Part shown: positions 1 through 64,000 of the stretch, piece by piece
Numbering within the stretch: position 1 is the first letter of the stretch
How the letters are laid out: each line of letters opens with the position of its first letter
NCBI RefSeq assembly: GCF_020151015.1
Contig: NZ_CP083746.1
Span: forward strand, 310,001 to 374,000
Source of the DNA: Pseudomonas sp. p1(2021b)
GTDB lineage: Bacteria; Pseudomonadota; Gammaproteobacteria; Pseudomonadales; Pseudomonadaceae
Direction of reading: 5' to 3'
Length of the DNA: 64,000 nt
Notes under the pieces: model-generated
What the model was told of the DNA's origin: nothing
The model's database searches: none
What the model saw: the letters and a program-made list of their open reading frames with translations, nothing else
Translations under genes and position numbers: made by a program

Positions 1-92
1 ACACGGTCTAGCTGGCCGGTCTCGTGCAGCACGACCATCACCTTGCGCACGAACGGCGAGAGGGGCGAGTGGAACAGGGTCATTGTCGCCAT
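1..92 (-). CDS. glutathione S-transferase, N-terminal part only
   Basis: The first 30 codons of a gene that leaves the window on the left. They encode [18 protein letters not shown] and then [13 protein letters not shown]. The S-P-F-V-R-K pattern near the start is typical of the thioredoxin-like glutathione-binding domain of bacterial glutathione S-transferases, which conjugate glutathione to electrophiles or serve as stress proteins. A second in-frame ATG three codons in is an equally possible start. The gene follows msrA by 9 bases on the same strand and may be cotranscribed with it. The subfamily cannot be told from so short a piece. Confidence 0.6.
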
Positions 93-101
93 GGCCGGTC
101 C

Positions 102-767
102 TCAGTTGCCTTGCAGGCTGGGTGGCAGGCAGACGCCGGTACCGGCGATGCCGCAGTAGCCGTCGGGGTTCTTGGCCAGGTACTGCTGGTGGTAGGCCTC
201 GGCGAAATACACGGTCGGGGCCTGGTCGATCTCGGTGGTGATCTCACCGAAGCCGGCCTTGCTCAGCTCTGCCTGGAAGGCGTCACGGCTGGCCTTGGCC
301 TGTTCCAGTTGCTCGGGGCTGGTGCAGTAGATCGCCGAGCGGTACTGGGTGCCGATGTCGTTGCCCTGGCGCATGCCCTGGGTCGGGTTGTGCAGCTCCC
401 AGAACATCGCCAGCAGTTCGCGGTAGCTGACCTTGTCCTTGTCGAACACCACGAGCACCACTTCGGTGTGCCCGGTCAGGCCCGAACAGACTTCTTCATA
501 GGTAGGGTTGGGGGTGAAGCCGCCTGCATAGCCGACCACCGTGCTGACCACACCTTCACGCTGCCAGAAGCGGCGCTCTGCGCCCCAGAAGCAGCCCAGG
601 CCGAAGATCGCGAAGTCCACGTTCTGGAAGAACGGCCCCAGCAGAGGGGTGTCCTTGAATACGTAGTGGAATTCGGGCAGGGCCATTGGCGTTTCGCGGC
701 CAGGCAAGGCCTGCTCCGCAGTGGGCATGACGTTTTTGTTCACCAGGATTTCCGAACGCAGGACCAT
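102..767 (-). CDS. msrA: peptide methionine-S-sulfoxide reductase MsrA
   Basis: Reduces the S epimer of methionine sulfoxide in proteins and free methionine, repairing oxidative damage in the cytoplasm. The 221-residue product carries the family signature [13 protein letters not shown] at about residue 56, with the catalytic Cys in GCFWG, and resolving Cys residues near the C-terminus in [11 protein letters not shown]. The N-terminal extension of about 45 residues before the catalytic core is usual for the longer proteobacterial MsrA form. The start ATG at 767 gives this full-length form. It is followed closely on the same strand by a glutathione S-transferase gene, so both may belong to one stress-response transcript. 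Confidence 0.95.
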
Positions 768-807
768 GGCCGTTCCTCTGTGGATTTGGAGAGAGAGTGA
801 TGGCTCT

Positions 808-874
808 ATCGCGGGGCAAGCCCGCTCCCACAGGAATTGTGCATGACCCTGTGGGAGCGGGCTTGTCCCGCGAT
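808..874. repeat. REP pair, inverted
   Basis: Two copies of a REP-like unit in opposite orientation: ATCGCGGGGCAAGCCCGCTC, then CCACAGG, and its near-complement GAGCGGGCTTGTCCCGCGAT. They lie between msrA and the GGDEF-EAL gene. The unit resembles the extragenic palindromic repeats known from P. putida. A transcript would fold into a long hairpin. Confidence 0.8.
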
Positions 875-917
875 AGGGCCCGAATGAGTTCTATAGTGCC
901 CGAGACTTGCGCGTCTG

Positions 918-3611
918 TCAGGCCACCGGCCCACGTGGATAGCGCTTGAGGCGCTCGGCCAGTTCGCGTCCCGGGATCGGCCGGTCGAACAAGTAGCCCT
1001 GGCCGACATCGCAGCGGTGCCGGCGCAGGAAGGCCAGCTGTTCGGCGGTCTCGATGCCCTCGGCGACCACCTTGAGCTTGAGGTTGTGGGCCATGGCCAC
1101 CACCGCCGAGGTGATCTCCATGTCGTCCTGGTTGTCGGGGATCTCGTTGATGAAGCTGCGGTCGATCTTGATGATGTCGATCGGAAACTTCTTCAGGTAG
1201 CTCAGCGACGAATAGCCGGTGCCGAAATCATCCATCGCCAGCATAAGGCCCAGGGCCTTGAGCTCGTCGAGCTGGCGGTGGGTGTCTTCGGTGGCTTCCA
1301 GCAACAGGCCCTCGGTCAGTTCCAGTTCCAGCAGATGTGGCGGCAGCGCTTCTTCACGCAGGATGGTGCCGATCGAGCTCACCAGGTCGGGGTCGGAGAA
1401 CTGCTTGGGCGAGAGGTTGATCGCCACGTGCAGACTGCCCACGCCGGCGCTGCGCAGCTGCTGGCTCATGCGGCAGGCCTGGCGTACCACCCATTTGCCG
1501 ATGGGGATGATCAGGCCGGTTTCCTCGGCCACGCTGATGAACTGGTCCGGGCGGATCATGCCGCGTTCGGGGTGGTTCCAGCGCAACAGCGCCTCCAGGC
1601 CCAGCAGGCGCCCGCTGCGCAGGCACAGCTTGGGCTGGTAGAAGACCTCCAGCTCGTTCTGGGCTAGCGCCCGGCGCAGGTTGTTCTCGACGAACAGCTT
1701 GTAGCTGGCCTCGGCGTTCAGCACCTCAGTGAACACCTGCACCTGATGCTTGCCGTTGGCCTTGGCCTTGTGCAGGGCCAGGCCCGCGTTCTTCATCAGG
1801 CTCTGCGGGTCGCTGCCGTGCAACGGTGCACAGGCCAGGCCGACGGAGGCGGTGACGTTGATCAGCTGGTTGTCGACGAACATGGGTTTGTCGAGGGTAC
1901 GCAGCAGTTGCAGGGCGACCTGCTGGCCGGCTTCCAGGGTAGTGTCGTCGAGCAGCACGGCGAACTCGTTGCTGGCGAAGCGCGCCAGGACGTCGTCGCC
2001 GCCCAGGCTGTTGCGCAGGCGTCGGGCCAGGCTGACCAGCAGCTTGTCACCGGTCTGGTGGCCGAGGCTGTCGTTGATCCGCTTGAAGTTGTCGATGTCC
2101 ACCAGCAGCAGGCAGATGGGAATCGCGCCTTCACGGGCGAAACGCTCGTCGAGGCTGCGGATGAACGATGGGCGATTGCCCAGGTTGGTCAGGTTGTCGG
2201 TGTAGGCCAGGCGCTCGATACGCTGCTGGGCCAGCTTGCTCTCGGTGATGTCTTCGTAGATGCCGATGTAGTGGGTCAGCTCACGGTTGTCGCCGAACAC
2301 CTTGGAAATCGACAGTTGCCCCCAATAGGGCTCCAGGCTCTTGCGTCGGCTCCTGAATTCGCCCTGCCAGCTGTTGCCCATGGCCAGGCTGGAGGGCGAG
2401 TCGAACAGCAGCTCGCTGAGGTTTTCCAGTGCCGGCAGTTCGCCGAGGTGGCGGCCCTGCACTTCATCGGTGCTGTACTGGGTGATGGCGGTGAAGCTTG
2501 GGTTGACGTATTCCACCACGCCGTCGCGGTTGACCAGCAGGAAGGCGCTGGCGCTCTGTTCCACGGCCCGTTGGAACAGATTCAGGGCGCTGGTGGCGGT
2601 GCGTCGGTTGTGGTTGGTGATGACCTGGGCGACCTGGTCGGCTAGCTCGCCGGCAAAGGCGATCTCGTCGGACTGCCAGGCGCGAGCCGTGCCGGTCTGC
2701 TCCAGGCAGAGCACGCCGACCACCTGCCCGTCGACACGGATGCTGGCATCGAGCATGGCGTTGTTGGCGGAGGGGTACAGGCTTTCGGCCATTTCCCGGG
2801 TGCGCGGATCCTGGCTGGCGTTGTGGGCGTCGATCGCGCGGCTGGCGTGCAGGGCGTCGAGGTAATCGGGGAAGCGGCTGGCGTCGATGGCGTCCGGCAG
2901 GTGGTGGCGCTGGTCATGGCTGCGCCAGGCACTGATCGGTTCGAGCCGCTGATCGTCGAGGTACCAGAGGCTGGCGCAGTCGACCTTGTAGATCTCGCAG
3001 GCGCTGCGGGTGATCAGTTCGGCGGCCTCCTGCAGTGAATTGTCGGCGCTGTAGCGCTGGCGGGCCAGGCGCAGGATCAGGTCCTGCTGGGCGCGCACGC
3101 GCTCCAGGTGCTCGAGCTGCTCCTGCTGGGCACGCTGGTTCAATTGCAGGGCCAGCTGCAGGCGGCTGTTGCGTGACTCGAGGTCGTCGGCGACCGGCGC
3201 GGGATGGTCGTCCTGCTGATCGTCCAGCACTGTGAGGTAGCCGCGCAGCAACTGGCGATTATGCTGGCGGTAGCCTTCACCGACCTCCAGTACACGCAGG
3301 GCCGACCCGCTGGTGTGCAGGGTGTAGCGGACCCGGTAGTGGTTGCGCCGGGCCAATTGCAGTTGGATCTCGTCGTGCAGCGTGTAACGCGCTTCCGGCT
3401 CCATGAGGCTGGCGTAGGGCGCGCCGATCAAGGCGCAGAGCTCGGCGGCGGGCAGGCCGAACTGGCGTTCGCAGGCAGGGTCCAGGTACAGCATCGCCCA
3501 GCTGGCTTCGTTGAGCCTTTCGAAACGCAGCATGCCAAGCCGCGAAGGCACGGGAAGCTGCGTGACGACCTCGGCCGCCGAACGGCTGGCGGCATCGGGT
3601 TGGCTTTTCAT
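918..3611 (-). CDS. PAS-GAF-PAS-GGDEF-EAL protein, probable cyclic-di-GMP phosphodiesterase
   Basis: A cytoplasmic c-di-GMP enzyme of 897 residues from the ATG at 3611. An in-frame ATG at 3668 would add 19 Ser/Arg-rich residues and cannot be excluded. Domains in order: PAS (about 20-130), a short coiled coil, GAF (about 180-330), PAS (about 355-460), GGDEF (about 475-635) and EAL (about 645-890). The GGDEF active-site motif has become ASNEF (context ARFASNEFAVLL), so cyclase activity is unlikely. The EAL site looks complete: EALLRW, NLSPKQF, ELTEG, DDFGTGYSS, IKIDRSF, VAEGIET. The expected role is hydrolysis of c-di-GMP in response to a ligand sensed by PAS or GAF. No membrane segments are seen. 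Confidence 0.88.
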   Translation of the reverse strand: MKSQPDAASRSAAEVVTQLPVPSRLGMLRFERLNEASWAMLYLDPACERQFGLPAAELCALIGAPYASLMEPEARYTLHDEIQLQLARRNHYRVRYTLHTSGSALRVLEVGEGYRQHNRQLLRGYLTVLDDQQDDHPAPVADDLESRNSRLQLALQLNQRAQQEQLEHLERVRAQQDLILRLARQRYSADNSLQEAAELITRSACEIYKVDCASLWYLDDQRLEPISAWRSHDQRHHLPDAIDASRFPDYLDALHASRAIDAHNASQDPRTREMAESLYPSANNAMLDASIRVDGQVVGVLCLEQTGTARAWQSDEIAFAGELADQVAQVITNHNRRTATSALNLFQRAVEQSASAFLLVNRDGVVEYVNPSFTAITQYSTDEVQGRHLGELPALENLSELLFDSPSSLAMGNSWQGEFRSRRKSLEPYWGQLSISKVFGDNRELTHYIGIYEDITESKLAQQRIERLAYTDNLTNLGNRPSFIRSLDERFAREGAIPICLLLVDIDNFKRINDSLGHQTGDKLLVSLARRLRNSLGGDDVLARFASNEFAVLLDDTTLEAGQQVALQLLRTLDKPMFVDNQLINVTASVGLACAPLHGSDPQSLMKNAGLALHKAKANGKHQVQVFTEVLNAEASYKLFVENNLRRALAQNELEVFYQPKLCLRSGRLLGLEALLRWNHPERGMIRPDQFISVAEETGLIIPIGKWVVRQACRMSQQLRSAGVGSLHVAINLSPKQFSDPDLVSSIGTILREEALPPHLLELELTEGLLLEATEDTHRQLDELKALGLMLAMDDFGTGYSSLSYLKKFPIDIIKIDRSFINEIPDNQDDMEITSAVVAMAHNLKLKVVAEGIETAEQLAFLRRHRCDVGQGYLFDRPIPGRELAERLKRYPRGPVA

Positions 3612-3765
3612 CGAAGACTCGCTTGAACTGGAGGCGCGGCTGGCGCGGCGTATCGGGCAAGGTTGCATGATGTCCCGAGGGCTGGCAAGCGGCCTGGAGG
3701 GAGCACTCTATGGGAGGTTGTCGGCGGGCCTGGAGGAATCTGTAGATGGGGGCCGCTTTGCGGCC

Positions 3766-3833
3766 CTTTCGCGGCACAAGGCCGCTCCTACAGGGAGCTG
3801 TATTCCCCTGTGGAGCGGCCTTGTACCGCGAAA
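3766..3833. repeat. REP pair, inverted
   Basis: Opposed units CTTTCGCGGCACAAGGCCGC and its near-complement ending CCGCGAAAG, joined by TCCTACAGG and CCTGTGG arms. They lie in the 350-base gap between aceF and the GGDEF-EAL gene, which otherwise holds only the aceF terminator. Confidence 0.8.
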
Positions 3834-3865
3834 GAAGGGCGCAGCCCTCCCGGCTTTCTCCAGGC

Positions 3866-3892
3866 AAAAAAAGCCCCGCCAAACGACGGGGT
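3866..3892 (-). terminator. rho-independent terminator of aceEF
   Basis: On the minus strand, CCCCG, a short loop and CGGGG form a GC-rich stem followed by a run of seven T. It lies about 70 bases past the aceF stop codon. Confidence 0.85.
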
Positions 3893-3961
3893 TGAGGTAC
3901 GAGCGTGGCAGCTCGAAACAGGCCTGCCCCACCCCTTGCGAGGTGAGGCAGGGAGGCTGCA

Positions 3962-5602
3962 TTACAGCAGCAGGGTGCGGATATCCGCCAGCACGTCGCC
4001 CAGGCGCTTGGTGAAGCGCGCGGCAGCGGCGCCGTTGATCACACGGTGATCGTAGGACAGCGACAGCGGCAACATCAGCTTGGGCTGGAAGGCTTTGCCA
4101 TCCCAGACCGGCTGCATGGTTGCCTTGGATACGCCGAGGATCGCCACTTCAGGTGCATTGACGATTGGCGTGAAGCCGGTGCCGCCAATGTGGCCGAGGC
4201 TGGAGATGGTGAAGCAGGCACCCTGCATCTCGTCGGATGACAGTTTCTTGGTGCGGGCCTTCTCGGCCAGCGCCGCGGCTTCGGCCGCCAGTTGCAGCAG
4301 GCTCTTCTGGTCGACGTTCTTGATCACGGGGACCAGCAGGCCGTCCGGGGTGTCCACGGCGAAGCCGATGTGCACGTACTTCTTGCGGATGATCGCCTTG
4401 CCACTGGGTGCCAGCGAGCTGTTGAAGTCCGGCAGTTCCTTGAGCAGGAAGGCACAGGCCTTGAGCAGCAGCGGCAGCACGGTCAGCTTGACGCCAGCCT
4501 TCTCGGCCACGGCCTTCTGCGCAACGCGGAAGGCTTCCAGTTCGGTGATGTCGGCGGAGTCGAACTGGGTGACGTGCGGCACGTTCAGCCAGCTGCGGTG
4601 CAGGTTGGCGGCACCGACCTGCATCAGGCGGGTCAGGGCGACTTCTTCCACTTCACCGAACTTGCTGAAGTCCACGGCCGGGATCGGCGGGATGCCGGCA
4701 CCACCGGTCGCGCCGGCGGCAGGAGCGTCCTTGGCCTTCTGCATCATGGCCTTGACGTAGACCTGCACGTCTTCCTTCAGGATGCGGCCGTGCGGGCCGG
4801 TCGCGGCGACCGCGCCCAGGTCGACACCGAATTCACGGGCCAGCAGGCGCACGGCGGGGCCGGCGTGGACCTTGGCGTTGCTGCCGGCAGCCGGTGCGGT
4901 GGCGACCGGAGCGGGTGCTGCAGCCGGAGCCGGCGCTGCGGCAGGCGCGGCGGCTGGTGCCGCCTCGGCCTTGGCAGGTGCCGGTGCGGCAGCGGCTGGA
5001 GCGGCGGCCGGGGCAGCGCCCGTAACTTCCAGCTTGAGGATCAGGTCACCGGTGCCGACTTCGTCGTCCAGCTTGGCGATCACTTCCTTCACCACGCCAG
5101 CGGCGGGCGACGGGATCTCCATGGAGGCCTTGTCGGACTCCAGGGTGATCAGCGACTGGTCGGCTTCGACGGTATCGCCGGCCTTGACCAGGACTTCGAT
5201 GATCTTGGCCTTGCCCGACGAGCCGATGTCCGGCACGTGGATGTCCTGCACGCTGGCAGCAGCTGGAGCTGCGGCAGGGGCAGGGGCTGCAGCGGCAGCC
5301 GGTTTTTCTTCGGCGGCAGGTGCCGCTGCCGGGGCAGCCGCGGCCGGAGCCTCGGGCGCCGCAGCGGCGCCCTCGACTTCCAGGACCATCAGCTCGTCGC
5401 CTTCTTTCAGACGATCGCCCAGCTTGACCTTCAGCTCCTTGATCACGCCGGCCTTCGGGGCTGGGATCTCCATGGAGGCCTTGTCGGACTCCAAGGTCAG
5501 CAGGCTCTGGTCGGCCTCGATACGATCACCGACCTTGACGAACAGCTCGATGATTTCACCTTCACCGCTGCCGATGTCAGGTACGCGAATGAGTTCGCTC
5601 AC
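3962..5602 (-). CDS. aceF: pyruvate dehydrogenase E2, dihydrolipoamide acetyltransferase
   Basis: Transfers the acetyl group from lipoamide to coenzyme A in the pyruvate dehydrogenase complex and forms its structural core. The 546-residue product has two N-terminal lipoyl domains, each with the lipoylated lysine in ESDKASMEIP, separated by Ala/Pro-rich flexible linkers. A peripheral subunit-binding domain follows at about residue 245 (VRLLAREFGVDL), then the catalytic domain. The active-site motif reads SYDHRVINGAAAARF, with Asn where E. coli has Asp. This variant also occurs, as I recall, in Azotobacter and other Pseudomonas E2 proteins, so it does not imply inactivity. The gene lies 13 bases after aceE in one operon. 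Confidence 0.96.
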   Translation of the reverse strand: MSELIRVPDIGSGEGEIIELFVKVGDRIEADQSLLTLESDKASMEIPAPKAGVIKELKVKLGDRLKEGDELMVLEVEGAAAAPEAPAAAAPAAAPAAEEKPAAAAAPAPAAAPAAASVQDIHVPDIGSSGKAKIIEVLVKAGDTVEADQSLITLESDKASMEIPSPAAGVVKEVIAKLDDEVGTGDLILKLEVTGAAPAAAPAAAAPAPAKAEAAPAAAPAAAPAPAAAPAPVATAPAAGSNAKVHAGPAVRLLAREFGVDLGAVAATGPHGRILKEDVQVYVKAMMQKAKDAPAAGATGGAGIPPIPAVDFSKFGEVEEVALTRLMQVGAANLHRSWLNVPHVTQFDSADITELEAFRVAQKAVAEKAGVKLTVLPLLLKACAFLLKELPDFNSSLAPSGKAIIRKKYVHIGFAVDTPDGLLVPVIKNVDQKSLLQLAAEAAALAEKARTKKLSSDEMQGACFTISSLGHIGGTGFTPIVNAPEVAILGVSKATMQPVWDGKAFQPKLMLPLSLSYDHRVINGAAAARFTKRLGDVLADIRTLLL

Positions 5603-5615
5603 TTAAAAATACTCC

Positions 5616-8261
5616 TCAGCAGTCCAGTGGGTTGCGCTTGTCCGGATCGATGCCGAACTTGACGATGGCGTCCGCCACCACCTTCGGTTCGATCTCGCCA
5701 CGGTCAGCCAAGGCTTCCAGGGCAGCCAGCACGACGAAGTGACGGTCGACTTCGAAGAAGTGACGCAGCTTCTTGCGGCTGTCGCTGCGACCGAAGCCAT
5801 CGGTACCCAGGACCTTGTACTCCTTGCTCGGGACCCACTGGCGGATCTGTTCGGCGAAGAGCTTCATGTAGTCGGTAGACGCCACGACCGGGCCCTTGCG
5901 ACCGGCCAGGCACTGCTCGACGTAGGTCTGCTGCGGCTTCTGGCCAGGCTTGAGGCGGTTGGCGCGTTCCACGGCCAGGCCGTCGCGACGCAGTTCGTTG
6001 AAGCTGGTGACGCTCCACACGTCGGCACCGACGTTGTATTCCTCGCGCAGGATCTTCGCCGCTTCGCGGACTTCGCGCAGGATGGTGCCCGAACCGAGCA
6101 GCTGCACGTGGTGCGCGGCTTCGCGGGTGTCTTCTTCGAGCAGGTACATGCCCTTGATGATGCCTTCCTCGGCGCCGGCCGGGATGGCTGGCTGGGTGTA
6201 GGCTTCGTTCATCACGGTGATGTAGTAGAAGACGTCCTGTTGCTCTTCGGTCATCTTCTTCATGCCGTCCTGGATGATCACCGCCAGCTCGTAGCCGTAG
6301 GTCGGATCATAGGTGCGGCAGTTCGGGATGGTGGCAGCCATCAGGTGGCTGTGACCGTCTTCGTGCTGCAGGCCTTCACCGTTGAGGGTGGTACGGCCGG
6401 CGGTACCGCCGATCAGGAAGCCACGGGTGCGGCTGTCGCCAGCGGCCCACGCCAGGTCACCGATACGCTGGAAGCCGAACATCGAGTAGAAGATGTAGAA
6501 CGGCAGCATCGGCTGGTTGTGGTTGCTGTACGAGGTACCGGCGGCGATGAACGACGACATGGCGCCGGCTTCGTTGATGCCTTCTTCGAGGATCTGGCCC
6601 TTCTTGTCCTCGCGGTAGAACATCACCTGGTCCTTGTCGACCGGCTCGTAGAGCTGGCCCACGGACGAGTAGATGCCCAGCTGGCGGAACATGCCTTCCA
6701 TACCGAAGGTACGGGCTTCGTCCGGGATGATCGGGACGATGCGCTGGCCGATTTCCTTGTCCTTGACCAGCTGCGCCAGGATGCGCACGAAGGCCATGGT
6801 GGTGGAGATTTCGCGGTCGCCCGAGCCGTCCAGGATCGCCTTCAGGGTTTCCAGCGGCGGCGTCGGGACGCTGAAGCTCTTCGCGCGGCGCTGCGGTACG
6901 AAGCCACCCAGGGCTGCGCGACGCTCGGCCAGGTACTTGGCTTCGGCGCTGCCTTCTTCCGGACGGAAGAACGGCAGGTTTTCCAGGTCGGCGTCCTTGA
7001 CCGGGATGTCGAAGCGGTCACGGAAGTGACGCAGGCTGTCGACGTCGACCTTCTTGGTGTTGTGCGCGGTGTTCTTGGCTTCGCCGGCACCGGTACCGTA
7101 ACCCTTGATGGTCTTGGCCAGGATGACGGTCGGCTGACCCTTGTGGTTGACCGCCTGGTGGTAGGCCGCATAGACCTTGTACGGGTCGTGGCCGCCACGG
7201 TTGAGCTTCCAGATCTCGTCGTCGGACAGGTCTTCGACCATGGCCTTGAGTTCCGGGGTGTTGAAGAAGTGCTCACGGACGTATGCGCCGTCCTTGGCCT
7301 TGTAGTTCTGGTATTCGCCGTCGATGACTTCGTCCATGCGACGCTGCAGGGCACCGTTGGTGTCCTTGGCGAACAGTGGGTCCCAGAAGCGGCCCCAGAC
7401 GACCTTGTTGACGTTCCAACCGCCGCCACGGAACACGCCTTCGAGTTCCTGGATGATCTTGCCGTTGCCGCGAACCGGGCCGTCGAGGCGCTGCAGGTTG
7501 CAGTTGATGACGAAGATCAGGTTGTCCAGCTTCTCGCGGCCGGCCAGGGCGATCGCGCCCAGGGATTCCGGCTCATCGCACTCGCCGTCGCCCATGAAGC
7601 ACCAGACCTTCTGCTTGCCGGCCGGGATGAAGCCACGGGCTTCCAGGTACTTCATGAAGCGTGCCTGGTAGATCGCCTGGATCGGGCCCAGACCCATGGA
7701 AACGGTCGGGAACTGCCAGAAGTCAGGCATCAGCCAGGGGTGCGGGTACGAGGACAGGCCTTTGCCGTCCACTTCCTGGCGGAAGTTGTTCATCTGGTCT
7801 TCGCTGATGCGGCCTTCGAGGAAGGCGCGGGCGTAGATGCCTGGCGAGGCGTGGCCCTGGAAGAAGATCAGGTCGCCGCCATGCTCCTCGGTGGGAGCCT
7901 GGAAGAAGTAGTTGAAGCCGATGTCGTACAAGGTGGCGCTGGAGGCGAAGCTCGAAATGTGGCCACCCAGGTCCGAGTCCCGCAGGTTGGTACGCATGAC
8001 CATGGCCAGGGCGTTCCAACGTACCATCGAGCGGATGCGGCGTTCCATGAACAGATCGCCAGGCATGCGTGCTTCGTGGGTAACGGGGATGGTGTTGCGG
8101 TATGGCGTGGTGATTGCGTACGGCAGCTGGGAGCCACTACGGGTGGCCAGCTCGCCCATACGGGTCATCAGGTAGTGAGCGCGGTCTTCGCCTTCTTTGT
8201 CGAGGACCGACTCCAAGGCATCCAGCCATTCCTGGGTTTCGACGGGATCGAGGTCTTGCAT
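5616..8261 (-). CDS. aceE: pyruvate dehydrogenase E1 component, homodimeric type
   Basis: Thiamine-diphosphate enzyme that decarboxylates pyruvate and acetylates the lipoyl groups of AceF, feeding acetyl-CoA to the TCA cycle. The product is 881 residues, close to the E. coli enzyme. The thiamine-diphosphate motif is visible at [14 protein letters not shown] with [10 protein letters not shown] downstream. It starts at the ATG at 8261 and is followed after 13 bases by aceF. No lpd or pdhR gene is adjacent. The upstream region carries two nearly identical palindromes (8372-8438), probably the operator for this operon. Confidence 0.97.
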
Positions 8262-8371
8262 GGCTTGCTCCAGGGCGGAAAGGCCACCAGAATCGGGGGC
8301 CTGAGTTTGCGACTGGCCTTTTGGGCAGACGTCGTGAATTCTTGGATTAGCCGGACAGTCATCCGGCGCCG

Positions 8372-8438
8372 TGTAGTTTTACTACAAATGATTCGGCATT
8401 TCATGCTTTTGAAGCGCTGGGGTAGTAGTAAAACTACA
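8372..8438. promoter_or_regulatory. paired palindromic operators upstream of aceEF
   Basis: Two 15-base palindromes lie in the 384-base aceE-glnE intergenic region: TGTAGTTTTACTACA at 8372-8386 and AGTAGTAAAACTACA at 8424-8438. The second matches the reverse complement of the first at 14 of 15 positions, and their centres are 52 bases apart, about five helical turns. The form T-A-G-T-N3-A-C-T-A fits the TNGTNNNACNA half-site pattern of FadR-subfamily GntR regulators such as PdhR. A pyruvate-responsive or related GntR repressor is inferred. The rest of the gap shows no gene. Confidence 0.65.
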
Positions 8439-8645
8439 GAAAAGCGGCATTTTGTCGCACTCTGGCTTGTGGGGAAAAACGTTCCCGTAGGTTGGGACTG
8501 GGCTCTGATCGGGTGAATCTTGATGTTTTTTACCAATGATTCGTTTATTTCAGCTATTTCCAACTTTTGTATGACAGTCCAACCGTGGTCCGGCAGCCCC
8601 TTGGCCGCACCTACCCCTCTCTTTCACGCCGATCAAGGATAGACC

Positions 8646-11579
8646 ATGCGCCTGCCTTTGCCGCTCGATCTGCCCGCTGCCCTGCAACCGCTGGTCGCAC
8701 GTAATCAACAGTCCCTGCGCGAGGCGATCGTCGGTCTCGACGGGTTGGACCTGGACCGTTGGAGCCCGGCCCAGCGGCAAGCGTTCGATCAGGTTGCCGC
8801 CGCCAGCGATTTCGTCCTGGAAGTGGCCCTGCGTGAGCCGGCCATGCTTTTCGACCTGCAAGCCAGTGGTGAACTGGAGCGGCCCTTCGCCCCCGGCGAG
8901 CTGTGCGCGCGCATCGCTGCCGCCGCCCAGGCCGCCCAGAGCGAGGACGAGCTGGCGCGCAACCTGCGCCGCGAGCGCAACCGCCAGCAAGTGCGCATCA
9001 TTTGGCGCGACATCACCCGCCAGGCAGTGCTGGGCGAGACCTGCCGCGACCTTTCCGACCTGGCCGACGCCGCCATCGACCAGGCCTATCGATGGCTGTA
9101 CCCGCGCCATTGCCAGCAGTTCGGCACCCCCATCGGCAACCGCAGCGGCCAGCCGCAGCACATGGTGGTGCTGGGCATGGGCAAGCTGGGGGCGGTGGAG
9201 TTGAACCTGTCCTCGGACATCGACCTGATTTTTGCTTTCCCCGAAGGCGGCGAGACTGAAGGCGTCAAGCGCTCGCTGGACAACCAGGAGTTCTTCACCC
9301 GCCTGGGCCAGCGTCTGATCAAGGCACTGGACCCGGTGACCGTCGACGGCTTCGTGTTCCGCGTCGACATGCGCCTGCGTCCCTACGGTTCGGCCGGTGC
9401 CCTGGTGCTGTCGTTCAATGCGCTGGAGCAGTACTACCAGGACCAGGGCCGCGACTGGGAACGTTACGCCATGATCAAGGCCCGCGTCGTGGCGGGTGAC
9501 CAGGTGGCCGGCGCCCAGTTGCAGGACATGCTGCGCCCGTTCGTCTATCGCCGTTACCTGGACTTCTCGGCGATCGAGGCGCTGCGCACCATGAAGCAGC
9601 TGATCCAGCAGGAAGTGCGCCGCAAGGGCATGGCCGAGAACATCAAGCTTGGCGCCGGCGGCATCCGCGAGGTGGAGTTCATCGCCCAGGCGTTCCAGCT
9701 GATCCACGGCGGGCGCGACCTGAGCCTGCAGCAACGGCCGCTACTCAAGGTGCTGGCCACCCTGGAAGGCCAGGGCTACCTGCCGCCTGCAGTGGTCGCC
9801 GAGCTGCGCGAGGGATATGAGTTCCTGCGCTACACCGAGCATGCCATCCAGGCCATCGCCGACCGCCAGACGCAGATGCTGCCCGAAGACGACAAGGACC
9901 GCGCGCGCGTGGCCTATATCCTCGGCTTTGCCGACTGGCCGGCCTTCCATGCGCAGCTCATGCACTGGCGTGAGCGCATCGACTGGCATTTCCGTCAGGT
10001 GATCGCCGACCCGGATGATGAAGAAGGCGAGGGCGAGCTGGTGGTCGGTGGCGAGTGGTCGCCGTTGTGGGAACAGGCCCAGGACGAGGAGGCGGCTTGC
10101 CGCCAGCTGGAGGAAGCCGGGTTCCGCCAGAGCGCCGAGGCCCTGCGCCGGTTGGCCGCCCTGCGGGCAAGCCCGCAGCTGCGTTCGATGCAGCGCATCG
10201 GTCGCGAGCGCCTGGATGCCTTCATTCCGCGCCTGCTGGCCCAGGCCGTGGAGCACGACGACCCGGACTTGGTACTGGAGCGGGTGCTGCCGTTGGTCGA
10301 GGCCGTGGCGCGGCGCTCGGCCTACCTGGTGTTGCTCACCGAGAACCCGGGCGCCTTGCGCCGCCTGCTCACCCTGTGTGCGGCCAGCCCATGGATCGCC
10401 GAGCAGATCGCCCGCTTCCCGCTGCTGCTCGACGAACTGCTCAACGAAGGCCGCCTGTTCAGCCCACCATTGGCGCCGGAACTGGCGTCCGAACTGCGCG
10501 AGCGCCTTACACGCATCCCCGAGGATGACCTGGAACAGCAGATGGAGGCCCTGCGCCACTTCAAGCTGGCCCATAGCCTGCGGGTGGCCGCGTCGGAAAT
10601 CACCGGCAACCTGCCGCTGATGAAAGTCAGCGACTACCTGACCTGGCTGGCCGAGGCGATTCTCGACCAGGTGCTGGCCCTGGCCTGGCGCCAGACCGTG
10701 GCGCGCCATGGCCAGCCCCGGCGCAGCGACGGCAGCCTGTGCGATCCGGGCTTCATCATCGTCGGCTATGGCAAGGTCGGGGGCATCGAGCTGGGCCATG
10801 GTTCGGACCTTGACCTGGTATTCATCCACGATGGCGACCCCCAGGCCGAAACCGACGGCGCCAAGCCCATCGACGGCGCGCAGTTCTTCACCCGCCTGGG
10901 CCAGCGCATCATCCACATGTTGACCACCCAGACCAACTCCGGCCAGCTCTACGACGTCGACATGCGCCTGCGCCCTTCGGGGGCTGCGGGGCTGCTGGTG
11001 AGCTCACTGGGCGCCTTCGAGCGCTACCAGCAGAACGAAGCCTGGACCTGGGAGCACCAGGCCCTGGTGCGGGCACGGGTGCTGGTGGGCTGCAAGCAGG
11101 TGGGGGCGGCCTTCGAGCAGGTGCGGGCGCAGGTGCTCGGCCAGCCGCGTGACCTGGTCAAGCTGCGGGTGGAAGTGAGCGAGATGCGCGCCAAGATGCG
11201 CGACAACCTCGGTACCAAGAGCACCGCCGCAGGCACTGCCGCCAATGCCTTCGAGGCCGGCGTGCCGTTCGATATCAAGCAGGATGCCGGCGGTATCGTG
11301 GATATCGAATTTATGGTGCAATACGCCGCTTTGGCCTGGTCCCACGACCATCCGGCCATGCTGCGCTGGACCGACAATATCCGCATCCTGGAAGAGCTCG
11401 AGCAGGCCGGCCTGATGCCTGCCCGCGATGCTGTGCTGCTGCGTGAGGTGTACAAGGCGTTCCGCTCGGCCTCCCACCGCCAGGCCCTGCAGAAGCAGGC
11501 GGGGGTGATCGATGCGGCGCAGTTTGCCGACGAACGCCGCGAAGTGCGGCGGATCTGGGGGGAGCTGGGGTTGACCTGA
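8646..11579 (+). CDS. glnE: bifunctional glutamine synthetase adenylyltransferase / adenylyl-removing enzyme
   Basis: Adds AMP to and removes AMP from glutamine synthetase, tuning nitrogen assimilation under PII control. The 977-residue product has the two nucleotidyltransferase modules of the family: the removal site SSDIDLIFAFPEGG near residue 195 and the transfer site GSDLDLVFIHDGD near residue 720. Each is followed by a helical regulatory domain. An AAGGA ribosome-binding site lies 7 bases before the ATG at 8646. The gene is divergent from aceE and is followed by a REP pair before waaF. Confidence 0.97.
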   Translation: MRLPLPLDLPAALQPLVARNQQSLREAIVGLDGLDLDRWSPAQRQAFDQVAAASDFVLEVALREPAMLFDLQASGELERPFAPGELCARIAAAAQAAQSEDELARNLRRERNRQQVRIIWRDITRQAVLGETCRDLSDLADAAIDQAYRWLYPRHCQQFGTPIGNRSGQPQHMVVLGMGKLGAVELNLSSDIDLIFAFPEGGETEGVKRSLDNQEFFTRLGQRLIKALDPVTVDGFVFRVDMRLRPYGSAGALVLSFNALEQYYQDQGRDWERYAMIKARVVAGDQVAGAQLQDMLRPFVYRRYLDFSAIEALRTMKQLIQQEVRRKGMAENIKLGAGGIREVEFIAQAFQLIHGGRDLSLQQRPLLKVLATLEGQGYLPPAVVAELREGYEFLRYTEHAIQAIADRQTQMLPEDDKDRARVAYILGFADWPAFHAQLMHWRERIDWHFRQVIADPDDEEGEGELVVGGEWSPLWEQAQDEEAACRQLEEAGFRQSAEALRRLAALRASPQLRSMQRIGRERLDAFIPRLLAQAVEHDDPDLVLERVLPLVEAVARRSAYLVLLTENPGALRRLLTLCAASPWIAEQIARFPLLLDELLNEGRLFSPPLAPELASELRERLTRIPEDDLEQQMEALRHFKLAHSLRVAASEITGNLPLMKVSDYLTWLAEAILDQVLALAWRQTVARHGQPRRSDGSLCDPGFIIVGYGKVGGIELGHGSDLDLVFIHDGDPQAETDGAKPIDGAQFFTRLGQRIIHMLTTQTNSGQLYDVDMRLRPSGAAGLLVSSLGAFERYQQNEAWTWEHQALVRARVLVGCKQVGAAFEQVRAQVLGQPRDLVKLRVEVSEMRAKMRDNLGTKSTAAGTAANAFEAGVPFDIKQDAGGIVDIEFMVQYAALAWSHDHPAMLRWTDNIRILEELEQAGLMPARDAVLLREVYKAFRSASHRQALQKQAGVIDAAQFADERREVRRIWGELGLT

Positions 11580-11603
11580 GATTGCCGAGGCCGTCCTGCG
11601 GCC

Positions 11604-11668
11604 CTTTCGCGGCACAAGGCCGCTCAGGGCTGTGCGGTTCCTGTAGGAGCGGCCTTGTGCCGCGAAAG
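11604..11668. repeat. REP pair, inverted
   Basis: Opposed units CTTTCGCGGCACAAGGCCGC and GCGGCCTTGTGCCGCGAAAG just after glnE. These would fold as a long stem in a glnE transcript and could limit read-through into waaF. Confidence 0.8.
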
Positions 11669-11744
11669 GGCGGCAAGGCGGCCCCAAAAATCCATGCCTC
11701 ACTACCGGTGGTACACTGTCCGCCACATAGCCTGAATATAAAGA

Positions 11745-11774
11745 GGGGAGGCCAGGCCAGCGCCGGGCCTCCCC
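11745..11774 (+). other. GC-rich hairpin in the waaF leader
   Basis: GGGGAGGCC and GGCCTCCCC form a perfect 9-bp stem with a 12-base loop that ends 19 bases before the waaF start codon. No T-run follows, so it does not look like an intrinsic terminator. It may influence translation or RNA stability of the LPS operon. Confidence 0.5.
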
Positions 11775-11793
11775 GAACGTTTCTGGACCAAGC

Positions 11794-12843
11794 ATGAGAA
11801 TACTGATCATTGGCCCCAGCTGGGTCGGCGACATGGTGATGGCGCAGACCTTGTTCCAGTGCCTGAAGCAACAGCACCCCGAATGCGTGATCGATGTGCT
11901 GGCTCCCGAGTGGAGCCGGCCAATCCTCGAACGCATGCCCGAGGTGCGCCAAGCCTTGAGCTTCCCGCTCGGCCATGGCGCGCTGGAGCTGGCCACGCGC
12001 CGGCGTATCGGCAAATCGCTGGTGGGCCAGTATGACCAGGCGATCCTCCTGCCCAACTCGTTGAAATCCGCGTTGGTGCCGTTCTTCGCCGGCATACCCA
12101 AGCGCACCGGTTGGCGCGGCGAGATGCGTTTCGGCCTGCTCAACGACGTACGCAAGCTGGACAAGGCCCGCTACCCGCTGATGATCGAGCGCTTCATGGC
12201 GCTGGCCTACGCGCCGGGCGCCGAGTTGCCGCAGCCCTACCCGCGACCGAGCCTGCAGATCGAAGCGCAGAGCCGCGACGCTGCCCTGGCCAAGTTCGGC
12301 CTGGCACTGGACCGGCCGGTGCTGGCGCTGTGCCCGGGTGCCGAATTCGGTGAGGCCAAGCGCTGGCCGGCCGAGCACTACGCCGAAGTGGCCGATGCGA
12401 TGATCCGTCAGGGCTGGCAGGTATGGCTGTTCGGCTCGAAGAACGACCACCCGGTGGGTGAGTCGATCCGTGACCGGCTGATCCCAGGGTTCCGTGAAGA
12501 ATCCTATAACCTGGCGGGGGAAACTTCGCTGGCCGAGGCCATCGACCTGCTGTCCTGCGCCGATGCGGTGGTGTCCAACGACTCGGGCCTGATGCACGTG
12601 GCAGCCGCGTTGAACCGCCCGCTGGTGGCGGTCTACGGTTCTACATCGCCGGGCTTCACCCCGCCGCTGGCCGAGCATGTGGAAATCGTGCGCCTGGGCA
12701 TCGAGTGCAGCCCCTGTTTCGACCGGACCTGCCGCTTTGGCCACTACAATTGCCTGCGCCTGCTCGAGCCTGGGCAGGTGATCGCCGCGCTCACGCGCCT
12801 GGGCGGGCCGAACCTGATCGATGTCATGGCCGAGGTCGACTAA
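11794..12843 (+). CDS. waaF: ADP-heptose--LPS heptosyltransferase II
   Basis: Adds the second heptose to the inner core of lipopolysaccharide on the cytoplasmic face of the inner membrane. The 349-residue product is a family 9 glycosyltransferase. It begins MRILIIGPSWVGDMVMAQTL and has the ADP-heptose-binding region with SNDSGLMHVAAAL and YGSTSPGFTPP near residues 262-290. It is the first gene of a run of seven overlapping or abutting genes for LPS core assembly. Its stop codon touches the waaC start. Confidence 0.96.
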   Translation: MRILIIGPSWVGDMVMAQTLFQCLKQQHPECVIDVLAPEWSRPILERMPEVRQALSFPLGHGALELATRRRIGKSLVGQYDQAILLPNSLKSALVPFFAGIPKRTGWRGEMRFGLLNDVRKLDKARYPLMIERFMALAYAPGAELPQPYPRPSLQIEAQSRDAALAKFGLALDRPVLALCPGAEFGEAKRWPAEHYAEVADAMIRQGWQVWLFGSKNDHPVGESIRDRLIPGFREESYNLAGETSLAEAIDLLSCADAVVSNDSGLMHVAAALNRPLVAVYGSTSPGFTPPLAEHVEIVRLGIECSPCFDRTCRFGHYNCLRLLEPGQVIAALTRLGGPNLIDVMAEVD

Positions 12844-13902
12844 GTGCGGGTCCTGATCATCAAGACGTCCTCCCTGGGAGACGTGATCCACACCTTGCCG
12901 GCTATCACCGATGCTGCCCACGCCATTCCCGGCATCCGTTTCGACTGGGTGGTGGAAGAAGGCTTCGCGGAGATCCCCAGCTGGCACCCGGCCGTCGACC
13001 AGGTCATCCCGGTGGCCATTCGCCGCTGGCGCAAGAACCTCTGGCAGACGCTCAAGAGCGGCGAGTGGAAGGCGTTCAAGCAGCGCTTGCGCGAGCGCAA
13101 GTACGACCTGGTGATCGACGCTCAGGGCCTGGTCAAGTCGGCCTGGCTGACCCGCTACGTCAAGGCGCCGGTGGCCGGGCTGGACCGTTATTCGGCGCGC
13201 GAAGGCTGGGCCAGCCGCTTCTATGACCGGCGCCTGTCGGTCGCGGTCGGCCAGCACGCGGTGGAGCGGGTGCGCCAGCTGTTCGCCCTGGCCCTGGCCT
13301 ATGATCTGCCCGAAGGCCTTGGCCGCTACGGTCTGGACCTCGACCGCCTGCAACTGCCGCCTGCCGCGCCCTACGTGGTATTCCTGCATGGCACAACCTG
13401 GGCCACCAAGCACTGGCCCGAGGCCTACTGGCGCGAGCTGGCCGAGCGTTTGGGCCGGCGTAACCTGCAGGTGCGCCTGCCTTGGGGCAACCCTGCGGAG
13501 AAGGCACGCGCCGAGCGCATCGCCCAGGGCTTGAAGAACTGCGAGGTACTGCCCAAGTTGAACCTGGCGGGCGTCGCACGCGTGCTGGCGGCAGCCAAGG
13601 CCTGCGTGGCGGTGGATACCGGCCTTGGCCACCTGGCGGCAGCGCTGGACGTGCCGACCATTTCGCTGTTCGGCCCGACCAACCCGGGCCTTACCGGCGC
13701 CTATGGGCGCAGCCAGGTCCACCAGGCCAGCGATTGGCCGTGCGCGCCTTGCCTGCAGAAAAAGTGCACCTATAAACCGAGCGCCGAAGACTTGCGCCGG
13801 TTCGATCTCAAACGCGAGTGGCCGCTGTGCTTCACTCGCCTGAATCCCGAGCATGTGGCGAGCCGCTTGAGCGCGTTGCTGCTGGCTGAGGATGTTCGTT
13901 GA
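12844..13902 (+). CDS. waaC: LPS heptosyltransferase I
   Basis: Adds the first heptose to Kdo of lipid A. The 352-residue family 9 glycosyltransferase starts with GTG directly after the waaF stop codon and reads MRVLIIKTSSLGDVIHTLPA, a classic WaaC N-terminus. The acceptor/donor-binding signature DTGLGHLAAALDVPTISLFG lies near residue 258. The stop overlaps the waaG start as TGATG, implying translational coupling. Confidence 0.96.
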   Translation: MRVLIIKTSSLGDVIHTLPAITDAAHAIPGIRFDWVVEEGFAEIPSWHPAVDQVIPVAIRRWRKNLWQTLKSGEWKAFKQRLRERKYDLVIDAQGLVKSAWLTRYVKAPVAGLDRYSAREGWASRFYDRRLSVAVGQHAVERVRQLFALALAYDLPEGLGRYGLDLDRLQLPPAAPYVVFLHGTTWATKHWPEAYWRELAERLGRRNLQVRLPWGNPAEKARAERIAQGLKNCEVLPKLNLAGVARVLAAAKACVAVDTGLGHLAAALDVPTISLFGPTNPGLTGAYGRSQVHQASDWPCAPCLQKKCTYKPSAEDLRRFDLKREWPLCFTRLNPEHVASRLSALLLAEDVR

Positions 13903-15026
13903 TGCAACTGGCTTTTGTGCTCTACAAGTATTTCCCCTTCGGCGGGCTGCAGCGTGACTTCATGCGCATCGCCCTGGAGTGCCAGAAGCGGGGGCACCAG
14001 ATCCGTGTCTACACATTGATCTGGGAAGGTGACATTCCACCGGGTTTCGAGGTGCTGGTGGCGCCGGTCAAGGCGCTGTTCAACCATCGGCGCAACGAGA
14101 AGCTCAGCGCCTGGATGGCCGCCGACCTTGCCAAGCGACCGGTCGATCGCCTGATTGGCTTCAACAAGATGCCCGGCCTGGATGTGTACTACGCCGCCGA
14201 TGGCTGCTTCGAAGACAAGGCCCAGACTCTGCGTGGCGGCCTATACCGTCGCTGGGGCCGCTACCGCCACTTCGCCGAATACGAGCGGGCGGTGTTCGCC
14301 AAGGATGCCCACACCGAGGTGCTGATGATCTCCGAAGTGCAGCAGCCGCTGTTCATCAAGCACTACGGCACGCCGGTGGAGCGTTTCCACCTTTTGCCAC
14401 CGGGTATTTCCCAGGACCGCCGCCGCCCTGCCGACGCCGATGCGATCCGCGCCGATTTTCGTAAGGAATTCGGCCTGGGCGATGATGACCTGCTGCTGGT
14501 ACAGATCGGCTCGGGCTTCAAGACCAAGGGCGTCGACCGCAGCCTCAAGGCCCTGGCCGCGCTGCCTTCGGCCCTGCGCAAGCGTACCCGGCTGATGGTG
14601 ATCGGCCAGGACGACCCCAAGGTATTCCAGTTGCAGAGCGCCACGCTCGGCCTGGGCGAGCAGGTGCAGTTCCTCAAGGGGCGCAGCGACATCCCGCGCT
14701 TCCTGCTTGGGGCTGACCTGCTGATCCACCCGGCCTACAACGAGAACACCGGCACCGTGCTGCTCGAGGCGCTGGTTGCCGGCCTGCCGGTGCTGGTGTC
14801 CCAGGTGTGCGGCTACGCCCACTACATCGCTGAAGCCGACAGTGGCCTGGTGCTGGACGAGCCGTTCGAGCAGGACCAGCTCAACCGCTACCTGCAGCGC
14901 ATGCTCGAAGATGCCCAGGCTCGCGCCGACTGGTCGCGCAACGGGCTGGCCTTCGCCGACACCGCCGACTTGTACAGCATGCCGCAGCATGCTGCCGACG
15001 TGATCCTCGGGCAGGAGGCCGCATGA
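13902..15026 (+). CDS. waaG: LPS core glucosyltransferase I, WaaG family
   Basis: A GT-B fold, family 4 glycosyltransferase of 374 residues that adds the first hexose of the outer core. It begins MQLAFVLYKYFPFGGLQRD, matching WaaG. The nucleotide-sugar site includes NENTGTVLLEALVAGLPVLV near residue 285 with the paired glutamates of the E-x7-E motif. The ATG at 13902 overlaps the waaC stop, and the end overlaps waaP by four bases (ATGA). Confidence 0.94.
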   Translation: MQLAFVLYKYFPFGGLQRDFMRIALECQKRGHQIRVYTLIWEGDIPPGFEVLVAPVKALFNHRRNEKLSAWMAADLAKRPVDRLIGFNKMPGLDVYYAADGCFEDKAQTLRGGLYRRWGRYRHFAEYERAVFAKDAHTEVLMISEVQQPLFIKHYGTPVERFHLLPPGISQDRRRPADADAIRADFRKEFGLGDDDLLLVQIGSGFKTKGVDRSLKALAALPSALRKRTRLMVIGQDDPKVFQLQSATLGLGEQVQFLKGRSDIPRFLLGADLLIHPAYNENTGTVLLEALVAGLPVLVSQVCGYAHYIAEADSGLVLDEPFEQDQLNRYLQRMLEDAQARADWSRNGLAFADTADLYSMPQHAADVILGQEAA

Positions 15027-15829
15027 AGCTGATACTGGCCGAACCCTTCAAGCGCCTGTGGGCCGGGCGCGATCCCTTCGAGGCCGTGGAAGGCCTGCAG
15101 GGCGAGGTGTTCCGTGAGCTCGAAGGCCGGCGCACCTTGCGCACCGAGGTGGACGGCGAGGGCTACTTCGTCAAGATCCACCGTGGCATCGGCTGGGGCG
15201 AGATCTTCAAGAACCTGTTCAGCGCCAAGCTGCCGGTGCTCGGTGCCGGCCAGGAGTGGCGGGCGATCCAGCGCCTGCATGAAGTCGGCGTGCCGACCAT
15301 GACCGCGGTGGCCTATGGCGAGCGCGGCAGCAACCCGGCCACGCAGCATTCGTTCATCGTCACCGAAGAGCTGGCGCCGACCATTAGCCTGGAAGACTTC
15401 AGCCTCGACTGGGTCAGGCAGCCGCCGCAACCACGCCTGAAGTGGGCGCTGATCGCCGAGGTGGCGAAGATGACCGGTGGCATGCACCGTGCCGGGGTCA
15501 ACCACCGCGACTGCTATATCTGCCACTTCCTGCTGCACACCGACCGGCCGGTGACGCCCGACGATCTGAAGCTGTCGGTGATCGACCTGCACCGCGCCCA
15601 GACCCGTGCCAGCATCACCCGCCGCTGGCGTGACAAAGACTTGGCCGCCCTGTATTTCTCGGCCCTGGACATCGGCCTGACCCGCCGCGACAAGCTGCGC
15701 TTTTTGCGTGGCTACTTCCAGCGCCCGTTGCGCCAGGTGCTGGCCGACGAGGCCGCGCTGCTCGCCTGGCTCGAACGCAAGGCGCAGAAACTCTACGATC
15801 GCAAGCAACGCTATGGGGATGCGCTCTGA
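15023..15829 (+). CDS. waaP: LPS core heptose(I) kinase
   Basis: Phosphorylates heptose I of the inner core, a step needed for outer-membrane integrity and, in P. aeruginosa, for viability. The 268-residue protein has a eukaryotic-kinase-like fold: VKIHRGIGWGEIFKNL near residue 50 for the ATP lysine, catalytic HRDCYICHFL near residue 165 and VIDLHRAQ for the metal-binding Asp near residue 190. It overlaps waaG by ATGA and its own stop overlaps the next kinase gene. Confidence 0.93.
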   Translation: MKLILAEPFKRLWAGRDPFEAVEGLQGEVFRELEGRRTLRTEVDGEGYFVKIHRGIGWGEIFKNLFSAKLPVLGAGQEWRAIQRLHEVGVPTMTAVAYGERGSNPATQHSFIVTEELAPTISLEDFSLDWVRQPPQPRLKWALIAEVAKMTGGMHRAGVNHRDCYICHFLLHTDRPVTPDDLKLSVIDLHRAQTRASITRRWRDKDLAALYFSALDIGLTRRDKLRFLRGYFQRPLRQVLADEAALLAWLERKAQKLYDRKQRYGDAL

Positions 15830-16572
15830 TGGCGGGTTGGACACTGGCACCAGGCTACGAAGGCCTGGCGGCGGATTTCGGCAGTCTGGATGCGGTGTTC
15901 GCCCTTCAGGGCGAACGCCTGACCCGCGACCCACTCAGCGAAGTGGTGCGCATCGAGCGCGACGGGGTCAATTACTACGTCAAGCGTTACACCGGCGCCG
16001 GCAAGGCCTTGCGCCGCTATGTGGGCCGCCCGCGGATCAAGGCCGAGTGGCAGAACCTCAAGCAGTTCGCCAAATGGGATATCCCCACCGCCGAAGTGGT
16101 GGCCTACGGCCTCGAGCGCAACGGCCTGGCCTTCGGCCGCGGTGCCATGATCACCCGCGAGCTGCCGCGCACCGAGGACCTCTCGGCCCTGGCCGAGCGT
16201 AACGACCCACGCCTGGCCGACCGCGCCTGGGTCGACCACGTCAGCCGCCAGGTGGCGCGCCACACCCGGGTGATGCACGCGCACCGTTTCGCCCACAACG
16301 ACCTGAAGTGGCGCAACCTGCTGGTGGACGACAACGCCACGGTGTTCTTCATCGACTGCCCCACCGGTGATTTCTGGCGCGGCTGCCGCGCCTGCATGCT
16401 GCGCCACCGCCTGATCAAGGACCTGGCATGCCTGGACAAGGTCGCCAAATACCACCTGTCATCGACCCAACGCCTGCGTTTCTACCTGCAATACCGTGAG
16501 CAGAAACGGCTCACGGCCAAGGACAAGCAGTGCATTCGCCAGGTGGTGAGCTTTTTCGAGGGAAGGGAATGA
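15829..16572 (+). CDS. lipopolysaccharide kinase family protein (WapP-like)
   Basis: A 247-residue kinase-fold protein of the Kdo/WaaP family. Visible features are YYVKRYTGAGKALRRYVG near residue 45 for nucleotide binding, catalytic HNDLKWRNLLVD near residue 158 and FIDCPTGDF for the metal site. By position it corresponds to the second LPS kinase gene of the P. aeruginosa core operon (wapP). It probably phosphorylates a core heptose, but the exact residue is not deducible here. The start ATG overlaps the waaP stop and the end overlaps the next gene by four bases. Confidence 0.85.
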   Translation: MAGWTLAPGYEGLAADFGSLDAVFALQGERLTRDPLSEVVRIERDGVNYYVKRYTGAGKALRRYVGRPRIKAEWQNLKQFAKWDIPTAEVVAYGLERNGLAFGRGAMITRELPRTEDLSALAERNDPRLADRAWVDHVSRQVARHTRVMHAHRFAHNDLKWRNLLVDDNATVFFIDCPTGDFWRGCRACMLRHRLIKDLACLDKVAKYHLSSTQRLRFYLQYREQKRLTAKDKQCIRQVVSFFEGRE

Positions 16573-17321
16573 CCGACTACCTGGCCAGCGCCGACCAGGC
16601 GCTGCTGCAACGTCATGGCTTGAACGACTTCGAGGCGCTGTGGGCGCTGCAACTGGACGCCGTGGACGAACCCAACACCGGCCGTGGCGGCTGGAGCAGC
16701 GTCTTTCGTCTTGAGCTCGAGGGCAAGGGGTTCTACCTCAAGCGCCAGAGCGACTACCTCACCCGCACCCTGCACCGCCCGTTCGGCGAGCCGACCTTCG
16801 CCCGAGAGTTTCGTAACATCAGCCGTTACCAGAAGCTGAAGATCCCCGCCTTGCAGGCGGTGTTCTATGGTGAGCGCAAAGGTAACGGCCGACACCGGGC
16901 CATCCTCATGACCCGGGCCCTGGACGACTGGCGTGACCTGGACAGCCTGCTGGCCCAGTGGCCGCAGCTCGAAGCCGCCAACCGCCTGGGTATCCTGCAG
17001 GCCTGTGGCCAGCTGGCCCGTACCCTGCACGCCGCAGGCCAGGTGCATGGCTGTTTCTATCCCAAGCACATCTTCCTGCGCGAACGTCGCGAAGGCTGGC
17101 AGGCTCAACTGATCGACCTGGAAAAGACCCGCCCGCTGCTGTTCGGCATGCGCGACCGGCTCAAGGACCTCGAACCCTTGCTACGCCGAGCGGGTGCCTG
17201 GAGCGAGGCGGACGTGCGCAACCTGCTGGCGGCCTATCTTGAACAGCCGGCAGACAGTACGCTGGTCGATACCTGGCTGCAGCGCCTGGTGCGCCGCCGC
17301 CGTGAAAAGGAGGCGCGCTGA
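16569..17321 (+). CDS. lipopolysaccharide kinase family protein, third of the cluster
   Basis: A 250-residue kinase-fold protein starting at the ATG of the ATGA overlap at 16569, MTDYLASADQALLQRHG. It has a WSSVFRLELEGKGFYLKRQ nucleotide-binding region near residue 40. The loop that normally holds catalytic Asp reads HGCFYPKHIFLR, so the usual H-x-D is replaced by H-G-C. LIDLEKTRP follows. The changed loop suggests altered chemistry or a non-catalytic role. It corresponds in position to PA5007 of P. aeruginosa. It is coupled to its neighbours on both sides. Confidence 0.82.
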   Translation: MTDYLASADQALLQRHGLNDFEALWALQLDAVDEPNTGRGGWSSVFRLELEGKGFYLKRQSDYLTRTLHRPFGEPTFAREFRNISRYQKLKIPALQAVFYGERKGNGRHRAILMTRALDDWRDLDSLLAQWPQLEAANRLGILQACGQLARTLHAAGQVHGCFYPKHIFLRERREGWQAQLIDLEKTRPLLFGMRDRLKDLEPLLRRAGAWSEADVRNLLAAYLEQPADSTLVDTWLQRLVRRRREKEAR

Positions 17322-18763
17322 TGCAATTGTCCGAATTGAAGAACGCCGGGCGCAGCCCATCGCTACCCCTGACCGTGACGTTGGCCGATGCCGCCGGCAG
17401 TGCCGATCTGCAGCTGCTCAGCCTGCTGCGTGTGCTACCGGGCCAGCGCTATGTCGGCGCCGGCATCTGGCGTGGTACCCCGGTACTGGCCAAGCTGCTG
17501 GTGGGCAGCAATGCCGCCCGCCATTTCCAGCGTGAGCTGGAGGGTGTGAAGCTGCTGGCCGGGCAGGGTCTCACGACCCCGCAACTGCTGGCAGACGGCC
17601 TTCAGGAAGGCGAGGGCGGCTGGTTGCTGTTCGAGTTCCTCGAGGGTGCGCAGAGCCTTGCCGACGCCTGGGCCGACGTCGAAAACTTGCCGGTGCTGGC
17701 CGACGAGCAGCAGCTGGTATTGGGCGAAGCGCTCGCGGCCGTGGCGCAGATGCATGCCAAGGGCCTATGGCAGGAAGACCTGCACCTGGACAACCTGCTG
17801 CGCCATGGCGGCAAGCTGTACCTGATCGACGGCGCAGGCATCAAAGCCGAAGCCCCAGGCCAGCAACTGTCGCGCCAGAAAGTGCTGGAGAACCTGGGCG
17901 TATTGTTCGCCCAGTTGCCCAAGCGCCTGGAACCGTTCATCGAAGAGCTGCTGGTGCACTACCTGCTGGCCAACGCCGAACATGCCTTGCCGCTGGAGGC
18001 GCTGCAGAAGCAGATCGACAAGGTGCGTCACTGGCGCCTGAAGGACTACCTGGAAAAGGCCGGGCGCGAGTGCACGCTGTTCAGCGTCGAGCGCAGCCTG
18101 TCCGGGTTGCGGGCGGTTCGCCGGTCTGAGCGTGAGGCGCTGTTGCCGGTACTGGAGCAGGCCGATGCGTTGATCGACGAAGGCCACCTGTACAAAACCG
18201 GTGGTGCGGCCAGCGTGGCGCGTATCGAGGTGGATGGCCGCACCCTGGTGCTCAAGCGCTACAACATCAAGAACACCGCCCACTGGTTCAAGCGCTTCTG
18301 GCGCCCGAGCCGTGCTTGGCATTCATGGATCGAAGGCCATCGCCTGGCGTTTCTCGACATCGCCACGCCACGGCCCTTGGCGGTGCTGGAGCAGCGGGTG
18401 ATGGGCCTGCGCAGCCGCGCCTACCTGGTGACCGAGTATGTCGACGGGCCGGACCTGATCGAGTGCTTCGGGCCCTACGTGGAAAGCGGCGATGCGCCAC
18501 AGGAGCAGGTGCAGGCCTTGGTGCACCTGATGCAGCAGCTGATTCACGAGCGCATCAGCCATGGCGACTTCAAGGGCCACAACCTGTTCTGGAAGGATGG
18601 CCAGTGGTCGCTGATCGACCTGGATGCCATGTGCCAGCACGCCACCCAACTGAGCTTCGCCCCGGCGTACGCCCGAGACCGGGCGCGGATGCTGCGCAAC
18701 TGGCCCAGTGACAGTGCGCTGCATCGGCGGCTGGATGAGCTGTTGCCGCGGTTGGGCGAATAA
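17321..18763 (+). CDS. tandem LPS-kinase-fold protein (WapQ-like position)
   Basis: A 480-residue protein with two consecutive kinase-fold modules. The first has WQEDLHLDNLL (residue about 150) and LIDGAGIK. The second has VLKRYNIKNTAHWFKRF (about 310), catalytic HGDFKGHNLFWKDG (about 412) and LIDLDAMC. The second module has the complete H-x-D and D motifs; the first has E-D-L-H. It ends the LPS core operon. Its role is presumably phosphorylation of core sugars or assistance in that process. Its ATG at 17321 overlaps the preceding TGA by one base. Confidence 0.82.
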   Translation: MQLSELKNAGRSPSLPLTVTLADAAGSADLQLLSLLRVLPGQRYVGAGIWRGTPVLAKLLVGSNAARHFQRELEGVKLLAGQGLTTPQLLADGLQEGEGGWLLFEFLEGAQSLADAWADVENLPVLADEQQLVLGEALAAVAQMHAKGLWQEDLHLDNLLRHGGKLYLIDGAGIKAEAPGQQLSRQKVLENLGVLFAQLPKRLEPFIEELLVHYLLANAEHALPLEALQKQIDKVRHWRLKDYLEKAGRECTLFSVERSLSGLRAVRRSEREALLPVLEQADALIDEGHLYKTGGAASVARIEVDGRTLVLKRYNIKNTAHWFKRFWRPSRAWHSWIEGHRLAFLDIATPRPLAVLEQRVMGLRSRAYLVTEYVDGPDLIECFGPYVESGDAPQEQVQALVHLMQQLIHERISHGDFKGHNLFWKDGQWSLIDLDAMCQHATQLSFAPAYARDRARMLRNWPSDSALHRRLDELLPRLGE

Positions 18764-18883
18764 TCAGGGGCTGCTCCTTGTTCATTTAAAGCGCTTCGGT
18801 GCCTGTCAGATCGAGCGCGCGGGCGGCGCTCGACCTTACGGGCAGCACCTGTCTCAAGGCCCACTAAGCGGCCCCCTAGGGCC

Positions 18884-19060
18884 TTACCTCCAACACAGCC
18901 CCCGAAGCCCCAGCACCGCCGGTATCCCCAGCCCCACCCACGCCAGCACATCCCACCCGCCGTCCCCCAACAGCGCGGCGAACAACCCTCCGGCACCGAG
19001 CACGGCAATCACCATGGGCCAGGCAAAGATCCGCCGTGTCGGCTGCGACCTGTGGCTCAT
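18884..19060 (-). CDS. small inner-membrane protein, 58 residues
   Basis: A short gene starting MSHRSQPTRRIFAWPMVIAV. It has two hydrophobic stretches, AWPMVIAVLGAGGLFAALLG and VLAWVGLGIPAVLGL, and ends with CWR. It overlaps the PepSY gene stop as ATGA, so it is very likely translated with that gene as the last member of the iron-uptake operon. I recognise no family. Similar small proteins beside PepSY siderophore reductase-like proteins are common in pseudomonads. The 120 bases between it and the convergent LPS operon hold only small inverted repeats, for example TCGAGCGC and GCGCTCGA around 18811-18833. Confidence 0.7.
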   Translation of the reverse strand: MSHRSQPTRRIFAWPMVIAVLGAGGLFAALLGDGGWDVLAWVGLGIPAVLGLRGLCWR

Positions 19061-20169
19061 GCCGTCACCTCCCGTGCCTTGCGCTGCTTACCCCACCACA
19101 GGTAAACCCCACTGCCGAGCACGATGATGGTCAGCACATCGAGCACCGCCCAGAGGATCTGCATCGGCCGGCCTCCGTAGTCGCCAAAGTGCAGCGGTTG
19201 CGACAGGAGCAGGGTGTCCATGTACCAGGGCCTTTCACCGACGGCCGTGACCGCCAGCGTGCGGGCATCGATCAGCACTGGTGTCAGCAGGTGCGACGTC
19301 AGGTGCGTGGCACCTTTCATGAACACTGCATAGTGGTGCTCGCTGGAAAAGCGTGTGCCCGGGAAGGCGATGAAGTCCGGCTGCATGCCCGGTGCGGCCT
19401 GGGTGGCGATGTCCAACAGGCGGCTGGCCGGCGCGCGTTCGGTGAGCGGCGGGGCATCGTGGTAGGGGGCTACCATCGCCGCCAGGCTGTCGTTGCGCCA
19501 GGCGGCGATGACCAGGTCGGAGAGGGCGCTGATCACACCGGTGACCCCGACCACCAACGCCCAGGTGAGGGTGACGACGCCGATCAAGTTGTGCAGGTCG
19601 AGCCAGCGCAGCCGGCGCGAGCGGTCGTTGCGCACCGTGGCGAACTTCAGGCGGCGCATGAACGGCGCGTAGAGCACGGTACCGGAGACGATCGCCAGCA
19701 CGAACAGTACCCCCATGAACGCCAGCACCAGCTTGCCCGGCAGGCCGGCGAACATGTCCACGTGCAGGCGCAGCATGGTCATCATGAAGCCGCCGTTGGC
19801 GGCGGGCATGGCAACGGCCTCGCCCGTGCGGGCGTCGAGCATGAAGGTGTGCGACGAATTCGGCTCGGTGCCGGCCGTGGCTGCCGTGATGGCGATCACG
19901 CCGTTGCGGTCGTCCTCGTCGTAGCCGAAGTACTGCACCACTTCGCCAGGACGATGGGCCTGGGCCTTGAACACCAGGTGCTGCAGGTCCAGGTGCGGGG
20001 TGTCGGCGGGCATTTCACGCAACTCGGGGGCGTCGCCCAGCAGGTGCTCCAGTTCGTGGTGGAAGATCAGCGGCAGGCCGGTCAGGGCCAGCAACAGCAG
20101 GAACAGGGTGCAGACCAGGCTGCTCCAGGTATGGATCGCCGACCAGCGGCGGATGGTTTGGCTTTTCAT
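19057..20169 (-). CDS. PepSY-associated transmembrane protein of siderophore uptake
   Basis: A 370-residue inner-membrane protein starting MKSQTIRRWSAIHTWSSLVC. Transmembrane helices are seen at about 13-35 (LFLLLLALTGLPLIF), 140-165, 190-215 and near the C-terminus (ILWAVLDVLTIIVLGSGVYL), with a large periplasmic part between. The W-x-x-I-H-T-W start and repeated L-H-x-D/N motifs are typical of PepSY_TM proteins encoded beside TonB receptors. Some of these reduce ferric siderophores in the periplasm. It lies downstream of the receptor after a REP-containing gap and overlaps the next small gene by ATGA. Confidence 0.88.
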   Translation of the reverse strand: MKSQTIRRWSAIHTWSSLVCTLFLLLLALTGLPLIFHHELEHLLGDAPELREMPADTPHLDLQHLVFKAQAHRPGEVVQYFGYDEDDRNGVIAITAATAGTEPNSSHTFMLDARTGEAVAMPAANGGFMMTMLRLHVDMFAGLPGKLVLAFMGVLFVLAIVSGTVLYAPFMRRLKFATVRNDRSRRLRWLDLHNLIGVVTLTWALVVGVTGVISALSDLVIAAWRNDSLAAMVAPYHDAPPLTERAPASRLLDIATQAAPGMQPDFIAFPGTRFSSEHHYAVFMKGATHLTSHLLTPVLIDARTLAVTAVGERPWYMDTLLLSQPLHFGDYGGRPMQILWAVLDVLTIIVLGSGVYLWWGKQRKAREVTA

Positions 20170-20197
20170 CGCGATTTCCGAAAGGTGCTAGCGACGC

Positions 20198-20267
20198 AAT
20201 CGCGGGGCAAGCTCGCTCCCACAAACTGCATACACCCCCTGTAGGAGCGGCCTTGCGCCGCGAAAGG
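20198..20267. repeat. REP pair of two unit types
   Basis: ATCGCGGGGCAAGCTCGCTC and, inverted, GGAGCGGCCTTGCGCCGCG in the gap between the TonB receptor gene and the PepSY gene. The pair may lower expression of the distal genes relative to the receptor. Confidence 0.75.
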
Positions 20268-20289
20268 GCCGCGCAGCGGCCCCTGTTAC

Positions 20290-22740
20290 TCAGAACTTGT
20301 AATTGACGCTGGCCACCACGTTGCGCTCGTCGCCGTAATAGCACCAATAACCGTCACAGTTGGACAGGTAGTCCTTGTTAAACAGGTTCTTCGCCTCCAC
20401 CGCCACGGTGACGCCTTTCATACTGTTGTCCAGGCGACCGAGGTCGTAATGCACGGAGGCGTCATAGATGGTGTAGGAGCCGACATGGGCCAAGTCGGTA
20501 TTGGCTGTGTTGCCGTAGGTGTCTGCGACGTAACGCACACCGCCGCCGATGCCGAAGCCGTCCAGCGGGCCGTTATGCCAGGTGTAGTCAGCCCAGAAGG
20601 TGGCCTGGTTGCGAGGAATCAACGCCATACGATTGCCCTTTTCGCTGGCCAGACCCTTGAGGATTTCGGTATCGGTGTAGGTATAGGAGGCGACGGTCTT
20701 TATATTTTCCGTCAGCTGGCTGGTTGCCTCCAGCTCCAGGCCACGAACCTGCAATTCACCTACCTGGCGGGTAATGCTGCCCTCTGTCACGCGCACATTT
20801 TTCTGACGCAAGTCATATACCGCGGCGGTAAGCAGCGTGTCGCTACCGATCGGCTGGTACTTCACGCCCATTTCATACTGGCGACCTTCAGTGGGCTTGA
20901 AGGACTGGGTGGAATCGACGTTGGCTCCACTGGCTGGCTGGAACGACTCAGTATAAGAGACGTAGGGCGTTACGCCGTTTTCGTACACATAGCTCAACCC
21001 TACGTTGCCACTGAAGGCCTTGTCACGCTGGGTATTGGTGGCATCGTTCTTGTTGTGGAACACAGTGCCGGTGTGGACCCAGTCCTCACGGCCTCCAAGG
21101 GTCAGGCGCCAGTTGTCCAGGGCCATCTGGTCTTGGACATAGATGCCGGTCTGGCGGGTCTTCTGCCCGAAGTCCTGCATGGCGAAATAGCTGACATTGG
21201 ACATATCAGCGCCGTAGCCGGGATTGACCACATTAATTGGCGGTACATTGTTGCCAATGATGTTTCCAGCACTGTCGTAGAGGTACGAACCGCCGTATAA
21301 CCATTGATAGTTGGTGTTCGAACGCTGGTGGTCGAGGCCAAGCAGCACGGTATGACTTATGACCCCAGTCTGGAAGTCGGCCTGGAAGTTATTGTCCACC
21401 GCGAACTGGCTGATGTCTTCATTGACGATGCCGGCTTCGCGGTTGACATTGCCGTCGGCGTCAACCTGGTTGATGGTGCCTACATTGACGGCCTGGAACT
21501 CCAGGTCGCTCTTGGTGTAGCGCAGATTCTGGCGGAACTGCCAGGTATTGTTGAAACGATGCTCGAAAGCGTAGCCCAGAGCGTAATAGGTACGATCATA
21601 GAAATCCCAGCCAGGCTCACCCAGATTCTTGTGATGGGAAATCTTGCCTACGGGGGATGACAACTTAGTGCCTTGCAGGGGAAGAAACTGCCCCGTAATA
21701 CCCGTATCGTCGCGGGTGTATTGGGAAAGGAAGGTCAGCTTGGTGTCGTCATCGATATTCCAAGTGAGGCTTGGGGCGATGTTGTAACGCTTGTCTGGAA
21801 TATGATCGATTGGCGAGTTGCTATCTCGTACCACGCCGCTGACACGATAGAGGAAACGGCCTTCATCATCGATCTTGCCGGTACTGTCGAAGTTGAATTG
21901 CTTGTGCTCATTGCTGCCGACCTGGGCTTCTATCTGGTGGGCGCTTTGCGCCTGCGGACGACGGCTCACCATATCGAGCATGCCACCTGGCGGGGTCTGG
22001 CCATACACCGAGGAGGCGGGGCCTCGAAGGACCGTGATGCGCTCGAGGTTCCAGGGTTCGACCTTGGGGTTGGCGAAGGAGCCCTTGGGCAGCGGCAGAC
22101 CATCCAGGAACTGGGTCGGGTCGAAGCCCCGCACGCGTAGCCAGTCGGCGCGTGAGTCCGATCCGTAGCCGCTGCTTTGTACGCCTGCGGTGTAGCGCAG
22201 TGCATCGTTGAGGTTTAGCACCTGGCGGTCGTCCAATTGTTGGCGGGTGATCACACTCATCGAGCGAGGGGTTTCGACTACCGACGTGTCGGTTTTGGTA
22301 CCTGCGGCTGTTCGGGTAGCCACATAGCCGCTGGAGGCGCCCCACGCTGTCTCGAAATCACTACTGGCATTGATCGCCGTCTCCGGCAGCGCCAGGGTGC
22401 CGTCGGGCGCGGCCACCAGGCTGTAGCTCCCTACGCTGCTCTGCTGCAACTGCAGGCCGGTGCCGCGCAGGGCGGCTTGCAGGGCGCCGAGGGCGTCGTA
22501 CTGGCCGCTGACCGGGGCGGAGCTGCGACCGTCTACCAAGGCCGGGTCCAGCGCCAGGGCGATACCGGCTTGGCTGGCGATCCGGGTCAAGGTGCTGGCC
22601 AATGGGGCGCTGGGCAGGTCATAGGCGCGCAGGGCCGACTGCTCGGCGGCCTGCAGGACGGGGCTGGCCAGCGGGGCAGCGAGGGCGATGGCCAGGGCCA
22701 TCAGGCTAGGGCGCAGGAAAGAATCAACGGCACGGGGCAT
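20290..22740 (-). CDS. TonB-dependent siderophore receptor with signalling domain
   Basis: An outer-membrane ferric-siderophore transporter of the FoxA/FpvA type, 816 residues from the ATG at 22740, which has a GAGGAG ribosome-binding site 9 bases upstream. A signal peptide precedes a STN signalling domain (LPSAPLASTLTRIASQAGIA, about residue 45). Then come the plug (DALRYTAGVQSSGYG, VLRGPASSVYGQTPPGG) and a beta-barrel ending in VNYKF with the required terminal Phe. The STN domain links it to the FecR and sigma factor encoded upstream. The ligand is probably a hydroxamate siderophore, but I cannot prove which. An open frame extends further upstream through a REP and is spurious. Confidence 0.92.
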   Translation of the reverse strand: MPRAVDSFLRPSLMALAIALAAPLASPVLQAAEQSALRAYDLPSAPLASTLTRIASQAGIALALDPALVDGRSSAPVSGQYDALGALQAALRGTGLQLQQSSVGSYSLVAAPDGTLALPETAINASSDFETAWGASSGYVATRTAAGTKTDTSVVETPRSMSVITRQQLDDRQVLNLNDALRYTAGVQSSGYGSDSRADWLRVRGFDPTQFLDGLPLPKGSFANPKVEPWNLERITVLRGPASSVYGQTPPGGMLDMVSRRPQAQSAHQIEAQVGSNEHKQFNFDSTGKIDDEGRFLYRVSGVVRDSNSPIDHIPDKRYNIAPSLTWNIDDDTKLTFLSQYTRDDTGITGQFLPLQGTKLSSPVGKISHHKNLGEPGWDFYDRTYYALGYAFEHRFNNTWQFRQNLRYTKSDLEFQAVNVGTINQVDADGNVNREAGIVNEDISQFAVDNNFQADFQTGVISHTVLLGLDHQRSNTNYQWLYGGSYLYDSAGNIIGNNVPPINVVNPGYGADMSNVSYFAMQDFGQKTRQTGIYVQDQMALDNWRLTLGGREDWVHTGTVFHNKNDATNTQRDKAFSGNVGLSYVYENGVTPYVSYTESFQPASGANVDSTQSFKPTEGRQYEMGVKYQPIGSDTLLTAAVYDLRQKNVRVTEGSITRQVGELQVRGLELEATSQLTENIKTVASYTYTDTEILKGLASEKGNRMALIPRNQATFWADYTWHNGPLDGFGIGGGVRYVADTYGNTANTDLAHVGSYTIYDASVHYDLGRLDNSMKGVTVAVEAKNLFNKDYLSNCDGYWCYYGDERNVVASVNYKF

Positions 22741-22851
22741 GCAGCGGCTCCTCGACGGATAAGTGCTAGTTGCTTCCTTGCCGAGCGAGAATGGAAAAGT
22801 GACAGGGGCTGATAAAAAAAGTGTGGGAGGGTTTGGGGCCGCTTTGCGGCC

Positions 22852-22875
22852 CATCGCGGCACAAGGCCGCTCCAG
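22852..22875. repeat. single REP unit
   Basis: ATCGCGGCACAAGGCCGCTC in the 161-base gap between fecR and the receptor gene. Confidence 0.6.
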
Positions 22876-22901
22876 GTGCAGCGCAGCCTTCGAGACCTGG
22901 G

Positions 22902-23858
22902 TTACTTGGCGCTGATAGTTACCCACCAGGGCGTATGCCGCTCGATCTTTACCGGCAGCACCGGCGTGAGCGATGCCAGGGCGAGGTCGGTGTCAGTCAG
23001 CGGGAAGCTGCCGCTCACGCGTAGGTCGGCCACTTCGTCGGCAACGCCCAGGTGGCCGTTGCGGTAACGGCCCAGGGCTGCGACCAGGTCGACCAGGCGC
23101 ACGTTGTCCACTACCAGCATGCCGCGCGTCCAGGCATCGGCGCCCACGGCCACCGGGTCGACCTGGCCGAGGCCATCGGAGGTCATTAGCACCTGCTGGC
23201 CTGCGCGCAGGACGTGCTCGTCACTGTTGTTGGACGGCTTGGCGGCCACTGACGATTGCAGTACCTCCAGGCGCGTGCCTTGGGCTTCGCGCTTGACCAG
23301 GAAGCGCGTACCCAAGGGGCGTAGCCGGCCATCGTCGGTGCGTACCAGCAGCGGGCGGGGGTCTTCATGGCCGGTTTCCACGGAAATTTCGCCCTGGTGC
23401 AGGACGATCAAGCGTTGTCCGCCTGCATAGTCGATATCCACTGCGGTATTGGTATTCAGGCTCAGCAGGGTGCCGTCTTCCAGGCGCAGTGTACGCAGCT
23501 CCCCGGTGCCGGTGCGCTGGTCCGCCAGCCAATAGCCCGGCGACAGCGATGGCGCAGCGATGCCGAGCAGCAGCGCACCCAGCAACAGCAGCCCAGTCAG
23601 GCCGCCGCCGAACCCGCCCAGGCGCCTGCGCAGGCCTGCCCGCGATTGCAGCAGGGCCTGGCGGGCGGGGCCGGCGGCAGCGCTCACGCGTTGGTCGAGC
23701 ATGCCCAGCTGGTGCCAGGCACGGGCGTGTTCCTCACTGGCGGCATGCCAGCGCAGGAAATCACTGCGTTCGTCTGGGGTGCAGCGGTCTTCGTCCAGGC
23801 TCAGTTTCCAGGCGATGGCGGCATCCAGGACCTTGGCCGACACCGGCGCGTTATTCAC
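22902..23858 (-). CDS. FecR-family anti-sigma factor / signal transducer
   Basis: An inner-membrane regulator of 318 residues that relays siderophore binding by the receptor to the ECF sigma factor. It has an N-terminal cytoplasmic helical domain (WKLSLDEDRCTPDERSDFL, RWHAASEEHARAW), one transmembrane segment at about 80-100 (LLLLGALLLGIAAPSL) and a periplasmic FecR domain (LRLEDGTLLSLNTNTAVDID). The GTG start at 23858 overlaps the sigma-factor stop as GTGA, so the two are translationally coupled. An ATG 10 codons upstream is less likely. Confidence 0.92.
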   Translation of the reverse strand: MNNAPVSAKVLDAAIAWKLSLDEDRCTPDERSDFLRWHAASEEHARAWHQLGMLDQRVSAAAGPARQALLQSRAGLRRRLGGFGGGLTGLLLLGALLLGIAAPSLSPGYWLADQRTGTGELRTLRLEDGTLLSLNTNTAVDIDYAGGQRLIVLHQGEISVETGHEDPRPLLVRTDDGRLRPLGTRFLVKREAQGTRLEVLQSSVAAKPSNNSDEHVLRAGQQVLMTSDGLGQVDPVAVGADAWTRGMLVVDNVRLVDLVAALGRYRNGHLGVADEVADLRVSGSFPLTDTDLALASLTPVLPVKIERHTPWWVTISAK

Positions 23859-24373
23859 AGCGGCGCCCCATAAAGAGCCACATAGCACTGGCGCATGCCT
23901 TGGGCGATGTACTGGCGCACGCGTGACACCGACACCCCCAGGCGTTCGGCGATCTCGGCATGGCCCATACCGTCCAGGCGGTTATGCAGGAAGGCCGCGC
24001 GGGCCTTGCTCGACAGTTTGCCGAGCACGCGGTCGATGGCCTTGAGGTCTTCGAGAATCAGGTACTGCAGCTCAGGGGAGGGGTGTTCTGCCTCCGGCAG
24101 GCGTGCCAGTTCCGCCAGGTAGGCCTGCTCCAGGGCGGCGCGGCGGAAGTGGTCGAACAGCAGGCCCTTGGCCACGGCGACGAGAAAGGCGCGGGGTTCG
24201 CGGGGGGTGACCAGCTGCTCGCGGCCGAGCAGGCGCACGAAGGTGTCCTGGCTCAGGTCTTCGGCGCGCTGACGGCAGGCCGTGCTGCGTTGCAGCCAGG
24301 CCAGCAGCCAGGCGCGGTGGTCGCGGTACAGGGTACCGACCAGCTCGGCATGTGGGCTCTGCGCAGACGACAA
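23855..24373 (-). CDS. ECF sigma factor, FecI-like iron starvation sigma
   Basis: A 172-residue extracytoplasmic-function sigma factor that should transcribe the downstream receptor gene when the siderophore is present. Region 2 is seen in YRDHRAWLLAWLQRSTACRQ and the following EDLSQDTFVRLL; region 4 in MGHAEIAERLGVSVSRVRQY. The start appears to be TTG at 24373 with a GGGGGA ribosome-binding site about 6 bases before it. No ATG exists nearby. It is the first gene of the operon and lies behind a Fur-like site. Confidence 0.92.
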   Translation of the reverse strand: MSSAQSPHAELVGTLYRDHRAWLLAWLQRSTACRQRAEDLSQDTFVRLLGREQLVTPREPRAFLVAVAKGLLFDHFRRAALEQAYLAELARLPEAEHPSPELQYLILEDLKAIDRVLGKLSSKARAAFLHNRLDGMGHAEIAERLGVSVSRVRQYIAQGMRQCYVALYGAPL

Positions 24374-24404
24374 GAAGCGTCCCCCGGAATGAATGCGTTA
24401 ACTA

Positions 24405-24423
24405 ACGATAATTATTCGCGATT
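24405..24423. promoter_or_regulatory. candidate Fur box upstream of the ECF sigma gene
   Basis: ACGATAATTATTCGCGATT about 30-50 bases before the sigma-factor start. The half GATAAT is perfect and the complementary half ATTCGC is degenerate relative to ATTATC. Position and neighbouring genes support repression by Fur with iron; the match itself is moderate. Confidence 0.55.
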
Positions 24424-24485
24424 GTGACAGAGCCGGGGCGCAGGGTGCAATTGACGCTTATCGGATAGATGCCTGGTGATTAGCC

Positions 24486-25196
24486 CTACAGGCTGTACTG
24501 GTGCGCCTTGCGCCGACGCCACTGCTGCAGGCGCAGGTTCAACTGCAGGGGGCTGTCCAGCTGCTGGCGCCGCGCCTGGCTGAACAGGATCAGCGCCAGT
24601 TCGGCGGTGACCTGGGCATCGGCACTGGCGTGGTGACGCTCTTCTACCTGCAGGCCGAAGCGGGCGATCCAGTCGTCCAGGCTGGCCTCGCGCAGCACGG
24701 TATCGGGGTTGAGCATGGGGGCCAGTTCAGCCATGTCGAAGAATGGGTGCTGCAGGCGGTAACCGAGGCTGTCCTTGAGCGCCCGGGCCAGCATGCGCTG
24801 GTCGAACGGCGCATGGAAGGCCAGCACCGGGCTGTCCCCGATGAACTCCAGCAGATCGACCAGCGCGTGGGCTGGGTCGCAGCCGGCGGCCAGGGCGCTC
24901 GGGCCCAGGCCGTGGATCAGCACACTGGCGTTGGTCTTCTGGGCCGGCCGGTGCAAGGTGCGTTCGAACTGCTGGCCCAGGTCGATGGCACCGTCCTCGA
25001 TGGCCACGGCACCGATCGACAATACCTGGTCGCGGTTGACGTTCAGGCCGCTGGTCTCCAGGTCCAGCACCACCCAGCGTTGCTCGCGCAGGGACGAAAC
25101 GCCCAAGGTCGGCGCCTTGGGCAAGCGCGCGAGGCGCTGGCGCAGGGTGTTGTCGAGCTCCGGCAGGGCCGGGCGCAGCCAGGCGAGCAGGTTCAT
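24486..25196 (-). CDS. DnaQ-like 3'-5' exonuclease
   Basis: A DEDDh-type exonuclease of 236 residues. Exo I is VLDLETSGLN (about residue 48), Exo II is FHAPFDQRML (about 132) and Exo III is HHASADAQVTAEL (about 195) with the catalytic His. The family includes the epsilon subunit of DNA polymerase III, but stand-alone members paired with CBS/DUF294 proteins have no established role. The ATG at 25196 overlaps the stop of the CBS protein gene as ATGA. An open frame continues upstream inside that gene and is not coding. Confidence 0.88.
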   Translation of the reverse strand: MNLLAWLRPALPELDNTLRQRLARLPKAPTLGVSSLREQRWVVLDLETSGLNVNRDQVLSIGAVAIEDGAIDLGQQFERTLHRPAQKTNASVLIHGLGPSALAAGCDPAHALVDLLEFIGDSPVLAFHAPFDQRMLARALKDSLGYRLQHPFFDMAELAPMLNPDTVLREASLDDWIARFGLQVEERHHASADAQVTAELALILFSQARRQQLDSPLQLNLRLQQWRRRKAHQYSL

Positions 25197-27130
25197 AGCT
25201 GGTACCGCAGGGCCAGGCTGCTTTGCAGGCGCTGGGCCTGGCGCAGGGACTCGCGCAGGATGCGCCGGTCCAGGTGGTTGAGGCTGTCCGGGTCCAGCCG
25301 GTTGGAGTAGGGCAGGTTGTCGCGGCTCTGGCGCTGGTGCTGCTGCATGCGGGTCTGCTGGATGAAATGGTAGGCCTCTTCGTACGCGGCGCCGTCCAGC
25401 GGGTCGATGATGCCGCGGGCCACCAGGTGGCGCAGGCGTTCGAGGGTGTTGCAAGCCTTGATGCCATGGGCCAGTGCCAACAGCCGGGCGCCATCGACGA
25501 AAGGCGTCAGGCCCTGGACCTTGAGGTCGAGGGTGGCGGCCTTGTCATTGCCCTGGCGGGTCAGCACGAATTCGCGCAGGCGGCCTACCGGCGGGCGCTG
25601 GCGCAAGGCATTGTCGGCCATCATGCGCTGGAAGATGCGGTTGTCGGCCACTTGTTCGAGCAGGGTGCGGCGCACCTGTTCGCAACCACTTTCATCGCCC
25701 CAGACCACGCGCAGGTCGAAGTAGATGCTCGAGCCAAGCAGGTTCTCCGGGCTCGCTTCGCGAATGAAGCCGCTGAAGCGTCGCGCCCATTCGCTGCGAG
25801 ACAGGCACAGGTCGGGGTTGCCGGCCATCACGTTGCCCTTGCAGAGGGTGAAGCCGCATTGGGCCAGGCACTGGTTGATGTACTGCGCCAGTGGCAGCAG
25901 GCGGGCGCGGATCGCTTCGGCCTCGGCAGCATCGGCGGCCTCGAAGAGAATCCCGTTGTCCTGGTCGGTGTGCAGGGTCTGCTCGCGCCGGCCTTCGCTG
26001 CCGAAGCACAACCAACTGAACGGCACGCCCGGGTCGCCGCGTTCGGCCAGGGCCAGCTCGATCACCCGGCACACGGTGTGGTCGTTGAGCAAGGTGATGA
26101 TCTGGGTGATCTGGGTGGAGGAGGCGCCATGGGCGAGCATGCGCTCGACCAATTGGCCGATCTCGCCGCGCAGCGACACCAGGTTCTCCAGGCGCGGGGC
26201 GTGGCGGATGGTGCGGGCTAGGTGCACCAGGTCGACCCGCTGCAGGGAGAACAGGTCACGTTCGGAGACCACGCCGCACAGGCGCTGGTTGTCCACCAGG
26301 CAGACGTGGGCGATATGCCGCTCGGTCATGGCCATGGCCGCGTCGAAGGCGCTGGCCTGGGGGCTGAGGTAGAACGGTTGCGGCGTCATGTAGCGCTCGA
26401 TGGGGGCGGTCAGCTCGGCGCTGGCATCGGCCACCACCTGGCGCAGGTCGCGCAGGGTGAAGATGCCAATGGGGTGGCGCTGCGGGTCGACGATGACGAT
26501 GCTGCCGACTTGCTGTTCGTGCATCGAGCGCACGGCTTCACGCAGGGGCGTCTGTGGTGCGCAGACCACCGGGTGGCGCATGGCCAGTTCGCCCAGCGGG
26601 GTATTGAGTGAATACTGCGTGCCCAGGGTTTCCACCGCGCGCTGGCGCACCTGCTGGTTGACCTGGTCGAGCAGGCTGCTGACGCCGCGCAGGGCAAAGT
26701 CACGGAAAGGTTCCGACAGGGAGAACACGCGGATGAACGCGCTCTTGTTCAGTTGCAGGCAGAAGGTGTCCTCGCCTGCCAGGTGCTCGGTGCGCGTGGC
26801 TCGCTCCCCGAGCAGCGCGGCCAGGGGGAAGCATTCGCCGCTGGTGATTTCGAACGTGGTCTCCACGCCCGGCTTGGTCACGTGCTGGCGCTCGCCGACC
26901 ACCCGGCCCTGTTTGACGATGTAGAAATGCTCCACCGGGCCGTCGGCCGGCTTGATGATGCTCTCGCCGCTGGCGTAGAAACGCAGTTGGCACTGCTCCA
27001 CCAGGTAGGCCAGGTGGCTGTGCTCCATCTGGTTGAACGGCGGAAAGCGCTGCAGGAACTGCAGAGTGCCTTGGATGTTCTGCAGAACCGCCGTTCTGCC
27101 GGCCTGGCTGTAGGCGTCCTTCTTGCTCAT
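25193..27130 (-). CDS. cyclic-nucleotide-binding / CBS / DUF294 nucleotidyltransferase-like protein
   Basis: A soluble 645-residue putative signalling protein. Domains: cNMP-binding (about 20-140, FYASGESIIKPADGPVEHFY), two CBS motifs (about 165-290, REAVRSMHEQQVGSIVIVD and DAAMAMTERHIAHVCLVD), then the DUF294 nucleotidyltransferase-like domain with GSEGRREQTLHTDQDNGI (about 390) and a helical C-terminal DUF294 part. G-S-x-G-R-x-E-x-x-x-x-T-D-Q-D resembles the PII-uridylyltransferase active site. The substrate is unknown. The ATG at 27130 (MSKKDAYSQAG) is preferred over an upstream start that lacks homology-like sequence. It is coupled to the exonuclease gene. Confidence 0.88.
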   Translation of the reverse strand: MSKKDAYSQAGRTAVLQNIQGTLQFLQRFPPFNQMEHSHLAYLVEQCQLRFYASGESIIKPADGPVEHFYIVKQGRVVGERQHVTKPGVETTFEITSGECFPLAALLGERATRTEHLAGEDTFCLQLNKSAFIRVFSLSEPFRDFALRGVSSLLDQVNQQVRQRAVETLGTQYSLNTPLGELAMRHPVVCAPQTPLREAVRSMHEQQVGSIVIVDPQRHPIGIFTLRDLRQVVADASAELTAPIERYMTPQPFYLSPQASAFDAAMAMTERHIAHVCLVDNQRLCGVVSERDLFSLQRVDLVHLARTIRHAPRLENLVSLRGEIGQLVERMLAHGASSTQITQIITLLNDHTVCRVIELALAERGDPGVPFSWLCFGSEGRREQTLHTDQDNGILFEAADAAEAEAIRARLLPLAQYINQCLAQCGFTLCKGNVMAGNPDLCLSRSEWARRFSGFIREASPENLLGSSIYFDLRVVWGDESGCEQVRRTLLEQVADNRIFQRMMADNALRQRPPVGRLREFVLTRQGNDKAATLDLKVQGLTPFVDGARLLALAHGIKACNTLERLRHLVARGIIDPLDGAAYEEAYHFIQQTRMQQHQRQSRDNLPYSNRLDPDSLNHLDRRILRESLRQAQRLQSSLALRYQL

Positions 27131-27345
27131 GGAACTGACCGCTTGAGGGGCCGTTGCAGGCCCTGTTGTTCTAAGGCTCCATGGTCGGCCGGCGGCCTTG
27201 CGGTGCCCATTGGACGTAAGTCTATAACCTGCGGCGCGCGCTGCCCGGAGGCGCTTGGGTGTCAAATAGACGACGAAAGGCAGCTTGCATAGCGGTGCTT
27301 TGCGGTCTCAACTTTCAGCAACGGGATTTTTTTGACGAGATGACC

Positions 27346-27789
27346 ATGGCCGAGCATGACGAGATCCTGAGTGACGCCGAGCGCGAAGCCTTGGCCCGGG
27401 TGAGCGCGCCCTCTGCTCCGCCGCAGGTGGTGCTGGTGGTGGATGACGATGCCGCGACCCGCGAGGCCCTTTGCCTCTATCTGAAGGCGAAGGGCTTCGA
27501 GTGCCTGTCTGCCGACGGCGCACAGGCAGCGTTGGAGCAGCTCAGGCGTAACCGGCGCATTGGCCTGATGATCACCGATTTGCGTATGGCGCCAGAGGAT
27601 GGCCTGGGGTTGATCCGGCTGGTGCGCGAATCGGAGCGGGCGGAATTGTCGATCATCGTGGTGTCGGGCGACACCGATGTGAAGGAGGCGGTGGATGTGA
27701 TGCACCTGGGGGTGGTGGACTTCCTGCTCAAGCCGGTGGACCTGGGGAAGCTGGTGGCGCTGGTGAGGAAGGAGTTGCGGAGCGAGTGA
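27346..27789 (+). CDS. single-domain response regulator
   Basis: A receiver-domain protein of 147 residues with no output domain. Acidic pocket VVDDDAATREAL, phosphoacceptor Asp in LMITDLRM, conserved SGD and KPVD lysine are all present. An N-terminal tail of about 25 residues precedes the receiver. The ATG at 27346 has GACGAG 6 bases upstream; ATG 27340 is the alternative. No histidine kinase is adjacent. It is divergent from the CBS protein gene and may signal by protein contact. Confidence 0.85.
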   Translation: MAEHDEILSDAEREALARVSAPSAPPQVVLVVDDDAATREALCLYLKAKGFECLSADGAQAALEQLRRNRRIGLMITDLRMAPEDGLGLIRLVRESERAELSIIVVSGDTDVKEAVDVMHLGVVDFLLKPVDLGKLVALVRKELRSE

Positions 27790-27810
27790 GAATGGGGCTG
27801 CTGTGCAGCC

Positions 27811-27874
27811 CTGTCGCGGCACCAGGCCGCTCCTACAGAGGTTGAGTGAACCCTGTGGGAGCGGCCCGTTGCCG
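27811..27874. repeat. REP pair, inverted
   Basis: CGCGGCACCAGGCCGCTCCTACAG and the inverted CTGTGGGAGCGGCCCGTTGC, filling the convergent gap between the response regulator gene and glcB. Confidence 0.7.
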
Positions 27875-27875
27875 A

Positions 27876-30053
27876 TTACAGCCCGTTACGCGCCTTGAAC
27901 TCGCGACGACGGCGGTGCAGCACTGGCTCGGTGTAGCCGTTTGGCTGCTTGGCGCCTTCGATCACCAGTTCGATGGCGGCCTGGAACGCGATGTTGTCAT
28001 CGAAGTTCGGGGCCATCGGGCGGTACTGGGCGTCGCCGGCGTTCTGCTTGTCCACCACTGCGGCCATGCGCTTGAGGCTTTCGAGCACCTGCTCCTGGGT
28101 GACGATGCCGTGGCGCAGCCAGTTGGCCAGCAACTGGGCCGAGATGCGCAGGGTGGCGCGGTCTTCCATCAGGCCGACGTCGTTGATGTCTGGGACCTTG
28201 GAACAACCCACGCCCTGGTCGATCCAGCGGACCACGTAGCCGAGGATGCCCTGGGCGTTGTTGTCCAGCTCGTTGCGGATCTCGTCAGCCGACCAGTTGG
28301 TGTCGGCTGCCAGCGGGATGGTCAGGATGTCGTCCACCGAGGCCGGTGCGCGCTTGGCCAGCTCGCGCTGGCGCTCCTGCACGTTGACCTTGTGGTAGTG
28401 CAGGGCGTGCAGGGTGGCGGCGGTCGGCGACGGTACCCAGGCGGTGTTGGCGCCGGCCAGCGGGTGGGCGATCTTCTGCTCGAGCATCGCGGCCATCAGG
28501 TCAGGCATGGCCCACATGCCCTTGCCGATCTGGGCGCGGCCTTGCAGGCCGGTGGCCAGGCCGATGTCGACGTTGTTGTTCTCGTAGGCGCCGATCCATT
28601 TTTCGTTCTTCATGGCGCCCTTGCGCACCACGGCGCCGGCTTCCATGGAGGTGTGGATTTCGTCACCGGTACGGTCGAGGAAGCCGGTGTTGATGAACAC
28701 CACGCGCTCGGCGGCCGCCTTGATGCAGGACTTGAGGTTGACCGTGGTACGGCGCTCCTCGTCCATGATGCCGACCTTGACGGTATTGCGCGCCATGCCC
28801 AGCAGGTCTTCGACGCGGCTGAAGATCTCGGCGGCGAATGCCACTTCCTCAGGGCCGTGCATCTTCGGCTTGACGATGTAGACGCTGCCGGTGCGGGTGT
28901 TCTTGCGGGTGGTGTTGCCCTTGAGGTTGTGCAGGGCGATCAGGTTGGTGAACAGGCCGTCCTGGATACCTTCCGGGATCTCGTTGCCCTGGCCGTCGAG
29001 GATCGCCGGGTTGGTCATCAGGTGGCCGACGTTGCGCACGAACAGCAGCGAACGGCCGTGCAGGGTGACGGTGCCGCCAGCAGGCGCGGTGTATTCGCGG
29101 TCAGGGTTCATGGTACGGGTGAAGGTCTTGCCGCCCTTGGTCACGTTCTCGGACAGGTCGCCTTTCATCAGGCCCAGCCAGTTGCGGTAGACCACGACCT
29201 TGTCGTCGGCATCGACGGCGGCGACGGAGTCTTCGCAGTCCATGATGGTGGTCAGCGCCGATTCCATCAGGATGTCCTTCACGCCGGCGGCGTCAGTGCT
29301 TCCAACCGGGGTGCTGGCGTCGACCTGGATCTCGAAGTGCAGGCCGTTGTGCTTGAGCAGGACTGCGGTCGGCGCGGCGGCGTCGCCACGGTAGCCGATC
29401 AGCTGGGCATCGTCGCGCAGGCCGCTGTTGCTGCCACCTTTGAGGGCGACGACCAGCTTGCCGCCTTCGATGCGGTAGCCGGTGGAGTCGACATGGGAGC
29501 CGGCGGCCAGGGGCGCGGCTTCGTCGAGGAAGGCGCGGCCGAAGGCGATGACCTTGTCGCCACGGACCTTGTTGTAGCCCTGGCCTTTCTCGGCGCCGCC
29601 TTCGTCGCTGATGGCATCGGTGCCGTACAGCGCGTCATACAGCGAGCCCCAGCGGGCGTTGGCGGCGTTCAGGGCGAAGCGGGCGTTCATCACCGGCACC
29701 ACCAGCTGCGGGCCGGCCATGTGGGCGATTTCTTCGTCCACATTCTGGGTGGTGGCCTGGAAATCGTCGGCTTGTGGCAGCAGGTAGCCGATTTCCTGGA
29801 GGAAGCTCTTGTAGGCTACGGCGTCATGGGCCTGGCCTTTACGCGCCTGGTGCCAGGCGTCGATCTTGGCTTGCAGTTCGTCGCGCTTGGCGAGCAGGGC
29901 TTTGTTCTTTGGAGCGAGGTCGTTGATGATCTTTTCCGCACCCGCCCAGAACTGCTCGGCGACGATGCCGGTCCCTGGAATGGCTTCGTCGTTGACGAAG
30001 TCGTACAGGACCTTGGCGACCTGAAGGCCACCGACTTGAACGTATCCAGTCAT
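27876..30053 (-). CDS. glcB: malate synthase G
   Basis: Condenses glyoxylate with acetyl-CoA to malate in the glyoxylate pathway. The 725-residue length from the ATG at 30053 ([19 protein letters not shown]) is that of the monomeric G form. Recognisable blocks include [42 protein letters not shown] and [17 protein letters not shown]. It stands alone; no glc oxidase genes are next to it. A longer start four codons upstream has no clear ribosome-binding site. Confidence 0.97.
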
Positions 30054-30515
30054 TGCTTGCCTCACTCTGCTCAGCTATTTCGCTCTTCTGTATTAAGCCT
30101 GTAGCGCTTCTCTAAACACGGCACCAGTACTTGCCCTCGTGTATGAGCGCGGCTGGGTGCGGCTCGCCAGACGGGCCGGCGGGCGGGTTGCGTATTTTCA
30201 CAGGCGCCTTGGCAGACATCCAAACGACGTTTTGTAGTCCGCGCCGCGGCATACTACATGAAGCAGTAGGCGGGGTGGAATCAGACTAAAAGCGTCGTTG
30301 TGCGACCAACAGATCGCATAGGGTCACGCTGGGAGACGTTATGTTCGCAAAAAACAGGTGGATTGTTCCAGATAAATCTTGAAACAGTACACGATTCTTT
30401 GTGCGGACCGCCCTGCGGCAGGTTGCCGCGCCTTGCCTATACTGTTGCGATGCCCCCGTATTTCGCCGTGCGCAGCGGCGCCGGCCACCTGACTAGCAGA
30501 GCTGAGGAGCGGCCC
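30054..30515. promoter_or_regulatory. divergent control region glcB / gcvR-like gene
   Basis: A 462-base gap without a convincing gene. It holds TGTAGT at 30233-30238 and ACTACA at 30253-30258, the same arms as the aceE palindromes but 14 bases apart. TATACT at about 30437 is a possible -10 element for the gcvR-like gene. The remainder shows nothing I can name. Confidence 0.4.
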
Positions 30516-31034
30516 GTGGACCATCTCGTACTGACAGTGATCGCCCCCGACAAGGCCGGGCAGGTCGAACGCATCGCCCAATGCATTGCCGAGCATAACG
30601 GTAACTGGCTGGAGAGTCGCATGTCGCGGATGGCCGGGCAATTCGCCGGGATTCTGCGGGTCGCGGTGCCGGCTGAATCCTACGATGACCTGGTCGAGGC
30701 CCTGCATAAGCTGTCCAGCCATGACATTCGCGTGCTGATCGCCGAGAGCGGCATCGAGCCGTCGTGCACCTGGAAGCCGATCGCCATGGAGCTGGTGGGC
30801 AACGACCGGCCGGGTATCGTGCGGGACATCACCCGCTTGCTGGCCGAGCAAGGCGTGAACCTGGAGCGCTTCACCACCGAGGTAAGGCCGGCGCCCATGA
30901 GCAGCGAGCCGCTGTTCCATGCCGATGCGTTGCTGGCGCTGCCCCTGACCCTGTCACTGGATGATCTGCAGCACAGGCTGGAGAGCCTGGCCGACGACCT
31001 GATGGTAGAGCTCAAGCTGCGCCCGGAAGACTGA
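30516..31034 (+). CDS. ACT-domain protein, glycine cleavage repressor (GcvR) like
   Basis: A 172-residue protein made of two ACT domains: DHLVLTVIAPDKAGQVERIA at the start and AMELVGNDRPGIVRDITRLL near residue 88. In enterobacteria GcvR binds glycine and blocks the activator GcvA; the role here is inferred from the fold only. The GTG at 30516 is chosen because GAGGAG lies 5 bases upstream and the first ACT strand begins at once. An open frame reaches further upstream but lacks ACT-like sequence. Confidence 0.85.
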   Translation: MDHLVLTVIAPDKAGQVERIAQCIAEHNGNWLESRMSRMAGQFAGILRVAVPAESYDDLVEALHKLSSHDIRVLIAESGIEPSCTWKPIAMELVGNDRPGIVRDITRLLAEQGVNLERFTTEVRPAPMSSEPLFHADALLALPLTLSLDDLQHRLESLADDLMVELKLRPED

Positions 31035-31044
31035 GCGCCGAACC

Positions 31045-31112
31045 TGTTCGCGAGTGAACCCGCTTCCACAGGATCTTAAAGGTCATTGTGGGAGCGGGTT
31101 TACCCGCGAAAG
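31045..31112. repeat. REP pair, inverted
   Basis: TTCGCGAGTGAACCCGCTTCCACAG and the inverted GTGGGAGCGGGTTTACCCGCGAA, directly after the gcvR-like gene. Confidence 0.75.
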
Positions 31113-31275
31113 AGGTTATCCCAAGATCATGGGGGCGGCGCTGTGGATAACCTGGGGGCGCTCCTCCCCAGCCCAAGAAATTCGCAGGCTCCAGAGCTTT
31201 GAGCAAAAAACGTTCAGATATCAGGGGCTTGTGCACAAAGCACGGGGACGAGGATGTGGATAACCTTTGGAGATG

Positions 31276-31322
31276 TCTCTGCAGGCCTCGTAATGCGAGG
31301 CCTGCAGAGATTCGATCATTTT
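31276..31322 (+). terminator. strong hairpin between convergent gcvR-like gene and rarD
   Basis: A perfect 15-bp stem (TCTCTGCAGGCCTCG and its complement) with a 5-base loop at 31276-31310, followed on the plus strand by TTCGATCATTTTTT. This suits a terminator for rightward transcripts. The stem would also form in rarD transcripts, but without a T-run. Confidence 0.65.
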
Positions 31323-31326
31323 TTGA

Positions 31327-32214
31327 TCAGCTTCGCTTGCGCAAACTCAACCAGGCATCGACGCTATAGATAGCCAGGCCCGCCCAGATGAACATGAACG
31401 CCATCAGGGTGCTGGAGGACAGCTGCTCACCGAACAGCAACACCGCCTGCAGCAGCACCAGGGTCGGCGCCAGGTACTGCAGGAAGCCCAGCGTGGTGTA
31501 GGGCAGGTGGCGGGCGGCGGCATTGAAGCACACCAACGGCACCAGGGTGACCGGCCCTGCGGCCATCAGCCAGAGCGCTTCGCTGCTGGTGTAGAACTCG
31601 GCCTGGGCGCTGGTCGCCGTTGGGTGCAACAATAGCCAGCCGAGGGCCAGGGGTACCAGCATCCAGGTTTCCACCACCAGCCCCGGCAGCGCTGCCACCG
31701 GCGCCTGCTTGCGGATCAGGCCATAGAAGCCGAACGACAGCGCCAGCACCAGCGAAACCCAGGGCAGGCTACCGACCTGCCAGACTTGCTGGGCCACACC
31801 CACCGCCGCCAGCCCCACCGCCAGCCACTGCAGGCGGCGCAGGCGCTCGCCGAGCAGCAGCATGCCCAGCAGCACGTTGACCAGCGGGTTGATGTAGTAG
31901 CCCAGGCTCGCCTCGAGCATACGCCCGTTGTTCACCGACCACACATAGGTCAGCCAGTTGCCAGCGATCAGTGCCCCGCTCAGGGCCAGGATGGCCAGGC
32001 GGCGCGGGTTGTCGCGCAGTTCGCGCCACCAGCCCGGGTGCTTCCAGACCAGCAACAGGAGCGAGCCGAACAGCGCCGACCAGAGCACGCGGTGGACGAT
32101 GATCTCGACCGCCGGAACACTCTGGATGGCTTTGAAGTACAAGGGGAACAGGCCCCAGATGATATAGGCGCTCAGGCCCAGGATATACCCGCGACGCGGG
32201 TTTGCGGCGTGCAT
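31327..32214 (-). CDS. rarD: EamA-family transporter RarD
   Basis: An inner-membrane permease of 295 residues with about ten hydrophobic helices in two EamA repeats. It begins MHAANPRRGYILGLSAYIIWGLFPLYF, the usual RarD start. The family belongs to the drug/metabolite transporter superfamily. RarD was named from chloramphenicol resistance but its natural substrate is unknown. The C-terminus is short and basic (SLRKRS). Confidence 0.93.
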   Translation of the reverse strand: MHAANPRRGYILGLSAYIIWGLFPLYFKAIQSVPAVEIIVHRVLWSALFGSLLLLVWKHPGWWRELRDNPRRLAILALSGALIAGNWLTYVWSVNNGRMLEASLGYYINPLVNVLLGMLLLGERLRRLQWLAVGLAAVGVAQQVWQVGSLPWVSLVLALSFGFYGLIRKQAPVAALPGLVVETWMLVPLALGWLLLHPTATSAQAEFYTSSEALWLMAAGPVTLVPLVCFNAAARHLPYTTLGFLQYLAPTLVLLQAVLLFGEQLSSSTLMAFMFIWAGLAIYSVDAWLSLRKRS

Positions 32215-32277
32215 GCAGATTCCTTGCTTAGGTAACTAAATACAGCACGCCTATTGTAGACAGAGCGCCCAGCGCTT

Positions 32278-33252
32278 CTAAAACAATTTCAGCGGTTCTT
32301 CATCCAATGCGGCGATCTGTTCGCGCAGGGCGAGGATCTGGTCGCCCCAGTAACGTGGCTGGCCGAACCAGGGGAAGCTGGGCGGGAACGCCGGGTCGTC
32401 CCAGCGTCGGGCCAGCCAGGCACTGTAGTGCAACTGGCGCAGGGCGCGCAGGGGTTCGATCAGCGCCAGCTGGCGTGGGTCGAAGTCATGGAACTCGTTG
32501 TAGCCGTCGATCAGTTCGGCCAATTGGCCCATACGTTCTTCGCGGCTGCCGGCGAGCATCATCCACAGGTCCTGGACCGCCGGGCCCATGCGACAGTCGT
32601 CCAGGTCGACGATATGGAACGTCTCGTCACGGTACATCAGGTTGCCGGGGTGACAATCGCCGTGCAGGCGGATCACCTGGTGCGGGGTGCGTGCATAGAT
32701 GGCCTCGACCCGCTGGAGCACATCGCGGGCGACCGATTCGAAGGCCGGCAGCAGCTCGCGGGGAACGAAATCGCCGGCGAGCAGGGTTGCCAGCGAGGCG
32801 TGGCCGAAGTTATCCACCGCCAGTGTCTCACGGTGCTCGAAGGGCCGCGCCGCGCCGACCGCGTGCAGGCGGCCGAGCAGTTGGCCAAGGCGGTAGAGCT
32901 GGTCCAGGTTGCCGGGCTCCGGCGCGTGGCCGCCGCGCCGTGGGAACAGGGTGAAGCGAAAGCCTTGGTGTTCGAACAGGCTGCGGCCGCCGTGCTGCAG
33001 CGGGGCGACGACCGGTACCTCGCACTCGGCAAGTTCGGCGCTGAAGCGGTGTTCCTCGAGGATGGCATCGTCGCTCCAGCGGCCGGGGCGGTAGAACTTG
33101 GCGATCAGCGGTTGCGCCCCTTCGATGCCCACCTGGTAGACGCGGTTCTCGTAGCTATTGAGCGCCAGCACCCGGGCGTCGCTGAGAAAGCCCAGGCTTT
33201 CCACGGCATCCAGGACCAGGTCGGGGGTGAGGGTATCGAAGGGGTGGGACAT
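32278..33252 (-). CDS. srkA: stress response kinase SrkA (YihE)
   Basis: A soluble Ser/Thr protein kinase of 324 residues in the aminoglycoside-phosphotransferase fold, linked in E. coli to survival of oxidative and envelope stress. Start MSHPFDTLTPDLVLDAVESL at 33252. SYENRVYQVG marks the nucleotide-binding strand, RLHGDCHPGNLMYRD the catalytic loop (about residue 200) and HIVDLDDCRMGP the metal-binding Asp. An upstream in-frame extension passes through REP sequence and is rejected. Confidence 0.93.
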   Translation of the reverse strand: MSHPFDTLTPDLVLDAVESLGFLSDARVLALNSYENRVYQVGIEGAQPLIAKFYRPGRWSDDAILEEHRFSAELAECEVPVVAPLQHGGRSLFEHQGFRFTLFPRRGGHAPEPGNLDQLYRLGQLLGRLHAVGAARPFEHRETLAVDNFGHASLATLLAGDFVPRELLPAFESVARDVLQRVEAIYARTPHQVIRLHGDCHPGNLMYRDETFHIVDLDDCRMGPAVQDLWMMLAGSREERMGQLAELIDGYNEFHDFDPRQLALIEPLRALRQLHYSAWLARRWDDPAFPPSFPWFGQPRYWGDQILALREQIAALDEEPLKLF

Positions 33253-33316
33253 GGTGGCTCCGGGCACAGGGGTGCGGAAGTGAATGGTAACGCAGCTGTG
33301 TGCGGATGGGGTTGGC

Positions 33317-33342
33317 GTGTGGGAGCACGCTTGCCCTGTGAT
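33317..33342. repeat. REP-like unit
   Basis: GTGTGGGAGCACGCTTGCCC in the 218-base modE-srkA gap; a diverged REP copy opposed to the next one. Confidence 0.5.
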
Positions 33343-33425
33343 AGGCTGCAGGGTAGCTGTAAGCTTTTCAGGCCTTGGTCTGCCGGGCGCGTCGAAGTGG
33401 CTGATTTTGCGGCTGCTGCGCAGCC

Positions 33426-33455
33426 GATCGCGGGGCAAGCCCGCTCCTACAGGGG
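33426..33455. repeat. REP unit
   Basis: ATCGCGGGGCAAGCCCGCTC followed by CTACAGG just downstream of the modE stop codon. Confidence 0.7.
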
Positions 33456-33470
33456 GGCTAGTCGCTTGGC

Positions 33471-34235
33471 TTACACCGGCACGCCCAGCAGCACGTAAGA
33501 AGGGTGGAACTGCGCCCGCACCCGGCTGCCTGGGGCTACCTTGGTTTGTTCCAGCCAACGCACCTCGGCGAACGCGCAGAGTGTCTGCCCATTGCCCAGC
33601 ACCAATCGCACCTCGCTGGGCCCGTTGTCGTCGGCCAGTATGTCCTCGACCGTGGCCTGCAGGCAGTTGCTGCCTTCGGTGCTCGAATCGGTCTCGCCGA
33701 GCACCTGCACCCAGCCTGCCTTCAGCAAGGCCACCACCGGTGTGCCCAGCGCCAATTCCAGTCGCTCGGTGCTGTCGCGGGTGATCAACGCTTCGATTTC
33801 CAGGCCGCCGCCCAGGTCCAGGCTGACACGGTCATGCCGCCCTTCACGGCGCAGCCCGCTGACCTGTCCATGCAGTTGGTTACGCGCACTGGTACGCAGC
33901 ATCAAGCGGCCGAGCAGGTCGAGGTCGCTGCTTTCTTCCGCCGCCTCGAAGACCTGCGCTTGCAGTGCCTGCAACCGCTGGTACAGACGCAGGACCCGTT
34001 CGCCCTCGGCGGACAACCGCGCCCCGCCGCCGCCCCGCCCTCCGGTGCTGCGCTCCACCAGGGGGCGGCTGGCCAGGTTGTTGAGCTCATCGATGGCATC
34101 CCAGGCGGCCTTGTAGCTCATGCCGGCAGCCTTCGCGGCGCGTGTGATCGAGCCCTGTTCGGCGACGTGCTGCAGCAAGGCGATGCGCTGCGGGCGACGG
34201 GCGATGTGCTGGGTGAGCAGGGCGGGTAGGGACAT
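33471..34235 (-). CDS. modE: ModE-family molybdate-responsive regulator
   Basis: A 254-residue regulator with a LysR-like winged helix at the N-terminus (GSITRAAKAAGMSYKAAWDA, residues 28-47) and two C-terminal mop/TOBE domains that bind molybdate (SARNQLHGQVSGLRREGRHD and GSNCLQATVEDILADD). ModE represses molybdate uptake genes when molybdate is plentiful. No modABC genes are nearby, so its targets must lie elsewhere. Divergence from other genes is not seen; comF lies upstream on the same strand. Confidence 0.92.
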   Translation of the reverse strand: MSLPALLTQHIARRPQRIALLQHVAEQGSITRAAKAAGMSYKAAWDAIDELNNLASRPLVERSTGGRGGGGARLSAEGERVLRLYQRLQALQAQVFEAAEESSDLDLLGRLMLRTSARNQLHGQVSGLRREGRHDRVSLDLGGGLEIEALITRDSTERLELALGTPVVALLKAGWVQVLGETDSSTEGSNCLQATVEDILADDNGPSEVRLVLGNGQTLCAFAEVRWLEQTKVAPGSRVRAQFHPSYVLLGVPV

Positions 34236-34358
34236 GGTGGCGTGTCGGTGGTAATGAAGATGCAGTGACGGTGCCGCTCGCCTGCAGGCAAGTCAAGGTC
34301 AGCCATGGTAGCTTCGATCTCACAGGCCACATATCCCTTAGAATTGAGCCCCAAAGGC

Positions 34359-35096
34359 TCAACCCTGCCCCGGCTTGGGCGTACGCGCCAGGCAATACAC
34401 ATCGACCCGCCGCGCCCCGGCCTTGCGCAGCAACATCGCGATGGCCTGGGCGGTTGCACCGGTGGTCAGCACGTCATCGACAATGGCCAGGTGCAGCCCA
34501 TCGAGCCGCGTCCCGGGCGCCAGGCCGAAGGCCATTCGCAGGTTACGCTTTCGTGCCCGGGCACCGAGGGTTTGCTGGGCCGGTGTATCGCGGGTGCGCT
34601 GCAGCAGCGTTTCGTTGCACGGGACCGCCAACTGCCTGGACAGCCATCGGGCAAGCATCGCCGCCTGGTTGAAGCCCCGCTGGCGCAGTCGACGCCGGGT
34701 CAGGGGCACGGGCAACAACTGGTCAGGTTTTGCCATGCCCTCCCCGTAGCGATGCAGCAGGGCCTGCCCCAGCAGCAAGGCCATCAGCCGGCCCAGCGGC
34801 CACTGGCTGCGGTGCTTGAAGCGGCTGACCAACGCATCGACCGGAAAGCCGAAGTGCCACGGCGCCACGACTTGCTCGAAGGCCGGCGACACGCGGCTGC
34901 ACTGGGCGCAGGTCAAGCCGCTCATTGGCAGGGGCAGGGCGCAGCGGGTGCAGTGCTCGTCCAGCCAGGGCAGGGCCTGTTCGCAGTGCATGCACAATGG
35001 GTAAGGCTGTGCGCTGGTTTCATCGCAGAGCAAACAGGCGTGATCAATATTTGAACACTTGTAAACCATGCGTTTTATGAGTGGTTGACAGTACAT
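34359..35096 (-). CDS. comF: ComF family phosphoribosyltransferase-like protein
   Basis: A 245-residue protein starting MYCQPLIKRMVYKCSN at 35096 behind AGGGAAGG. Zinc-binding Cys pairs CLLC, CMHC, CTRC and CAQC occupy the first 65 residues. The phosphoribosyltransferase-like domain has the PRPP motif IVDDVLTTGATAQ near residue 195. ComF proteins take part in DNA uptake in naturally competent bacteria; the enzymatic reaction is not known. It diverges from bioB over an 89-base gap. Confidence 0.9.
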   Translation of the reverse strand: MYCQPLIKRMVYKCSNIDHACLLCDETSAQPYPLCMHCEQALPWLDEHCTRCALPLPMSGLTCAQCSRVSPAFEQVVAPWHFGFPVDALVSRFKHRSQWPLGRLMALLLGQALLHRYGEGMAKPDQLLPVPLTRRRLRQRGFNQAAMLARWLSRQLAVPCNETLLQRTRDTPAQQTLGARARKRNLRMAFGLAPGTRLDGLHLAIVDDVLTTGATAQAIAMLLRKAGARRVDVYCLARTPKPGQG

Positions 35097-35185
35097 GGTC
35101 CTTCCCTGAGTATGCGGCGTATCCGTGATGCGCTGGCGGGCTTTCCTGTCCCGGCGCCAGTCAAAGCCTAAACAAGGAAACGCCG

Positions 35186-36244
35186 ATGAGCGCCAGCACA
35201 ACTGCAACAACACGTCACGACTGGACCCTCGCCGAGGTCAAGGCTCTGTTCCAACAGCCGTTCAACGACCTGCTGTTCCAGGCGCAGACGGTGCATCGCG
35301 CGCATTTCGACCCCAACCGCGTGCAGGTTTCCACCTTGCTGTCGATCAAGACCGGCGCCTGCCCGGAAGATTGCAAATATTGTCCGCAGTCCGGCCACTA
35401 CAACACCGGGCTGGAAAAGCAGAAGCTGATGGAAGTGCAGAAGGTCCTGGAAGAAGCCGCTCGCGCCAAGGCCATCGGCTCTACCCGCTTCTGCATGGGC
35501 GCTGCCTGGAAACACCCGTCGGCCAAGGACATGCCCTACGTGCTGGAGATGGTCAAAGGGGTCAAGGCCATGGGCCTGGAAACCTGCATGACCCTCGGCA
35601 AGCTCGACCAGGAGCAGACCAAGGCCCTGGCAGAGGCCGGTTTGGACTACTACAACCACAACCTCGACACCTCGCCGGAGTTCTACGGCAGCATCATCAC
35701 CACCCGCACCTACGGCGAACGCCTGCAGACCCTGGCCTACGTGCGCGACGCCGGGATGAAGATCTGCTCCGGCGGTATCCTGGGCATGGGCGAGTCGCTC
35801 GACGACCGTGCAGGCCTGTTGATCCAGTTGGCCAACCTGCCGGAGCATCCGGAGTCGGTGCCGATCAACATGCTGGTCAAGGTCGCCGGTACGCCGTTGG
35901 CCGACGAGGAGGATGTCGACCCGTTCGATTTCATCCGCATGCTGGCGGTGGCACGCATCCTGATGCCCAAGTCCCATGTGCGCCTCTCCGCCGGCCGCGA
36001 GCAGATGAACGAACAGATGCAGGCCCTGGCCTTCATGGCCGGTGCCAACTCGATCTTCTACGGCGAGAAACTGCTGACCACGGCCAACCCCCAGGCCGAC
36101 AAGGACATGCAGCTGTTCGCCCGCCTTGGTATCCAGCCAGAAGCCCGTGAAGAGCACGCCGACGAAGTGCACCAGGCGGCCATCGAACAGGCGTTGGTCG
36201 AGCAACGCAGCAGCGAGCTGTTCTACGACGCAGCTTCGGCCTGA
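35186..36244 (+). CDS. bioB: biotin synthase
   Basis: Radical-SAM enzyme that inserts sulfur into dethiobiotin. The 352-residue product carries the 4Fe-4S motif C-x3-C-x2-C in [14 protein letters not shown] (about residue 60) and conserved residues of the 2Fe-2S site further on. An AAGGAAA ribosome-binding site precedes the ATG at 35186. It heads the operon bioBFHCD; bioF begins 2 bases after its stop codon. Confidence 0.98.
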
Positions 36245-36246
36245 CC

Positions 36247-37419
36247 ATGGCCTTCGACCTGGCGGCCCGCCTGGCCGAACGGCGCGCTGCGGACCTGTAT
36301 CGGCAGCGGCCGCTACTGGAAACCCCCCAGGGGCCAGAGGTGGTGGTCGACGGCCAGGCGCTGCTGGCCTTCTGCAGCAACGACTACCTGGGGCTGGCCA
36401 ACCACCCCGAGGTGGTCGCGGCCTGGCGCGCCGGCGCCGAACGCTGGGGCGTCGGTGGCGGCGCCTCGCACCTGGTGATCGGCCACAGCAGCCCGCACCA
36501 CGAGGTGGAAGAAGCCCTCGCCGAATTGACCGGGCGCCCGCGTGCGCTGTTGTTCTCCACGGGCTACATGGCCAACCTCGGCGCCATCACGGCGTTGGTC
36601 GGGCAGGGCGATACCGTGCTGCAGGACCGTCTCAACCATGCCTCGCTGCTCGATGGTGGCCTGCTCAGCGGTGCGCGCTTCAGTCGCTACCTGCACAACG
36701 ACGCGGCCAGCCTGGCCAGCCGCCTGGCCAAGGCCACCGGCAATACCCTGGTGGTCACCGACGGCGTGTTCAGCATGGATGGCGACCTGGCCGACCTGCC
36801 GGCGTTGGCACGAGCCGCGCGCGCGCGCGATGCCTGGCTGATGGTCGATGATGCCCATGGCCTGGGCACGCTCGGTGCCAATGGCGGCGGTATCGTCGAG
36901 CACTTTGGCCTAGGAGTGGAAGAGGTGCCGGTATTGATCGGCACCCTTGGCAAGGCCTGCGGCACCGCAGGGGCCTTCGTGGCCGGCAGCGAAGAACTGA
37001 TCGAGGCGTTGGTGCAGTTCGCCCGGCCCTACATCTATACCACCAGCCAGCCGCCGGCGCTGGCCTGCGCCACGCTCAAGAGCCTGGAGCTGTTGCGCCG
37101 CGAGCGCTGGCGCCGCGAGCACCTCGAGGCGTTGATCCGCCAGTTCCGCCAGGGCGCTGAACAGATTGGCCTGGACCTGATGGACAGCCCGACCGCGATC
37201 CAGCCAATCCTGATCGGTGACAGCGCGCGCGCCCTGCAGTTGTCACGCATGCTGCGCGAGCGGGGCCTGCTGGTCACCGCCATCCGCCCGCCGACCGTAC
37301 CTGCCGGCAGCGCGCGTTTGCGCGTGACCCTGAGCGCAGCGCACAGCGAGGCCCAGGTCCAGCTATTGTTGAATGCATTGGCCGAGTGTTACCCCTTGCT
37401 GGAGTCCGCCGATGCGTAA
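36247..37419 (+). CDS. bioF: 8-amino-7-oxononanoate synthase
   Basis: PLP enzyme joining pimeloyl-ACP and alanine. The 390-residue sequence has [14 protein letters not shown] near residue 40, [10 protein letters not shown] near 199 and the PLP lysine in [11 protein letters not shown] near 236. It overlaps bioH by 8 bases. Confidence 0.97.
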
Positions 37420-38143
37420 CCGATTGATCCTTCTGCCGGGCTGGGGCCTGGGCACTGCTTCGCTGGAACCATTGGCCGCGAGCCTGCGTGCGCAGGACCC
37501 GCGCTTGCAGGTCGAACTGCGGCCCTTGCCGGAGCTCGCCGATGGCGATGTCCAGGCCTGGGTCGAGCGCCTCGACCGCACGCTGCCCACCGACAGCTGG
37601 TTGGGTGGCTGGTCGTTCGGCGGCATGCTCGCCAGCGCCCTGGCGCACAAGCGCGGCGACCATTGCTGCGGCCTGCTGACACTGGCCAGCAACCCCAGTT
37701 TCGTCCAGCGTCCGGATTGGGCCCATGGCATGGCGGTGGACACCTTCGGCACCTTCCTCGATGGTTGTCGCAGCCACCCCCAGGTGACCCTCAAGCGCTT
37801 TCGCACCCTGTGCAGCGAAGGCGCGCAGATGCCGCGCACCTTGTTACGGCAACTGGGCATAGGCGTGCCCGACACCGACCCGTTGTACCTGGCCACAGGC
37901 CTCGAAGTCCTGGCCAAGCTCGATACCCGCAATGCCCTGGAGCAATACGGCGGGCCCCAGCTGCATTTGTTCGCCGGCAGCGACGCGCTGGTACCGGCAG
38001 AAGCGGCCAAGGCCCTTAGCGAACTGTTGCCGGACGTGGAAGTCGGCCTGGTCGAAGACAGTTCCCACGCCTTCCTGCTGGAATACCCACAGGAACTGGC
38101 GGCGGGCATCAAGAGTTTCCTGCATGAGAGTGGCGATGACTGA
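37412..38143 (+). CDS. bioH: pimeloyl-ACP methyl ester carboxylesterase
   Basis: Removes the methyl group from pimeloyl-ACP methyl ester, releasing the biotin precursor from fatty acid elongation. A 243-residue alpha/beta hydrolase: [14 protein letters not shown] at the start, nucleophile Ser in GWSFGG (about 72), Asp in FAGSDALVP (about 192) and His in [10 protein letters not shown] (about 221). The start at 37412 lies inside bioF, which fits translational coupling. Confidence 0.95.
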
Positions 38144-38960
38144 CCTTTCCCGTCCGACCCTGCCCGGCACGTTGCCGGACAAGCGCCAGGTGGCGGCTTC
38201 GTTCTCCCGCGCAGCGGCCAGCTATGACAGCGTGGCGGCCTTGCAGCGTGCGGTAGGCATGTTCCTGCTCGAGCAGTTGCCGGCGGGCCTGCAACCTGGG
38301 TGCTGGCTTGACCTGGGCAGTGGCACAGGGCATTTCAGCCGGGCATTGGCCGAGCGTTTCCATGGCAGCGCCGGTGTGGCGGTGGACATTGCCGAAGGCA
38401 TGCTGCGCCATGCCCGTGAACAAGGTGGCGCCCAGCATCATGTGGCCGGCGATGCCGAACGGTTGCCGCTGCGCGATGAAAGTGTCGACCTGGTGTTCTC
38501 CAGCCTCGCGGTGCAGTGGTGCAGCCAGTTCTCCAGCGTGCTGGGCGAGGCCTGGCGTGTGCTACGGCCAGGCGGTGTGCTGGCGTTCAGCAGCCTGTGT
38601 GTTGGCACGCTCGACGAGCTGCGCGCCAGTTGGCAGGCCGTGGACGGGCTGGTGCACGTCAACCGCTTCCGGCGCTTCGAAGACTACCAGCGACTGTGCG
38701 GCGAAAGCGGCTTGCAGGTGCTTGGCCTGCAGCGGCGTCCCCATGTGCTGTATTACCCTGATGTACGCAGCCTGACCCATGAGCTCAAGGCCCTGGGCGC
38801 GCACAACCTCAACCCGGGGCGGCCATCCGGGCTGACCGGGCGGGCGCGCATGCAAGGTTTGCTGCAGGCCTATGAACGCTTCCGCCAGCCGCAGGGCCTG
38901 CCGGCCACCTACCAGGTGGTGTATGGGGTGTTGCGCAAACCGCTCGCAGGCGAGGTGTGA
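38136..38960 (+). CDS. bioC: malonyl-ACP O-methyltransferase
   Basis: SAM-dependent enzyme that methylates malonyl-ACP to start pimelate synthesis. The 274-residue product has [15 protein letters not shown], typical of BioC, and the SAM-binding [14 protein letters not shown] near residue 54. The ATG at 38136 overlaps the bioH end and has GAGAG 5 bases upstream; an ATG at 38124 is an alternative. Confidence 0.95.
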
Positions 38961-38961
38961 C

Positions 38962-39642
38962 ATGGGCCAGGCCTATTTCATTGCCGGTACCGACACCGAC
39001 GTCGGCAAGACCACCATCGCCGCCGGGCTGCTACATGCGGCACTGTCCCAGGGGCTGAGCACCTTGGGTGCCAAGCCGGTCGCCTCGGGGTGTACGGTGA
39101 CGGCCAAAGGGCTGCGCAATGCCGATGCCCTGGCGCTGATCGACCAGAGCTCTGTGAAGCTGCCTTACGAGCAGGTCAACCCTTTCGCCTTCGAGCCGGC
39201 CATCGCTCCCCATGTGGCGGCCCGCGAGGCAGGCGTAAGCCTGCAGGTCTCGACGTTGCTGGCCGCCATGCGCCATGTACTGGACCAAGGCGCCGACTTC
39301 ACCTTGGTCGAGGGGGCCGGGGGCTGGCGGGTGCCGTTGTCTGGCCATGCCAACCTGTCGGACCTGGCCATTGCCTTGAAGCTGCCGGTGATCCTGGTGG
39401 TGGGCGTGCGCCTGGGTTGCATCAACCATGCCCTGCTCAGTGCCGAGGCGATCGCCCGGGATGGCCTGCAGCTGGCCGGGTGGGTGGCCAATATCGTCGA
39501 CCCACGGACCTCGCGCCTGGAGGAGAACCTCGCCAGCCTGGCCGAGCGGCTGCCGGCGCCCTGCCTGGGCAGGGTACCGTGGCTCAAGCAGGCCACGGCC
39601 GAGGCGGTGGCGGAGCACTTGCAACTGGATTTGCTGGACTAG
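38962..39642 (+). CDS. bioD: dethiobiotin synthetase
   Basis: ATP-dependent carboxylation and ring closure of 7,8-diaminononanoate. The 226-residue protein has the P-loop GTDTDVGKTTIAAGLL at the N-terminus and VEGAGGWRVPLS near residue 115. It starts one base after the bioC stop. bioA is not in this cluster, as is usual in pseudomonads. Confidence 0.97.
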   Translation: MGQAYFIAGTDTDVGKTTIAAGLLHAALSQGLSTLGAKPVASGCTVTAKGLRNADALALIDQSSVKLPYEQVNPFAFEPAIAPHVAAREAGVSLQVSTLLAAMRHVLDQGADFTLVEGAGGWRVPLSGHANLSDLAIALKLPVILVVGVRLGCINHALLSAEAIARDGLQLAGWVANIVDPRTSRLEENLASLAERLPAPCLGRVPWLKQATAEAVAEHLQLDLLD

Positions 39643-39661
39643 CGCCACACGTTCATGCACC

Positions 39662-39691
39662 TCTGTAGGAGCGGACTTGTCCCGCGGTCGG
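39662..39691. repeat. single REP-like unit after bioD
   Basis: CTGTAGGAGCGGACTTGTCC and CGCGG directly after the biotin operon; no inverted partner nearby. Confidence 0.6.
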
Positions 39692-39816
39692 ACATACAGC
39701 GTTCCCATGGCCACAGGCTATTGCATGGCATAAGGCTATTAGGGATTTAAACGGGTCTTTTCCGCCAATGGCTGCTTTAATGAGGCCTGCTCTTCATCCG
39801 ATTCTGGAGCCCTGAC

Positions 39817-40113
39817 ATGGAAATCACCGGTAGCACTGCTTATTACGCAGGCCTTGGCGCCCTCCAGGCCGGGCAGCACCGTGTCGACCAGGCCGCCAGT
39901 CAAATCGCCAACGGCACCGTCGAGCGTGCCGCCACCAGCCAGTCCAGCGACTATCAGGCCGAGCGCCTGCGCGCCGTCGACCGCAGCCAGCAGATGGATC
40001 TGGCCACCAGCAGCGTCGAGTTGGCGCTGGGCAAGCATCACGTCGAGCTTGGCGCCAAGATCGCCAAGGCTTCGGACGAAATGCTCGGGCGATTCATCGA
40101 TACCTACGCCTGA
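39817..40113 (+). CDS. 98-residue protein resembling flagellar rod/hook N-termini
   Basis: A small soluble protein, MEITGSTAYYAGLGALQAGQ, with heptad-like helices throughout: DQAASQIANGTVERA, then SQQMDLATSSVELALG, ending AKASDEMLGRFIDTYA. The A-G-L-x-A-L-Q-A-G...A-S-Q-I-A-N-G-T pattern resembles the N-terminal helix of flagellar rod and hook proteins, and the end resembles their C-terminal helix. This is a weak likeness and I assign no function. It lies between bioD and the acyl-CoA dehydrogenase with its own upstream space. Confidence 0.75.
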   Translation: MEITGSTAYYAGLGALQAGQHRVDQAASQIANGTVERAATSQSSDYQAERLRAVDRSQQMDLATSSVELALGKHHVELGAKIAKASDEMLGRFIDTYA

Positions 40114-40129
40114 TTAACGGGACGCGTTT

Positions 40130-40164
40130 CCCTGTAGGTCCGCCGCACCGTCGCACCTACAGGG
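40130..40164. repeat. inverted repeat after the 98-residue protein gene
   Basis: CCCTGTAGGT and ACCTACAGGG, a perfect 10-bp stem with a 15-base loop. It shares the CTACAGG end of local REP units but the centre differs. It may act as a terminator for the gene just upstream although no T-run follows. Confidence 0.55.
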
Positions 40165-40199
40165 ACCTGCGCGGTCATTGGGTGCGCAGGATCGTGGCG

Positions 40200-40224
40200 T
40201 TTATGCCATGTTTCGCGGCATAAA
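40200..40224. promoter_or_regulatory. palindrome TTTATGCC-N9-GGCATAAA
   Basis: Perfect 8-bp arms with a 9-base centre, about 20 bases before the putative -35 element of the acyl-CoA dehydrogenase gene. It may be a regulator site. The binding protein is unknown. Confidence 0.4.
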
Positions 40225-40241
40225 TGGCACCATAGTCCATC

Positions 40242-40287
40242 CTTGACATTGGCCCGTGCTAAACGTAAGTTTCAAACAACTGTTTGA
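40242..40287 (+). promoter_or_regulatory. promoter and PsrA-type operator of the acyl-CoA dehydrogenase gene
   Basis: TTGACA at about 40242 with TAAGTT 17 bases further on makes a plausible sigma-70 promoter. It is followed by TCAAACAACTGTTTGA at 40272-40287, a perfect palindrome that fits the CAAAC-N4-GTTTG form of the fatty-acid-responsive repressor PsrA in Pseudomonas. Its place just after the promoter and before a fatty acyl-CoA dehydrogenase supports repression relieved by long-chain acyl ligands. Confidence 0.65.
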
Positions 40288-40356
40288 CGCAAAGCCGCCA
40301 AGCGCTGGTCGGTGCCCGCGGTCTTTCCACCGGACTCATCACAGAGGTTCATCGCT

Positions 40357-42162
40357 ATGCCTGATTACAAAGCCCCCTTGCGTGATATTCGCTTCGTTCG
40401 CGACGAACTGCTCGGCTACGAGGCGCACTATCAGAGCCTGCCGGGTTGCCAGGACGCCACGCCCGACATGGTCGATGCGATCCTCGAGGAAGGCGCGAAG
40501 TTCTGTGAACAGGTACTGGCCCCGCTGAACCGCGTCGGCGACCAGGAAGGCTGTACCTGGAGCGAGTCGGGCGTTAAGACCCCGACTGGCTTCAAGGAAG
40601 CCTACGAGCAATTCGTCGAAGGTGGCTGGCCGAGCCTGGCCCATGATGTCGAGCACGGCGGCCAGGGTCTGCCGGAGTCGCTGGGCCTGGCCCTGAGCGA
40701 AATGGTCGGCGAATCGAACTGGTCGTGGGGCATGTACCCAGGCCTTTCCCATGGCGCGATGAACACCATCTCCGCCCACGGCACGCCCGAGCAGCAGCAC
40801 ACCTACCTGACCAAGCTGGTATCCGGCGAATGGACCGGCACCATGTGCCTGACCGAACCGCATTGCGGTACCGACCTGGGCATGCTGCGCACCAAGGCCG
40901 AACCCCAGGCCGATGGCAGCTACAAGGTGTCCGGCACCAAGATCTTCATTTCTGCGGGCGAACACGACATGGCCGAGAACATCGTCCATATCGTCCTGGC
41001 CCGCCTGCCCGACGCCCCGGCGGGCACCAAGGGCATCTCGCTGTTCATCGTGCCGAAATTCCTGCCCAACGCCGAAGGCGGCGTAGGTGAGCGCAACGGC
41101 GTGAGCTGCGGTTCCATCGAACACAAGATGGGCATCCACGGCAACGCCACCTGCGTGATGAACTTCGACGGTGCCACCGGCTACCTGATCGGCCCGGCCA
41201 ACAAGGGCCTGAACTGCATGTTCACCTTCATGAACACCGCTCGCCTGGGCACCGCGCTGCAAGGCCTGGCCCACGCCGAAGTGGCTTTCCAGGGTGGCCT
41301 GAAGTACGCCCGTGAACGCCTGCAGATGCGCTCCCTGACCGGCCCGAAGGCGCCGGACAAGGCCGCCGACCCGATCATCGTCCACCCGGACGTGCGCCGC
41401 ATGCTGCTCACGATGAAAGCCTTCGCAGAGGGTAACCGCGCGATGGTGTACTTCACCGCCAAGCAGGTGGACATCGTCAAGTACAGCCAGGATGAAGAAG
41501 CGCGCAAGAAGGCCGACGCCCTGCTGGCCTTCCTCACCCCGATCGCCAAGGCGTTCATGACCGAAGTCGGTTTCGAAGCGGCCAACCACGGCGTGCAGAT
41601 CTATGGCGGCCACGGCTTCATCGCCGAGTGGGGCATGGAGCAGAACGTGCGCGACAGCCGTATTTCCATGCTGTACGAAGGCACCACCGGCATTCAGGCC
41701 CTTGACCTGCTCGGCCGCAAGGTGCTGATGACCCAGGGCGAGGCGCTCAAGGGCTTCACCAAGATCGTTCACAAGTTCTGCCAAGCCCAGGAAGGTAACG
41801 AAGCCGTGCAGGAGTTCGTCACGCCGCTGGCTGCGCTGAACAAGGAGTGGGGCGAGCTGACCATGAAGATCGGCATGGCGGCCATGAAGGACCGTGAGGA
41901 AGTCGGTGCCGCTTCGGTGGACTACCTGATGTACTCCGGCTACGCCTGCCTGGCCTACTTCTGGGCCGATATCGCCCGCCTGGCGGCGGAAAAACTGGCC
42001 GCCGGTACCGACGAAGTCGCGTTCTACACCGCCAAGCTGCAAACCGCGCGATTCTACTTCCAGCGGATCCTGCCGCGCACCCGTGCCCATGTGGCCGCGA
42101 TCTTGTCCGGTGCCGACAACCTGATGGCGATGAAGGAAGAAGACTTCGGTCTGTCCTGCTAA
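40357..42162 (+). CDS. acyl-CoA dehydrogenase, long (600-residue) type
   Basis: FAD enzyme for the first oxidation step of acyl-CoA breakdown. The 601-residue form starts MPDYKAPLRDIRF at 40357 and is longer than the classical 380-residue enzymes. FAD-site blocks CLTEPHCGTDLG (about 169) and KVSGTKIFIS (about 190) are clear, and YEGTTGIQALDLLGRK (about 436) belongs to the catalytic region. A P. putida homologue has, as I recall, been described as active on phenylacyl-CoA. It is 50-60 percent alike by eye to the enzyme at 43775. A strong terminator follows. Confidence 0.93.
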   Translation: MPDYKAPLRDIRFVRDELLGYEAHYQSLPGCQDATPDMVDAILEEGAKFCEQVLAPLNRVGDQEGCTWSESGVKTPTGFKEAYEQFVEGGWPSLAHDVEHGGQGLPESLGLALSEMVGESNWSWGMYPGLSHGAMNTISAHGTPEQQHTYLTKLVSGEWTGTMCLTEPHCGTDLGMLRTKAEPQADGSYKVSGTKIFISAGEHDMAENIVHIVLARLPDAPAGTKGISLFIVPKFLPNAEGGVGERNGVSCGSIEHKMGIHGNATCVMNFDGATGYLIGPANKGLNCMFTFMNTARLGTALQGLAHAEVAFQGGLKYARERLQMRSLTGPKAPDKAADPIIVHPDVRRMLLTMKAFAEGNRAMVYFTAKQVDIVKYSQDEEARKKADALLAFLTPIAKAFMTEVGFEAANHGVQIYGGHGFIAEWGMEQNVRDSRISMLYEGTTGIQALDLLGRKVLMTQGEALKGFTKIVHKFCQAQEGNEAVQEFVTPLAALNKEWGELTMKIGMAAMKDREEVGAASVDYLMYSGYACLAYFWADIARLAAEKLAAGTDEVAFYTAKLQTARFYFQRILPRTRAHVAAILSGADNLMAMKEEDFGLSC

Positions 42163-42180
42163 ACCGCCCGGCTGTACCGG

Positions 42181-42214
42181 AAACCGTCTGCCCTGACCGG
42201 CAGGCGGTTTTTTT
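42181..42214 (+). terminator. rho-independent terminator
   Basis: AACCGTCTGCC, a 6-base loop and GGCAGGCGGTT, then seven T, 19 bases after the acyl-CoA dehydrogenase stop codon. Confidence 0.92.
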
Positions 42215-42332
42215 GGCTGCGTTTGATGGAGTGGGGCTTAGGGGGGGCGAAGATCACGCGCTACCCGCGCGGGCGCTTGCCCGATGCGCATATTCATCTA
42301 TTCATGTGCGCTGCCGATGAACTAAAGGCACA

Positions 42333-43652
42333 ATGCCATTATTGATCTGCCGGGTCGGAGATTGCCTTTTGTTTCGTCTATCCGCTGTACGCGCGAGCCA
42401 CTTCCTGCCCTCGCTGTTCCTGTTGCTGGGGGGGTTGGCGGCGGCCTATGTGAAGGACCTCAATGTGTTCTTCACGTCCTTGTTCAACGTGCTGCCCACC
42501 CTCGTGCTGCTGCTGGGTGGAGCCTATTGCACGGTGTATCGAAGGCAGCGCGAGCTGTTCCTGATGGTCACGGTGTATATCGCCTATTTCCTGCTCGATA
42601 CCCAAACCGATTTCTACCGCGACAATGGCAAGGTGCGCGAGGACGCGGCGGTGGTGTTCCACATGGTCTGCCTGCTGCTGCCCGCATTGTTCGGCCTGTA
42701 CGGGGCCTGGCAGGAGCGTACCCACCTGGCCCAGGACCTGCTGGCGCGTTTCGCGGTGCTGTTCGCGGTGGGCAGCGTGGCGTTGGCCTTGGAGCAGCGC
42801 TACCCGGACGCCTTGCTGGGGTGGTTGGCGGAGATCCGCTGGCCTTCGCTGCATGGACAATGGATGAGCCTTGTTCAGCTGGCATACCCCGTATTCCTGG
42901 GCATGTTCATCCTCCTCGTGGTGCAGTACCTGCGCCAGCCAAGGCCGTTGCATGCGGCGCAGGTCATCGGCCTGCTGGGCATCTTCTGGATGCTGCCCAA
43001 GACCTTCATCCTGCCGTTCACTCTCAACATCATGTGCAGCCAGGTGATGCTGATGATCGCCGCAGCGGTGTCCCACGAGGCCTACCAGATGGCGTTTCGC
43101 GACGAACTGACCGGCCTGCCGGGCCGTCGGGCACTGAACGAGCGCTTGCAGCGGCTGGGGCGCAACTATGTGATCGCCATGACCGACGTGGACCACTTCA
43201 AGAAATTCAACGACACCCATGGGCATGATGTCGGTGACCAGGTGCTTCGCCTGGTCGCCAGCCGGTTGGGCCGGGTGACCGGGGGAGGGCGTGCCTACCG
43301 CTATGGCGGCGAGGAGTTCGCCTTGGTGTTCGCCGGCAAGACCGCCGAGGAATGTACGCCGCACCTGGAGGCCGTGCGCGAAATGATCGCCAACTATGCG
43401 ATCCAGCTGCGCGACCGGAACAACCGTCCACAGGACGACTCGGCAGGGAGGCAGCGCCGCGCTGGGTCGCCGGGCAATGCGGTATCGGTGACTATCAGTA
43501 TCGGCGTCGCCGAGCGCCAGGCTGCCCATCGCACGCCGGACGACGTGCTCAAGTCCGCCGACCAGGCGCTCTACAGCGCCAAGGGCGCGGGTCGCAACTG
43601 TGTCATGGTGTTTGGCGAGCATTCCAGGCGTGGCGCAGTACGCATGGCGTGA
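42333..43652 (+). CDS. membrane-bound diguanylate cyclase
   Basis: A 439-residue protein with about seven N-terminal hydrophobic helices (for example SLFLLLGGLAAAYV, VLPTLVLLLGGAYC, MFILLVVQYL) followed by a GGDEF domain from about residue 255. The active-site motif is GGEEF in YRYGGEEFALVF, with DVDHFKKFNDTHGHDVGD for metal and base binding, so it should make c-di-GMP. No R-x-x-D inhibitory site precedes GGEEF. An AAGG lies before the ATG at 42333. It sits between two acyl-CoA dehydrogenase genes in the same direction. Confidence 0.9.
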   Translation: MPLLICRVGDCLLFRLSAVRASHFLPSLFLLLGGLAAAYVKDLNVFFTSLFNVLPTLVLLLGGAYCTVYRRQRELFLMVTVYIAYFLLDTQTDFYRDNGKVREDAAVVFHMVCLLLPALFGLYGAWQERTHLAQDLLARFAVLFAVGSVALALEQRYPDALLGWLAEIRWPSLHGQWMSLVQLAYPVFLGMFILLVVQYLRQPRPLHAAQVIGLLGIFWMLPKTFILPFTLNIMCSQVMLMIAAAVSHEAYQMAFRDELTGLPGRRALNERLQRLGRNYVIAMTDVDHFKKFNDTHGHDVGDQVLRLVASRLGRVTGGGRAYRYGGEEFALVFAGKTAEECTPHLEAVREMIANYAIQLRDRNNRPQDDSAGRQRRAGSPGNAVSVTISIGVAERQAAHRTPDDVLKSADQALYSAKGAGRNCVMVFGEHSRRGAVRMA

Positions 43653-43693
43653 CTATGCGTGACCATTTGGTCGCGTGATGACCCTATGTCTCG

Positions 43694-43706
43694 CAAACGT
43701 TGTTCG
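43694..43706 (+). promoter_or_regulatory. weak PsrA-like site
   Basis: CAAACGTTGTTCG, CAAAC-N3-GTTCG, lies 68 bases before the second acyl-CoA dehydrogenase start. It matches the PsrA form except at one arm base. Support comes mainly from the stronger site before the paralogue. Confidence 0.3.
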
Positions 43707-43774
43707 GGTACACTCGTTTCACCTAGTGCCGCGGTCCTGCCGGATCGCCCCGACCCTGATAGCGAGAGGTTGTC

Positions 43775-45553
43775 ATGGCTGACTATAAAGCGCCCCTGCG
43801 CGATATGCGTTTCGTTCTGAATGAAGTCTTCGAGGTGGCCAAACTCTGGCAACAATTGCCTGCCCTGGCCGAGGCTGTCGATGAAGAGACCGCCATGGCC
43901 GTGCTGGAGGAAGCGGGCAAGGTCACCAGCAAGACCATCGCCCCGCTGAGCCGCAGTGGTGACGAAGAGGGGTGCCATTGGGAGAGCGGCGCCGTACGCA
44001 CGCCGGCAGGCTTCATCGAGGCCTACAACACCTACGCCGAAGGTGGCTGGGTGGGCGTCGGGGGCGACCCGCTGTTCGGTGGCATGGGCATGCCCAAGGC
44101 GATTTCCGCTCAGGTCGAGGAGATGGTCAACGCCTCTAGCCTGGCCTTCGGCCTGTACCCGATGCTGACTGCCGGGGCGTGCCTGTCGATCAACGCCCAT
44201 GCCAGCGAAGCGCTGAAGGAAAAATACCTGCCCAACATGTATGCAGGTGTGTGGGCAGGCTCCATGTGCCTGACCGAGCCCCATGCCGGCACCGACCTGG
44301 GTATCATCCGCACCAAGGCCGAGCCCCAGGCGGATGGCAGCTACAAGGTCAGCGGCACCAAGATCTTCATCACCGGCGGCGAGCACGACCTGACCGAGAA
44401 CATCATCCACCTGGTGCTGGCCAAGTTGCCGGACGCACCGGCCGGCCCGAAGGGGATCTCGCTGTTCCTGGTGCCGAAGTTCCTGGTCAACGACGATGGC
44501 AGCCTGGGCGCACGCAACCCGGCCAATTGCGGGTCGATCGAACACAAGATGGGCATCCAGGCCTCGGCGACCTGCGTCATGAACTTCGACGGCGCCACCG
44601 GCTACTTGGTGGGCGAGGCGAACAAGGGCCTGGCGGCGATGTTCACCATGATGAACTACGAGCGCCTGGGTGTCGGTATCCAGGGCTTGGCGTCGGCCGA
44701 GCGCTCCTACCAGAATGCTGTGGAATACGCCCGCGAGCGCTTGCAGAGCCGTGCGCCAACCGGGCCCCAGGCCAAGGACAAAGCGGCCGACCCGATCATC
44801 GTTCACCCCGATGTCCGCCGTATGTTGCTGACCATGAAGGCGTTGATCGAAGGTGGCCGCGCGTTCTCCACCTACGTTGCCATGCAACTGGACAGCGCCA
44901 AGTACAGCGAAGACGCCACGACCCGCAAGCGCAGCGAAGACTTGGTGGCGCTGCTGACGCCAGTGGCCAAGGCCTTCCTCACTGATCTGGGCCTTGAGTG
45001 TGCGGTGCACGGTCAGCAGGTATTCGGCGGCCATGGCTACATCCGCGAGTGGGGTCAGGAGCAATTGGTGCGTGATGTGCGTATCACCCAGATCTACGAA
45101 GGCACCAATGGCATCCAGGCCCTGGACCTGATGGGGCGCAAGGTGGTGGGCAATGGCGGTGCGTTCTACCGCCTGTTCTCCGACGAGATTCGCCAGTTCA
45201 TCGCCAGCGCCGGCTCCGAACTGGGCGAGTTCACCACCCCGCTCGCCGCATCCCTCGAGCAACTCGACGGGCTCACCGAATGGGTATTGGCGCAGGCCAA
45301 GGGCAACCCCAACGAAATCGGGGCGGCATCGGTGGAATACCTGCATGCCTTCGGTTACGTCGCCTACGCCTACATGTGGGCCCTGATGGCTCGCGCTGCG
45401 CTGGCAGGTAAGGGCGACGAGGCCTTCTATGCCGCCAAGCTGGGTACCGCACGCTTCTATTTCGCTCGCCTGTTGCCGCGTGTGGGCTCGCTGGTGGCCT
45501 CGGTCAAGGCGGGCAGCGAAACGCTCTACCTGCTCGACGCCGCGCAGTTCTGA
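43775..45553 (+). CDS. acyl-CoA dehydrogenase, long type, second copy
   Basis: A 592-residue paralogue of the enzyme at 40357, starting MADYKAPLRDMRFVLNEVFE. The same FAD and substrate blocks are present: CLTEPHAGTDLG, KVSGTKIFITGGEHDLTEN, IEHKMGIQASATCVMNFDGA, YEGTNGIQALDLMGRK. A GAGAGG ribosome-binding site precedes the ATG. The first copy reads CLTEPHCGTDLG and differs most at the N-terminus, which suggests different acyl chain preference. A REP-like terminator follows. Confidence 0.93.
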   Translation: MADYKAPLRDMRFVLNEVFEVAKLWQQLPALAEAVDEETAMAVLEEAGKVTSKTIAPLSRSGDEEGCHWESGAVRTPAGFIEAYNTYAEGGWVGVGGDPLFGGMGMPKAISAQVEEMVNASSLAFGLYPMLTAGACLSINAHASEALKEKYLPNMYAGVWAGSMCLTEPHAGTDLGIIRTKAEPQADGSYKVSGTKIFITGGEHDLTENIIHLVLAKLPDAPAGPKGISLFLVPKFLVNDDGSLGARNPANCGSIEHKMGIQASATCVMNFDGATGYLVGEANKGLAAMFTMMNYERLGVGIQGLASAERSYQNAVEYARERLQSRAPTGPQAKDKAADPIIVHPDVRRMLLTMKALIEGGRAFSTYVAMQLDSAKYSEDATTRKRSEDLVALLTPVAKAFLTDLGLECAVHGQQVFGGHGYIREWGQEQLVRDVRITQIYEGTNGIQALDLMGRKVVGNGGAFYRLFSDEIRQFIASAGSELGEFTTPLAASLEQLDGLTEWVLAQAKGNPNEIGAASVEYLHAFGYVAYAYMWALMARAALAGKGDEAFYAAKLGTARFYFARLLPRVGSLVASVKAGSETLYLLDAAQF

Positions 45554-45565
45554 CCTGGTTGGTGT

Positions 45566-45614
45566 AAGCCCGCTCCTACAAAGCCCTGGCGGTGAAGTAG
45601 GAGCGGGCTTTTTT
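45566..45614 (+). terminator. REP-derived terminator
   Basis: AAGCCCGCTCCTAC and its perfect complement GTAGGAGCGGGCTT with a 17-base loop, followed by TTTTTT. The arms match local REP sequence, so a REP pair here doubles as the terminator of the acyl-CoA dehydrogenase gene. Confidence 0.85.
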
Positions 45615-45655
45615 GTGGATGGCTTTTAACAAGAAGTCACATTTATGTGTGACTT

Positions 45656-45673
45656 TGTAAGCTATCTCCTACA
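45656..45673 (+). promoter_or_regulatory. Gac box (GacA upstream activating site) of rsmY
   Basis: TGTAAGCTATCTCCTACA matches TGTAAG-N6-CTTACA with one mismatch, about 70 bases before the rsmY start. This is the site through which the GacS/GacA system activates Rsm RNAs. Confidence 0.85.
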
Positions 45674-45728
45674 CGACGTGACGGTGTTTTTCCTCTTTCC
45701 TAGGATTGGATCCACGGTTAATCTTTCT

Positions 45729-45857
45729 CACAAGGACGTAGCGCAGGAAGCGCAAAGGACAGAACAGGGACACGTAGGATTCCTGCCAGGACGGTGGGGC
45801 GATAGGGATGTCGAAGGGAAACAGTCTGGGAAACCCCGCTTAGGCGGGGTTTTCTTT
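45729..45857 (+). ncRNA. rsmY: RsmY regulatory RNA
   Basis: A small RNA that titrates RsmA/CsrA-type translational repressors. About 130 nt, it contains GCGCAGGAAGCGCAAAGGAC near the 5' end, a block shared with P. aeruginosa RsmY as I remember it. At least six GGA motifs follow, in AAGGAC, GCAGGAAG, AAGGAC, CAGGGAC, GTAGGATT and CCAGGACG, with further GGGA copies. It ends in the terminator AAACCCCGC-TTAG-GCGGGGTTT. A -10 like GTTAAT lies at 45717 and a Gac box at 45656. The exact 5' end is an estimate. Confidence 0.9.
45831..45857 (+). terminator. rsmY terminator
   Basis: Perfect 9-bp stem AAACCCCGC / GCGGGGTTT with loop TTAG, then TTTCTTT-like tail. It lies 12 bases before the stop of the convergent LysR gene. 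Confidence 0.9.
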
Positions 45858-45869
45858 GTGTGCGTTTTT

Positions 45870-46793
45870 TCAGCCAAGCACGTCCAGAGGCGACATGCCG
45901 GGCTGACGTCCATCGGCCTCCTCTTCCAGCAATGTGCGCAGCAACTCCACCGAGGCCTGCTGGCGTTGGGCATCGCGAAATACCAAGCCTACCTTCAGCG
46001 GCACCCGCGGTTCGCTCAAGGGCTTCCACAGCAGTGTCTGGTCGTCTTCTCCCACATCCTTGGCCCGCCCAGGCAGGATGGTCGCCAACGCGGTATGCGC
46101 CAGGCTGTCGAGAATCCCTGCCATGTTGTTCATCTCTGCCTCCACCTGCGGCCTGCGCCCCAGGTTGGCCAACTGGGTCTGCCAGATCTGGCGCATCTGG
46201 AACTCCTCGCCGAGCATCAGCATGGGTAATTCTGCGGCCTGGCGTACCGAGACCTTCTTGAAATCCTTCAGGGGGTGGGTATTGGGGATGACCAACTGGA
46301 GTTCGTCTTCATACAGCAACAGGCCATGCAAGCCAGGTTGGCGGGGTGGCAGGTAGCTGATACCGATGTCCAGGCTGCCGTTGAGCAGGCGCCGCTCGAT
46401 TTCCATCCCCGAGAGTTCGTAGATCTGCACCACCAGGTGCGGCTGGGCCTTGCGCACACGCTCGAGCAACTGCGGCACCAGGCTTGGCCGCAGGGTGCGC
46501 ATGACGCCGATGGCCAGGGTACGCAGGGCTTGGCCCTTGAAGTTGCGCATGGCCTCGTGGGCGCGCTGCAGGCCATCGAGCAACGGCAAGGCATGGTTGT
46601 ACAGGGTGTGGGCGGCCAGGGTGGGCAACAGGCGCTTGTTGCTGCGCTCGAACAGGTTCAGGTCGAGGCTGTGCTCGAGGTGGCGGATCTGCTGGGAGAG
46701 TGCGGGTTGAGAGAGCGACAGGCGTTCGGCGGCCCGGCCCACATGGCCTTCTTCATACACCGCGACGAAATAACGCAACTGACGAAAATCCAT
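45870..46793 (-). CDS. LysR-type transcriptional regulator
   Basis: A 307-residue regulator starting MDFRQLRYFVAVYEEGHVGR at 46793, with the winged helix (AAERLSLSQPALSQQI) at residues 23-38 and a periplasmic-binding-like effector domain from about 90. A GTG three codons upstream is the alternative start. It diverges from the class III aminotransferase gene across 200 bases, so it probably controls that gene and itself. The effector is unknown. Confidence 0.9.
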   Translation of the reverse strand: MDFRQLRYFVAVYEEGHVGRAAERLSLSQPALSQQIRHLEHSLDLNLFERSNKRLLPTLAAHTLYNHALPLLDGLQRAHEAMRNFKGQALRTLAIGVMRTLRPSLVPQLLERVRKAQPHLVVQIYELSGMEIERRLLNGSLDIGISYLPPRQPGLHGLLLYEDELQLVIPNTHPLKDFKKVSVRQAAELPMLMLGEEFQMRQIWQTQLANLGRRPQVEAEMNNMAGILDSLAHTALATILPGRAKDVGEDDQTLLWKPLSEPRVPLKVGLVFRDAQRQQASVELLRTLLEEEADGRQPGMSPLDVLG

Positions 46794-46994
46794 AAGATCC
46801 ACTTATCGAAAATGCTGGAAAAACCAAATGGCCGCGAATCCGCGACAGGCCTAGTCTATCGCTGTATTCCGGCGGCTCACAGCAACCTTTGCAGCTATTG
46901 TTACCCGCCCGGAAAAAGACTTTTGATAGGCCAGGCAAAATAAACCTTTCCCATAAGCCTTGGCTGCCTTCTACCGTGCATGGCTGGAGCCCCG

Positions 46995-48272
46995 ATGAAC
47001 CTGTTCAACCTGCGCCGATCGACCCCTGTGGTCGCCGAGCCCAAGCGCGCGCTCGTGAGCCAGCCGCCGGCAGCGCCCCTGTCTCGCGAGCGGCTGATGC
47101 CAAGCGCGGAGCGGGCAGCGCAGGTATTCGTACGTGGGCAGGGCTCCTGGTTGTGGGATGACCAGGGGCACGCCTATCTGGATTTCACCCAGGGTTGCGC
47201 GGTCAACAGCCTGGGCCATAGCCCCAGCGTGCTGGTCAAGGCCCTGGCCAACCAAGCTCAGGCGCTGGTCAACCCGGGCACGGGTTTTCATAGTCGCGGC
47301 CTGCTGACGCTCGTCGACCAGCTGTGCCAGAGCACGGGCAGCGATCAGGCGTACTTGCTCAACAGTGGTGCCGAGGCCTGCGAGGGCGCAATCAAGCTGG
47401 CGCGCAAGTGGGGCCAGCTGCATCGCAATGGCGCCTATCACATCATCACCGCCAGCCAGGCGTGCCACGGGCGTAGCCTGGGCGCGCTGTCGGCCTCCGA
47501 CCCGCTGCCATGCAATCGCTGCGAGCCCGGCCTGCCGGGCTTCAGCAAGGTCCCATTCAATGACCTGGCGGCCCTGCATGCGGCCGTGGACTCGCGCACC
47601 GTGGCGATCATGCTCGAGCCGATTCAGGGCGAGGCCGGTGTGATCCCTGCCACGGTCGAGTACCTCAAGGGTGTCGAGCAGCTGTGCCGCGAGCTGGGGA
47701 TCCTGTTGGTCCTCGACGAGGTCCAGACTGGCATCGGTCGTTGTGGCGCCTTGCTCGCCGAACAGACCTACGGCGTACGCGCCGACATCATCACCTTGGG
47801 TAAAGGCCTGGGGGGCGGCGTGCCGCTGGCGGCCCTGCTGGCCCGTGGCACAGCCTGTTGCGCCGAGCCTGGCGAGCTGGAGGGTAGCCACCATGGCAAC
47901 GCATTGATGAGCGCCGCTGGCCTGGCAGTACTCAAGACCGTGCTTGAACCTGGTTTCTTCGAGCATGTGCAGGACAGCGGCCGCCATCTGCGGGATGGCC
48001 TCAGCCGGTTGGCCGGCCGGTACGGCCAGGGCGAGGTGCGTGGCCAAGGGCTGCTCTGGGCCTTGCAGCTGCGCGACGAACTGGCCAGGGAGTTGGTCGA
48101 GGCCGCGCTGCATGAGGGCTTGCTGCTCAACGCGCCGCAGGTGGACGTGGTGCGATTCTCTCCGGCACTGACCGTGAGCAAGGGCAATATCGACGAGATG
48201 CTCCTGCGCCTGGCCCGGGCCTTCGCCCGCCTGCATGTCCAGCAACACAGTCGCCGCGAGGCATCGGCCTGA
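46995..48272 (+). CDS. class III aminotransferase, acetylornithine aminotransferase-like
   Basis: A PLP enzyme of 425 residues. LLNSGAEACEGAIKLAR binds the PLP phosphate (about 120-136), LVLDEVQTGIGRCG holds the pyridine-binding Asp (about 236) and TLGKGLGGGVPLAAL the PLP lysine (about 265). It resembles ArgD but has an N-terminal extension of about 30 residues and is a separate copy next to a LysR gene, so a catabolic or other N-acyl amino acid substrate is equally possible. The ATG at 46995 is chosen; a GTG five codons upstream is less likely. Confidence 0.85.
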   Translation: MNLFNLRRSTPVVAEPKRALVSQPPAAPLSRERLMPSAERAAQVFVRGQGSWLWDDQGHAYLDFTQGCAVNSLGHSPSVLVKALANQAQALVNPGTGFHSRGLLTLVDQLCQSTGSDQAYLLNSGAEACEGAIKLARKWGQLHRNGAYHIITASQACHGRSLGALSASDPLPCNRCEPGLPGFSKVPFNDLAALHAAVDSRTVAIMLEPIQGEAGVIPATVEYLKGVEQLCRELGILLVLDEVQTGIGRCGALLAEQTYGVRADIITLGKGLGGGVPLAALLARGTACCAEPGELEGSHHGNALMSAAGLAVLKTVLEPGFFEHVQDSGRHLRDGLSRLAGRYGQGEVRGQGLLWALQLRDELARELVEAALHEGLLLNAPQVDVVRFSPALTVSKGNIDEMLLRLARAFARLHVQQHSRREASA

Positions 48273-48325
48273 ATGGCCGCCGCGGCGTAACGAATTTCAA
48301 CGAACCGTCTCGCGTTCCTGCGCAT

Positions 48326-48365
48326 CGCCCTTGGCCTGCAGTTTTTGGCCCGGGGCGTTTTTTTT
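48326..48365 (+). terminator. terminator after the aminotransferase gene
   Basis: CGCCCTTGGCC and GGCCCGGGGCG pair (two central mismatches) around a 10-base loop and are followed by eight T. Confidence 0.75.
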
Positions 48366-48488
48366 GCCCGGTGGATGGGGGTGGTGCCTATTTGCCGGCG
48401 ATGGGCACAACGCAGCCGTTGCTGTCCATGGAGGAACCTTGGAGGAATGCAGCTAGTCTCTTGTTAAACCTAACAAGGAGAGCATTGC

Positions 48489-48647
48489 ATGGACTTCATT
48501 CGCATCATCATCGCCATCATTCTTCCGCCGCTGGGCGTATTCCTTCAGGTGGGCTTTGGCGGTGCGTTCTGGCTGAACATCCTGCTGACGTTGCTCGGTT
48601 ACATTCCCGGCATCGTGCATGCGGTCTATATCATCGCCAAGCGGTGA
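48489..48647 (+). CDS. Pmp3/YqaE family membrane peptide
   Basis: A 52-residue protein, MDFIRIIIAIILPPLGVFLQ, with a second hydrophobic segment FWLNILLTLLGYIPGIVHAV and C-terminal IIAKR. The P-P-L-G-V motif and the G-Y-I-P-G-I-x-H-A pattern define the Pmp3 (UPF0057) family of two-helix membrane proteins, often induced by stress. AAGGAG lies 8 bases before the ATG. It stands alone with its own upstream space. Confidence 0.93.
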   Translation: MDFIRIIIAIILPPLGVFLQVGFGGAFWLNILLTLLGYIPGIVHAVYIIAKR

Positions 48648-48679
48648 TATCGCCGGGGCCGCCATGCGGCCCCAGGGCG

Positions 48680-50512
48680 CTACCTGCCTAATACCCGGCA
48701 ATAGAACTTCCATTCTTCTTCCAGCGCATGGGCCAGGTTTCTCGCCTGGCGAAACCCATGCCGCTCACCGGCATAGAAATGCCCCTCGGCCTCGACGCCG
48801 TTGGCCTTGAGCGCGTCGAGCATGGCGCGGGTCTGCTCTGGCACCACCACGGCATCCAACTCGCCTTGGAAGAAGATCACCGGCGCCTTGATCCGCCCGG
48901 CATGGAGCAAGGGGGTGCGTTGCCGGTAGCGCTCGAGGTCACATTCAGGGTCGCCGATCAGCCAGTCCAGGTAGTCGCCTTCGAACTTGTGCGTGGCGCG
49001 GCCCAGGGCGACCGGGTCGCTGACGCCGTAGAGGCTGGCGCCCGCGCGGAACACGTCATGGAAGGCCAGGGCGCACAAGGTGGTATAGCCGCCGGCACTG
49101 CCACCGCGGATGAACGCCTTGTGCGGGTCGACCAGGCCCAGCCCGGCCAGGTGATCGACTGCGGCGCAGGCGTCCTGCACGTCGAGTTCGCCCCAGCGCA
49201 GGTGCAAGGCGTGGCGGTAGGCACGGCCATAGCCGCTGCTGCCGCGGTAGTTGAGGTCGGCCACGGCGAAGCCGCGCTGGGTCCAGTACTGGATGCGTGG
49301 GTCGAAGACGGGGTAGCAGGCCGAGGTCGGACCGCCATGGATGAACACCACCAGCGGTGATGGCCCCTCCTGGTCTCTGGCCGGGTAATAGAAACCATGG
49401 GCCTCGCCATCGCCGCTGGGGTAGCGAATCGGGCGCGGGCGGCTGACCCGGGCGGCGGGGAGCGGCAGGCCACCGCCAGCCAATACCCGGGCATGCCCGG
49501 TCTGCCGGTCGAAAGCGATGACCGCCGGTGGATTCAGTGGCGAGGCGGCGATGGCATAGACGTGCCGCTCATCCAGGGCCAGGCTGCGAAAACGCGTGTA
49601 GTCGCTGCCCAAGCGCTGGACCGGCTGGCCCCCGCTGCGCAACCCCAGCAGTCCGAAACCGTCCTCGAACCAACTGGCAAGGTACGCGTCTGGCCCGAGC
49701 GCCAGCCAGGTGCTTGCGCCCAGCTGCCAAGGCGCGGCGGCATGATCCGCAGCGATAGCCGGCAAGGGCTGCCAGGCACCGTCGACTTCACCCCAGGGTT
49801 GCCAATAGCCGTTGCGGTCGGACAGGCAGTACAGCCGGCCCTGGGTATCGAAGCGCGGCTGCTGCAAAGACGCCTGCCGGCCAGCATCGCCTGCGATGCA
49901 ACGGGCTGGGCCCCAGCTACCTTGGCGGTCGCGCTCCCGGCACATCAGACGGGTAGCGGTCCAAGGCTGCTCGGGGCGATCCCATTCGACCCAGGCCAGG
50001 CGCCGGCCATCGTCGCTGAGCGTAGGCGAGGCATAGAAATCCGCGCCTTCGGCCAATACCTCCCGGCCCTCGGCGCTGATCGCGACCAGCCGGTGCTGCA
50101 CCTGGCTGGCATGGGCCTCCTCCACCGCGAACACCCGACCCTCATGCCACAGCACATCGCCATAGCGGCATTGCGCAGCTTGGGTCAGCGGACGTGGCGC
50201 CGAGCCGTCGAGGGCTTGGGTATACAGCTGTTGGTCGCTTTCATTGACGAACACCAGCCCGTCGCCGCCAAGGCAGAAACTGCCACCGCCATATTCATAG
50301 ACCCGGCTGCGCGCGCTGAAACCGTCGGGCGTCAGGCAATGGGCCTGTTCGTTGCGCCAGTGCCAAAGGCGACAGGCACCATCGGCGGGGCGGAACTCGT
50401 TCCAGAACAGGCCGGCAGCGCCGACCTTGAGTTCGGCGAAGTCGGTACCGGCAGCCACGGCCTGGGCAGCACTGAAATCAACCTCGGGCAATGACATGGG
50501 AGTTGCGCTCAT
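48680..50512 (-). CDS. S9 family prolyl-oligopeptidase-like serine peptidase
   Basis: A 610-residue peptidase with an N-terminal beta-propeller-like half and a C-terminal alpha/beta hydrolase. The nucleophile lies in [14 protein letters not shown] (about residue 465); the oxyanion region [14 protein letters not shown] is near 393 and the final His is in GERHGFRQ. It overlaps the end of pqqE by 35 bases (or 20 if ATG 50497 is used), so it belongs to the PQQ operon. A role in PQQ precursor processing or export is suggested by context only. Confidence 0.88.
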
Positions 50513-51608
50513 TGCGGAAAGTCATCTCTTCGATGGTCTGCTGGGCGGTCTCGGCTTCTTCACGGGCCTTGAGAATGAGGCCGTGGTCGGCCGACTTGGC
50601 GCACACCGGGTCGGCATTGCTGGCATCGCCGGTGAGCATGAAAGCCTGGCAGCGGCAGCCGCCGAAGTCCTTTTCCTTTTCGTCGCACGAGCGGCATGGC
50701 TCGGGCATCCAGTCGTAGCCGCGGAAGCGGTTGAAGCCGAAGGAGTCGTACCAGATGTGCCGCAGGTCATGCTCGCGTACATTGGGAAACTGCACCGGCA
50801 ACTGGCGTGCGCCATGGCAGGGCAGGGCGGTACCGTCGGGGGTGATGGTGAGGAACAGGCTGCCCCAGCCGTTCATGCAGGCCTTGGGGCGCTCCTCGTA
50901 GTAATCCGGTGTGACGAAGATCAACTTGCAGGGGTTGCCGGCCGCCTTGAGCTTGTCGCGGTATTCGTTGGTGATGCGCTCGGCCCGTTCCAACTGTGCG
51001 CGGGTAGGCAGCAACCCCAGGCGATTGAGGTGTGCCCAGCCATAGAACTGGCAGGTGGCAAGCTCGACGAAATCGGCTTCCAGGGCGATGCACAGTTCGA
51101 TGATGCGGTCGATCCTGTCGATATTATGCCGATGGGTGACAAAGTTCAGCACCATCGGGTAGCCGTGGGCCTTTACCGCGCGGGCCATTTCCAGTTTCTG
51201 GGCGAAGGCTTTCTTCGAGCCGGCCAGCAGGTTGTTCACCTGCTCGTCGCTGGCCTGGAAGCTGATCTGGATATGGTCCAGGCCAGCTTGCTTGAATGCG
51301 GCGATCTTCTGCTCGGTCAGGCCGATGCCCGAGGTGATCAGGTTGGTGTAGTAGCCAAGGCGCCGCGCCTCGCCGATCAGCTCGGCCAGGTCCTGGCGCA
51401 CCAGCGGCTCACCGCCGGAAAAGCCCAGCTGGGCCGCGCCCAGCTCGCGGGCCTGGGCCATCACGCTGAACCACTGCTCGGTGGAGAGCTCCTGGCCCTG
51501 GGCGGCGAAGTCCAGCGGGTTGGAACAATACGGGCACTGCAGCGGGCAGCGGTAGGTCAGCTCGGCCAATAGCCACAGCGGCAAGCCGACCTCAGGCTTG
51601 GCCGGCAT
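50478..51608 (-). CDS. pqqE: PqqA peptide cyclase (radical SAM)
   Basis: Links Glu and Tyr side chains of PqqA, the first step of PQQ synthesis. The 376-residue protein starts [20 protein letters not shown] and has the radical-SAM cluster motif CPLQCPYC (about residue 22-29). Auxiliary cluster Cys residues are at [25 protein letters not shown] spacing near 250-270 and [16 protein letters not shown] near 320. The start lies one base after the pqqD stop. Confidence 0.97.
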
Positions 51609-51609
51609 G

Positions 51610-51885
51610 TCAGGCGAGGACGATCCAGTGTTCGGCACGGGCCACCTCCATGAACTGCTCGATATCATCGGCCACTTCCGGGATACCGGGGAACTGGCGC
51701 TCCAGTTCGGCGATGATCGCTGCCACGTCACGCTGCCCATCGATCAACGCACCGATCAGGCCCGCGCTTTCGTTGAGCTTGATCATGCCCTCGGGGTAGA
51801 GCAGTACATGGCCCTTCTGCGCCGGCTCATACTGGAAACGATAGCCCGGGCGCCAGTTCGGCACCTGTCGACGGTCGAAACTCAT
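51610..51885 (-). CDS. pqqD: PqqA chaperone PqqD
   Basis: A 91-residue winged-helix-like peptide chaperone that binds PqqA and presents it to PqqE. It begins [20 protein letters not shown] and has the family block [17 protein letters not shown]. It overlaps pqqC by ATGA and nearly abuts pqqE. Confidence 0.95.
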
Positions 51886-52637
51886 AGGGCGATCCCCTTG
51901 TGCCAGGCCCGCTCGTTGGTGACGGTGTGGTAGGGCGGGCGGTTCAATTCATAGGCCATGCTCATGGCATCGAGCATGGTCCACAGGATATCCAGCTTGA
52001 ACTGCAGGATCTCCAGCATACGCTCCTGGCCCTGGCGGGTGGTGTAGTGCTGCAAGGTGATCGCCAGGCCGTGCTCGACATCACGCCGGGCCTGGCCCAG
52101 ACGGGTGCGGAAGTATTCATAGCCGGCCGGGTCGATCCAGGGGTAGTGCTGGGGCCAACTGTCCAGGCGCGACTGGTGGATCTGCGGGGCGAACAGCTCG
52201 GTCAGCGAGCTGCTGGCGGCTTCCTGCCAGCTGGCGCGGCGGGCGAAGTTGACATAGGCGTCCACGGCAAAGCGCACGCCTGGCAGTACCAGTTCCTGGG
52301 AGCGCAACTGCTCCGGATCCAGGCCCACGGCTTGGCCCAGGCGCAGCCAGGCCTCGATGCCGCCATCCTCGCCCGGCGCGCCGTCGTGGTCGAGCAGGCG
52401 CTGGATCCACTCGCGACGCACTTCGCGGTCCGGGCAGTTGGCCAGGATCGCGGCATCCTTCATCGGGATGTTGACCTGGTAGTAGAAGCGATTGGCCACC
52501 CAGCCCTGAATCTGCTCGCGGGTGGCGCGGCCTTCGTACATCGCCACGTGGTACGGGTGGTGGATATGGTAATAGGCGCCCTTGGCGCGCAGGGCCTGCT
52601 CGAACTCGGCAGGGGACATCGGCAGTGCGTCGCTCAT
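51882..52637 (-). CDS. pqqC: pyrroloquinoline-quinone synthase PqqC
   Basis: Cofactor-free oxidase that performs the final ring closure and oxidation to PQQ. The 251-residue helical protein has [18 protein letters not shown] near the N-terminus and [18 protein letters not shown] around residue 50, both typical of PqqC. AGGAG precedes its ATG by 10 bases. A 145-base gap with REP units separates it from pqqB. Confidence 0.96.
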
Positions 52638-52665
52638 TCAGCGGACTCCTGTTATGGCGAGGTCT

Positions 52666-52765
52666 CTGTAGGAGCGGGCTTGCCCCGCGATCAAGGGCGA
52701 AGCCCTTGCCATGTTCCGGCGTCCTGCCGGGGCTGGCCCTGTCGCGGCACAAGGCCGCTCCTACA
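52666..52765. repeat. two REP units inside the pqqB-pqqC gap
   Basis: TGTAGGAGCGGGCTTGCCCC at the left and CGCGGCACAAGGCCGCTCC at the right, about 60 bases apart and in opposite orientation. They interrupt an otherwise tightly packed operon. Confidence 0.75.
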
Positions 52766-52782
52766 AGGGGCGGGCAATACCC

Positions 52783-53694
52783 TTACAGCTCGATACTCAT
52801 GCCGTCGTAGGCAACTTCGACGCCCCGGCGCAGCACTTCGGCCCGCTCGGGCGAGTCTTCATCGAGGATCGGGTTGGTGTTGTTGATGTGGATGAGCACC
52901 TTGCGCTGGCGAGGGAAGCCCTCCAGCACCTCGAGCATACCGCCTGGGCCATTCTGCGCCAGGTGGCCCATCTCGCGACCGGTACGGGTACCGACGCCCC
53001 GACGCTGCATTTCATCATCCTCCCACAGCGTGCCGTCGACCAGCAGGCAGTCGGCGCCTTGCATCATCTGCAGCAGCTGGTCGTCGACCTGCCCGAGGCC
53101 TGGGGCGTAGAACAGCTTGCCGCCGGTACGCAGGTCTTCCACCAGCAGGCCAAGGTTGTCCCCCGGGTGCGGGTCGAAGCGGTGCGGCGAATAGGGCGGC
53201 GCGGCGCTGCGCAGGGGGAAGGGGGTGAACTTGAGGTTCGGGCAGGCTGGGATGACGAAGCTGCCTTGCAGCTCGATGCGGTTCCACACCAAGCCACCAT
53301 TCCAGTGGCTGAGCATGTTGAACAGTGGGAAGCCGGTGGTCAGGTCCTGGTGGACCATGTCGGTGCACCAGACCTGGTGCGGGCAGCCTTCGCGCAGGCT
53401 GAGCAGGCCGGTGGTGTGGTCGATCTGGCTGTCGAGCAGGACGATCGCATCGATGCCGGTGTCGCGCAGGGCTCGGGCTGGCTGCATGGGCGCAAAGCCC
53501 TGCAGCTGCGCGCGAATGTCCGGCGAGGCGTTGCACAGGACCCAGTGCTCGCCGTCATCGGAGAGGGCAATGGACGATTGGGTACGCGCCGTGGCGCGCA
53601 GGGTGCCGTCGCGATAGCCCTTGCAGTTGGCGCAGTTGCAGTTCCACTGGGGAAAACCGCCGCCAGCGGCGGAACCGAGGATCTGGATGTACAT
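52783..53694 (-). CDS. pqqB: PqqB, metallo-hydrolase-fold PQQ biosynthesis protein
   Basis: A 303-residue metallo-beta-lactamase-fold protein, proposed to hydroxylate the diamino acid precursor of PQQ. It starts [20 protein letters not shown] and carries the zinc Cys site CNCANC at residues 19-24. [11 protein letters not shown] near 90 and [16 protein letters not shown] near 265 give further metal ligands. It follows pqqA after a terminator-like hairpin. Confidence 0.96.
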
Positions 53695-53721
53695 GGCCCC
53701 TCTCTGTGCAAAGCCGTATGC

Positions 53722-53753
53722 AGAAAACGAAAACGCCCCGGCGGACCGAGGCG
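53722..53753 (-). terminator. hairpin between pqqA and pqqB, partial terminator
   Basis: On the minus strand CGCCTCGG and CCGGGGCG pair (one G-T) around a 4-base loop and are followed by TTTTCGTTTTC. It lies 18 bases past the pqqA stop. It could end most transcripts after pqqA, giving excess precursor peptide over the enzymes. Confidence 0.7.
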
Positions 53754-53770
53754 TCGAAGCGCTGCGGTAA

Positions 53771-53842
53771 TCAGCGGTTGGCGAAGTACATGGTCACTTC
53801 GAAGCCGATACGCAGGTCAGTGTATGCAGGTTTGGTCCACAT
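53771..53842 (-). CDS. pqqA: PQQ precursor peptide PqqA
   Basis: A 23-residue peptide, [20 protein letters not shown] followed by ANR. The conserved E-V-T-M-Y holds the Glu (15) and Tyr (19) that become PQQ. GGAAGGAG lies 8 bases before the ATG. The gene is too short for ordinary gene callers. The 167 bases upstream, to pqqF, hold the likely promoter; TAAGAT near 53932 on the minus strand is a weak -10 candidate. Confidence 0.97.
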
Positions 53843-54009
53843 GGGCGTTCTCCTTCCGGATGGGTTGGGGTGGTCAGCTACTTGTTTGGCGCCGCCTGAA
53901 GAAGGAGGTTCCATTGGCTGAGATTGCGCTATCTTACAAGAAAAATTTGTACTGAAAGGTTAATTATTCGAAAAGTGCCATTGCAGTCTCCGTAACAATC
54001 CTACGGATT

Positions 54010-56319
54010 TCACGGCCCATGCCCATCAGGTGCCGGACCGTTGGCCAGGCACAGCCAGCCATGATCGGCAGCCAGCAGCGCTTGCCTGAGATCGTCGAGT
54101 TGTTCTTGCGTTGTATTCAGGATAGACCGCTGCATGAGCTCGAGGTCGTCGGCTTGTGTCGCCAGGTGTGTCTGCCATGCCCATTCGGCGACCTCGGCGT
54201 TGGCCATGGCGCTTTCGTCGAATTGCGCGGCCAGCGCCTGGCGGGCTTCGGAGGCCAACGGCAGGTCTTCTGCCAGCAGCTGTAGCACATGATCAAGGAT
54301 CTGCCCGAGACGGGTGTTGGGCGACTGCACGCCGAAGAGCAGGCCACCGACCCCTTCGACCTGACGAAAGGCGCTGAACACCGCGTAGCCCAACTGCAGC
54401 TCGACGCGCAGGCGCTGGTAGAAGGGCCCTTGCAGCACATGAGCGAGCAGCCGGCCTGCGGCTTGCAATCGCGCAGGCACTGGGCAGAACAACAGAAGGG
54501 CGTGTTCGTTGCCCTGAGTCTCTACCCACTGCCATTTGCGACCCTTGAAGGCTTTGGGGGATGCAGGGCCGGTCGGCAGGCCCGGTAGTGTTTTCAACGT
54601 TGCGCCCAAGGCCGACTGTGCGGCCTTGTCGAAGCCCACCAGTAACCCGTGCCAGCGAGCGGCCTGCCATAGCTCGCCCGGCCATTGCTGCGCTACTGCA
54701 GGGGCGGGCTGGGTCATGCCCCGGACGGCATCGGGCAAGGCCTTGAGCAGCATGCGCAGCGGGATCAGCTTGGGCTCCGGCGCGCAGGGCCGTGCATGGG
54801 GAGCCATCGCGGCGGCCCCTAGCAGCGGCAGGGCTTCCTTCATCGTATGCACGACGGCTTCCGGTAGACCTGCGCAAGTCAGCTGCAAGCAATCGCCAAT
54901 GGCGATGAATGCCAATTTCACCGAAGCACGCTCGGCGCGTTCGACCAAGGGCTGTAGTGCGTGCGCGAACACTGGCTGCAAACGTGAGCGTGCATCCGAC
55001 GGGACCTGCCAGCGCAGGTAGAGCGCGGCAAACCGGCGTGATGCAGGCAGGCTGGCGCTGATGGCCAGGCCTGTGGGCAATGGCGCTCTGTCATGCGGGT
55101 TGAAGCCGGGCTGGAGCAATGGCTCGGCTGGCGGGAGTTGCCATCGACCATGCCCGCTGCTTGGCAGGGTATGCAACAGTGCGCTGAATGCCCGCAGACC
55201 TTGCTCATCCAGCCCTTGGAAAGGCAGCCCCATGCTGTCCCGGCGAGCCAGTTCCAGGGCGCTGGCCGCTTGTTCGCGGTTGTACTGCAGGCAGGCGAAC
55301 AGTTCGTTCAGACCCTGTGGATGCGCTTTGCCCAGAAAGCCCAGCCAGCCGTGCAACGATGCTTGGACCTGCTCGGGTGGGGCGTTTTCGCTTAACTGCA
55401 GGTGCAGCGCCCAGAGCAATTGACCCGCGTGTGAGTACAGAAGCTCGGCCTTCAAGCTCTGCAGCCAGCCTTGTTCGCGCACGTAGCCCAACCAGCTGCC
55501 GGGGCGATTGTCACTGAGGCAAGCGCGCAAGAGCTCGAAGGCCTGCTCTGCCTGCGGCGGCAACTGCTCGTGGGCGAACACCAGGTCCAGTGTTCCATCG
55601 CGTACGACCGGAGGGGCCATCGGCTCGCAGAGAAGGGGTGGCACAGGTACTCGTGCAGGACGCTTGCCGCTCGGAAACAGCGAGGCGAAGCGCACGCCCA
55701 GCGTCTGCAATGCATCCAGCGACTGCGGGCCACATAGGCTCAGGGCTATCTGGCCGCCCTGGTAGTGAGTCTGGTGAAACTGCCCGAGCCCCTGCTGGAA
55801 CGCTGGGGCATGAATAGGCAGGGTATACCGGTTGCCCGCCTGGAAACCGCTCAACGGATGGCGGGTGGATACGCGCTGGAGCAAGGCGAATTGCCGCTGG
55901 GCCTCGGGGCTGCGCGACCAGGCGATGAACTCCGCGTGGATCACTTCCCGCTCACGGTGCTGGCGTTCGATACCCAGGTCGGGCTCGACGAGCATCTGGC
56001 AGAGACGCTCCAGCCCGCCTGCCAGTGCGGCGGGTGGGACTTCGAAGAAGAAATCGGTGGTGCGCTCGCGGGTGCTGGCGTTGACCTGGCCGCCCAAGCC
56101 CTGGACGTAGCGCATCAGGCCGTCTTCCAAGGGGAAGCGGGCATTGCCGAGGAAGAACAAATGCTCCAGGAAGTGCGCCAGGCCTGGCCATCTGGCTGGA
56201 GCGTCATGGCTGCCGGCATGCACTCGCAGTGCTGCTGCTGCGCGCTTTAGGCGCGGGGCATGGCGCAGGGTGAGCTGCAGGCCGTTGGCGAGGGTGAGGT
56301 GGCGGGTGGCGTCTGGCAT
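54010..56319 (-). CDS. pqqF: PqqF, M16 family zinc peptidase
   Basis: A 769-residue insulinase-type peptidase thought to trim the cross-linked PqqA. The inverted zinc motif H-x-x-E-H is seen in LAHFLEHLFFLG (about residue 50), and the following M16 blocks include VNASTRERTTDFFFEV. Later repeats without zinc ligands (for example LGYAVFSAFRQVEGVGG) fit the four-domain architecture. It lies upstream of pqqA on the same strand, the order usual in fluorescent pseudomonads. Confidence 0.94.
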   Translation of the reverse strand: MPDATRHLTLANGLQLTLRHAPRLKRAAAALRVHAGSHDAPARWPGLAHFLEHLFFLGNARFPLEDGLMRYVQGLGGQVNASTRERTTDFFFEVPPAALAGGLERLCQMLVEPDLGIERQHREREVIHAEFIAWSRSPEAQRQFALLQRVSTRHPLSGFQAGNRYTLPIHAPAFQQGLGQFHQTHYQGGQIALSLCGPQSLDALQTLGVRFASLFPSGKRPARVPVPPLLCEPMAPPVVRDGTLDLVFAHEQLPPQAEQAFELLRACLSDNRPGSWLGYVREQGWLQSLKAELLYSHAGQLLWALHLQLSENAPPEQVQASLHGWLGFLGKAHPQGLNELFACLQYNREQAASALELARRDSMGLPFQGLDEQGLRAFSALLHTLPSSGHGRWQLPPAEPLLQPGFNPHDRAPLPTGLAISASLPASRRFAALYLRWQVPSDARSRLQPVFAHALQPLVERAERASVKLAFIAIGDCLQLTCAGLPEAVVHTMKEALPLLGAAAMAPHARPCAPEPKLIPLRMLLKALPDAVRGMTQPAPAVAQQWPGELWQAARWHGLLVGFDKAAQSALGATLKTLPGLPTGPASPKAFKGRKWQWVETQGNEHALLLFCPVPARLQAAGRLLAHVLQGPFYQRLRVELQLGYAVFSAFRQVEGVGGLLFGVQSPNTRLGQILDHVLQLLAEDLPLASEARQALAAQFDESAMANAEVAEWAWQTHLATQADDLELMQRSILNTTQEQLDDLRQALLAADHGWLCLANGPAPDGHGP

Positions 56320-56348
56320 GGGGTAATGCTAACGCATTTGCTGGCCCA

Positions 56349-56402
56349 ATCGCGGGACAAGCCCGCTCCCACACGGGTTGCGTCCGGGCTTACTCCGCGA
56401 TT
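56349..56402. repeat. REP pair, inverted
   Basis: ATCGCGGGACAAGCCCGCTC and the diverged inverted GTCCGGGCTTACTCCGCGAT in the gap between davA and pqqF. Confidence 0.7.
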
Positions 56403-56428
56403 GACCGGCCCAGCGGCCCGGATCGATC

Positions 56429-57223
56429 TCACCCGTTACGCGAATGCAGCTCTTGCCGCAGATCCGTCAGGTAGGGAAACGCCGCGCGCCCGCGTACTAC
56501 CCGCTCTCGATCCAGCTCCGCCAGCAGCACGCTCTCATCTCGCTCAGCCATCGCCAACACGTCCCCATCCGGCCCGACGATGCTGCTCTGCCCGCAATAC
56601 CGGATTTCACCCTCAGCGCCACAATAGTTGGCGTACACCAGGTAGCACTGGTTCTCCTGCGCCCGTGCCCGCACGGTGACCTGGCAGATGAAATCGTAGG
56701 GCTCCATGTTCGCGGTCGGCACCAGAATAAGCTCGGCGCCGGCCAGGGCCAGGCGACGCGCGTTTTCCGGGAACTCGATGTCGTAGCAGATCAGCATGCC
56801 GAGCTTCCAGCCGCCCAACTCGACCACCGGGAAGTGGTCGGGGCCGGGGCTGAACATGGCACGGTCCAAGTCGCCGAACAGGTGAGTCTTGCGGTAGTTG
56901 CACAGGCTGCGGCCCTGGGCATCGATCAACTGCACGCTGTTGTAGATCGCGCCGTCCTCGGCGCGCTCGGGGTAGCCGTAGACGATGGCGATGCGGTTGG
57001 CCTGGGCGATTTCCACCACTGCCATGGCCGACGCACCATCATCGGCCTCGGCCAGACGTTGCACCGCTTGCAGCCCGATGTTGTAGCCGCTCAGGAACAT
57101 CTCTGGGCATACCAGCAACTGGGCGCCGCGGGCGGCCGCCAGCTGCGCCTGCTGGTGCAGGCGCTCAAGGTTGCCGGCCACGTCCAGTGGCCGGGGCGCG
57201 CCCTGGTAGAGAGCGATGCGCAT
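56429..57223 (-). CDS. davA: 5-aminovaleramide amidohydrolase
   Basis: Nitrilase-superfamily amidase that converts 5-aminovaleramide to 5-aminovalerate, the second step of lysine breakdown by the aminovalerate route. The 264-residue protein has the Glu-Lys-Cys triad: E in VCPEMFLSGYN (about 42), K in YRKTHLFGD (about 112) and C in LICYDIEFPE (about 147). It follows davB by 15 bases on the same strand, and this pairing is what fixes the substrate assignment. Confidence 0.92.
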   Translation of the reverse strand: MRIALYQGAPRPLDVAGNLERLHQQAQLAAARGAQLLVCPEMFLSGYNIGLQAVQRLAEADDGASAMAVVEIAQANRIAIVYGYPERAEDGAIYNSVQLIDAQGRSLCNYRKTHLFGDLDRAMFSPGPDHFPVVELGGWKLGMLICYDIEFPENARRLALAGAELILVPTANMEPYDFICQVTVRARAQENQCYLVYANYCGAEGEIRYCGQSSIVGPDGDVLAMAERDESVLLAELDRERVVRGRAAFPYLTDLRQELHSRNG

Positions 57224-57238
57224 GGTGCCTCCTTGTCT

Positions 57239-58921
57239 TCAGTCGGGCAGGGCGATCGGCCCGATCTCGTGAAAGACGTCGCCTGGGCCTGGGTTCTCCG
57301 GGTGGGTCTTGCCACCGAAGTGGTTCATGATACCCCACACCGCATTGAGCGATGTCTGCACCGCACCTTCCACCCAAGCCGGTGTCCACGACACATCATC
57401 GCCGGCGATGAAGATACCGCGCTGCTCGGCCGGCATGTCCTGCTGCATGAAGTGCGCGTACATGCGCTGGTTATAGCGGTAGTGCCCCGGCAGCGCGCCC
57501 TTGAAGGCGCCGAGGAAGTACGGGTCGGCTTCCCAGGAAATGGTGATCGGGTCACCGATGATGTGGCCCGCGATATCGGTCTTCGGGTAGATCTTCTTCA
57601 GGGCATCGAGAGCCAGTTGCACGCGTTTCTCGGTCGGGTGCGGCAGCATCTTCAGGGCGTCGCTCATCCACGCGTAGGACAGGCAGATGACCCCGGGCTT
57701 GTCGTCGCCGTTGTCGAACAGGTAGGTGCCACGGGTCAGGCGGTCGGTGAGCGTCATGCTCATCAGGTCACGACCGGTCTCCGGGTCCTTGTCCTTCCAG
57801 AACGGCCGGTCGACCATGACGAAGGTCTTGGACGATTGCATGTAGCGGGTGCGGTCCAGGGCCATCCACATCTTTTGCGAGAACAGCGACTCCTCGCAAT
57901 CGATCTGGGTGGTCAGCAGCCAGGTCTGGCAGGTGGCGAGCACGGCCGCGTAGTGGCGGGTGTCACCCCAGTTGTCGGTGACCGCCAGGCTGCCATCGCT
58001 GGCGCGGTGGATGCGCTTGACCCCGGCGCGCGGCGCACCGCCGTGCAATGAGCTGAGGCTGGTGCCGGCCGGCCAATGGGCGCAGCGCTCCGGCACGTGG
58101 CGCCAGATACCCTGCGGCACCTGCTCCACGCCGCCGACCACCAGATGCTGGTGGTCGTCGCAGTTGGTCATCACCACGCGGAAGATTTCCAGCATCGAGT
58201 TGGGGAAATCCGAATCCCAGCCGCCGGTACCGAAGCCGACCTGGCCGAACACTTCGCGGTGCTGGAAGCTCAGCTTGGCGAACGAGCGCGATGTGGCGAC
58301 GAAGTCATAGAAGGTGCGGTCGTCCCACAGTGGTACCAGGGTATTCCACAGCTCCTTGAGGCGCGGCACGTCGCGGTCGCGGATGGCCTGCTGGATATCG
58401 CCGAACTGGGCGCCGCTTTCCAAGGCATCGGCCCAGGCATCGGCCACCTCCTGGAACAGCGCCGGCAGGTCGGAGATCTTCTCGGCGTAGTAGGTCTGGC
58501 CTTCCAGGTCGATCACGGTGCTGCCCGAGGCTGGGGTCAGCGGGTTGGGGAATGGCTTGGTCTCAAGGCCCAGCTTGTCGACATAGTGGTAGAAGGCCGT
58601 GGACGAGACCGGGAAACGCATGCCGCCCAGCTCGGCGACGATGCCGTCGGTGCCATTGAAAGCCTGCGAACGCAGGCGCCCACCCAGCTTGGACGCCTCG
58701 TACACCACGGGCTTGAGGCCCAGCTTCATCAACTCGTAGGCCGCCACCAGGCCCGCGATACCGCCACCGACAATGGCGACCTCCTCACCGTGGCGCTCTG
58801 CCGGGATGCTGCCCAGGCCGGCGGGGTGCTCCAGCCAATCGTCGAACGCGAAGGGGAAGTCCGGGCCGAAGATGGTGATGGGTTTCTTGCCGTCGGCGGG
58901 GTGGCGGTTTTTCTTGTTCAT
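57239..58921 (-). CDS. davB: L-lysine 2-monooxygenase
   Basis: FAD enzyme that oxidatively decarboxylates lysine to 5-aminovaleramide. Older annotations of such genes read tryptophan 2-monooxygenase. The 560 residues from the ATG at 58921 (MNKKNRHPADGKK) match the P. putida lysine monooxygenase length. The dinucleotide motif EVAIVGGGIAGLVAAYELM is near residue 48, GGRLRSQAF follows, and the C-terminal FAD motif is IFIAGDDVSWTPAWVEGA. AAGG precedes the ATG. It is cotranscribed with davA. An open frame continues upstream into the Lrp gene and is not coding. Confidence 0.93.
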   Translation of the reverse strand: MNKKNRHPADGKKPITIFGPDFPFAFDDWLEHPAGLGSIPAERHGEEVAIVGGGIAGLVAAYELMKLGLKPVVYEASKLGGRLRSQAFNGTDGIVAELGGMRFPVSSTAFYHYVDKLGLETKPFPNPLTPASGSTVIDLEGQTYYAEKISDLPALFQEVADAWADALESGAQFGDIQQAIRDRDVPRLKELWNTLVPLWDDRTFYDFVATSRSFAKLSFQHREVFGQVGFGTGGWDSDFPNSMLEIFRVVMTNCDDHQHLVVGGVEQVPQGIWRHVPERCAHWPAGTSLSSLHGGAPRAGVKRIHRASDGSLAVTDNWGDTRHYAAVLATCQTWLLTTQIDCEESLFSQKMWMALDRTRYMQSSKTFVMVDRPFWKDKDPETGRDLMSMTLTDRLTRGTYLFDNGDDKPGVICLSYAWMSDALKMLPHPTEKRVQLALDALKKIYPKTDIAGHIIGDPITISWEADPYFLGAFKGALPGHYRYNQRMYAHFMQQDMPAEQRGIFIAGDDVSWTPAWVEGAVQTSLNAVWGIMNHFGGKTHPENPGPGDVFHEIGPIALPD

Positions 58922-59040
58922 GTGATGACCTTGCCAGGGGCTGCGCAGAGGGCGGAGCCTGAGTATAGGAAATTGCCTGGAGGCCATTTTAGGGAGTGGG
59001 GTGTTCGTAATTAAGGTGCAGAGTGGCGTCGTTACGTGTG

Positions 59041-59062
59041 GATGATCATCTAAACGATCGTT
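59041..59062. promoter_or_regulatory. two adjacent 10-bp palindromes upstream of davB
   Basis: GATGATCATC at 59041-59050 and AACGATCGTT at 59053-59062 are both perfect palindromes with centres 12 bases apart, in the 184-base gap between the Lrp-type regulator gene and davB. They may be regulator sites, the adjacent Lrp protein being the obvious candidate. Confidence 0.4.
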
Positions 59063-59105
59063 CTTTTGCGCATAATGACGACAGGCATGAGCCCCGCGCA
59101 TCAAC

Positions 59106-59567
59106 TCAGCCCGGTTGCCCCCGGTCGACCTTGCTGCTGAGGATGATGGAGGTGGTCGTCTTCTCCACCCCTTCCAGGCTGCCGATCTGGTCGAGCAACT
59201 GGTCCAGCTGTTCGGGCGAGTCGCTGCTGAGCCAGGCGACGTAGTCGAATTCGCCGCTGACCGCGCACAGTTGCTGGACCTGCCCCATGGCGGTGAGCCG
59301 GCGCACGATGTCCTTGCCCGAGCGGGGTTGTGCCTTGATGCCCACATAGGCTTGCAGGCCACCGCCGATCAGGCGCTGGCCCAGGCGCACGCCATAGCCG
59401 GTGATGACCTTGCTCTTTTCCAGGCGCTCCAGGCGCGAGTTCACGGTGGTGCGGGCAATGCCCAGCTGGCGGGCGAGAGTGGCGACGCTTTCGCGCGCGT
59501 TGATCTGCAGCAGGGCGATCAACTGGCGGTCGATTTCGTCGAGGGCGATGGGGCGGATGTCCGACAT
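59106..59567 (-). CDS. Lrp/AsnC family transcriptional regulator
   Basis: A 153-residue feast/famine regulator. The helix-turn-helix is in SVATLARQLGIARTTVNSRL (residues 28-47), and the C-terminal RAM domain (YVGIKAQPRSGKDIVRRL) binds amino acids. It lies upstream of davBA on the same strand, so it is a likely lysine-responsive regulator of that operon. This is inferred from position. Confidence 0.9.
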   Translation of the reverse strand: MSDIRPIALDEIDRQLIALLQINARESVATLARQLGIARTTVNSRLERLEKSKVITGYGVRLGQRLIGGGLQAYVGIKAQPRSGKDIVRRLTAMGQVQQLCAVSGEFDYVAWLSSDSPEQLDQLLDQIGSLEGVEKTTTSIILSSKVDRGQPG

Positions 59568-59773
59568 GGCGAATCTCGGCTATGGGGCCGCCAGACTATC
59601 TGTCGCTCGACTGGCTAGCAAGCTAGTGGCGCTGGTGGGCACTTCGGAATGGCGCTCGGTTGAATCTTGATGTCGAGATGCCGTTCATTCTTTGTGATCT
59701 CGCATGGGGCCAGTATCATGCTGCCAATGCTTGCCACATTGAGGTGGCAGGGACGAGATTGGAAGGGGCCGTT

Positions 59774-60427
59774 GTGAGCAAGGTGCATTTTGATGTCGAT
59801 GCGGTTTATTGCATCTCGCTGGAAGCGCGCAATGATCGACGCGAGTTGTTTCGGAATACTGTTTCCACACTCATCGATAATCCAGTCATCTTTCATATCG
59901 TCGAAAAAAATCAGGACCCGCAGCGGGGTTGCTACGAATCGCACCAGCAGCTGGCACAACGGGCCCTGGACGAAGGCCTAGAGCGCGTCCTCATTTTCGA
60001 GGATGACGTAAAGCCCTATACCTTGAAGGCTCGCCAGGTCCGCTGGATCAACCGCTTCCTGCGCACCCGCAGATTCCAGGCGTTGCACCTAGGCTATAGC
60101 ATGGGCTCGATCTGGTTGACGTGGTTTCCTTTCATAGCGCGCGGTCGTGTCGTGGCGTTGCATGCCTATGTACTTTCCCGAGAGGGCTGCCAGATCGTTG
60201 CGCAGACGCCGTATGACGGCCAGCCGGTGGACGTGATGATCAAGAAAAAGCTCAAACAATACTGCGCATTTCCAATGATGTTTCGTCAACATGCGGCGTG
60301 TGTGACCGGTAGTGATTTGGAAACAGTCGTGCGAAATGAGGACGCATGGTGGGAGAGAAATTGGGACAAGCATGTTCGATCGGCAGTGAGGAATCTTTGG
60401 CGTACGGCCTTGCGAGTGAGATTTTGA
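59774..60427 (+). CDS. glycosyltransferase family 25 protein
   Basis: A 217-residue protein related to LPS galactosyltransferases of family 25. It starts with GTG at 59774 behind GGAAGGGG. DAVYCISLEARNDRRELF near the start and VLIFEDDVKP with the acidic metal motif near residue 75 are diagnostic, as is ALHLGYSMGS and the later AYVLSREGCQIV. It stands alone, is visibly lower in GC than its neighbours and ends in a basic tail, suggesting acquisition by transfer. It may modify LPS or another surface glycan. Confidence 0.82.
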   Translation: MSKVHFDVDAVYCISLEARNDRRELFRNTVSTLIDNPVIFHIVEKNQDPQRGCYESHQQLAQRALDEGLERVLIFEDDVKPYTLKARQVRWINRFLRTRRFQALHLGYSMGSIWLTWFPFIARGRVVALHAYVLSREGCQIVAQTPYDGQPVDVMIKKKLKQYCAFPMMFRQHAACVTGSDLETVVRNEDAWWERNWDKHVRSAVRNLWRTALRVRF

Positions 60428-60469
60428 CACTATCGCTGTGGCGTTAATGCGAGAGCTCGACCCAGTTGT

Positions 60470-61591
60470 TCAGCGTGCTATCTGGTAACGTGTGCTTCGC
60501 CCGCCACCAGGCAGCCGCTCGATACAGCCCTTTTCCAGTAGGTCACTCAAATGCCGGGTCGCGGTGGCTTTGGATACCTTGGCCACGGCTTGGTACTGAG
60601 CGGCGCTGATACCGTTCTCGAAGCCACGTTCGCCTCCGTCGAGCAGGCGGTTGAGCACTTTGATCTGCTCGGCAGACAAGGCTTGGCTACGGTGAGCCTG
60701 CCAGAAGCGCGCCTTGACCAGCACACGATCAATCCGAGCAAGCGCCTGCTCCAGGCTCTTGAGCAATGTCTCGAGAAACCACTGTAGCCAGGCAGTGATG
60801 TCCAGGCCGCCTTTCTGGCTGGCTTCGAGGATGCGGTAGTAACCGGTGCGGTCATCGAGGATGCTCGCCGACATAGCGTAAAAGCGGATGGCCTGCTGCT
60901 CGCCCTGAGCTAGCGCCAGATCGGTAATGGCGCGCGTAAGGCGACCGTTGCCGTCATCGAAGGGGTGCAGGGTAACGAACCAGAAATGAGCGATGCCGGC
61001 GCGCAGAAAGGGATCAAGGCTGGCATCGCTGCGACTGGCCTCGAACCAGGCGAGAAAGTCGGCCAGCTGCGTTTCCAGCCCTGTGCGAGGAGGGGCTTCG
61101 AAATGTACGGTAGGGCGGTCGATCCGGCCGGAAACCACCTGCATGGGCTCTTCGCCGCGCAGTGTGCCGATATGTAGTGGTCGTGTCAGCATTTGTTCAT
61201 CGCTGGGGAACAGCCAACGGTGCCATGTGAAAAGTCGCTGTTCGTCCAGCGGCTGTTGATACGCACGGGTGGCGTCGAACAGTAGTTCCGCCAGGCCTTC
61301 GGAGCGTGAGGTGGTGCGACCCTCTTCGTTCAGCCCCAGGCGCCGCGCCAGTGATGAGCGCACTGAGCCGACATTCAGTTGCTCACCTTCAATGGCTGAA
61401 GAAGTGACGATGTTCTGCAGCATGGCATCCAGGCTGCTGTGCACTTCGGCGTCGCCTCCCACCGCGTCGAGCATGCCTAACAACCGTCCCTGAACCTGAC
61501 CGCAAGCGCGCAACAGCGGCGCAAGCGCTTCGGCTTGCCAGCTGAAGTGTGGCCACTCGGGTTGTTGCCAGATCCAGAGTGCGTCGTTCAT
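60470..61591 (-). CDS. Fic family protein with C-terminal winged helix
   Basis: A 373-residue Fic protein, probably an AMP-transferase. The N-terminal part (DUF4172-like) holds the inhibitory motif S-x-x-x-E-G in TSSAIEGEQLN near residue 68. The catalytic loop HPFDDGNGRLTRA is at about 213 with the active His. The C-terminal 70 residues form a winged helix (ISAAQYQAVAKVSKATATRH). Because the inhibitory helix is within the same chain, no separate antitoxin is needed. The helix suggests DNA binding, probably at the tandem palindromes just upstream. Confidence 0.92.
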   Translation of the reverse strand: MNDALWIWQQPEWPHFSWQAEALAPLLRACGQVQGRLLGMLDAVGGDAEVHSSLDAMLQNIVTSSAIEGEQLNVGSVRSSLARRLGLNEEGRTTSRSEGLAELLFDATRAYQQPLDEQRLFTWHRWLFPSDEQMLTRPLHIGTLRGEEPMQVVSGRIDRPTVHFEAPPRTGLETQLADFLAWFEASRSDASLDPFLRAGIAHFWFVTLHPFDDGNGRLTRAITDLALAQGEQQAIRFYAMSASILDDRTGYYRILEASQKGGLDITAWLQWFLETLLKSLEQALARIDRVLVKARFWQAHRSQALSAEQIKVLNRLLDGGERGFENGISAAQYQAVAKVSKATATRHLSDLLEKGCIERLPGGGRSTRYQIAR

Positions 61592-61607
61592 GAGAGGTCT
61601 TCATCTA

Positions 61608-61670
61608 TGAGCCGATTAGCGAGCCTATTCGGCTCATATGGTGAGCCGATAATGCAGATTATTCGGCTCA
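61608..61670. promoter_or_regulatory. tandem palindromic operator upstream of fic
   Basis: Four half-sites in the order TGAGCCGA, TCGGCTCA, TGAGCCGA, TCGGCTCA at 61608, 61629, 61642 and 61663. Each pair has perfect 8-bp arms and a 13-base centre, so half-sites of a pair are 21 bases apart, two helical turns. The array begins 17 bases before the fic start codon and must overlap its promoter or leader. Confidence 0.75.
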
Positions 61671-61813
61671 CTGTCTATTTTCCAAGCTAGGCCGTTTAGC
61701 TTTGAGTTGGTAGGGCTCTGTCCAACTGGAACCCGATCGCGGACCGCTGTGGACACATTGTGGACGCTTGCCCCACTTGTGAAAGGTTATATCCGCGTAA
61801 ATGTGGGGTCGCA

Positions 61814-61843
61814 GAAACAGCAAAGCCGCGCAATGCGCGGCTT
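61814..61843 (-). terminator. terminator of the former tRNA gene
   Basis: On the minus strand AAGCCGCGC and GCGCGGCTT form a 9-bp stem with loop ATT, followed by TGCTGTTTC. It lies 7 bases after the tRNA CCA end, where a tRNA terminator is expected. Confidence 0.75.
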
Positions 61844-61849
61844 CAAGAT

Positions 61850-61895
61850 TGGTGGGCCCACACGGACTCGAACCGTGGACCAAAGGATTATGAGT
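61850..61895 (-). pseudogene. 3' half of a CAU-anticodon tRNA, attachment-site remnant
   Basis: On the minus strand the sequence reads from the anticodon loop CTCATAA through a T-arm (CACGG-TTCGAAT-CCGTG), the acceptor strand TGGGCCC, A and CCA. The 5' partner GGGCCCA, a D-arm and the matching anticodon stem are absent: bases next to the loop (GCGAA) do not pair with TCCTT. This is the pattern left when an element integrates at the anticodon loop and carries the rest of the gene to its other end. Identity is Met or Ile2 (lysidine type); I cannot decide which. Confidence 0.8.
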
Positions 61896-61945
61896 TCGCC
61901 AATGACACCGCTGCGCTAGGTTTCATTGGGTTACACGAGGAAACG

Positions 61946-62056
61946 GTACAGGACGCGAAAGTACAGGGCAATCAGTACGTTAGCGAACGGTAGGTTACAG
62001 GTGAGGACCTTCGTACTGTACCGGTAGTGTACCTGGGCGAGTGGCTTGTTTTGTAC
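61946..62056. repeat. cluster of GTAC-containing repeats beside the att remnant
   Basis: Seven GTAC tetramers occur at 61946, 61961, 61975, 62013, 62018, 62029 and 62053. GTACAGG occurs twice directly (61946, 61961) and TTACAGG once (61995). Their place next to the tRNA break suggests arm-type sites for an integrase or excisionase. The rest of 61896-62339 contains no gene I would defend. Confidence 0.45.
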
Positions 62057-62088
62057 CGTCGATCCGGCGTCCCTGCCGGCGCTGGTGT

Positions 62089-62122
62089 CCAGGCCCCGGG
62101 CAAAAAGCCGCCCGGGGCCTGG
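62089..62122. repeat. 12-bp perfect inverted repeat
   Basis: CCAGGCCCCGGG and its exact complement around the 10-base loop CAAAAAGCCG. No T-run follows. It could be a transcription barrier at the element edge or a recombination site. Confidence 0.6.
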
Positions 62123-62339
62123 CTCGGCATCCATGCCTCACCAGCTTCGCTGTTGCAAGGGCGCTGATCTCTGTACCGCTCAGCCTACTGGCTATAGGAT
62201 AGCTAAATGCCGCGACGGGAACCGGCTTATCGTGCCGATTCGGCTGAAGATGGGCTGCTTTAAGGATTCTTGAGCTGTCAGCGGATTATTTTAGGAAGAA
62301 TGCACATGCTGATTGATAAAGCATGCTAGGAGTGTCAGT

Positions 62340-64000
62340 TTGACCAGTCTAAAAATGCGGGTGCAGTCTCATGTACTGAAATTGCTCGGTGATCAGTTGA
62401 TAGGCCACGATAGGCTTGCCGTGTTTGAGCTGGTAAAGAACTCATATGATGCCGATGCGACAAAAGTCGATGTAACTCTAAACCTGGAGAGTCCTACGCC
62501 ATTTATTTCCATATCCGATGATGGGTGTGGGATGAATTTAAGTGATATTGAATCAAAGTGGCTAGAAGTAGGGACGGATTCCAAACGAAGCTCTGCTGGC
62601 AAAAAGCCTTCGCCTAGGTTCAAACGCCTGCCGCTTGGCGAGAAAGGGGTTGGGCGCTTAGCTATTCAAAAACTAGGTGAAACAGTTCATGTTGTTACAA
62701 AAAAGAAAAATGAGGATGAACTAGAGTTCACAATTAACTGGGACGACTTGGTCGGTGGGGGGAAGTATCTCGATCAGGGTCTTTCTGTGTCTGTCGTAAC
62801 GAATTCTCCCCCTAAGTTCATCTTGGGTGAATCCGGCACTACGCTGACGGTTACAGACCTGTCTCGAAGTGAGTGGAGTAAGAGAGAGGTTAGGGACTTG
62901 TATCGTTTAATTACCTCTCTTGGGAACCCCATAAATAAAATTGGATCGTTTGAGGTGGTGCTTAACCTACCTGGGCGCGAAGGCGATATTGAGGATCTGC
63001 CATCAGCTAAGGATATGTTAAATGCTGCAATGTGGACTTTTGACTTTAGCTTGTCTGATGACGGTGTTTTCTCCTGGGATTATAAGTTCAGCCCTCCTGC
63101 ATACAAAGGGCTAAAGCCCTCGTCTGAAAGTAAAGCAGGTGACAGGCTGGAGCTTGTTAAGGCGGCTGAAGAGGACGACACGGATGGTGTGCCAGCAATC
63201 TTCCTTTCCCCTGAAATGCTTCAAGGTATAGGTCCTATAAAGGGGAAGATTTATGCATATCACCGTCGAACCGAGATACTTAAGGAAACAGGGTCTGCAA
63301 AGCTCATTACCGACTGGATCAGATCTCAGGCAGGTGTAAGGGTTTATCGAGACCAAGTCCGCGTGTTCAACTATGGGGAGCCGGGAGATGACTGGCTCGG
63401 CTTGAATGTCCGTAGGATTAATAGGCCTGCTGGAAAACTGGGTACGGACAGTTTGCTAGGGTATATTGATCTTGATTTGTCTCTCAGTTCTGGGTTGAAA
63501 GAAAAGACGAACCGAGAAGGTTTCGATGAGAATTTAACCTATAGAAATCTTCAGCGGGTAGTGCTCAGCATTTTTGATAAGTTTGAGCGTTTGCACGGAC
63601 CGCACCGGAAAGAAATTGATAAGGCCATCAAGGGCGAGACTAAAATAGTTCCTGTTGAAGAGGCTTTTGAGTCGTTAAAAGAAATTGCGAAGAAAAATAA
63701 TATTGAGTCTGAGGTTAAACCGGTAGTTGACTCATTGCAAGCGCAGTTAAATAGCTATCGCACTGTAATGCTCAATTCTGGCATGGCAGGTTTGAACTTG
63801 TCTTTGGCTTTTCATGAGATGGTTCATGGGGTCGATACCCTCACAAGGCAGCTTGAGGCGAACAGTGGTAAGAGTACTCTAGAACAAACAATTACCAACC
63901 TTCGAAAGCTTCTCGATACTTTCAAGCCTTTGCTGAATAAAGAGCGCCCAAGGAAGATAACTGCCAGGGAACTAGTGGCCAGGGCTCTTGATATGAACTC
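62340..64000 (+). CDS. GHKL ATPase with histidine-kinase-like second module, partial
   Basis: The first 553 codons of a gene leaving the window on the right. Start TTG at 62340 has AGGAG 7 bases upstream; ATG 62355 is the alternative. The N-terminus is an HSP90/MutL/histidine-kinase type ATPase: N-box ELVKNSYDADATKVDV (N34, D37), G1 box ISDDGCGM (about 58) and G2 box LGEKGVGRLA (about 100). Around residue 492, FHEMVHGVDTLTRQLE resembles an H-box, with a helical hairpin after it, so a second kinase-like ATPase domain probably follows outside the window. GC content and codon use (AAA, TTA, AGG) differ sharply from the core genes. Family members of this type occur in mobile elements with unknown or defence-like roles. 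Confidence 0.85.
   Translation, partial: MTSLKMRVQSHVLKLLGDQLIGHDRLAVFELVKNSYDADATKVDVTLNLESPTPFISISDDGCGMNLSDIESKWLEVGTDSKRSSAGKKPSPRFKRLPLGEKGVGRLAIQKLGETVHVVTKKKNEDELEFTINWDDLVGGGKYLDQGLSVSVVTNSPPKFILGESGTTLTVTDLSRSEWSKREVRDLYRLITSLGNPINKIGSFEVVLNLPGREGDIEDLPSAKDMLNAAMWTFDFSLSDDGVFSWDYKFSPPAYKGLKPSSESKAGDRLELVKAAEEDDTDGVPAIFLSPEMLQGIGPIKGKIYAYHRRTEILKETGSAKLITDWIRSQAGVRVYRDQVRVFNYGEPGDDWLGLNVRRINRPAGKLGTDSLLGYIDLDLSLSSGLKEKTNREGFDENLTYRNLQRVVLSIFDKFERLHGPHRKEIDKAIKGETKIVPVEEAFESLKEIAKKNNIESEVKPVVDSLQAQLNSYRTVMLNSGMAGLNLSLAFHEMVHGVDTLTRQLEANSGKSTLEQTITNLRKLLDTFKPLLNKERPRKITARELVARALDMN

Follow-up and report, generated by a model that had tools for sequence, protein, structure and literature searches.

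The kinase gene at the right end of the window (the whole stretch of 64,000 nucleotides analyzed here) probably encodes the sensor of a signalling switch in a DNA-defence system of a type familiar from sequence, because this sensor kinase is paired with a receiver protein and with DNA-methylation genes, all of which are carried on a mobile island. In its complete form, this reading holds that the kinase is the sensor of a two-component-like pair within a C5-methyltransferase/Vsr restriction-type cassette and acts through the mechanism proposed below; a probability of roughly 55% is assigned to it. Its parts differ in strength. A kinase–receiver pair with an ATPase input module is supported by the sequence and the predicted folds, and a working phosphorelay from His492 of the kinase to Asp59 of the partner is highly likely. 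A role of the pair against foreign DNA, which is suggested by the genomic context, is reasonably likely, and DNA itself as the direct signal is a tentative proposal held at somewhat under even odds.

The kinase gene occupies 62340..64000 (+) of the window with 553 codons plus two bases, is preceded by a likely ribosome-binding site recognized from the sequence (AGGAG, 62328..62332, +), and ends at window-numbered 64454, 454 bases past the window, for a full-length protein of 704 aa. From N- to C-terminus, the protein contains HATPase_c_3, an S5-like middle portion, a DHp helix bearing His492-Glu493, and HATPase_c. The paraMORC/MutL/HSP90-like HATPase_c_3 domain (residues 27-136; 62418..62747, +) is matched by Pfam with an E-value of 1.1e-18, which bears out the HSP90/MutL-like N-terminal ATPase of the original prediction; the ATP-binding motifs of this GHKL domain are intact, and a restriction-modification neighborhood is also present. 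The S5-like transducer part comprises residues about 205-395 (62952..63524, +), as delineated from the structure model and a profile alignment with boundaries set by reading, and contains Lys389, which is invariant in the homologue alignment. The DHp-type region that follows contains a long helix (residues 456-506; 63705..63857, +), which was located in the structure model with a pLDDT of mostly 50-70. The codon of His492, the predicted phosphoacceptor, lies at 63813..63815 (+), and His492-Glu493 is invariant in 121/121 aligned homologues, in agreement with the earlier assignment of an HE-motif helix to the DHp type; the sampled ATPase-motif residues are nearly all invariant in the same alignment. 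Furthermore, a DHp-CA core with H, N, and G motifs is recognized by structure comparison and alignment, and the second ATPase module, whose occurrence downstream of His492 had been set as a test of the original prediction, is found there as HATPase_c. Both ATPase domains are matched in 41/41 and 55/55 kinase homologues, their order being read in the window's protein. The structure model was made for P0001, which is identical to the window's kinase, and aligns with the MORC3 ATPase over 501 columns with a TM-score of 0.50 (target length) and an rmsd of 7.4; the VIA rows for this model cover mainly residues 363-704. Pfam matches to IL5 and GLTSCR1 fall below the cut-off and were taken as chance. 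Elsewhere in the window, the RsmY small RNA is located at 45732-45853 (+; RF00195, 118 bits).

Partners of the kinase had been expected beyond the window, and they begin immediately there: the next gene, which shares four bases with the end of the kinase gene, codes for a protein of 450 aa with a receiver fold. Its complete receiver signature consists of the phosphoacceptor Asp59, an acidic residue, and Lys, with Asn in the place of the second acidic residue, and both kinase and partner retain their sampled catalytic residues. The C-terminal domain of the partner, in which Cys339-Asp340 is invariant, would appear to be a new domain. Pfam scans of the window's protein and 58 family members gave no recognized DNA-binding output domain; a NurA match (E 0.0075) and a Response_reg match (E 0.024) were each obtained in 1/58 members. 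A single-sequence search of the PDB returned 0 relatives at E 5 or better, the partner profile gave only 4 chance-level rows (best E 1), and no row of the Foldseek search with the model made for P0121, which is 97% identical to the window's partner, reached E 0.001; VIA coverage of this model is mainly over residues 5-159. The output domain is found in 3/299 genomes of the phylum, own included, each time inside a partner-sized open frame.

The cassette is ordered kinase, partner, then C5 methyltransferase and Vsr, and its four genes are all intact open frames, with a gap of 72 bases between methyltransferase and Vsr. Related loci were selected by kinase patterns in a contig scan with the kinase alignment; the best 80 of 536 confirmed stretches, which span several phyla and of which several end at contig ends (L042 and L043 scored equally), were compared. 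The partner adjoins the kinase, on the same strand every time, in 79/80 of these best loci, and the only exception, L089, is cut by a contig end. Within 7 kb, a C5-methyltransferase-type gene occurs in 65/80 (counted from a BLAST cluster plus phmmer hits rather than by a Pfam scan of every gene) and Vsr in 39/80, and a single-sequence search of the entire loci gave 54/80 and 44/80, respectively; a recurrence of restriction-modification-type neighbors is supported. The corresponding numbers were 0 and 0 in 30 control loci from relatives of the window's genome, which amount to 144 kb as against 1280 kb for the best 80. The partner family is present in 4 of 249 genomes of the genus, own included. 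Among 72,556 plasmid records the partner has 7 matches, and among 50,697 phage records it has one; of the 2 phage records hit by the kinase, one is shared with the partner. A record labelled Bacteriophage sp. from a human faecal sample (MT838277.1, 5,459 bp) contains a kinase relative of 35.5% and a partner relative of 23.2% identity.

The element that contains all four genes measures 12.9 kb and has tRNA-Met repeats at its ends. A repeat search located the left direct repeat of 84 nt at 61812..61895 (no strand assigned), of which 46 nt were identified by eye as the tRNA-Met 3′ end, and the right direct repeat, 92% identical to the left, at window-numbered 74625-74708, outside the window; their starts are separated by 12.8 kb. 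The right repeat extends into an intact tRNA-Met (window-numbered 74663-74739), beside which lies a tyrosine integrase gene (window-numbered 73463-74572). The tRNA-Met is at the same place in 13/13 loci given to ARAGORN, own included, out of 20 loci of the site. The distance between flanking anchors, obtained by coordinate subtraction in 18 of 24 same-genus relatives, ranges from 427 bp to 13.4 kb as compared with 15.1 kb in the window's genome; G001, G008, G012, G013, and G014 were left out because of a poor match at one or both anchors, and G004 because its anchors are on two contigs. The 427 bp of G024 represent a tRNA-Met site without an insertion of the element's size, and since the distance varies among relatives, this site is a variable hotspot. 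The direct repeats of the tRNA 3′ end, the integrase, and the shorter site in relatives characterize a tRNA-integrated element, and the kinase gene is, as originally claimed, the first gene inside it. The element additionally contains a DotA/TraY-family gene (L004:7912-10167, window-numbered 68911-71166, outside the window; 437 bits) and a gene with weak integrase similarity (L004:6277-7368, E 0.0018), possibly the remnant of a conjugative element. Tandem-like repeats of ~22 nt containing CCCCATA (L004:10904-11068) and three 26-nt copies (L004:7438-7515) look like iterons or regulator sites, and inverted repeats of 35-37 nt with 89-91% complementarity are situated near both element ends (window 62063-62146 and L004:11953-12034). 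An element of G081 (L147:1206-11785) occupies the same tRNA-Met, with DNA that is 82% identical across the tRNA, the flank, and a portion of the integrase, and carries a divergent kinase–partner–methyltransferase cassette; the vehicle is the same and the cargo version different.

MutL- and MORC-type ATPases are clamps, DHp helices form dimers, and Vsr repairs deaminated methylcytosines. In the proposed mechanism, the N-terminal paraMORC-like module would close as an ATP-driven clamp on foreign, unmethylated, wrongly methylated, or damaged DNA, the closure would let the CA domain phosphorylate His492, and the phosphate would pass to Asp59 of the partner, whose C-terminal domain with Cys339-Asp340 would execute or license a restriction, DNA-clearing, or antiviral response. 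The kinase may dimerize both through the GHKL domain and through the DHp helix and thereby form a ring, while the methyltransferase would mark self DNA and Vsr would keep it free of deaminated methylcytosines. DNA clamping by the input module is proposed on account of MORC/MutL-type proteins and of the hypothesis put forward by the authors of the VcSduA study (PMC12137116). If this mechanism is true, bacteria use a MORC/MutL-like module to feed the state of DNA into a His-Asp phosphorelay, a device known chiefly from environmental sensing. Furthermore, the poorly understood paraMORC modules, which are related to the ATPases MORC and SMCHD1 that act in eukaryotic gene silencing, would gain an easily assayed output, for which the compact 704-aa kinase is a convenient form, and the signal that they sense would become directly testable.

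Alternatively, the pair may be a regulator only, which senses stress or nucleotide levels and adjusts restriction-modification with no effector role of its own, a reading close to that in PMC8011034, where signalling control of restriction-modification is proposed and NTP sensing is speculated upon. Endonucleases of the AspBHI, MvaI/BcnI, EcoRII, and LlaJI types, named by Pfam scans of representatives, are near in 7, 5, 3, and 1 of the best 80 loci, so that in those 16/80 the cutting could be performed by another protein. By contrast, these four types, the only ones sought, are absent from 64/80 of the best loci, no endonuclease is among the Pfam matches of the window's own cassette, and the partner has no recognized DNA-binding output domain; this alternative is considered unlikely. 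An idle kinase pair that persists with methyltransferase and Vsr in a cassette that has lost its endonuclease is more doubtful still. Such a loss would be in keeping with three other genus genomes with the pair, in which an AspBHI-like gene sits between methyltransferase and Vsr, where just 72 bases remain in the window's cassette; nevertheless, the four open frames are intact, the sampled catalytic residues of kinase and partner are kept, and many distant loci likewise lack the four endonuclease types.

AspBHI-like genes are found at L145:1038-2228, L146:10125-11357, and L147:9929-11119, and also in L019, L033, L050, L060, L063, L065, and L070 (10 loci in total). Over residues 12-389, the L147 enzyme can be aligned with AspBHI (E 1.9e-125); as counted by eye, it keeps the pocket residues W69, D71, Y82, Y83, and D85, which are named in PMC4499157, with Lys at 87 as in LpnPI; this pattern was met in 7/10 AspBHI-like proteins, and 8/10 AspBHI-like loci contain a C5 methyltransferase 48-67% identical to that of the window. 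A methylcytosine-dependent nuclease beside a cytosine methyltransferase should endanger the host unless the specificities differ or the nuclease is controlled. In related Pseudomonas cassettes, the same kinase and partner accompany a C5 methyltransferase and an AspBHI-class enzyme with a conserved 5-methylcytosine pocket; self-methylation would thus turn the cell's DNA into a possible target of that endonuclease, and the kinase pair would restrain the killing step until infection triggers it. In such a methylation-primed suicide switch, the His-Asp phosphorelay would be the safety catch of restriction, and in the window's copy, which is without an AspBHI-like enzyme, the Cys-Asp output domain of the partner would serve as effector; the idea is regarded as a long shot.

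Two further explanations concern the identity of the kinase itself. A BbrUII/HgiDII-like type II restriction enzyme is suggested by the NCBIfam model, which matches residues 5-209 with 107.8 bits, and by PADLOC, whose matches to the window's kinase are confined to N-terminal stretches, chiefly to type II restriction enzymes, and whose models hit 41/41 homologues. The score is far under the cut-off of 550, however, and while about 200 N-terminal residues are alike, the C-terminal half is a kinase core and not a nuclease; this scarcely credible identity was dropped because the similarity is confined to the N-terminus. The probability that the protein is a housekeeping histidine kinase or a MutL or HSP90 relative placed on the island by chance is close to negligible: there is local similarity to MutL, HtpG, and histidine kinases in short segments, but Pfam, NCBIfam, and sequence searches found no full-length match to a characterized housekeeping family, a match that the original prediction had named as contrary evidence. 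Moreover, the partner family is rare in the genus (4/249), the gene is on a mobile element, and the arrangement with partner, methyltransferase, and Vsr recurs in distant taxa.

The reading as a DNA-defence switch can be compared with several known systems. The paraMORC ATPases of restriction-modification systems, as described in 2008 in PMC2292703, share with the window's kinase the N-terminal GHKL domain, intact motifs, restriction-modification neighbors, and, putatively, the S5-like part, whereas the window's kinase has a full histidine-kinase core in place of their nuclease, TIR, or other C-terminal domain. VcSduA, a Shedu protein with GHKL (paraMORC3), is reported in PMC12137116 to possess anti-phage activity that was tested, with protection abolished by an ATPase change, and its N-terminal GHKL is proposed to control a C-terminal output, as here; that output, part of the same polypeptide, is a DUF4263 nuclease, to which the window's kinase has no match. 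A Shedu identity was rejected, with no DUF4263 among the window's Pfam matches to E 0.1. The legend of a figure in PMC13092281 (2026) names the same two domains, HATPase plus REC, among DefensePredictor predictions that were not validated; the likeness is one of domain names in a legend.

The closest relation is with HEF_HK and Response_reg_2. PMC8011034 described in 2021 the combination HATPase_c_3+HEF_HK+HATPase_c with Response_reg_2, C5 methyltransferase, and Vsr, for which its authors suggested a two-component-like system with ties to restriction-modification and to paraMORCs; as 174 of 222 HEF_HK proteins there have the order HATPase_c_3 - HEF_HK - HATPase_c, two ATPase modules in one chain are not the new oddity that they had been taken for. 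Domain order, DHp His-Glu, the receiver-like next gene, and the nearby C5 methyltransferase and Vsr are common to both pairs, and an invariant His in the core with an acidic residue next to it, as expected of HEF_HK, is present as His492-Glu493 (121/121). Among four HEF_HK loci, in which genes were named by sequence reading, a methyltransferase-like gene is near in 4/4 and a Vsr-like gene lies between it and the kinase in 3. In profile comparisons by hhalign, whose E-values apply to single comparisons, the N-terminal ATPase plus S5 of the kinase family gave E 4.3e-34 against HEF_HK proteins, the C-terminal half 4.1e-21, and the DHp part alone 3.1e-5 (three shuffled and one reversed control, 0.02-0.47). 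The partner is weakly like Response_reg_2: E 4.8e-4 and probability 32 for the receiver part, E 0.012 and probability 3.5 for the C-terminal part (controls 0.31-0.75), and E 0.014 for the whole protein, or 0.25 with 3 sequences. By contrast, PF19191 (HEF_HK) matches 0/41 and 0/55 kinase homologues, the window's protein being in both sets, PF19192 (Response_reg_2) matches 0/58 partner homologues, and neither has a match in the own genome. The S5-to-His distance is 96-101 residues in the window's kinase family (the S5 motif was missed in 1/121, and the range is from those of the 120 that also had the second pattern) versus 331-334 in four HEF_HK proteins, and thus some 235 residues are absent; the kinase has 704 aa versus about 1000 for HEF_HK, and the partner 450 versus about 580 aa. 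The literature searched contained no separate treatment of such a compact family, members of which may stand in the sequence lists of PMC8011034, and the open-licence literature searched contained no experimental test of the kinase–partner pair. On these sequence profiles, the window's family is a compact sister family of HEF_HK, outside HEF_HK by profile test; it shares the build of the HEF_HK pair and probably also its mode of action, and models for this sister family would let annotation catch what PF19191 and PF19192 miss.
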